DNA of 33,927 bases from Alphaproteobacteria bacterium (GCA_022823765.1 JAJEHK010000107.1:1-33927); one strand, 5' to 3'. Counted from the first letter of the stretch, positions 1-33,927 are shown. Notes: generated by a model not told the origin, from the sequence alone. Made by a program: numbers and translations.

Positions 1-528
1 CACGAAGAGGACCGGATTCTCGTGCCAGACGAGGAAATGCGGGAACCAGCCGTTGGCATACCCCCACATCATGATCACCTCGTAGGCCGTCCAGAACCCT
101 ACTCCACTGGTGCATGACCAGAAGATGTTGTCGCGCGTCTGGTTACCCGTGAAGAACCGCGCGTCGTTGCGGGCAAGGTTGCGGGAGTCGAACTTTCGCC
201 GGTCACCCTGTGCGCGGAATGTATGAAGATAGAGATGCAGGCCTCCGGCGACCAGGATCATGAGACCGAGGTTGCGCAGGTACATCCAGGCAATCCAGCC
301 GGCTTCCAGATCCCGGCACCGCTCCAGGGCCGGCTGCGTGAATTCCCAGACGAGGATAGCGAGGATCGCAAAGGGCACGACCTGCGACCACATGAAGGCC
401 AGCGACATCAGATACCGCAGGGCCCTGAGTGGCCGCCAGGGCCAGGCGAACAGTGGTACGACGGGCATGGGGATGTCCGGATGCCAGGCCCAGTCCCGAT
501 TGTGCCTGCCCGATGTGGAAACGGCCAT
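1..528 (-). CDS. Sterol desaturase / fatty acid hydroxylase family membrane protein (C-terminus truncated by window edge)
   Basis: Reverse-strand frame open from ATG at 528 to the window edge: MAVSTSGRHNRDWAWHPDIPMPVVPLFAWPWRPLRALRYLMSLAFMWSQVVPFAILAILVWEF...NIFWSCTSGVGFWTAYEVIMMWGYANGWFPHFLVWHENPVLFV. Several hydrophobic segments; composition and motifs resemble sterol-desaturase family proteins. Not in the ORF track because it has no stop in the window. Confidence 0.7.
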   Translation of the reverse strand, partial: MAVSTSGRHNRDWAWHPDIPMPVVPLFAWPWRPLRALRYLMSLAFMWSQVVPFAILAILVWEFTQPALERCRDLEAGWIAWMYLRNLGLMILVAGGLHLYLHTFRAQGDRRKFDSRNLARNDARFFTGNQTRDNIFWSCTSGVGFWTAYEVIMMWGYANGWFPHFLVWHENPVLFV

Positions 529-741
529 GACCTGATCTCCCTGCCATCCGGAACCACATGCAAACGCTAACCACATTCGACAGCGCATGACAACCGGTTT
601 GCTCAGTCAGTTCCGGGACAGGTTGGTGCTGCCGAATCCACGTGCCGCCAGACACTGGTCCTGATGCGTTCGCTTGCCGCTTGCGACGTGCGCGGCCCGG
701 CGTACCTTGAACCGTGTACCGGCGAGGCACGCCGGCATTGC

Positions 742-1932
742 TCACCCTTCCCTGAAGTGCTTTGAAAGCGCGAGCGACTGGTCCTGATAGTGGCTTCCGA
801 GGTCGGCGCCATAGAGGACCGACGGACGCTCCGTGAGACGTTCAAATGCAAGACGTCCCATGATCTGGCCGTGCTCAAGGAGAAAGGGAACCTCGTGGCT
901 GCGAACCTCAAGGACGGCCTTTGCCCCGGCACCACCGTCCGCGCTCCAGCCAAAGCCAGGATCGAAGAATCCCGCGTAGTGCACCCGGAACTCGCCCACG
1001 AGGGTGTCATAGGCCGCCATCTCGGCAGCGTGATCGGGCGGGACCCTCACCCGTTCGCGGGTGGCGAGGATGTGAAACTGGTCGGGGTCAAGGATCAGGT
1101 TGGGCGCAGCATGAATGGGTTCCCAGAACCGGCTCGCCTCGAGTTCTCCCCTGCGGTCGACATCGACGACCCCTGTGTTGCGCCTGGCACGATATCCAAC
1201 AAGAGTGTCAGGTCCTGCGCCTTCGAGATCCAGTGTCAGGGCCACCGTATTGCCGCGAATCGATGCATCAGGGGTATCAACGAGACCATGTTCGTTGTGA
1301 AGCTGCCGCAGCCTTTCCTCGCCAAGCGGTGGAGTGCCACGCCGGAATCGAAGCTGTGCAAGGCGGGACCCGCGGCGCACCAGAACGGAGAAGGTGCGTG
1401 GAGAGACCTCTGCATAGAGGCGACCCCGGTAGCCTCGCGCCACCCTGTCGAACTCCGTCGCGTAGTCCGTGATGACGCGCGTGAAGATATCGAGTCGGCC
1501 AACCGAACTCTTCGGATTGACAAGGCCTGCGAGTTCGTCCTGCACCCTGAGGCGCAGGCTCTCCTGAAGCGGAATGATGTAGACGCAGCCGCGTTCGAGG
1601 ACCGCACCGCCAGCGAGATCAATCTCGTGCATGATACCTGCGGTTTCCGCAAGCTTGCCCTCGACGGTCGAACGGGGTCCCGGCAGGAAGGAGGAACGCA
1701 CGCGCCATGCAACGTCACCCAACCTGAGGTCCAGACTCGCTGGTTGCAACTGACCATCCGTGAGAGGATCGTCAGGAACGATTGTTGAACCGATCAGGGC
1801 CTCGAGACGCTGATAGGGCAGCACTCCCGTGGTGAACTGTGCACTATCACCGGGTGTTTCCGGAGCATCTGGTAGAACATGGGGTAACACTGGAATGGAT
1901 GTGCAGTCCCTTCCGTCGTTGAGATCGGTCAT
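742..1932 (-). CDS. dcd: 2'-deoxycytidine 5'-triphosphate deaminase (long alphaproteobacterial DCD type)
   Basis: Translation contains LQPASLDLRLGDVAWRVRSSFLPG, ELAGLVNPKSSVGRLDIFTRVITD, and C-terminal VPFLLEHGQIMGRLAFERLTERPSVLYG, typical of dCTP deaminase/dUTPase-fold proteins. The track ORF extends to 2040; ATGs at 1932 and 1962 are the more likely starts. Confidence 0.85.
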   Translation of the reverse strand: MTDLNDGRDCTSIPVLPHVLPDAPETPGDSAQFTTGVLPYQRLEALIGSTIVPDDPLTDGQLQPASLDLRLGDVAWRVRSSFLPGPRSTVEGKLAETAGIMHEIDLAGGAVLERGCVYIIPLQESLRLRVQDELAGLVNPKSSVGRLDIFTRVITDYATEFDRVARGYRGRLYAEVSPRTFSVLVRRGSRLAQLRFRRGTPPLGEERLRQLHNEHGLVDTPDASIRGNTVALTLDLEGAGPDTLVGYRARRNTGVVDVDRRGELEASRFWEPIHAAPNLILDPDQFHILATRERVRVPPDHAAEMAAYDTLVGEFRVHYAGFFDPGFGWSADGGAGAKAVLEVRSHEVPFLLEHGQIMGRLAFERLTERPSVLYGADLGSHYQDQSLALSKHFREG

Positions 1933-2257
1933 GGAAGCCCCGAGCGTCATCACCACATGCATGAAACTACCACCGTTGGCGGCGCAATCCGGCTCCGAAT
2001 TCACCAATTCTTCCCGGCCTTGTGAAGTTGCGGGGGACACCGTGGTGAGTTGGCTGTGACATCCCGGTGCGTTGGTTGGGCCAATCCAGTGGACAGAATG
2101 TCCCTTTTTCCTTGTGTGTTCGGCAGATCACGATAGTCCGGTGACACATGGAGCAATCCGAGGCTACTTTGGCCAGGAACAATCCTTTCAAGTTGCTGCA
2201 CAGCCTGCCTCGGACAGCATTCTCCCGTCTTCGCAGGTCATCCGCCGGAGCGTCACC

Positions 2258-3631
2258 ATGAACACATCAATCCATGTCATTGGTGGTGGTTTGGCCGGGT
2301 GCGAGGCTGCCTGGCAGATCGCTCGCGGGGGCGGGAGGGCCGTGCTCCACGAGATGCGCCCGCACCGCACCAGCAATGCCCACAGGACCGACACCCTTGC
2401 CGAACTGGTGTGTTCCAACTCCTTCCGCTCCGACGATGCCGACACGAATGCCGTGGGCCTGCTCCACGAGGAACTGCGACGGGCGGATTCCCTCATCATG
2501 TCTGCCGCCGACCGACACCAGGTGCCGGCTGGGAGTGCCCTGGCCGTAGACCGCCACGGATTTTCCAGCGACGTGGAAACCGCCATCGCGTCCGAACCGC
2601 AAATCGAGGTGCGACGTGAGGAGGTGCCATCCCTGCCGGAACCGGATGACGGGCTGGCGATTGTCGCCACAGGTCCCCTCACGGCGGCCGACCTCGCCGC
2701 CGACATTCAGCGTGCGACGGGCCGGGACGCCCTCGCCTTCTTCGACGCCATCGCTCCGGTTATCCACCGCGACAGCATCGACTTCGACATCGCCTGGTTC
2801 CAGTCCCGCTACGACAGGCCGGGACCGGCCGGAGACACCGCAGCCTACATCAACTGTCCCCTCACCCTCGAAGAATACGATGCCTTCGTCGACAGGGTAT
2901 GTGCGGCGGAACTGACGCCCTTTCACGACTGGGAAAGGGAAACACCGTGGTTCGAGGGGTGCCTGCCCATCGAGGTCCTGGCCCGGCGAGGCCGCAACAC
3001 CCTGCGCTTCGGCCCGATGAAGCCCGTCGGACTGACCAACCCCGCCACAGGGGAGAGACCTTTCGCCGTCGTGCAGTTGCGCCAGGACAACGCTCTTGGA
3101 ACCCTCTTCAACATGGTCGGTTTCCAGACCAAGATGCGCCACGGTGACCAGGTCGGGGTCTTGCGAACCATACCCGGGCTCGGCAATGCCCGATTTGCAC
3201 GGCTGGGCGGTGTCCACCGAAACACGTTCATCAACAGCCCGCACCTGCTCGATGGGGCGCTGAGGCTGCGCAGGCGGCCGCACCTGAGATTTGCCGGCCA
3301 GATCACCGGGGTCGAGGGCTATGTCGAGAGTACCGCAATCGGTCTTCTTGCCGGACGCTTCGCGCTGCTGGAAAGCCGCGCGGATGTCATTGTTCCACCG
3401 CCTGCGACGACGGCTCTCGGTGCCCTGCTCAACCATGTCACCACCGGGGCAGATGCCCGCACTTTCCAGCCGATGAACTGCAATTTCGGCCTCTTCCCTT
3501 CCCCGGGACCCGACCTCAGGAAGACAGCACGACGCTCCGCGATCGTCAGTGCGGCGCGCGCCGACCTGGATGCCTGGCTCGCGGGTATGGCCGGTTCCGG
3601 GTGTAGACATCGGGCAGGCGATGCCATATGA
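2258..3631 (+). CDS. trmFO: Methylenetetrahydrofolate-tRNA-(uracil-5-)-methyltransferase TrmFO
   Basis: [25 protein letters not shown] (FAD Rossmann), [87 protein letters not shown]: classic TrmFO motifs. Start placed at ATG 2258; the track ORF is extended upstream. Confidence 0.95.
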
Positions 3632-3706
3632 AATTCACGCAATGCGGCGGTCATTCATTGTTGACCGCCACATGGTGTCGGGGTCTGACCGAGATGGAGG
3701 AAGCTC

Positions 3707-3796
3707 ATGGCAAAGATACTCGAATCACTCTCGTCCACAGTCATCGCCGGATGTGTGCTGACGGTTGTCGTCGCCATCATCCTTGTCTCGATCTGA
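3707..3796 (+). CDS. Putative 29-aa single-pass membrane microprotein
   Basis: ATG 3707 preceded by GGAGGAAGCTC (strong Shine-Dalgarno); translation MAKILESLSSTVIAGCVLTVVVAIILVSI*; predicted single TM helix; 25 nt upstream of the PuuD-like gene. Confidence 0.5.
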   Translation: MAKILESLSSTVIAGCVLTVVVAIILVSI

Positions 3797-3821
3797 TTGC
3801 GTCACGAGGGAGGATCATCTC

Positions 3822-4328
3822 ATGGAAGGACTCGACTTTCTTTCGTTCCTGTTCCGCTGGCTCCACGTGCTTTCCGGCGTGATGTGGATCGGTCTGCTGT
3901 GGTATTTCAACTTCGTGCAGATTCCCAGCATGCCGAAGATCCCTGATGACCAGAAACCCGCAGTCGGCAAGGTCATCGCTCCAACAGCACTTTTCTGGTT
4001 CCGCTGGGGCGCCATGGCAACGATCGTGACCGGTCTCATCCTGGCGATGCTGAACGGCTACTTCATTGAGGCGGTCGCCCTCGGCTTCACTGACGACGGC
4101 GCCAGCACCGCAATTGGCATTGGCATGTGGCTGGGCACCATCATGTGGTTCAACGTCTGGTTCGTCATCTGGCCGAACCAGAAGCGGGCGCTGGGCATTG
4201 TCGATGCAGACGCCGACGCCAAGAAAGCCTCGGCCCGCACCGCCATGCTGTTTTCGCGGACCAACACCATGCTGTCGATCCCCATGCTGTTCTGCATGGT
4301 GTCGGCACAGAACCCCTGGTACTTCTGA
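3822..4328 (+). CDS. Short PuuD-like (urate hydroxylase N-terminal domain type) membrane protein lacking a cytochrome c domain
   Basis: MEGLDFLSFLFRWLHVLSGVMWIGLLWYFNFVQIPSMPKI...WLGTIMWFNVWFVIWPNQKRALGI...MLSIPMLFCMVSAQNPWYF; ATG at 3822 with GGGAGGATCATCTC upstream. Confidence 0.75.
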   Translation: MEGLDFLSFLFRWLHVLSGVMWIGLLWYFNFVQIPSMPKIPDDQKPAVGKVIAPTALFWFRWGAMATIVTGLILAMLNGYFIEAVALGFTDDGASTAIGIGMWLGTIMWFNVWFVIWPNQKRALGIVDADADAKKASARTAMLFSRTNTMLSIPMLFCMVSAQNPWYF

Positions 4329-4339
4329 CAATCGCGCTT

Positions 4340-4371
4340 TCCCGGGGAAACGCCCTGCCGTTTTCCCGGGA
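4340..4371. terminator. Bidirectional hairpin terminator between convergent genes
   Basis: TCCCGGGGAAAC-GCCCTGCC-GTTTTCCCGGGA: 12-bp stem with one G-T position, 8-nt loop, located between the convergent stops at 4328 and 4381. Confidence 0.6.
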
Positions 4372-4380
4372 CGTGATCTC

Positions 4381-4752
4381 TCAGACAGCCACGAGGGCGG
4401 CAGCGACGAGGCGCTCCTCGGCCATCAGAATGTTGTAGGTGCGGCAGGCAGCACCTGTTGTCATGGCATCCACGACAATACCGTGCGGGCGCAGGAAGTC
4501 GCGCACATCCCGGGCCGGCTCGCCGGATGCATCTCCACAGCCAAGCAGAAGAATGTCGACACGTTGAGACCGCGCCACGACTTCTGCCAGGACCGCCGGC
4601 GTCACGTCCGGCATTCCGGCCACCGGCCAGGCCATTACCACGTCGGGAAAGACGATCAGGGAGCCCTCGTGGCGCCGGTCGCCGATGCGAAATCCACCGT
4701 TGCCGTAACCGGTGATGACATTGCGGGTGGCGTTGGGCAATCCCGTCACCAC
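4381..4752 (-). CDS. Mth938-like domain-containing protein (NDUFAF3/DUF498 family)
   Basis: YGNGGFRIGDRRHEGSLIVFPDVVMAWPV...VDILLLGCG...GIVVDAMTTGAACRTYNILMAEERLVAAALVAV; located downstream of secDF as usual in alphaproteobacteria. Confidence 0.85.
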   Translation of the reverse strand: MVTGLPNATRNVITGYGNGGFRIGDRRHEGSLIVFPDVVMAWPVAGMPDVTPAVLAEVVARSQRVDILLLGCGDASGEPARDVRDFLRPHGIVVDAMTTGAACRTYNILMAEERLVAAALVAV

Positions 4753-4771
4753 TGCACCGAACGCCGCGACA

Positions 4772-5707
4772 TCACGGGGTGTCCGGGGAGCCTTCCCTCT
4801 CGTCGCTCACGCGGACCGGCCTGAGATAGAGCAGGACCGGGGCAGCAACAAACAGGGACGAATAGGTGCCGATCAGGACCCCCCAGATCATGGCCAGCAC
4901 AAAGGGAGCAATCACCGCACCGCCGAACAGCCACAGGGCGACGAGGGCCAGCATCGTGGTGACACTGGTCATGACCGTGCGTGACAACGTGTCGTTGAGC
5001 GAGCGGTCGATGACAGCGCGCACCGGTTCCTGCTTGTACTTGCGGAGATTCTCGCGAATGCGGTCATAGACGACGACCGTGTCGTTCATCGAATAGCCAA
5101 CGATGGTGAGGAGCGCGGCAACAACCGGCAGATCGAACTCGATGCGGGTCAGGCTGAACACTCCGATGGTAAGGCCGACATCGTGGGCCAGGGCGAGTAC
5201 GGCACCGACACCGAACTGCCACTCGAAGCGAAACCAGATGTAGATCATCATCAGGGCAAGAGCGACCAGAACGGCCTGCGCCCCTTTTTCGATGAGTTCG
5301 CCGGAGACCTGCGGGCCCACGAACTCCACGCGCCGGTACTCGATATCCGGATACATGTCGTTGAGCGTCGCCTGAATCCTGTCGATGGCTTCCTGCTGAA
5401 CGGATTCATCGCCGGCCAACAGTGGCAGGCGGATCAGCACGTCGCTGGCTGAACCGAACTCCTGCAGTGCGATACTGCCGATGTCGAGTGCATTGAGTTC
5501 GCTTCTCACATGAGCGAGATCGGCGGCCTGCGGAGTGCGGATCTCGATCAGGGTGCCGCCCCTGAAATCGATGCCGAAGTTCAGCCCGGAAAAAAGCAGC
5601 AGGGCGATCGAACCGACGAAGAGAACCACGGACAGGATCACCGCAATCCGGTGATAATCCATGAACGGCAAATGCAGACCCGAAGGCACAAGACGAAGCC
5701 GTTTCAT
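4772..5707 (-). CDS. secF: Protein translocase subunit SecF
   Basis: GLNFGIDFRGGTLIEIRTP, ALALMMIYIWFRFEWQFGVGAVLALAHDVGLTIGVFSL, TIVGYSMNDTVVVYDRIREN. Confidence 0.96.
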   Translation of the reverse strand: MKRLRLVPSGLHLPFMDYHRIAVILSVVLFVGSIALLLFSGLNFGIDFRGGTLIEIRTPQAADLAHVRSELNALDIGSIALQEFGSASDVLIRLPLLAGDESVQQEAIDRIQATLNDMYPDIEYRRVEFVGPQVSGELIEKGAQAVLVALALMMIYIWFRFEWQFGVGAVLALAHDVGLTIGVFSLTRIEFDLPVVAALLTIVGYSMNDTVVVYDRIRENLRKYKQEPVRAVIDRSLNDTLSRTVMTSVTTMLALVALWLFGGAVIAPFVLAMIWGVLIGTYSSLFVAAPVLLYLRPVRVSDEREGSPDTP

Positions 5708-5710
5708 CGG

Positions 5711-7273
5711 TCAGATTCCCAGGGTCTTCGGACGGAACCGGGCAAGCCAGAGGTGGGTAAGGAGGCGAGTCAGCAACATCGCCGTGAACATTGACGTGAG
5801 AATGCCGATGGCGAGCGTGGCGCCAAACCCCCTGACCGGCCCGGAACCCAGGAAGAAAAGCAGAAACGCCGCCACCGCGGTGGTGATGTTGGCATCGAGA
5901 ATGGTGGTCATGGCTCTCCTGAAACCCGTCTCGACGGCATTGAGAATGGTGCGGCCGTGACGCAGTTCCTCGCGGATGCGCTCGAAGATCAGCACATTCG
6001 CATCTACCGCCATGCCGACCGTGAGAACAATGCCGGCGATTCCAGGAAGGGTGAGTGTCGCCTGCAACAGCGACAACAGACCCATGAGGAGAATGAGATT
6101 GGTGATGAGCGCGACGTTGGCGAAGGCACCGAGGGTTCCGTAACAGGCGACCATGAAGACGATGACGGCAGCAAAGCTGACTGCCGCCGCAATCTTGCCG
6201 GCTTCAATTGAGTCCGCGCCCAGGGTGGGGCCAACGGTGCGTTCCTCGACGACCGTGAGAGGAACGGGCAGTGCGCCGGCCCGCAGCAACAAAGCCAGTT
6301 CCTGTGTCTCGAACACCGTGAAGGAGCCTGTGATGATCCCGCTGCCCTGGCAGATCGGCCCATTGATGCGCGGAGCGCTGATCACGACTCCGTCGAGAAC
6401 GATGGCAAGAAGACGCCCGACATTCTCCGTCGTCACGTCGCAGAATCGTGCTGCACCCACACCGTCGAAACTGAAAGCAACAACCGGTCGACCCTGATCA
6501 AAACTTGCCGCGGCACTCTCCAGGCTTTCGCCGGTCACAAGAATCTCGGCCCGCAGGACGTGGTTCTGTCCGGGCTGTTCGCGTCCGGGCATGAGTACTG
6601 AACCGACCGGGAGTTGTCCGGCTTCGGCGGCGCCAACGGAAGTATCCTGGTCAACAAGATGGAATGTCAGCTTGGCGGTCTGGCCAAGACGCGAGCGCAG
6701 TACCCGCGTGTCGTCGACTCCCGGCACCTGGACCAGAATGCGATCCCGTCCCTGGCGGGTAATGACCGGTTCCAGAACGCCATCGGGATCGATACGCCCG
6801 CGCAGCACCTCCAGGGTGCGCTCGATGGCATCGCCGAGTCCCGCCTCCAGGCCCTCTTCGGTGAACGCCGCAATGATTCCTCCGGTCTCGTCGATGGTGA
6901 TCGTGAAATCGTCAGCCAGCCCGTCGAGTTCCCGGGCAGCCGCGGCAGCATCGTCGGCATTGCGCAGGGCGAACTGCCGGTGAGCGTCATCGCCGCCGAT
7001 GACCCTGACACCGATGCGTTCACCACGCAGGGTGCGTCGCACGTTGCCCTCGAGCCAGGCGAGGCGCCCTTCCCTCCAGGCTGCCTCGTCAATCTGCAAC
7101 AGAAGATGCGCGCCCCCGGAAAGATCGAGGCCGAGGCTCACCTGCTTGTGCGGCAACCACGTCGGGAGGTCACGTGCCAGGTCACGCGAGAGCAGGTTCG
7201 GTGCGGCGAAGGCCAGACCCAGAACACCGACAAGAACAACGATCCAGATCTTCCAGGTCGGAAAGTAACGCAT
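5711..7273 (-). CDS. secD: Protein translocase subunit SecD
   Basis: MRYFPTWKIWIVVLVGVLGLAFAAPNLL...VSLGLDLSGGAHLLLQID...GMAVDANVLIFERIREEL; start at ATG 7273 (track ORF extends further upstream). Confidence 0.96.
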   Translation of the reverse strand: MRYFPTWKIWIVVLVGVLGLAFAAPNLLSRDLARDLPTWLPHKQVSLGLDLSGGAHLLLQIDEAAWREGRLAWLEGNVRRTLRGERIGVRVIGGDDAHRQFALRNADDAAAAARELDGLADDFTITIDETGGIIAAFTEEGLEAGLGDAIERTLEVLRGRIDPDGVLEPVITRQGRDRILVQVPGVDDTRVLRSRLGQTAKLTFHLVDQDTSVGAAEAGQLPVGSVLMPGREQPGQNHVLRAEILVTGESLESAAASFDQGRPVVAFSFDGVGAARFCDVTTENVGRLLAIVLDGVVISAPRINGPICQGSGIITGSFTVFETQELALLLRAGALPVPLTVVEERTVGPTLGADSIEAGKIAAAVSFAAVIVFMVACYGTLGAFANVALITNLILLMGLLSLLQATLTLPGIAGIVLTVGMAVDANVLIFERIREELRHGRTILNAVETGFRRAMTTILDANITTAVAAFLLFFLGSGPVRGFGATLAIGILTSMFTAMLLTRLLTHLWLARFRPKTLGI

Positions 7274-7284
7274 GGCCGATAATG

Positions 7285-7653
7285 TCAATCGCCACCGTTG
7301 TCGCCCGCATTCCCCTCGTCCGCCCTCACGGCCTGGCGCGGTTCCGGCTTCGCCACGATGTCCGCGATCATGGAGTGCCGGCACTTCACCCTGACGTCCT
7401 TGGCGATTTCGATGATGAGGACGCCGTCTCCCTCGATGCGGGCGACGTTCCCGATGATGCCACCGTTCGTGACCACCTGATCACCCCGCTTGATCGAACT
7501 GAGCATGGCCTGGTGCTGCTTGGCCTTCTTTGACTGCGGCCGAAACACGAAAAACCAGAAGACGCCGAACATGGCGACCATGAGAATGAGAAAGAAGGGA
7601 TCGAAACCGGCGGCACCTGCTTCGCCCTGTGCATAGGCGTGTGTGATCGGCAT
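7285..7653 (-). CDS. yajC: Preprotein translocase subunit YajC
   Basis: FFLILMVAMFGVFWFFVFRPQSKKAKQHQAMLSSIKRGDQVVTNGGIIGNVARI. Confidence 0.95.
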   Translation of the reverse strand: MPITHAYAQGEAGAAGFDPFFLILMVAMFGVFWFFVFRPQSKKAKQHQAMLSSIKRGDQVVTNGGIIGNVARIEGDGVLIIEIAKDVRVKCRHSMIADIVAKPEPRQAVRADEGNAGDNGGD

Positions 7654-7765
7654 GTCGATATCCTGCGCGAAAGGTGGCGGACTATAGCCGGGGGATGACC
7701 GATTGCAAACTGCCGGCTAGTGTGAAGCACAATGATAAACCCTGATTGACCACCCTGTCTGCTTC

Positions 7766-8638
7766 ATGACGAATCCCGCACTCGCCCGTATCGCCCAGGC
7801 CCTGGAACGCATCGCCGGCACTGCCGCTTCGTCGCCCGGGGACAACGCGGTCCCGGCCCTTCCGCAGGGCGGTGACGCGTTTGTCTGGCAAGCGTTCGAT
7901 GACACGCTCAAGGCGGTTGAACGCGTCCAGTACGTGCCGCTGAGCCTTCTCCGCGGCATTGACCACGCAAGGGATGCCCTGCTTGAAAACACACGCCAGT
8001 TTGCCAGGGGCTATCCCGCCAACAACGCTCTTCTGTGGGGAGCCCGCGGTATGGGAAAGTCGACACTCATCAAGGCCGTCCATGCCGCGGTCCATGCCGA
8101 ACAGCCCGGCTCCCTGGCGCTGATCGAGATTCACCGGGAAGACATTGCTCATCTCTACCGCCTGCTCTCGCGGATGCGCCAGGTGGAGCGGCGCGCCATC
8201 CTGATGTGCGACGATCTTTCCTTCGATGCCAACGACAGCACGCTCAAGTCGCTCAAGGCCGTGCTCGAGGGCGGTCTCGAGGGAAGGCCGGACAACGTGC
8301 TCTTCTATGCGACTTCCAACCGACGCCACCTGACGCCTCGCGACATCATGGAAAACGAGCGTTCGACCGCGATCCATCCGGCGGAGGCCGTCGAGGAAAA
8401 GGTGTCGCTTTCCGACCGGTTCGGGCTGTGGCTCGGTTTTCACGGATGCGACCAGCCGACCTACCTTGCCATGGTCAAGGGCTACGCAGACCATTTCGGC
8501 CTCGGCGTGGAAGAGGACGCGCTCAATGCCCGTGCCATCGAATGGCAGATGACACGCGGTGCGCGATCCGGCCGCGTCGCCTGGCAGTTCATCCAAGATC
8601 TCGCAGGTCGCCTGGAGAGGACACTCGACCCCGTCTGA
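7766..8638 (+). CDS. DUF815 family ATP-binding protein (AAA+)
   Basis: Walker A GARGMGKSTLIK, LILMCDDLSFD-type Walker B (AILMCDDLSFDANDSTLKSLKAVLEGGLEGRPDNVLFYATSNRRHL), SDRFGLWLGFHGCDQ. Confidence 0.93.
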   Translation: MTNPALARIAQALERIAGTAASSPGDNAVPALPQGGDAFVWQAFDDTLKAVERVQYVPLSLLRGIDHARDALLENTRQFARGYPANNALLWGARGMGKSTLIKAVHAAVHAEQPGSLALIEIHREDIAHLYRLLSRMRQVERRAILMCDDLSFDANDSTLKSLKAVLEGGLEGRPDNVLFYATSNRRHLTPRDIMENERSTAIHPAEAVEEKVSLSDRFGLWLGFHGCDQPTYLAMVKGYADHFGLGVEEDALNARAIEWQMTRGARSGRVAWQFIQDLAGRLERTLDPV

Positions 8639-8654
8639 TGGAACAAGCGGCGCT

Positions 8655-9671
8655 TCAGCCCTCCACCAGGTGTTCGATCGGATTGACCGCTGTCGTTCCC
8701 TGGCGAAGTTCGAAGTGGGACTGCGGTTGGGAAATGCCGCCACTGGCTCCGACACTGGCGATGACGTCGCCGCGCAAGACCATCTGGCCTCGGGCGACAA
8801 GATTGCGCGCATTGTGGGCATAGGCCGTGACCCAGCCATCCGTATGGCGCAACAGCACAAGATTGCCGTAACCCCTGATCTCGTTGCCGACGTAGGAGAC
8901 GACGCCATCTTCCGCCGCACGCACCGGTGTCCCGGCCGGTGCGGCGATGTTGATGCCGTCATTGTGCAAACCACCGGCCTTGGGACCAAAACCCGAGACA
9001 ACCCGTCCGGTGACAGGCCAGATGAACTGCAGGTCGCCTCCGGGCGCCGGCTCGGGGATGGCCGTCATCACGGGTTCGGGAATGGCGGTCGTCACAGGTT
9101 CGGGGATGGACACGTCTGCCGCCGCCACCTGGGGTGGAGTGGTGACTGCCTGTGGCACCGTCAGTTGCTGTCCTTCCAGGAGGAGATAGGGTTTGACCAG
9201 ACCATTGATCTCGGCGAGTTCGCGTGAGCGCACACCAAGGTGGCGCGAAATGCCGAGCAACGTATCGCCGCGCCGTACAGTGTAGATTGTGACCGGCCCT
9301 GTATCTGAAGGCACGGTTTCCAGGACCATCGGTTCGCGGGGCGTATCATCCCCGGCGGCGCCGAGAATGCGTTCAATGTGCGCCAACAAGTCCCCGGTTG
9401 CCTGTTCTTCCGGCTCGGCGACGGGCGGCGGCGGCGCAGCAGGCACCGCCGGTGGAACGGGCTTTTCGCCAGGCAGGGGAGGCAGGGATGCCAGTCGGCC
9501 GGCGGGCGGAGTTCCTGGCAGTGGTGGCACGACATGATCGATGTGGCGCACCGGCGCCGGCATCTGGGCACAGGACGCCACCAGAACGGCGACGCAAAGG
9601 AGCGCCAGAAACCCCGGCACCGGTCTGTCACTCCTGGACGAGAGGAACAAACCTGACATCGAGAAAGGCAT
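8655..9671 (-). CDS. LysM + degenerate M23/LytM domain lipoprotein, NlpD-like
   Basis: Signal/lipobox-like FLALLCVAVLVASCAQ, LysM YTVRRGDTLLGISRHLGVRSRELAEINGL, M23 WPVTGRVVSGFGPKAGGLHNDGINIAAPAGTPVRAAEDGVV...SHFELRQG. ATG 9671 chosen; overlaps the pcm end. Confidence 0.88.
   Translation of the reverse strand: MPFSMSGLFLSSRSDRPVPGFLALLCVAVLVASCAQMPAPVRHIDHVVPPLPGTPPAGRLASLPPLPGEKPVPPAVPAAPPPPVAEPEEQATGDLLAHIERILGAAGDDTPREPMVLETVPSDTGPVTIYTVRRGDTLLGISRHLGVRSRELAEINGLVKPYLLLEGQQLTVPQAVTTPPQVAAADVSIPEPVTTAIPEPVMTAIPEPAPGGDLQFIWPVTGRVVSGFGPKAGGLHNDGINIAAPAGTPVRAAEDGVVSYVGNEIRGYGNLVLLRHTDGWVTAYAHNARNLVARGQMVLRGDVIASVGASGGISQPQSHFELRQGTTAVNPIEHLVEG
9049..9114 (-). repeat. 24-nt in-frame tandem repeat (about 2.7 copies) encoding IPEPV(T/M)TA
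   Basis: GGCTCGGGGATGGCCGTCATCACG / GGTTCGGGAATGGCGGTCGTCACA / GGTTCGGGGATGGACACG; protein VSIPEPVTTAIPEPVMTAIPEPAP. Confidence 0.8.
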
Positions 9672-10248
9672 GACTTTCATGGCCCGAATCGAAGCGTCGC
9701 ACATGGTAGAGCTTCTGGTCGAACACCGTTCCACCAACCGGCACGACCATGATACCACCGGGGACAAGCTGGTCGATCAGGGGCTGCGGCATGGTAGCAG
9801 CCGCCGCCGTCACCATGATCCTGTCGAAGGGGGCTTCTTCCGGCCAGCCGAAGGAGCCGTCTCCCAACCGGCAGGTGATGTTCTCGAGGTTCAGTTCGGC
9901 AAACCGGGCCATCGCCTGGCACAACAGCGTGTCGTGGCGTTCGATCGTCCACACGTGACCTGCCAGTTGCGCCAGAATGGCGGTCTGGTAGCCGCTCCCG
10001 GTGCCGATTTCGAGAACCCGCATGCCTTCCTCGAGATCCAGTCTCTCGGACATCAGGGCAACAACCAGAGGCTGACTGATCGTCTGCTGGCAGTCGATAG
10101 GCAGAGCCACGTTCTCCCAGGCGCGGGCGGTCAGGTCATGACGCACAAAGCGGTCCCGGGGTACGGTCGCCATGGCTTCGAGTACCTTGAACGAACGCAC
10201 GCCCAGCGTAACGAGGTCCTCTACGAGTTCCGGACGCGAGGCAGGCAT
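9628..10248 (-). CDS. pcm: Protein-L-isoaspartate O-methyltransferase
   Basis: VLEAMATVPRDRFV, ISQPLVVALMSERLDLEEGMRVLEIGTGSGYQTAILAQL, VTAAAATMPQPLIDQLVPGGIMVVPVG. Confidence 0.93.
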   Translation of the reverse strand: MPASRPELVEDLVTLGVRSFKVLEAMATVPRDRFVRHDLTARAWENVALPIDCQQTISQPLVVALMSERLDLEEGMRVLEIGTGSGYQTAILAQLAGHVWTIERHDTLLCQAMARFAELNLENITCRLGDGSFGWPEEAPFDRIMVTAAAATMPQPLIDQLVPGGIMVVPVGGTVFDQKLYHVRRFDSGHESHAFLDVRFVPLVQE

Positions 10249-10258
10249 CGCCGCGCCG

Positions 10259-11554
10259 TCAGCCGTCTACCGGTGCGGCCCCGCCGGGATGCAGGCGCTC
10301 CATGCCACCCATGTAGGGACGCAGGACCTCGGGTATGGAGACGCTTCCGTCCTCGTGCTGACCGTTCTCCAGGATGGCGATCAGCGCCCGGCCAACCGCA
10401 ACACCCGATCCATTGAGCGTATGAACAAACCGGGTCTTGCGCGTGTCCCTGGTCCGGCAGCGAGCAGCCATCCGTCTCGCCTGGAAGTCGGCGCAGTTCG
10501 ACAGACTCGAGATCTCCCGCCACTTCTTCTGCCCCGGCAGCCACACTTCGATATCCCATGTAAGACGGGCTGAAAATCCGATGTCTCCGGTCGAGAGGGT
10601 GACGACTCGGTAGGGCAATGCCAACCGCTGCAGGACGGTCTCCGCACAGGACGCCATGCGGCGGTGTTCCTCAGGGGAGTCCTCGGGCGTCGTCACCGAA
10701 ACCAGTTCCACCTTCCAGAACTGATGCTGGCGGAGCATGCCCCTGGTATCGCGTCCCGCCGCTCCCGCCTCGGACCGGAAACACGGGGTGAGCGCGGTGT
10801 AGCGCAGGGGAAGCGTGTCCTCATCGAGAATCGTTTCCCGGACCAGGTTCGTGAGGGTCATTTCCGCGGTGGGAATGAGGTAGCGGTTGTCGGTGGTCCG
10901 GAAGAGATCACCGGCGAACTTGGGTAGGTTGCCGGTGCCGTAGGCGGTCTCGGGACGCACCAGCAGGGGGCCTGAGACCTCGACATAGCCGAACTCCCGG
11001 GTGTGCACATCAAGCATGAAGGAGGCAAGCGCCCGTTCAAGTCGGGCCATGGCACCGGAAAGGACAACGAAACGAGTACCGGAAAGGCGCGCCGCGCTCT
11101 CGAAGTCCATGCCGCCGAGAATGACGCCGAGATCGACGTGGTCCCTCGGCTCGAAGGCAAAGTTGCGCGGGTTTCCCCAACGGTGCGTCTCGACGTTGTC
11201 CGTTTCGTCGGCGCCCTCGGGAACGGTGTCGTCGACGACATTGGGAATGGCCTCGAGCACATTGTGAAGTTTTCCGGAATCCTCACGCTCTATCGCCTCC
11301 AGGGTTGCGATCTGCTGCTTTATGTTGCCGACTTCCGCGATCTCTGCCGCTGCATCCCGACCGCCACGCCTCGCTGCACTGATCAGGCGCGTCAGTTCGT
11401 TGCGCCGCTGCTGCAGCTCCTGGGCAGCGGTCCTGGAGTGCCGCACCTTACGGTCCATGTCGAGTATCAGCGACGCCTGCGGAGGCAATCCACGGCGGGC
11501 GCAAGCCTCGTCGAAGGCCTGGGGATTGGCGCGAATCCACACAATGTCGTGCAT
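10259..11554 (-). CDS. serS: Serine--tRNA ligase
   Basis: [23 protein letters not shown]; class II motifs [69 protein letters not shown]. Confidence 0.97.
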
Positions 11555-11586
11555 GCCGGTTTACCTTGCCATGCGAGCCGGAACGA

Positions 11587-12594
11587 TCAGCGCGCCGGAT
11601 TGAAGTCCGTTTCCTCGTAAGCCTGGGAATCGTCCACCTCTTCGACCTCTTCTTCCTGTTCGCCGGCTTCCTCGGCCTTCGCCTTGCGCTGCTCGGTGAA
11701 GCGTGCACACCAGATCGATACCTCGTAGAGCAGAATCAGTGGCAACGCGAGGCCAAGTTGGCTGAAGGGATCGGGCGGCGTGATCACGGCCGCCAGCACG
11801 AAGACGGCGACGATGGCGTACTTGCGCTTTTCCTTCAGTCCTTCGGCCGTCACCATGCCGGTCCGTGCCGCCAGAGTCATCACCAGAGGCAACTGGAAAC
11901 TGATGCCGAAGGCGAAGAGGAGCTTGAGGAGAAGCGAAAAGTACTCGCTCACCCGCACTTCCATGACGATGGGCAGTTGCCCGAAGTCTCCAGTCTGCTG
12001 AAAGCCCAGGAAGAACCTCAGGGCGACGGGAAAGAAGGCGTAGTAGACCATCGCCGCGCCGAGCGTGAAAAGCAGCGGAAACACCAGCATGAAGGGCAGA
12101 ACCAGCTTCTTTTCCCGGCGATAGAGACCGGGCGCCACGAATGCCCAGAGTTGCCAGGCCAGAAACGGCAGCGAGACGCACAGGGACACGAAGAAACCCA
12201 CTTTCACGTAGGTCAGGAAGGCTTCCTGTGGGCTTGTGAAGATGAACCGTGGCGGGTACTCGGAATCGGCGCTGCGATCGATGGTTGCCCCCTCGGTGAC
12301 GCCTGCCGGTTCCGCAGGTGCAGCGTCCTCGTCCGGTGACGGGGAGAACAGCATCCAGGCATCACTCAGGGTGCGCTCGATCCACGTCTCCTCGCTCTCC
12401 TCCAGCTCTTCCACCGGCGCCAGCCCATAGGCATCGTAGAGCGGCAAGGCGAGAAAGTTGTAGATCGCCGGCGCGAAGTAGAAACAAGGCAGGAAGGCAA
12501 GCAGAACCACCGCCGCGCTGCGCACGAGGCGCCGGCGCAGTTCGACGAGATGCTCCAGCAGCGGAAGCTTGGTGTTGTCGATATCCTTGATCAA
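11587..12594 (-). CDS. tatC: Sec-independent protein translocase TatC with enlarged first periplasmic loop
   Basis: LEHLVELRRRLVRSA, SPQEAFLTYVKVGFFVSLCVSLPFLAWQLWAFVAPGLYRREKK, FGISFQLPLVM, VFVLAAVITPPDPFSQLGLALPLILLYEVSIW. Confidence 0.95.
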   Translation of the reverse strand: MIKDIDNTKLPLLEHLVELRRRLVRSAAVVLLAFLPCFYFAPAIYNFLALPLYDAYGLAPVEELEESEETWIERTLSDAWMLFSPSPDEDAAPAEPAGVTEGATIDRSADSEYPPRFIFTSPQEAFLTYVKVGFFVSLCVSLPFLAWQLWAFVAPGLYRREKKLVLPFMLVFPLLFTLGAAMVYYAFFPVALRFFLGFQQTGDFGQLPIVMEVRVSEYFSLLLKLLFAFGISFQLPLVMTLAARTGMVTAEGLKEKRKYAIVAVFVLAAVITPPDPFSQLGLALPLILLYEVSIWCARFTEQRKAKAEEAGEQEEEVEEVDDSQAYEETDFNPAR

Positions 12595-12601
12595 GGGCGT
12601 T

Positions 12602-12979
12602 CTACGTGTCGCCAGAAGCCCTGGCGCGTTCCGGCGGCGCTTTCTCGGCCGCAGTCTCCGGCTCGTCCCTGACTTTCATGTTTTCCTGCACCTCGCGGCC
12701 GGTGTCCTCGAGTTCCTTCTTGAGGCTGCCTGTGGGGTCAATGGCCGCAGTCACCGCCTTCTTCGCCTTCAGCGGTGTCTCAACAGCCTTCTTGACGTCA
12801 TCGATCTCGGCTTCCTTGGCATACTGATCCAGCGCTTTCTGGAAATCCCGCGCCATGCGCCGCGCCTTGCCGGTCCATACGCCAACGGTCCGCAGGACCT
12901 TGGGCAGGTCCTTGGGGCCAACCACAACCAGCAACACCGCCCCGACGACCGCCAATTCGAACCATCCGAGATCGAACAT
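12602..12979 (-). CDS. tatB: Sec-independent protein translocase TatB
   Basis: MFDLGWFELAVVGAVLLVVVGPKDLPKVLRTVGVWTGKARRMARDFQ. Confidence 0.93.
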   Translation of the reverse strand: MFDLGWFELAVVGAVLLVVVGPKDLPKVLRTVGVWTGKARRMARDFQKALDQYAKEAEIDDVKKAVETPLKAKKAVTAAIDPTGSLKKELEDTGREVQENMKVRDEPETAAEKAPPERARASGDT

Positions 12980-13002
12980 GTCCGATAATCTTCATCAAGT
13001 GT

Positions 13003-13239
13003 CTAGGCGACTGTCTTGTCTTTCTCGTTTTCGGCGGACGCGGGTGTAGCGGTTCCCTCGATGGTTGTCGGGGATTCATCGGATTGCCGTGCCTGCGCTG
13101 CCTCATCCTTCATGCCGGACTTGAACTCCTTGATCCCCTTGGCGAGATCACCGGCCAGCTTGGGAATCCGGTTGCGTCCGAAGAGGAGCAGAACGATGAC
13201 CAGCACGATGAGCCAATGCCATATGCTGAAGGTACCCAT
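13003..13239 (-). CDS. tatA: Sec-independent protein translocase TatA
   Basis: [46 protein letters not shown]; start at ATG 13239 with GGGAGACC upstream. Confidence 0.93.
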
Positions 13240-13304
13240 GGTGAGGTCTCCCTTCCCTGTCGATCCATGAAACGGCACCACTGAAGCGCCGTCCCGACCC
13301 GGGA

Positions 13305-13333
13305 CATATAGCCGTCCAGGGGGCCAAGGGCAA
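13305..13333 (-). promoter_or_regulatory. Putative sigma70-type promoter for tatABC
   Basis: Minus strand TTGCCC (13333-13328) - 17 nt - TATATG (13310-13305), about 65 nt upstream of the tatA ATG. Each hexamer is 4/6 to consensus. Confidence 0.35.
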
Positions 13334-13695
13334 TGATGATCGACGTCTCCCTTCCGACTTCGCTGCCATGGGAGACCATGATCGAAGAGAGGCTGCCCCC
13401 TGCAGCACAGCGACCGTCAGTCTGTCCGACCGCACCGGAGTTGTCACGACCACGGACCCTGGAGGTCACTCGGGCTCCGTCCGACGAAGGCTTCCGGGCA
13501 CCTGTTGCTGCCGGGGCAGGGTCATGCGTTGGACGCGGACACAACCCTGTGGCGGAAGGAACTCCCGACTTCCTCGTGGCCGATGACAGGACTGTCATGA
13601 GCGACTACAACCAATTCGCCGAGTTGCGCGGAACTGTCGTTGAAACCGGCATGAGTTGTGAACCGGTCGGTGGGAAGCAAGGAGGGGGTAGACTG

Positions 13696-14253
13696 ATGCA
13701 TCGAACAGGGGTTCCGCGCCGTGTGTTGCTCGCGGGAGCACTCGCGGCGGGGCTATTGGCCATCATCGGTCAAGCGACACTCGGCGCGGCGGAATCGGAC
13801 GAGTTCGTCAATGCGCTGCCCGACGGCGTTGCGATGGACGGCTTTGATGTCGTTGCCTACTTCCATGGCGCGCCTGCCAAGGGCCTGGCCTCCCACAGCG
13901 TCGACTACAAGGGCACATCGTGGCGGTTCAGCTCGGCCGAGAACGCGGCGGCCTTTGCGGCCAATCCGGGTGCATACGAGCCGCAATACAACGGATGGTG
14001 CGCCTACGCGGCGTCGGAAGGTTACGGGGCGGAGGTCGATTTCGTGAACGGATGGTCAGTGCTCGACGGCAAGCTCTACCTGAACTGGGATGCCGCGACC
14101 CGCGATGCGTTCCTGTCCGAGCAGTTGACGCGAATCGAGCGCGCAGGAAGGAACTGGCCGGACCTTCACGCCGACCTGCGGGATGGATCTGCGGCAATGT
14201 ACACACACGCCGGAGAAGGCGTTGCCATTGTCCATCCCCAGCAACTCGATTGA
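13696..14253 (+). CDS. YHS domain-containing protein with possible Tat signal peptide
   Basis: MHRTGVPRRVLLAGALAAGLLAIIGQATLGAAESDEFVNALPDGVAMDGFDVVAYFHGAPAKG...VDYKGTSWRFSSAENAAAFAANPGAYEPQYNGWCAYAASEGYGAEVD. ATG 13696 preceded by AAGGAGGGGGTAGACTG. Confidence 0.85.
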   Translation: MHRTGVPRRVLLAGALAAGLLAIIGQATLGAAESDEFVNALPDGVAMDGFDVVAYFHGAPAKGLASHSVDYKGTSWRFSSAENAAAFAANPGAYEPQYNGWCAYAASEGYGAEVDFVNGWSVLDGKLYLNWDAATRDAFLSEQLTRIERAGRNWPDLHADLRDGSAAMYTHAGEGVAIVHPQQLD

Positions 14254-14279
14254 ACGGGGGACCGGCGGCGTGACGTCAC

Positions 14280-15326
14280 TCAGGCGAGGTGCGGGGCCTG
14301 CTGACAGGGGAAGACGAGAACGGAATCTTCGTCAAAACGAATCCTGACATCGGTACCGGGCTCCGGCGCCGTCTGACCAAGGATGCGCGCCCGCAGCGTC
14401 TCGCCGTTCTTGAGGCGCAGGGAAACAAGCGTGGAATGACCGACCAGACGCCGTTCAATCACCCGTGCGCCAGGACCCTCGCCTTCGGGCGTCAAGTGCA
14501 GGCCTTCCGGACGAATCAGGACATCGACTCTCTGGCCGGTGATGAATCCGTCAGCCAGAACGTCACCCACCGGTGAGCGGACCCGGCCAGGAACTGCGGT
14601 GCCATGCAACCAGTTGACGTCACCGAGGAACCGCGCCACGAAGGCCGTTGCCGGACGCTGGTAGATCGCGCCCGGTGTTCCCGTCTGAAGAAGCCTGCCG
14701 CCCTGAAGAACGGCAATGCGATCGCCAAGATAGAGCGCTTCCTCGGCGTCGTGGGTGACAATGAGTGTTGTCGTCCCGATGTCTCGCAGGATTTCGAGAG
14801 TCTGGTCCCTCACCGATTCACGCAAGCGCACGTCGAGACCGGAGAACGGTTCGTCGAGCAGCAGGATGCGTGGTTTCGGCGCCAGGGCCCGCGCCAGGGC
14901 AACACGTTGCTGTTCACCACCCGAAAGCATGTGCGGGTACTTCTCCGCGTAACCACCAAGACCCACCATGTCGAGAAGGTCCCCGGCGGTGGACTTCGCC
15001 TGCCGGCTCCTGCGCAGGCCGAAGGCGATGTTGTCGGCGACAGTGAGATGGGGGAAAAGGGCAAACTCCTGGAAGACCAGGCCCACGCCCCGCATCTCGG
15101 GCGGCCGGTGGACGCCGTTTCCGGCGACCACTTCGTCACCGATGCGAATCTCGCCGCTCACCAGGGGTTCGAGTCCGGCGGCAAGGTGAAGGGCGGTGGT
15201 CTTGCCGCATCCCGAGGGACCGACCAGGCACATGACCTCACCGTCGGCAATCTCGAGATCGACATGTTTCAGGGCTTCTTCACCGGCCCAGGAATGGCTG
15301 ACGCCGTGAAAGGACAATCCTGGCAT
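14280..15326 (-). CDS. ABC transporter ATP-binding protein, FbpC/PotA-like (with TOBE-type C-terminus)
   Basis: Walker A GPSGCGKTTALHLAAGLE, Q-loop FQEFALFPHLTV, signature LSGGEQQRVALARALAPKPRILLLDEPFSGLD, H-loop VTHDAEEAL. Confidence 0.93.
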   Translation of the reverse strand: MPGLSFHGVSHSWAGEEALKHVDLEIADGEVMCLVGPSGCGKTTALHLAAGLEPLVSGEIRIGDEVVAGNGVHRPPEMRGVGLVFQEFALFPHLTVADNIAFGLRRSRQAKSTAGDLLDMVGLGGYAEKYPHMLSGGEQQRVALARALAPKPRILLLDEPFSGLDVRLRESVRDQTLEILRDIGTTTLIVTHDAEEALYLGDRIAVLQGGRLLQTGTPGAIYQRPATAFVARFLGDVNWLHGTAVPGRVRSPVGDVLADGFITGQRVDVLIRPEGLHLTPEGEGPGARVIERRLVGHSTLVSLRLKNGETLRARILGQTAPEPGTDVRIRFDEDSVLVFPCQQAPHLA

Positions 15327-15406
15327 GAAACGTCCGCATGCTGATCAAGCGATCGGGATGCTATCTGCAAACAGTTCTTATTTTCAAGTCTATCGTCGCG
15401 CCCCTT

Positions 15407-15988
15407 TCAGGAGGACTCTTCCTCGCCGTCCCCGGGGCCGCCGGGCAGCGGCAGATCCGGCCTGCTCTCGAGCAGTCCCGCGGCAAGCAACTCGTCGCGT
15501 CCCGGCAGGTCATCCACTGATTCAAGGCCGAAGTGCTCGAGGAATTCATCACTGGTCCGCCACTGCAGGGGCCTTCCCGGTGTACGTCGACGTCCCGACG
15601 GACGGATCCAGCCGATTTCGAGGAGAAGATCGAGTGTGCCCCGCGACAGTGAAACACCCCGGATGGCCTCGACCTCGGCACGGGTCACGGGCTGGTGGTA
15701 GGCGATGATGGCCAGGGTCTCGAGAGCTGCCCGGGACAGCCTGCGGCGACGCACTGACCGGATTTTGAGATCCGCTCCAAGATCCATCGCCGTGCGAAAG
15801 GACCACTTGCCGGCAATCCGCACCGGCTCGACGCCCCGCCCCCTGTAGTCCTCTGCCAGCCGACCAAGACAGGCCCCGACATCTGCGTCTTCGCCGAGCC
15901 GCGAGGCAATCTCCTTCTCGTCGACAGGCTGCGGCGACGCGAACAGCAGTGCCTCGACAATGCGTACATCCCGGGTCGGCGCCCTCAT
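15407..15988 (-). CDS. scpB: SMC-Scp complex subunit ScpB
   Basis: IVEALLFASPQPVDEKEIASRL, WSFRTA, LSRAALETLAIIAYHQPVTRAEVEAIRGVSLSRGTLDLLLEIGWIRPSGRRRTPGRPLQWRTSDEFLEHFGLESVDDLP. Confidence 0.94.
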   Translation of the reverse strand: MRAPTRDVRIVEALLFASPQPVDEKEIASRLGEDADVGACLGRLAEDYRGRGVEPVRIAGKWSFRTAMDLGADLKIRSVRRRRLSRAALETLAIIAYHQPVTRAEVEAIRGVSLSRGTLDLLLEIGWIRPSGRRRTPGRPLQWRTSDEFLEHFGLESVDDLPGRDELLAAGLLESRPDLPLPGGPGDGEEESS

Positions 15989-16767
15989 GTTCCCCGCCTT
16001 CTGATCTCGACCGGGGTCCAGGCGCCATCCTGACGCAGCTCCGCCTTCCCCTGACGGGCAAGTTCAAGCCCCGCAACCAGGGTGGAGCTGACGACGGAAC
16101 GATAGAAGAGACCACTGTGCAGGTCCTCGGGAAGCAGACTGATCATGTCCTTCCAGTCGGGCAGATCACCAATCAGCGCCTCGAGGCGTTGCAGCGCCGC
16201 CTCCACGGAGAACACCTCGACAGGTTCTGGACGCCAGGCCTGCTGGCGGACACGCTGCAGGAGTTCTCCATAGGCTCTGAGCAGGCGCCAGAGGGACTCG
16301 CGCCACACGTCCTGCGTTTCGACAGGCAGGCCTTCGGGATGGCCGCAACGGAAGACGTCACGATCGAGCATGGGAAGCGCCATGAGCGCCCGGGCGCTGT
16401 CCCTCATCGATTCAAGCCGGCGCAACTGGAATTGCAACGCCTCGGCCATGAGTTCCGGTGACGGTTCTTCCTCCTCTTCGCGGGGGATGAGGAGCCGGGA
16501 CTTGAGGTAGGCGAGCCAGGCCGCCATGACAAGATAGTCGGCGGCAAGTTCAAGATGGCGATGACGGGCCCGGGCCACGAACGCGAGGTACTGATCTGCC
16601 AGATCCACCATGGATATGCGGGCAAGGTCCACTTTCTGCTGACGCGCCAGAGCAAGGAGGACATCGAGCGGGCCCTCGTAGCCCGCCACATCCACCCGGA
16701 AGACGCCGGACGGACCGGGCGCCGGGCCCGCCTCATCCTCGGCAAAGTCCTCGTCGGTCACCTGCAT
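15985..16767 (-). CDS. scpA: Segregation/condensation protein ScpA
   Basis: YEGPLDVLLALARQQKVDLARISMVDLADQYLAFV...ELAADYLVMAAWLAYLKSRLLIP; ATGA overlap with scpB (15985-15988). Confidence 0.94.
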   Translation of the reverse strand: MQVTDEDFAEDEAGPAPGPSGVFRVDVAGYEGPLDVLLALARQQKVDLARISMVDLADQYLAFVARARHRHLELAADYLVMAAWLAYLKSRLLIPREEEEEPSPELMAEALQFQLRRLESMRDSARALMALPMLDRDVFRCGHPEGLPVETQDVWRESLWRLLRAYGELLQRVRQQAWRPEPVEVFSVEAALQRLEALIGDLPDWKDMISLLPEDLHSGLFYRSVVSSTLVAGLELARQGKAELRQDGAWTPVEIRRRGT

Positions 16768-16857
16768 GCAGCCCCCCTCAGAGCGGAACGTGAGTCTCGC
16801 CGCATTCCCGCCTCGATTCCAGCCATCATCTCCAGGCTCTGCGGGGAGAATTGTTCA

Positions 16858-17547
16858 TCATACCATCGCGATGGCAATGATGGCGTGAATGATGGCCTCG
16901 ACCGGAGGCAGGAGGAGATGGGAAAGAATGCTGACGTCCAGTCCGATCTGTTCTCCGATGAGCGGTGGCAATGCGATGAGGGCGACAAGGATGGCGATAC
17001 CGTATCGTTCGATGCGCTGGAAGCGCGCCGCCAGGGGTGCCGAAAGCAGACCGGTCACCACGCGCCCGCCGTCGAGAGGTGGCAATGGAAGCATGTTGAA
17101 GACCGCCAGCACGACATTGATGATCAGCGCATTGCGCAGGTTGGCGGCAAGCCAGGCGGAGGCCACATCGGGGACGAGGACCACGAGGTGAAAGGCGAGT
17201 GCCGCCCCGAGGGCCATCAGAAGATTGATGGCCGGACCCGCAGCCGCCACCAGGACCATGTCGCGCCGTGGCCGGCCAAGACGATGGAACCGCACCGGGA
17301 CCGGCCGGGCATAGCCGAACAGGAAGGGCGCCTGGAAAAGGAGCAGAAGGCACGGCAGCAGAATTGTTCCGAACCGGTCAATGTGCTTCAGGGGATTGAA
17401 CGTGACCCGGCCCATGAGCCGTGCAGTGTCATCCCCGAGTTTCCAGGCCACCCATCCGTGCGCGGCCTCGTGAAGCGTGATGGCGGTCACCACCGGCAGG
17501 GCCCAGACCGAAACCAGCCACAGGATTCCCTCCACGTCGAAGCTCAT
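16858..17547 (-). CDS. Site-2 protease family (M50) membrane metalloprotease
   Basis: HExxH motif in AITLHEAAHGWVAWKLGDDTA; second motif FNMLPLPPLDGGRVV. Confidence 0.92.
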   Translation of the reverse strand: MSFDVEGILWLVSVWALPVVTAITLHEAAHGWVAWKLGDDTARLMGRVTFNPLKHIDRFGTILLPCLLLLFQAPFLFGYARPVPVRFHRLGRPRRDMVLVAAAGPAINLLMALGAALAFHLVVLVPDVASAWLAANLRNALIINVVLAVFNMLPLPPLDGGRVVTGLLSAPLAARFQRIERYGIAILVALIALPPLIGEQIGLDVSILSHLLLPPVEAIIHAIIAIAMV

Positions 17548-18536
17548 GGCCCGGCCACCAGGTGCTCGAGTTCCGCACGGGCCGAATCCGGGTCGAACCC
17601 GGGTTGCGGCGGACGACGCATTGCCGCCGCTCTCATCACCCGCTCCAGGGCGCCATCGGCGAGTTCCGGCATTGCGACCGCAACGCGCTCACGCACGTCC
17701 AGAGGCTGGTTACAGTGCATCACCACGTCGACCCCGGCAGCGATGCACGATCGAGCCCTTGCTTCATGAGGGCCGCTCAGCGCCTCCATGTCGATGGCGT
17801 CACTTACCAGTACACCGGCAAACCCCAGTTCACCGCGAATGATACGCCGCACCACCTCCGGTGAAGCTGATGCCGGGTTCCGATCGTCAATGGCCGTGTA
17901 GACAACATGGGCCACCATGCCGAAGGGGCAACCGGCGAGACGCCGGAAGGGAATGAAGTCCTGTTCTCTCAGAACCGCGAGACCCGCATCGACACGTGGC
18001 AGCCTGTGGTGCGGATCCTCGTTCACCCGGCCGTGGCCAGGCATGTGCTTGATCATCGCTTGCACACCGCCGGCGCCAAGGCCATCGACGAATGCCGCCC
18101 CAAGGTCGCTGACGCTGTCGGGGTCATGGGAGAAGGCACGATCACCGATGACTTCGTTCATGCCGGCAAGACGCAGGTCGAGCGACGGGGCGCAGGTGAC
18201 GTCAATGCCCAGCGCGGACATGTCGTGGGCCAGCAGGCGACCGGCAAGCCGGGCGGCCCTCTCCCCTCCCCGGGCAATCGTGGCGGGTGGAAGACCCGAC
18301 CACCAGTGGGGTTCCCCGAGACGCGCAACCCGCCCGCCCTCCTGGTCGATCATGACCGGTGCGTCACTGCGCCGGACAATGTCGCGGAAGGAGTCCACGA
18401 GATCGCCTACCTGAGCCGGGTCGGAAATGTTGCGGCGAAAAAGAATGATGCCCAGGGGATCGAGGGCTCGGAGGAAAGACCTCTCAGGCGCCGTGATGCA
18501 GGTCCCGGCAATATCGGTGATGAGAGCGCGCGGCAC
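17544..18536 (-). CDS. nagZ: Beta-N-acetylhexosaminidase
   Basis: GIILFRRNI, VMIDQEGGRVARLGEPHW, VQAMIKHMPGHGRVNEDPHHRLPRV, HVVYTAIDDRNPAS, GVLVSDAIDMEAL; ATGA overlap with the M50 gene. Confidence 0.95.
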   Translation of the reverse strand: MPRALITDIAGTCITAPERSFLRALDPLGIILFRRNISDPAQVGDLVDSFRDIVRRSDAPVMIDQEGGRVARLGEPHWWSGLPPATIARGGERAARLAGRLLAHDMSALGIDVTCAPSLDLRLAGMNEVIGDRAFSHDPDSVSDLGAAFVDGLGAGGVQAMIKHMPGHGRVNEDPHHRLPRVDAGLAVLREQDFIPFRRLAGCPFGMVAHVVYTAIDDRNPASASPEVVRRIIRGELGFAGVLVSDAIDMEALSGPHEARARSCIAAGVDVVMHCNQPLDVRERVAVAMPELADGALERVMRAAAMRRPPQPGFDPDSARAELEHLVAGP

Positions 18537-18540
18537 AGTG

Positions 18541-19479
18541 TCAGTGGGTCACGACAAGACAGTCAAGGTCGCGCTCGACAACTGCGGCGCACAGATCCGC
18601 GGCTTCCTGTTTTGCCTCGAATTCGCCGATCGTGACGCGGAAGAACAGGCTGCCGTCGACGGATATTCTGGTGATGATGGCCTCCATGCCGCCAAAGATA
18701 TCGTTGTGTTCACGATGCATCCGGTCCCAGGCGGCCACCGCCGCTTCCTCGCTTGAATGGGAGGCAATGCGCGCGCCATAGCGCGTTACGGACCCGGCTT
18801 CCGGATCGCTGACATTCTCTTCCCCGAGGGAGGCGGCAACGTCCGAGAAGGACAATGAACCTGTCCCGGCGGCGTCATCAGCAGCCACGGCGTCCGGTTT
18901 CCAGTTCACTTCCGGCGCCGCCGGCTTGTCCTCCGGCAGGGGGGGGACCAGTGAAGGACTCTCTTCCAGGGCCTCGTCAACCATGGCCGTGACCTGTTCG
19001 GCATCGAAGATCGGTTCGGCCACCGCCCCCTCAATGGCGGATTCCAGCGGCGCCTCGGCAACATCGACGACCTCGTCTTCCACCTCCTGCGTCCCGGAAT
19101 CGAGTACGAGAGGTTCCTCGGGCGGCGGCATCAGGACCTCATGCTCCTCGGCCTCCTGGCCGTTGGCGGTGGTCTCGAGAACCAGGATGCCGGTGTTGGG
19201 AATCTCCGAGACATCCGTGGTTTCCGGCTCCACCCGAAAGGGCGTGGTATCGGCACGGAACACCGCGACTTCCCGGTTTTCGGTGTCGCCGCTGTCAAAC
19301 CAGACAAACCACGCGGCGCCTCCGGCAGCCGGAAGCGCCAGGAGCAGCGCGATGACGAGGCGCCACAATCCGCGCCGTCGCACGGGTGCCGTCCCCTCCT
19401 CCTGGACAGGAATCTGCGGCTCTTCCCGGGGTTCGTCTCCTCCACCGGCGAAGAGTGTTGGTTCGCGGCGGTCGTTCAG
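18541..19479 (-). CDS. SPOR domain-containing cell-division/envelope protein
   Basis: N-terminal TM RRRGLWRLVIALLLALPAAGGAAWFVW, acidic linker, C-terminal SPOR ARIASHSSEEAAVAAWDRMHREHNDIFGGMEAIITRISVDGSLFFRVTIGEFEAKQEAADLCAAV. The track uses GTG 19383; I favour CTG 19479, which has a strong SD. Confidence 0.82.
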   Translation of the reverse strand: MNDRREPTLFAGGGDEPREEPQIPVQEEGTAPVRRRGLWRLVIALLLALPAAGGAAWFVWFDSGDTENREVAVFRADTTPFRVEPETTDVSEIPNTGILVLETTANGQEAEEHEVLMPPPEEPLVLDSGTQEVEDEVVDVAEAPLESAIEGAVAEPIFDAEQVTAMVDEALEESPSLVPPLPEDKPAAPEVNWKPDAVAADDAAGTGSLSFSDVAASLGEENVSDPEAGSVTRYGARIASHSSEEAAVAAWDRMHREHNDIFGGMEAIITRISVDGSLFFRVTIGEFEAKQEAADLCAAVVERDLDCLVVTH

Positions 19480-21245
19480 CGCATGACCTCCCTGGGTTCG
19501 ACACCAACAAGACGCAGACCACGGGCAATCACCTGCCGTGTTGCCGCGCTGAGCGCAAGCCTGGCGCGTGTCAGTTCCGTGTCTCCATCCACAACAAACC
19601 GCAGGGAAGGATTATCCCTGCCCGTGTTCCACAATGCGTGAAACTCACCGGCAAGCGTGTTGATCCAGGTGACGACGCGATGAGGTTCGTGGGCGGCGGC
19701 GGCGGCATCGATGACCGCAGGCCAGCCGGCCAGGGTCCTGATGAGAGCAATCTCGCGGGGTGCGGTGAGGCGGCAGAGGGGCGCGTCGGCGAGTCCGGAC
19801 GTGTCGATTCCGGCCTCCTCGGCCTTGCGCAGGACCGAGCAAATGCGCGCGTGGGCATACTGGACATAGAACACGGGATTGTCCTTCGACTGTTCCAGCG
19901 CCTTTGCCGGGTCGAAGTCAAGCGGCACGTCGTTGCGGCGTGTCACCATGATGAACCTCAGCACGTCCTTGCCGACCGACTCGACGACCTCGCGCATGGT
20001 GACGTAGCGACCGGCCCGCTTTGACATTCTCGCCAGCCGGTCATTGCCGGTAAAGCGGACGAGCTGGGTCAGCAGGATGTCGAAGGAGGCACGGCCATCC
20101 GAGAGCGCTGCCACTGCAGCCTTGAGCCGCTTGACGTAGCCTGCGTGATCGGCCCCGAAGACATTGATGATGAGATCGAACCCTCTTTCGACCTTGCCGT
20201 TGTGATAGGCGATGTCAGGGGCGAAGTAGCTCCAGGAGCCATCGGACTTCCTGAGTGGTCGATCGAGATCATCGCCAAAGCGCGTGGAGCGGAACAGGGT
20301 CTGGGGCACAGGCTCCCAGTCCTCGGGCTCCCTGCCTTTCGGCGGTTCCAGGACACCTGTGTAGATGAGGCCACGGGCATCGAGTTTCTCCAGACACCTC
20401 TCGATTCCGCCGGACTCCATCATGGCGCGCTCCGAGCTGAACACCTCCTGATGAACGCCCGCCAGGGCAAGATCATGGCGAACGATGTCCATCATTCTCT
20501 CAATGACGAAGGAGCGGACTTCCACGAGAGGCTCCGGCAACGGCAGGCTGCCAAGCTGACGATCGCCGATGGCCTCCTTCAGGGCCCTTCCGTACCTGCC
20601 GGCGAGAACCTGGCCCGTCTCGATGAGGTAGTCGCCCGGGTAGAGCGAATCCAGGACAGCGGCGTCCGGCGGTTCGCCGAGCGCTTCGAGGTATCGGACA
20701 TAGGCGGACCAGGCGAGAACATCGACCTGGGTTCCGGCATCGTTGATGTAATACTCCCTGGTCACCTTCCAGCCTACAGCCTCGAGCAGGGAAGCCAGAG
20801 CATCGCCAATGACGGCGCCGCGGGCCGTCCCCACATGCAACGGTCCTGTGGGATTGGCGGACACGTACTCGACGCAGGCCTTGCGACCACGGCCGTGGTC
20901 CGCCAGCAGGGCATCTGGTCCACGGTCCAGAAGGCGCTCCAGCCAGGTGTGCCAGAAGCTCTCGCAAAGCGTGATGTTGATAAAGCCCGGCCCGGCGCTG
21001 ACGGCTGTCGCCACGTCAGGATCGTGATGCAGTTCGCTGATGATCAGGTCTGCGATCTCGCGCGGTGCCATGCCGTTCGCCCCGGCCAGCACGAGAGCGG
21101 CGTTGCTCGCAAGGTCGCCGTGATCAGCCTGGCGCGGTTCAGACACCTGGATGCGATCGGTCGCGCCGGCAACAATGACTCCCTTCTTCTCGAGCGCCCC
21201 CACGACTGTGCGGATGCGCGAGGTAAACTCTTCGTGGACATTCAT
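19476..21245 (-). CDS. argS: Arginine--tRNA ligase
   Basis: EYVSANPTGPLHVGTARGAVIGDALASLLEAVGWKVTREYYINDAGTQV; MSKRAGRYVTMREVVESVGKDVLRFIMVTRRND. Confidence 0.97.
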   Translation of the reverse strand: MNVHEEFTSRIRTVVGALEKKGVIVAGATDRIQVSEPRQADHGDLASNAALVLAGANGMAPREIADLIISELHHDPDVATAVSAGPGFINITLCESFWHTWLERLLDRGPDALLADHGRGRKACVEYVSANPTGPLHVGTARGAVIGDALASLLEAVGWKVTREYYINDAGTQVDVLAWSAYVRYLEALGEPPDAAVLDSLYPGDYLIETGQVLAGRYGRALKEAIGDRQLGSLPLPEPLVEVRSFVIERMMDIVRHDLALAGVHQEVFSSERAMMESGGIERCLEKLDARGLIYTGVLEPPKGREPEDWEPVPQTLFRSTRFGDDLDRPLRKSDGSWSYFAPDIAYHNGKVERGFDLIINVFGADHAGYVKRLKAAVAALSDGRASFDILLTQLVRFTGNDRLARMSKRAGRYVTMREVVESVGKDVLRFIMVTRRNDVPLDFDPAKALEQSKDNPVFYVQYAHARICSVLRKAEEAGIDTSGLADAPLCRLTAPREIALIRTLAGWPAVIDAAAAAHEPHRVVTWINTLAGEFHALWNTGRDNPSLRFVVDGDTELTRARLALSAATRQVIARGLRLVGVEPREVMR

Positions 21246-22387
21246 GGCTCTTGACGTACCAGGCGTTGATGTTCCTTGCGTGCAAAGCGGTCAGTCATGC
21301 CGGCGAGATAGTCGGCGACAAGGCGCATGCGGTCGGCTTCGTCACACCCGTCGAGATGTTCCTTCCATTCGACGGGGAGGAGCCGTGGATCGTCGCGGAA
21401 GGTGGAAAACAGATCGCCGAGTATGGTTCCGGCCTCCCTGGTTTGCCCTCGCAACCGTTCGTGGCAGTACATATTTGTGTAGAGCCACACCTTCAAGCCC
21501 GCCGCCGCTTCTGCGAAGGCCTCGCTGAAGCCGATGATCGGGGCGTCGTGCCAGCGGACATCATCGGCCGACTGCGGGCGCACGTCGGCCAGGGTCGCGC
21601 GCGACGTCTCGATCAGATCCTGTACCTGGGCATCGATGATCTTTCTCATGGTCTCGTGGATCTTGCGTACGAGGGACACATCGGGCCAGCGCTCCGCAAC
21701 CTCCCGGATCGCCACCTCGGCAACCGGCACACCGGCGAGATCGTCCAGCGTGAAGAGGCCCATTCTCAGGCCATCGTCGAGATCATGGCCGTTGTAGGCA
21801 ATGTCGTCGGCCAGCGAGGCGACCTGGGCCTCGACACCGGGGAATGAATCGACCTCGAGATCCTGTACGCGGTTGTAGTGCGCGATGGCCGGCGGTACCG
21901 CCGACAACAGGGGTCCGTTGTGCTTCACCACGCCTTCAAGGGTTTCCCAGGTCAGGTTGAGACCATCGAAGGCCGCATAGGGAGATTCCAGCCGGGTGAG
22001 GATGCGGAAGGTCTGGATGTTGTGACTGAATCCACCCCATGGTGTCATGGCCTCATCGAGAACCTTCTCGCCGATGTGACCGAACGGGGTGTGACCGAGA
22101 TCGTGGGCAAGCGCGATCGCCTCGGCGAGGTCCTCGTCGAGAGACAGACTGCGCGCAATGGTCCGCGCAATCTGCGCCACCTCGAGCGAATGGGTCATGC
22201 GGGTGCGGTGATGGTCGCCGTGAACCGTGGCGAAGACCTGTGTCTTGTGCATCAGACGGCGGAACGCCCTGCTGTGAAGGATGCGGTCGCGGTCTCTCTG
22301 GTACTCGCTGCGATAGCAGGACGACTGTTCGGCGAAGCGGCGGCCACGGCTCGTCGCCTGGTGTGCGGCATAGGGTGCTGACGTCAT
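21242..22387 (-). CDS. dgt: Deoxyguanosinetriphosphate triphosphohydrolase-like protein
   Basis: RDRDRILHSRAFRRLMHKTQVF, RMTHSLEVAQIARTIARSL, HD motif IALAHDLGHTPFGHIGEKVLDE; ATGA overlap with argS. Confidence 0.94.
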   Translation of the reverse strand: MTSAPYAAHQATSRGRRFAEQSSCYRSEYQRDRDRILHSRAFRRLMHKTQVFATVHGDHHRTRMTHSLEVAQIARTIARSLSLDEDLAEAIALAHDLGHTPFGHIGEKVLDEAMTPWGGFSHNIQTFRILTRLESPYAAFDGLNLTWETLEGVVKHNGPLLSAVPPAIAHYNRVQDLEVDSFPGVEAQVASLADDIAYNGHDLDDGLRMGLFTLDDLAGVPVAEVAIREVAERWPDVSLVRKIHETMRKIIDAQVQDLIETSRATLADVRPQSADDVRWHDAPIIGFSEAFAEAAAGLKVWLYTNMYCHERLRGQTREAGTILGDLFSTFRDDPRLLPVEWKEHLDGCDEADRMRLVADYLAGMTDRFARKEHQRLVRQEP

Positions 22388-22477
22388 GGTGACCCGTTGT
22401 TACTCCATCGCATGCAGGATTGACAGCAACCAGCGGCGCCACTACGTAATGATGGTGAATCAGGCAGGAAGCGGACG

Positions 22478-22819
22478 ATGGGCGACACCCTTCTCCACGA
22501 TGGCATCAACGTCTCCGAAGATGCTGCCGCCAGGATCAGCGACATTATGGCCGAAGAGAGTGGTGGCCGCCTGCGGATTGTGGTCACCGGGGGCGGCTGT
22601 TCGGGATTCCAGTACCACTTCACGGTTGACGAGGGCCCGGAGGAGGGTGATGTCGAATACGGCACGAGCAATGCCCGGGTCGTGATCGACGACGTTTCCC
22701 TTCGATACCTTGCCGGTTCCACGCTGCGGTTCGTGAACAGTCTCGAAGGCAGCTACTTCACTCTTGACAACCCCAATGCCACGTCGTCATGCGGCTGTGG
22801 CACGTCGTTCGCGATCTGA
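22478..22819 (+). CDS. erpA: Iron-sulfur cluster insertion protein (ErpA/IscA family)
   Basis: LRIVVTGGGCSGFQYHFTVDEGPEEGDV and C-terminal SSCGCGTSFAI: three conserved cysteines of the A-type carrier family. Confidence 0.93.
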   Translation: MGDTLLHDGINVSEDAAARISDIMAEESGGRLRIVVTGGGCSGFQYHFTVDEGPEEGDVEYGTSNARVVIDDVSLRYLAGSTLRFVNSLEGSYFTLDNPNATSSCGCGTSFAI

Positions 22820-22839
22820 CACGTCGGCCTTGCCGGCCC

Positions 22840-23631
22840 ATGAAGATTGCCACCTGGAACGTCAATTCGATCAGGGTACGGTTGCCCAATGTCCTGAAAT
22901 GGCTTGACGCCCAGCAACCGGACATCGTCCTGCTGCAGGAACTCAAGACCGTCACGGAGACCTTCCCCCACGATGCCATCGGCGATCTCGGGTACAACTG
23001 CGCGGTGGCCGGGCAAAAGGCGCTGAACGGAGTCGCCGTCCTCTCCAAGTCTCCCATCGACATCGAGACGACCTGCCTTCCGGGCGATCCGGATGACGAG
23101 CAGGCACGTTACATCGAGGTCTTCACGTGCGGCCTCCGGGTCGCCTCAATCTATCTCCCCAACGGCAACCCGTCCCGAGACGACAAGAGCGACAAGGACG
23201 ACAAGTTTGCCTACAAGCTGGCCTGGATGCGGCGCCTCGTCGAACATTCCCGCGGTCTTCTTTCCCATGAGGAAGCAGTCATTCTCGGCGGCGATTACAA
23301 TGTGTGCCCCACTGACGACGATGTGCACGATCCTGTGTCTTGGGAAGGCGATGCCCTCACCCGCGACGAGTCCCGGGCGCTCTTCCGCGAACTCGTGTGG
23401 TCGGGCTACACGGAAGCCTATGCCGCGTTGCACACAACGACGGCGGGCGCCTGGACGTTCTGGGACTATCAGCGTGGCGCCTGGACAAAGGACCATGGTG
23501 TCAGGATCGACCACATGCTGCTATCTCCCCATGCGGCAGACCGCCTGGTGGCCTGTGACATCGATCGTGTGCCCCGCGCCTGGCCGAAGGCGTCGGACCA
23601 CACGCCTGTCGTGTGCCAGCTCGATGACTGA
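22840..23631 (+). CDS. xthA: Exodeoxyribonuclease III
   Basis: MKIATWNVNSIRVRLPNVLKWLDAQQPDIVLLQELKTV, GVAVLSK, LGGDYNVCPTDDDVHD, RIDHMLLSP, SDHTPVVCQL; true start ATG 22840. Confidence 0.95.
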   Translation: MKIATWNVNSIRVRLPNVLKWLDAQQPDIVLLQELKTVTETFPHDAIGDLGYNCAVAGQKALNGVAVLSKSPIDIETTCLPGDPDDEQARYIEVFTCGLRVASIYLPNGNPSRDDKSDKDDKFAYKLAWMRRLVEHSRGLLSHEEAVILGGDYNVCPTDDDVHDPVSWEGDALTRDESRALFRELVWSGYTEAYAALHTTTAGAWTFWDYQRGAWTKDHGVRIDHMLLSPHAADRLVACDIDRVPRAWPKASDHTPVVCQLDD

Positions 23632-24409
23632 ACATACCTCGATGCAAGCCCTCTCGCCTGGCAACGAGGGAGAGGGGCGGCATGCGAGGGGGCGGCTGGG
23701 TTTCATCCTTCTCAACACCGAAGAGACGGCGGATGACGACATCCGGGCGATGGTGCCTCCGGATGTCGGCGTCTTCGTCACCAGGGTGCGGCTTGCCGAT
23801 CCGGTGACCGTGCAGAACCTGGCTGCGGTGGCCGGAGATCTTGGCGACGCAGCCCGCCTGCTCCCCGAGAACCTTGACGCCATCGCCTACGTGTGCACGT
23901 CAGGCAGTATCGCCGCGGGAGAGGCTGCCGTGGAGTGCGCCATCAGGGAAGCCCAGCCGGAGACCAGCCCCCTGGCGCTCGTCACATGTGTCGTCGATGC
24001 CCTGCGCCACCTCGGCATCAGCCGGGTGGCCGTGGGTACGCCCTATCTCGACGAGGTCAACCGCATGGAGGCCGCATTCCTCGAAGGTCGCGGTTTCGAC
24101 GTCTGCTCCATGAGCGGACTTGGCATTGCCAGGGGCAGGGACATGACACGAGTCGATCCCCACGACATCGTACGTCTCGCCCTCGACGTCTGCACTCGCG
24201 ATTGTGACGGAATCTTCCTGTCGTGCACGGCCCTGCGCGCTGTCGAGGTCGTTGACGCAATCGAGGAACAGACCGGCAGATCGGTGGTGACCAGCAATCA
24301 GGCACTCGTGTGGCGCATGTTGCGGCAGATCGGCGTCCATGATTCCATCGCCGGACCGGGCAGGCTCTTTCGCCAAAAGACGCCGGTCGACATGTCCCGC
24401 GCGCGCTGA
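23624..24409 (+). CDS. Asp/Glu racemase superfamily protein (maleate isomerase / arylmalonate decarboxylase-like)
   Basis: AYVCTSGSIAAGE (first Cys), GISRVAVGTPYLDEVN, GIFLSCTALRAVEVVDAIE (second Cys), VVTSNQALVWRMLRQIG. ATG 23624 overlaps the xthA stop; alternative ATG 23642. Confidence 0.82.
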   Translation: MTEHTSMQALSPGNEGEGRHARGRLGFILLNTEETADDDIRAMVPPDVGVFVTRVRLADPVTVQNLAAVAGDLGDAARLLPENLDAIAYVCTSGSIAAGEAAVECAIREAQPETSPLALVTCVVDALRHLGISRVAVGTPYLDEVNRMEAAFLEGRGFDVCSMSGLGIARGRDMTRVDPHDIVRLALDVCTRDCDGIFLSCTALRAVEVVDAIEEQTGRSVVTSNQALVWRMLRQIGVHDSIAGPGRLFRQKTPVDMSRAR

Positions 24410-24470
24410 TTGACTCATTTGTTGCCAGTCCACACACTCCCGCCCCCTTTCACTGCGAGACGGGTGGCGG

Positions 24471-27400
24471 ATGATTTCCCAGGCCTGGTCCGGACTGACA
24501 GCGCCGGAGTCGGTCCCCGAAAGCGTCGAGCTTCTCTGGCAACGATGGCAGGCGGCAGCCGAACGAATTCGTGACGAGGAGTTGAGGGCGCAGGCTCTCG
24601 ATCTGCGCCCCGCCGGCGAAGGAATTCTCGATCCCCTCTTCCGCCACAGCCCCTACCTGTCACGCTGTGTGACGGTCGATCCCGTGTTCGCCATGACGCT
24701 GATCAGCGCCGGCCCGGATGTCGCCCTTGATGAGGCCATCGCCATGGCGCAACCGGACATCGAAGGGGAATCCGAAAAGGAACTCATGACCCGCCTGAGA
24801 CGTGCCAAGCGGCGCGTCCACCTCACCGCCGGCCTCGCCGACATCTCGTCCCTTTGGTCTCTCGAGCAGGTCACAGGCAACCTCTCGCAATTTGCCGAAA
24901 CCGCCCTCCGGACGGCCTGCCGGCACCTCTTGCGGGCGCTTCACGAGAGGGAAAGGCTTGCCCTGGCTGATCCCACGGACGCGGAAACGACGTGCGGGCT
25001 TTTCGTACTCGGCATGGGCAAGCTTGGCGCCGGAGAGCTCAACTATTCCAGCGATATCGATCTCATCATTCTCTTTGATCCTGAAATCGTGCCAACCACC
25101 GGGGCCGAGGACCTGCAGAGGACGATGACGCGTTTCGCCCAGGGGCTGACGCGAATCATCGATGCACAGACGGCCGACGGCTATGTCTTTCGCACGGACC
25201 TGAGACTGCGTCCCGACCCGTCGTCAACGCCCCCGGCCATCTCCACTGTCTCCGCCGGGACCTACTACCGCGAATCGGCGCGCAACTGGGAGCGCGCGGC
25301 CATGATCAAGGCTCGCACCGTGGCAGGAGATACGGCAAGGGGAGAGATCTTTCTCGAAGCCCTGCAGCCCTTCATCTGGAGACGTCACCTTGATTTCGCG
25401 GCCATGCAGGATATCCGGACCATCAAGCAGCAGATCGACTCGTCACGTTCACGCGACGGCGGAACGTTCTTGGGACGCAATGTCAAGCTCGGCGGCGGCG
25501 GGATTCGCGAGATCGAATTCTATGTACAGGCGCAGCAGTTGATCTGGGGCGGACGCGAACCCGCCCTGCGAACCAGGGGAACCTGCGAAACGCTCGACAT
25601 CCTGGTTGCAGGCGGACACGTGACTCACGGAGCGGCCATTGAACTGAAAGAGGCCTACCGCTTTCTGCGCACTCTCGAGCACCGGCTGCAGATGGTCGAC
25701 GACCGCCAGACCCACAGCCTTCCCGAGACCGCGGAAGGCATTGGGAACATTGCGGCTTTCTCGGGATTCTCTGACGTTGAAGCGCTGGAATGCTCGTTTC
25801 TCGAAGCTGTGGCCGTCGTCGAAAGGCACTACGCCAATCTCTTTGCGGAAAGGTCGGAGAGCGTCCGGCAACAGCCGATGGATTTCACCGGAGATGCGGT
25901 GGATGACACAACGCGCCAAAGCCTCGCTGCGTTGGGCTACCGGGAGCCCGAAAGCGCCGCCGCCACCGTTCTTGCGTGGAAGGCGGGGCCATACCCGGCA
26001 CTACGGGCTCCGCAATCCACCGAACACCTGATGCGCCTTGCCCCGTCTGCTCTCGCCGTATTCGCCGGATTGCGCGACTGCGACGGCGTTCTGATGAAGT
26101 TCGACGAATTCCTGTCCCGCCTGCCCGCCGGCACATCATTTCTTTCTCTCGTCGCCGCCCACCCACACCTTCTGGAGCTGCTCGGCGAGATCCTGGGAGT
26201 GGCGCCATACCTGTCACGCTGGCTGACCCGCAAACCGGCACTGCTGGACAGTGTCCTTGCCCGCGAGTTCACCGATCTTTCCTTCGATGACGAAGACCTT
26301 GAAGCCGAGATCGCCGAAACCGCCCGCCGGGGCCTGGTGCGCCTGTTCTATACCCTCGAACTCGACAGGGACGAGATGGCGTCCCAGCTTGCCGAAGCCA
26401 CCGGCAGGGCAAGGGACTTCCAGGACGTGCTTGACGAAGTCAGGCGGTGGGCAAACGACAAGGTCTTCCAGATCGGCGTGCACCTGCTCGAGGGCATGCT
26501 GACTCCCGTCGAGGCCGCCCGCCCCCTCTCCGACATAGCCGACGCTTGCATCGCCGCCCTGCTGCCTGTCGTCGAACGGGAATTCGAGGCGGACCATGGC
26601 CGTGTTCCCGGAGGCGCCTTTGCGATCGTCGCCTTCGGAAAACTCGGCAGTCGGGAGATGACGGTGAGTTCCGACCTCGATCTCATGTTTCTTTACGACC
26701 AGAGCGGCAGCGAGGCGATATCGGACGGCCGCAAGCCGCTCCCGGCCACCCAGTACTATGCGCGCCTGTGCCGCCGTCTGATTACCGCAATCACGGCGCC
26801 AACCAGGGAAGGCCGCCTCTATGACGTCGACATGAGACTGCGCCCCTCCGGCAAGGCCGGCCCCATCGCATGTTCCCTCAGTTCCTTCGAGTCCTATCAG
26901 CACGAGAATGCATGGACCTGGGAACACCAGGCCCTCACCAGGGCCCGTGTGGTCGCCGCCAGCGGACAACTTGGCGACGACTTCGCAAGAGTGCGCCAGG
27001 AAGTTCTGACCCTGGCGCGCAGCCCGTCGACCCTCGCCGGCGACGTCATCTCCATGCGGGACCGCATTCGTGAGGAGAACCGGAACCTTGAGGAGACCAT
27101 CAAGCACATGCCAGGGGGGCTTCTCGATGTCGAGTTTATCGCTCAGTACCTGGAACTTCTGCATGCCTCCCACGCTCCGACGGTCCTGGCCGGCAACACC
27201 ATCGGGGTCTTCGAACGGGCCGGCGAACTCTCCCTCATCGCCGACGAGGTCGCCGTCGAACTCGGCGAAACGACGGCACTCTGGAACAATCTCCAGGGCA
27301 TGGCGCGGCTGACCGGGAACGAGTTGACGGTCGGCAGCCTGGCCGACACCGCGCTCATGGAGCGGCTCGGCGGGCAGCTTGTCTCCCACGCCCTTGTCGA

Positions 27401-27473
27401 TTCCGTCGATCATGCAGCCAATCAGGCGCGACACCACTTCGGAGTGATCCTTGGCATCGGCACAAAGACATGA
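24471..27473 (+). CDS. glnE: Bifunctional glutamine synthetase adenylyltransferase/deadenylase
   Basis: Two nucleotidyltransferase modules: MGKLGAGELNYSSDIDLIILFD and FGKLGSREMTVSSDLDLMFLYD; also RTDLRLRPDPSS and DVDMRLRPSGKAGPIACSLSSF. Confidence 0.96.
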   Translation: MISQAWSGLTAPESVPESVELLWQRWQAAAERIRDEELRAQALDLRPAGEGILDPLFRHSPYLSRCVTVDPVFAMTLISAGPDVALDEAIAMAQPDIEGESEKELMTRLRRAKRRVHLTAGLADISSLWSLEQVTGNLSQFAETALRTACRHLLRALHERERLALADPTDAETTCGLFVLGMGKLGAGELNYSSDIDLIILFDPEIVPTTGAEDLQRTMTRFAQGLTRIIDAQTADGYVFRTDLRLRPDPSSTPPAISTVSAGTYYRESARNWERAAMIKARTVAGDTARGEIFLEALQPFIWRRHLDFAAMQDIRTIKQQIDSSRSRDGGTFLGRNVKLGGGGIREIEFYVQAQQLIWGGREPALRTRGTCETLDILVAGGHVTHGAAIELKEAYRFLRTLEHRLQMVDDRQTHSLPETAEGIGNIAAFSGFSDVEALECSFLEAVAVVERHYANLFAERSESVRQQPMDFTGDAVDDTTRQSLAALGYREPESAAATVLAWKAGPYPALRAPQSTEHLMRLAPSALAVFAGLRDCDGVLMKFDEFLSRLPAGTSFLSLVAAHPHLLELLGEILGVAPYLSRWLTRKPALLDSVLAREFTDLSFDDEDLEAEIAETARRGLVRLFYTLELDRDEMASQLAEATGRARDFQDVLDEVRRWANDKVFQIGVHLLEGMLTPVEAARPLSDIADACIAALLPVVEREFEADHGRVPGGAFAIVAFGKLGSREMTVSSDLDLMFLYDQSGSEAISDGRKPLPATQYYARLCRRLITAITAPTREGRLYDVDMRLRPSGKAGPIACSLSSFESYQHENAWTWEHQALTRARVVAASGQLGDDFARVRQEVLTLARSPSTLAGDVISMRDRIREENRNLEETIKHMPGGLLDVEFIAQYLELLHASHAPTVLAGNTIGVFERAGELSLIADEVAVELGETTALWNNLQGMARLTGNELTVGSLADTALMERLGGQLVSHALVDSVDHAANQARHHFGVILGIGTKT

Positions 27474-27493
27474 GCGACAGACATGAGCGACAG
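27468..27493. repeat. Perfect 13-bp tandem duplication (ACATGAGCGACAG x2) spanning the glnE stop
   Basis: ACATGAGCGACAG at 27468-27480 and 27481-27493; the first copy contains the glnE TGA (27471-27473). Confidence 0.9.
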
Positions 27494-27554
27494 GCTTGAA
27501 CAGAGGACAGTGGCGTTCTAGGTTTCGCTGCATGATCATCGGGAGTACCGGAGG

Positions 27555-27568
27555 CTGCCGATCGGCAG
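27555..27568. promoter_or_regulatory. Perfect 14-bp palindrome, candidate operator for the signalling operon
   Basis: CTGCCGATCGGCAG equals its own reverse complement; lies in the 190-bp gap 96 bp upstream of the STAS gene ATG. Confidence 0.4.
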
Positions 27569-27663
27569 GAAGGCTGCGGCATTCCGTTTCAACCTCGGGG
27601 AACCATCCAATTCCCTGACGTACAAGCCACTTCAGCGCCAACAGGAGAAAGCGGGTCTCAACC

Positions 27664-28005
27664 ATGGAAGTCAGGACAGAGCAAGAGGACGATGTCCTTG
27701 TCACCACCGTCAACGGCCGCATAGACAGCGCCACGGTCAGCGAGTTCCAGCACCTGATGGAAAGGGCCATCACCGATGACATCAGGAGAGTCATCGTCGA
27801 CTTCGAGAATCTGAGCTACATCAACAGCGCTGGTCTGAGGGCGGTTCTCGTGATCACCAAGAACCTGTGGACGCGCAATGCGAAGCTGGCGCTCCATTCG
27901 CTGCAACCATCCATCCAGGAAGTTTTTTCCATCGCCGGATTCGACAAGATCATCCAGGTGTGCGCCGACAAGGCTGAGGCACTTGACGCAACCCAGGAAA
28001 AGTAA
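27664..28005 (+). CDS. STAS-domain anti-sigma factor antagonist (SpoIIAA/RsbV-like)
   Basis: DVLVTTVNGRIDSATVSEFQHLMERAI...RRVIVDFENLSYINSAGLRAVLVITKNLW...EVFSIAGFDKII; NSAG motif with candidate phospho-Ser55. Confidence 0.92.
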   Translation: MEVRTEQEDDVLVTTVNGRIDSATVSEFQHLMERAITDDIRRVIVDFENLSYINSAGLRAVLVITKNLWTRNAKLALHSLQPSIQEVFSIAGFDKIIQVCADKAEALDATQEK

Positions 28006-28052
28006 GGTCGCATCACCCGTTTCCCCTGGCTTAACTTGATCATGGGCGCCAC

Positions 28053-29210
28053 ATGACCGAACCGCGCAAGATACTTGTCGTTGACGATGAACCGGATCTC
28101 GAACGCCTGATGCTGCAGCGGATGCGCCGGGAGATCAGACGCGGGAAGTTTCACTTCACATTTGCCGGCAACGGTATTGAGGCTCTTGCGGCGCTCAACA
28201 AGGACCCCGAGATCGAGATGGTTCTCTCGGACATCAACATGCCCGAGATGGACGGCCTGACACTGCTTGAACAAATTCCCAAGGTAGACCCGAACATCCG
28301 GTCGGTGATTGTTTCCGCCTACGGCGACATGAAGAACATTCGCACCGCCATGAATCGCGGCGCCTTCGATTTCGTGACCAAGCCGCTAGATTTCGACGAT
28401 CTGAGGGTCACCATCGATCGCACACTGCGGCATCTCGAGATGCTCCGCGAAGCTTTGCAGTCGCGCGACAAACTCGTCGCCCTGGAGAACGAACTCAGCG
28501 TCGGACGCGCGATGCAACAGGCGATCCTTCCAACGAGTTTCCCGGAGTCGCAGACTTACCAGGTCTTTGCCAACATGGAACCCGCCCGGGACGTCGGCGG
28601 AGATTTCTTCGATATCCTCCACCTGCCTGACGACAGGATCGGACTGTCCATTGCGGATGTCTCCGGCAAGGGCGTCCCCGCAGCCCTCTTCATGATGTCG
28701 AGCCGCACCCTTCTCAAGGGCGCCGCGGTTGGAAGAACCTCGCCAAGTGAGGTGCTGCAGGAAGTCAACGACCTGCTGAACGAGAACAACGAGACCTCAA
28801 TGTTTGTGACGCTGTTCTTCGCCATCTTCGACCCCGCCTCGGGCATGCTCACCTTTGCCAATGCGGGGCACAATCCCCCACTCATCATTCACGCGGATGG
28901 CAGCCACACGCAGTTCGGCACCACCGCCGGCGTGGCACTCGGGGTCGTGCCGGGAATCGAGTACACGCAACAGCAGATCCGCTTGCAGTCCGGCGACATG
29001 GCCGTCTTCTACACCGACGGCGTGACGGAGGCTGAAAACGAGGACCAGGAACAGTTCGGTCTGGAACAGCTGACAACGCTGTTCAGCGAGTCCGCGCCGA
29101 CGAGTGCCAAGGAAGCCAACCATGCCGTGTTCCGGGCAGTTGAGGCTTTCTCGGGGAACGCCCCGCAATTCGACGACATCACCTGTCTCACTCTCTACCG
29201 TTCGGGGTGA
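28053..29210 (+). CDS. Response regulator receiver domain fused to PP2C-type (SpoIIE/RsbU) Ser phosphatase
   Basis: REC: ILVVDDEPDL, VLSDINMPEMDG (Asp60), VSAYGD, TKPLDF. PP2C: MEPARDVGGDFFDIL, SIADVSGKGVPAALFMM, FYTDGVTEAENE, FDDITCLTL. Confidence 0.95.
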   Translation: MTEPRKILVVDDEPDLERLMLQRMRREIRRGKFHFTFAGNGIEALAALNKDPEIEMVLSDINMPEMDGLTLLEQIPKVDPNIRSVIVSAYGDMKNIRTAMNRGAFDFVTKPLDFDDLRVTIDRTLRHLEMLREALQSRDKLVALENELSVGRAMQQAILPTSFPESQTYQVFANMEPARDVGGDFFDILHLPDDRIGLSIADVSGKGVPAALFMMSSRTLLKGAAVGRTSPSEVLQEVNDLLNENNETSMFVTLFFAIFDPASGMLTFANAGHNPPLIIHADGSHTQFGTTAGVALGVVPGIEYTQQQIRLQSGDMAVFYTDGVTEAENEDQEQFGLEQLTTLFSESAPTSAKEANHAVFRAVEAFSGNAPQFDDITCLTLYRSG

Positions 29211-29214
29211 TGGT

Positions 29215-29634
29215 GTGACAGCCAGCACGACCCTCGTCATCAAGACGGCCATCGAGGAACTGCAGAAGATCGAGACCGCCGTGGACGAGATCTCCGGCGC
29301 CGAGGGCTGGCAGCCGGATATCGAGTTCAAGATCAGACTGGTCCTCGATGAACTCTGCACCAACGTGGTGAACTACGCCCACCGCGACGACCTCGATCAC
29401 GACATGACAGTCACGATCGAGTCCGATGACGATGAAGTGAGGGTCGAGATCGTCGACGATGGCGATCCCTTCAATCCCCTGGAGGATGCCCCGGAACCCG
29501 ACACGGAATCGGCACTGATAGACCGCAAGATTGGCGGACTCGGCGTCTATTTCGTCAAGACGCTCGTGGATGACGCCCGTTACTGGCGCGTTGACGACAA
29601 GAACCACGTGGCGCTCTCCAAACGGAGGAGTTGA
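29215..29634 (+). CDS. ATP-binding anti-sigma/serine kinase-like protein (HATPase_c_2, RsbW family)
   Basis: GTG start 29215, 4 nt after the upstream stop; FKIRLVLDELCTNVVNYAHRDDLDHDMTVTI (N-box), EIVDDGDPFNP (G1), KIGGLGVYFVKTLVDDARYWR (G2). The track start at 29104 lies inside the upstream gene. Confidence 0.9.
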   Translation: MTASTTLVIKTAIEELQKIETAVDEISGAEGWQPDIEFKIRLVLDELCTNVVNYAHRDDLDHDMTVTIESDDDEVRVEIVDDGDPFNPLEDAPEPDTESALIDRKIGGLGVYFVKTLVDDARYWRVDDKNHVALSKRRS

Positions 29635-30875
29635 TGCAGCGGGCCATACTGCCCCGTTTGTGTGCTGCCGTGCTGGTGCTCGCTGCCAACCTCGCTCATG
29701 CCGACGAAGCGGGTGTCGATAACGATTCCGTCACGTTCGGACAGTCGGCTGCCTTCAGCGGACCGGCACAGGATCTTGGCATTGAGATGCGCCGGGGCAT
29801 CGAAATGGCATTCGCGGAAGCCAACGAGACAGGCGGCGTCTTCGGCCGCGCCCTTGAACTTGTCTCACTTGATGACGCCTACGAGCCGGAAGCCGCGATC
29901 GCCAATACGATGGAACTGATCACAGAGGAGAACGTGTTCGCCCTGATCGGAGCCGTCGGCACGCCGACTTCAAGATCTGCCGTCCCGGTTGCCCATGCCG
30001 AAGACGTTCCCTATATCGCGCCCTTCACGGGCGCTGCCTTCCTGCGTGACCGCCAGTGGAGCAACGTGATCAACCTGAGGGCGTCCTACTATCAGGAAAC
30101 CGAGAAGATCGTCGATTTCCTCACCACGTCGCTGGGTATCGACCGCATCGGAGTTTTCTACCAGGACGATTCATTCGGCCAAGCCGGGCTGCGCGGCGTC
30201 CAGATCGCTCTGGAGCGGCGCGGTCTCCAGATGGTCGGGACCGGCGTCTATCCGCGCAACACCAGGGCGGTCAAGACGGGGCTTCTTGATCTGCGGTCGG
30301 CCAACCCCGATGCGGTTGTGCTCATTGGCGCCTATCAACCGGTGGCCCGTTTCATCGCCTGGGCGAAGCAGATCGGCTTCGAGCCCCATTTCATGACCAT
30401 CTCGTTTGTCGGCAGCAATGCACTCATCGAAGAACTCGGACCCGCAAGCAGCGGCATATTCGTGACCCAGGTTGTTCCACCACCGCACGGCAACGAAAGC
30501 GCTGTCATCATTGAAGACGGGCTTCTTCACAGCGTCGGCGCCGACACCACCGACACCAGCCTGCCGATTGTCGAACACTACCGGCAGCTTCTGGCGAGGA
30601 TGTATCCGCAGACGCCGCCCGGCTTCGTTTCACTCGAAGGCTACCTGGCGGGTCGCCTGGTCGTCAGTATCCTGGAGAGCTGTGGCGTATCTCCTGATCG
30701 CGCCTGTTTCCTCGAGACCATGACCTACCACCATGTCATCGACCTTGGGGGGTTCTCGGTCCGGTTCGGATACGACAACCAGGGGTCCGACGCGGTCTAC
30801 CTGACAGTCGTCGATGATCAGGGCCGCTACCGGAAGGTCGTCGAAACAGCAGGTGACGCCGGCGGCGGGGAATGA
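29634..30875 (+). CDS. Periplasmic substrate-binding protein, branched-chain amino acid/type-1 PBP family
   Basis: Signal peptide MQRAILPRLCAAVLVLAANLAHA; FGQSAAFSGPAQDLGIEMRRGIEMAFAEANETGGVFGRALELVSLDDAYEPEAAIANTMELITEENVFALIGAVGTPTSRSAVPVA; no ABC permease or ATPase genes adjacent. Confidence 0.92.
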   Translation: MQRAILPRLCAAVLVLAANLAHADEAGVDNDSVTFGQSAAFSGPAQDLGIEMRRGIEMAFAEANETGGVFGRALELVSLDDAYEPEAAIANTMELITEENVFALIGAVGTPTSRSAVPVAHAEDVPYIAPFTGAAFLRDRQWSNVINLRASYYQETEKIVDFLTTSLGIDRIGVFYQDDSFGQAGLRGVQIALERRGLQMVGTGVYPRNTRAVKTGLLDLRSANPDAVVLIGAYQPVARFIAWAKQIGFEPHFMTISFVGSNALIEELGPASSGIFVTQVVPPPHGNESAVIIEDGLLHSVGADTTDTSLPIVEHYRQLLARMYPQTPPGFVSLEGYLAGRLVVSILESCGVSPDRACFLETMTYHHVIDLGGFSVRFGYDNQGSDAVYLTVVDDQGRYRKVVETAGDAGGGE

Positions 30876-33058
30876 CGATGTTCCGGCGCCTCTACAATCT
30901 GCGCTCGCGTATCTCGGCGCAGCTCACCATCGCCATCATGGGAGCAGTGGCCATGACGGTCATCTCCGGCATGGTGGGCTGGTACTCCTTTGATCGCGTG
31001 GCGGATGCCCAACGGCGCGTCAGCGAGGGAACGGTTCCGGCCATTGCCGCTGCATTCGGTATCGCCCAGCAAAGCGGCGCCCTGGCAGCGGCGGCGCCGA
31101 AGCTTGCCGCGGCCAGCACGCAACTTGACCTGACCTACGCCGGTTTCGAGATTCAGCAGAATCGCGAAGAGTTCGCCAGGCAACTGCAGTTGCTGGAGGA
31201 GCTCGGCGGCGACGAGGAGCATTTCCAGCCAATCCGCACCCAGGGACGTGCTCTGGTCAGCACCATCGTCGACATAGAAGACCTGATGTGGAACCTCTTC
31301 GCATTCGAGGCATCACGCCAGCGTCTCAGGGACCGGATGGCGGTACTCTCCAGGGAATTCAATCACTTTCTCGCTCCCGCCATCGACGACCAGTTGTTCT
31401 ATGCCATGACCGGCTACCGGGTTCTCGGTGAAGTGCCGATGGTTCGGACCCACGCCTTCACCGACAGCGAGATACTGCGTTACCGAACCCTCTCGGAAGT
31501 CCATTCCGGCACAACGGTGGCGTTCGAGATCCTGGCGACGGTCTTCAACACGTCCAGCATCACACTTCTCGAGCCACTCAGGGAAAGGTTCGAAGCTGTC
31601 AGAAGGGGGATTCACAACAACATCAACACCCTTCCCGACGGCGAAGAGAGACGACTCCTCGACAATCTCTTCACCGAAATGGACCGGCTTGGCAGCGGCG
31701 AGGGCAGTGGTTTCGACATTCGTCAACGGGAGCTCGAGGCCGAGATCGAACTCCAGGAAACCCTGGAGTTGAACCAGTCACTGGCACTCAACCTGGTCAA
31801 CAACGTCGAGAAACTGGTCAGCGTAGCCGAAGACGCCGCCATCAATGCGACCGCGGCTTCCGAGGATGCCATCCTGACCGGGCGCAATCTCCTGATCGGC
31901 ATCAGTTTGGCCAGTTTCGTAGGGGCTGCGCTGATCTCCTGGCTCTATGTCGGCCGCGGCCTCATCCGGCGACTTTCACTGTTGTCGGACCACATGCGGG
32001 TCATGGCGAAGGGTGACCTGGAGAGAGAGATCGAGGTACGTGGCAGTGACGAGATTGCAGAGATGTCCTCTGCACTGGAGGTGTTCCGGCAGCATGCCCT
32101 TGAGGTTCAGCGACTCAATCTCGTCGAAAAGATGGCCAACGAACTGAAGGCGAAGAACGAACTTATCGAGACAGCCCTCAACGATCTCGAGAAGGCCCAG
32201 GACCAGATTGTCATGCGCGAGAAACTCGCGGCACTCGGTGAACTCACCGCCGGTGTCGCCCACGAGATCCGCAATCCGCTCAACTTCATCAAGAATTTTG
32301 CCGAAGGCTCGACAGAACTTCTCGAGGAGATGGTGGAGGAGATCGAGGCATTGCTTGCGGATGTTGAAGAAAACGAAGAAACAAAGGAACGCCGTGATCT
32401 CGTCCAGGAGATTGTCGACGACCTGGTCGAGAACACGAGACTCATACGCCAGCATGGCACGCGCGCTGACAGTATTGTGCAGAACATGCTGATGATGGGC
32501 CGTGGATCGGGTGAGCGTCAGCCGGCCGCCATCAATCCACTGGTCGACGAGCATGCCCGTCTCGCCTATCACAGCGCCCGGGCAACGGACACCAACTTCC
32601 AGGCAGAACTCGTCTTTGAACTTGATCCCGAGGTCCCGGAGATGCACATCATTCCCCAGGATATCGGCCGCGTCTTTCTCAATCTGATCGGCAACGCCTG
32701 CTATGCCGCCGATGACCGTCGGCGCAAGGTGCGCGAGGCAGACCCGTCAGCCCGCTTCGACCCGGTTATCCGGATCAGCACCAAGAAGCTGGATGACGGT
32801 GTCGAGATTTCCATTCGAGACAACGGCACCGGCATCCCCGACGATGTCATCGGAAAGATTTTCAACCCCTTCTTCACGACCAAACCGACGGACCAGGGAA
32901 CCGGACTCGGACTCGCGATGTCGAACGACATCATTCGCGAGCACGGCGGCACCATCACGGTCGACTCCGAACCCGATTCCTACACCGAGTTCACCGTGCA
33001 CCTGCCCTTCGACACGACGCCAACCACCAACGATTCTTCTCCGGCCCCGCCCGACTGA
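30872..33058 (+). CDS. Sensor histidine kinase with TorS-like helical periplasmic sensor and HAMP
   Basis: Two TMs; periplasmic helical region VGWYSFDRVADAQRRVSEGTVPAIAAAFGIAQQSGALAAAAPKLAAASTQLD; HAMP RLSLLSDHMRVMAKGDLEREIEVRGSDEIAEMSSALEVFRQ; H-box GELTAGVAHEIRNPLNFIKNF (His464); N-box NLIGNACYAADD; G boxes DNGTGIPDD, GTGLGLAMS. ATGA overlap with the PBP gene. Confidence 0.94.
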   Translation: MTMFRRLYNLRSRISAQLTIAIMGAVAMTVISGMVGWYSFDRVADAQRRVSEGTVPAIAAAFGIAQQSGALAAAAPKLAAASTQLDLTYAGFEIQQNREEFARQLQLLEELGGDEEHFQPIRTQGRALVSTIVDIEDLMWNLFAFEASRQRLRDRMAVLSREFNHFLAPAIDDQLFYAMTGYRVLGEVPMVRTHAFTDSEILRYRTLSEVHSGTTVAFEILATVFNTSSITLLEPLRERFEAVRRGIHNNINTLPDGEERRLLDNLFTEMDRLGSGEGSGFDIRQRELEAEIELQETLELNQSLALNLVNNVEKLVSVAEDAAINATAASEDAILTGRNLLIGISLASFVGAALISWLYVGRGLIRRLSLLSDHMRVMAKGDLEREIEVRGSDEIAEMSSALEVFRQHALEVQRLNLVEKMANELKAKNELIETALNDLEKAQDQIVMREKLAALGELTAGVAHEIRNPLNFIKNFAEGSTELLEEMVEEIEALLADVEENEETKERRDLVQEIVDDLVENTRLIRQHGTRADSIVQNMLMMGRGSGERQPAAINPLVDEHARLAYHSARATDTNFQAELVFELDPEVPEMHIIPQDIGRVFLNLIGNACYAADDRRRKVREADPSARFDPVIRISTKKLDDGVEISIRDNGTGIPDDVIGKIFNPFFTTKPTDQGTGLGLAMSNDIIREHGGTITVDSEPDSYTEFTVHLPFDTTPTTNDSSPAPPD

Positions 33059-33089
33059 TCGGGGCACTGCGGCATCAGCCGAACACGTG

Positions 33090-33927
33090 TCACAGATCGG
33101 CGAAGACGTGGGTCTCACCTCCGCCACCAGGGTGTGAGACGGCGCCAAGACGGGCCGGTCCGACGGTCTGTGCGTACTTCCAGATGACACCCGAATTGTA
33201 GTCGGTGGTCCTGGGTTTCCACGCCTTGCGGCGGGCCTCGAGTTCAGCCGCGTCGAGTTCGACGTCGAGTGTTCCCGCGGCCGCATCGATGGCGATCATG
33301 TCACCGTCCCTGAGCAAACCGATCGGTCCGCCGGCTCCCGCCTCCGGTCCCACATGACCGATGCAGAATCCACGGGTGGCTCCGGAGAACCGGCCATCGG
33401 TGATGAGGGCAACCTTTTCACCCATTCCCTGACCATAGAGCGCGCTCGTGGTGGCCAGCATCTCGCGCATTCCCGGCCCGCCTCGTGGCCCCTCGTAGCG
33501 GATGATCAGGACGTCTCCCTCATCGAATGCGCCGGCGAGGACGGCATCGAGGCAGGCCTCCTCGGTGTCAAAGCAGCGAGCCGGGCCACGGAACTGAAGG
33601 CGAGAGAGGCCGGCGATCTTCACGATGGCGCCTTCGGGCGCGAGATTGCCCTTGAGACCGACCACGCCGCCGGTGCTTGACAGCGGATTGGTCACGGGCC
33701 GCACCACGTCCTGATCCTCGGGGAAAACGACGTCGGCGTGGTTTTCGGCGAGCGTCTTTCCGGTCACGGTGAGAGTATCGCCGTGCAGGAATCCACCATC
33801 GAGAAGGGTCCTGATAAGTACCGGAATGCCGCCAATTCCATAGAGGTCCTTGGCCACGTAACGGCCACCAGGCTTGAGATCGGCGATATAGGGGGTGCGG
33901 CGAAAGACGTCGCAGACATCCTCGAGG
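33090..33927 (-). CDS. ilvD: Dihydroxy-acid dehydratase (IlvD/Edd family), C-terminal portion, truncated by window edge
   Basis: [40 protein letters not shown]...[16 protein letters not shown]...[19 protein letters not shown]...[24 protein letters not shown]. Frame continues past the track ATG (33857) to the window end. Confidence 0.92.

Follow-up and report, generated by a model that had tools for sequence, protein, structure and literature searches.

A stand-alone periplasmic binding protein and a TorS-like kinase that appear to feed a PP2C partner switch in an alphaproteobacterium

Introduction

What is known of TorS mostly concerns its role in sensing TMAO. For the TorT-TorS system of E. 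coli and Vibrio it is established that the TorS-type kinase is controlled by a periplasmic binding protein (PBP) (PMC8534201, PMC6321045). The kinases of the LuxP-LuxQ and XylFII-LytS pairs are also controlled by a binding protein (PMC6321045), and for AgtS and AruS, kinases encoded near SBP genes, such a role in kinase control has been examined (PMC11113362). These four systems differ from the locus described below in that their sensors are not of the TorS type (LuxQ has a double PDC sensor) and that no partner switch is described for them.

Among partner switches, RbaV-RbaW-RbaY of Rhodobacter capsulatus comprises a STAS protein, an RsbW-type HATPase and a REC-PP2C protein, has no adjoining sigma-factor gene, and was postulated to be served by an unknown sensor kinase feeding the REC-PP2C protein (PMC3999984). 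In HptB-HsbR-HsbA the phosphorylated REC-PP2C protein switches on the dephosphorylation of the STAS protein, and REC and PP2C domains under phosphorelay control also act on a STAS protein in CrsR-CrsA and SypE-SypA (PMC6482189; SypE-SypA as in PMC12826045).

Here we describe a locus through which a bacterium appears to read an extracellular small molecule via a stand-alone PBP and a TorS-like kinase, with the signal passing to a PP2C partner switch. The window, by which we mean the whole stretch of DNA analyzed, comprises 33,927 nucleotides from Alphaproteobacteria bacterium (GCA_022823765.1 JAJEHK010000107.1:1-33927). As in TorT-TorS, a PBP gene adjoins the gene of a kinase with a predicted TorS helical double bundle as periplasmic domain, but the PBP is from another type-1 family, the kinase lacks the REC and Hpt domains that are both present in the TorS of locus L096, and the output is a REC-PP2C/STAS/RsbW set instead of TorR. 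The latter set is that of the alphaproteobacterial Rba system, likewise with no sigma-factor gene adjoining the cassette; unlike the Rba system, whose input kinase was unknown in PMC3999984, the operon contains a PBP and a TorS-type kinase. It shares REC, PP2C and STAS with HsbR and CrsR, but these carry REC, PP2C and an RsbW-like domain in fused form, no PBP is described for them, and the kinases upstream of HsbR are hybrid histidine kinases acting via HptB. No description of the cassette was found in the literature searched, with subscription journals mostly outside the reach of that search.

Results and discussion

Organization of the operon

Five tightly packed genes for a STAS protein, a REC-PP2C protein, an RsbW-type HATPase, a PBP and a histidine kinase occupy positions 27664-33058 of the plus strand almost without gaps, with glnE upstream and a convergent ilvD gene downstream (Table 1). 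The GTG start codon of the HATPase gene lies 4 nt after the PP2C stop codon, the end of the HATPase gene overlaps the PBP start as TGATG, and the TGA of the PBP gene ends at 30875, with the ATG of the kinase gene at 30872. The end coordinate 31930 of the original prediction is the end of the kinase sensor region; the kinase gene extends to 33058 and the operon begins at 27664.

Table 1. Features of the operon, with positions counted from the first nucleotide of the window
Feature	Position	Strand	Evidence
STAS-domain anti-sigma-factor antagonist (RsbV/RbaV-like)	27664..28005	+	PF01740 E 1.4e-18; TIGR00377 exceeds its cut-off
REC + PP2C (SpoIIE) phosphatase response regulator (RbaY/RsbU-like)	28053..29210	+	PF00072 E 1.9e-22; PF07228 E 3.3e-55
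RsbW-type serine kinase/anti-sigma-like HATPase, GTG start	29215..29634	+	PF13581 E 3.5e-25
Type-1 periplasmic binding protein (PBP), stand-alone, Peripla_BP_6 (HAAT/LIVBP-like), with signal peptide	29634..30875	+	PF13458 E 1.1e-58
PBP/kinase ATGA stop/start overlap	30872..30875	+	sequence
Sensor histidine kinase, TM-TorS-type helical sensor-TM-HAMP-HisKA-HATPase_c	30872..33058	+	PF00672, PF00512, PF02518
Periplasmic all-helical TorS-type sensor domain, about residues 36-337	30977..31882	+	PF21689, PDB fold matches, TorS-free profile

The elements of partner switching, namely a STAS antagonist with a conserved Ser, an RsbW-type HATPase and a PP2C phosphatase, are all present. In the translations, the phosphorylatable Ser of the STAS protein is found in INSAG, the REC Asp within LSDINMPEMDG, and the PP2C metal motifs as GGDFFD, ADVSGKG, YTDGVTE and FDDIT, and the HATPase shows the N-box DELCTNVVNYAH and the glycine box GGLGVYFVK. 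Read in this way, the catalytic residues of STAS, REC and PP2C look intact, as does His464 in the HisKA domain of the kinase. REC-PP2C is the sole response regulator within the operon and is likely the target of the operon's kinase.

The binding protein

The PBP gene (ATG at 29634, TGA ending at 30875) encodes 413 amino acids, the N-terminus of which, a hydrophobic helix followed by AHA-D, resembles a Sec signal peptide in sequence and model. In the structure model (pLDDT 89.4), the best fold match was 4kv7, a LIV-binding-like protein of Rhodopirellula baltica. This nearest solved relative by both sequence and fold (36% identity) carries no annotation beyond that of a possible LIV-binding protein. 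Neither a permease nor an ATPase gene was found beside the PBP and kinase genes among the window ORFs; the only ABC ATPase gene found in the window (14280-15326) lies on the opposite strand about 14 kb upstream of the PBP gene. The original prediction of an orphan PBP with a signal peptide, resembling branched-chain amino acid/amide binders, overlapping the kinase by ATGA and sitting with a PP2C partner switch was borne out (Peripla_BP_6, E 1.1e-58).

Judged from its sequence, the PBP is not a TorT and belongs to a separate type-1 family: the TorT of L096 is a Peripla_BP_1/4 protein, whereas the window PBP is a Peripla_BP_6 protein, and BLASTP revealed no similarity between the two (best E 1.0). 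Because the family differs and similarity to TorT is not detectable, TMAO is not implied as the ligand, in line with the initial suspicion that the ligand may be another one.

The kinase and its TorS-type sensor

The kinase comprises 728 residues, with two transmembrane segments (approximately residues 14-32 and 337-356) bracketing some 300 periplasmic residues. The Pfam TorS sensor PF21689 matched residues 55-164 (E 4.1e-5) with 23.7 bits versus a curated cut-off of 27 bits, which is exceeded together with neighboring matches. By direct phmmer comparison with PDB sequences the sensor gave nothing meaningful, and TorS was reached only by profiles and fold comparison. A TorS-free profile built from ten PBP-linked sensors matched the TorS of G066 along the entire sensor (positions 3-346, E 1.8e-14), an E. 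coli-type protein with a PF21689 score of 375 bits, and a profile from only the five partner-switch sensors still reached TorS at 9e-5.

An AlphaFold model of kinase residues 10-420 (411 residues, mean pLDDT 85.6) showed an all-helical periplasmic part with the TorS fold of stacked four-helix bundles. Its six best PDB matches were all TorS sensor entries (3o1i, 3o1h, 3o1j, 3i9y, 3i9w; TMt 0.67-0.85), the best being the TorS sensor in its complexes with TorT, and PilJ, NarQ and McpS ranked far behind. This fold test is not fully independent, because the input alignment included one TorS (that of L096) and PDB structures formed part of AlphaFold's training data; the TorS-free profile test, unlike the fold test, is independent. 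Both sequence profiles and model indicate that the periplasmic domain is TorS-like.

The original prediction had noted the TorS resemblance, had expected an all-helical periplasmic region and a kinase without the C-terminal REC and Hpt domains of TorS, and had named structure prediction as the test of a TorS-like sensor. The resemblance was recovered by Pfam, the TorS-free profile and fold, with TorS sensors as the top PDB matches, and in the Pfam scan HATPase_c is the last domain of the 728-residue chain, neither REC nor Hpt being present. Of the proposal that a TorT/TorS pair has been repurposed, the TorS-like sensor stands, but the PBP is no relative of TorT, and TorS is one distant branch of a wide sensor family, many members of which adjoin PBPs of differing families.

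If the two proteins were true TorT/TorS orthologues sensing TMAO, the sensor homology and the best NCBIfam match of the kinase, TorS TIGR02956 (E 6.6e-48), would be expected. The score of this match is, however, 163.5 versus an equivalog cut-off of 676.5, and the missing REC and Hpt domains and the PBP family argue against orthology. In addition, a Pfam scan of window ORFs recognized no gene for TMAO reductase or TMAO respiration, and in family-mate L100 a TorT-like PBP (Peripla_BP_1/4) adjoins a different TorS-type kinase. Orthology was therefore rejected, its probability being very slight.

Linkage of binding protein and sensor across genomes

Among 289 genomes sampled across the class, we found 17 relatives of the PBP (E <= 3e-74) other than its close orthologues, 16 of them outside the genus and one a more divergent copy carried by the genus-mate G412. 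A contig search with the PBP yielded six loci, three of which were from the same genus. Thirteen of the 17 relatives are encoded directly upstream of a TorS-type sensor on the same strand, with gaps of -4 to 95 nt; at L149, the PBP stop and the sensor start overlap as GTGA, as read from the sequence. Since there are at most a few TorS-type sensors per genome, we estimate the chance of such adjacency to be far below 1%. Close orthologues of PBP and kinase (both >80% identical) were jointly present in three and jointly absent in six of nine genus-mates. The distance matrices of PBPs and sensors were correlated with r = 0.85 for 17 pairs and r = 0.63 for the 13 pairs left after removal of close relatives, and 0 of 5000 permutations gave values as high; this correlation fits co-inheritance, partly reflects shared descent and is no proof of contact. 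The pairing, which is kept across many families, is real, and at these 13 loci the PBP gene is linked to a receptor and not to a transporter.

HAAT/LIV family members typically serve ABC importers. The PBP might be the feeding subunit of an importer encoded elsewhere, such as one using the ATPase 14 kb away, and share the operon for co-regulation, with the kinase sensing directly or otherwise. In agreement with this idea, four of the 17 relatives (L152, L155, L156, L160) have no TorS-type neighbor, and the PBP can therefore work otherwise. However, no ABC ATPase ORF was found within the 6 kb searched at the 13 sensor-paired loci, and among 20 PBP loci an ORF with an ABC ATPase motif within 6 kb occurred only at L155, which has no sensor. 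As the PBP moreover stays with the TorS-type sensor where outputs and flanking genes differ, an importer subunit is improbable.

A second alternative is that the TorS-type sensor binds the ligand itself, like NarX and McpS, with the PBP acting as an auxiliary scavenger or modulator. Direct binding of small ligands is known for related helical sensors, of which McpS and NarQ come further down the fold ranking, and several TorS-type sensors, namely those of family f21 and of the genome group holding L074 and L076, have no PBP neighbor. The tight and repeated linkage of the PBP gene to the sensor and the fold comparison, in which TorS from its TorT complexes matched best and NarQ and McpS trailed clearly, speak against direct binding, which we regard as unlikely.

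Conservation of the cassette

The gene order STAS, REC-PP2C, HATPase, PBP and histidine kinase is shared by G404 and G409, both congeneric with the window, and by the f144 family members G573 and G659, in differing surroundings. The STAS gene of G409 was located by tblastn (99% identity). Order and near-zero spacing of the five genes are thus kept in two families. G481 (f156) has the order PP2C, PBP, histidine kinase and STAS, with no HATPase recognizable by tblastn. L151 keeps PP2C and STAS but has no HATPase gene recognizable by tblastn, and the cassette is therefore not rigid.

This flexibility would be expected if kinase and PBP worked with a response regulator encoded elsewhere and the partner-switch genes were mere neighbors. 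Such a reading has little probability in view of the conserved order and spacing in two families and the position of REC-PP2C as the operon's only response regulator. In addition, the six partner-switch rows need one label change in both the PBP and the sensor tree, with moderate support (84/74 and 69/50).

A model for signal transduction

We consider it quite probable that the signal runs from the liganded PBP via the TorS-type kinase and REC-PP2C to the STAS/RsbW switch. The exported, transporter-free HAAT-type PBP would bind a small extracellular ligand and, depending on it, dock by physical contact onto the adjoining kinase at its TorS-type helical sensor. Docking would alter the kinase/phosphatase activity via the HAMP domain, in one direction or the other, and the kinase would phosphorylate the REC-PP2C protein from the same operon at its REC domain. 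The RsbW-type HATPase is expected to phosphorylate the STAS protein and PP2C to dephosphorylate it, and the exchange of partners between STAS and HATPase may free or capture a sigma factor or some other regulator as the final target. This model joins PBP control of the TorT-TorS type with the logic of the Rba and HptB-HsbR-HsbA systems, and makes the cassette a testable input for an alphaproteobacterial partner switch.

Changing outputs and other binding protein families

The outputs of the PBP-linked sensors vary. A HAMP-HisKA-HATPase output is present in the window and at L149, L150 and L151 (L149 being assigned by its similarity to the kinase of the window), a hybrid kinase (HisKA-HATPase-REC-Hpt) at L088, MCP signalling domains at L153, L154, L157, L158, L159, L161, L162 and L176, and PAS plus adenylate/guanylate cyclase domains at L098 and L099, both family-mates of the window. 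At L085, the sensor is paired with a PBP and the contig ends ahead of the output domain. More distant pairs of a TorS-type sensor and a Peripla_BP_6 protein, at L090 and L097, have a cyclase as output. Because relatives join the same receptor pair to chemotaxis receptors and cyclases, PBP and TorS-type sensor look like an exchangeable sensing module.

TorS-type sensors were also found adjoining Peripla_BP_1/4 proteins (L092, L096, which is the TorT locus, L100, L106 and L108) and proteins of the SBP_bac_3 (L093), SBP_bac_6 (L082, L113) and DctP (L107) families. With PBPs of several families as neighbors, the TorS-type sensor looks like a general PBP-reading domain, of which TorT-TorS is one case. 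On balance we favor the broader view of a portable receptor module, composed of an orphan HAAT-type PBP and a TorS-type sensor, with at least four outputs (histidine kinase plus partner switch, hybrid phosphorelay, chemotaxis receptor and nucleotide cyclase). The partner switch in the window would answer a periplasmic small molecule, and PBPs of several unrelated families would in general dock on TorS-type sensors, TorT-TorS being a special case.

The loci compared here show TorS-type sensors combined with numerous binding proteins and outputs. In this class of receptors the ligand may not be bound by the receptor itself, which makes them difficult to study, and genome-encoded pairs of PBP and sensor offer a handle for ligand finding. 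The genes upstream of the sensors at L074 and L076, which had been suspected to encode PBPs, both encode outer-membrane beta-barrels.

Insertion in the PBP and length of the TorS-type sensors

The periplasmic binding proteins (PBPs) of the genus carry an insertion of ~20 residues just past the conserved TQVVP segment, at about residues 283 to 305 of the window PBP. This insertion is missing from all other aligned relatives.

The TorS-type sensor comprises ~480 residues (about 32 to 520) in four relatives in which it is paired with a PBP (L157, L176, L085, and L161). An internal duplication of about 130 to 140 residues was found within all four sensors (E 2e-10 to 4e-18), which probably amounts to one extra stacked helical bundle.

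Other arrangements of PBP genes

In L164 and L166, a PBP of the wider group is encoded immediately 5′ of a HisKA-HATPase kinase. No sensor domain was identified by Pfam in these two kinases, and they gave no match to the TorS-type profile; this PBP group may thus be read by a different type of sensor as well.

A second group of PBPs (L104 on contig C30 of the window genome G000, L163, L170, L171, and L175) shares 38 to 41% identity with the window PBP and is a candidate for another signaling use of stand-alone HAAT PBPs. Its PBP gene is followed by genes for two membrane proteins, one with two TM segments (with sCache_3 in L171) and one with many (MFS in L171). A short ORF resembling the kinase part precedes this arrangement in L104, L171, and L175 (HisKA-like in L171).

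The third group (L105 on G000 contig C336, L172, and L173) shows 33 to 36% identity to the window PBP. Two Band_7/SPFH genes adjoin its PBP gene (domains tested in L105), and ORFs with ABC ATPase motifs lie close to it in L172 and L173.

In L100, from a genome of the same family as the window (G413), the genes for a TorS-type sensor kinase and a TorT-like Peripla_BP_1/4 protein are divergent, as they are in the TorS/TorT locus L096.

Further genes in the genome and downstream of the operon

Because G000 has, at separate loci, another RsbW-type HATPase and another SpoIIE/PP2C domain, this genome may possess a second partner switch.

Coordinates of additional features
Feature	Location	Strand	Remark
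Second RsbW-type HATPase	G000:C65:9263-9640		separate locus
Second SpoIIE/PP2C domain	G000:C125:3697-4257		separate locus
TorS-type kinase and TorT-like protein	L100, about 4968-9047		divergent
ilvD (branched-chain amino acid synthesis)	window 33090-33926	minus	convergent with LIV-like PBP operon

ilvD adjoins the operon, and no functional link between the two is claimed. In the genus-mate G404, an ORF with similar orientation follows the kinase gene.
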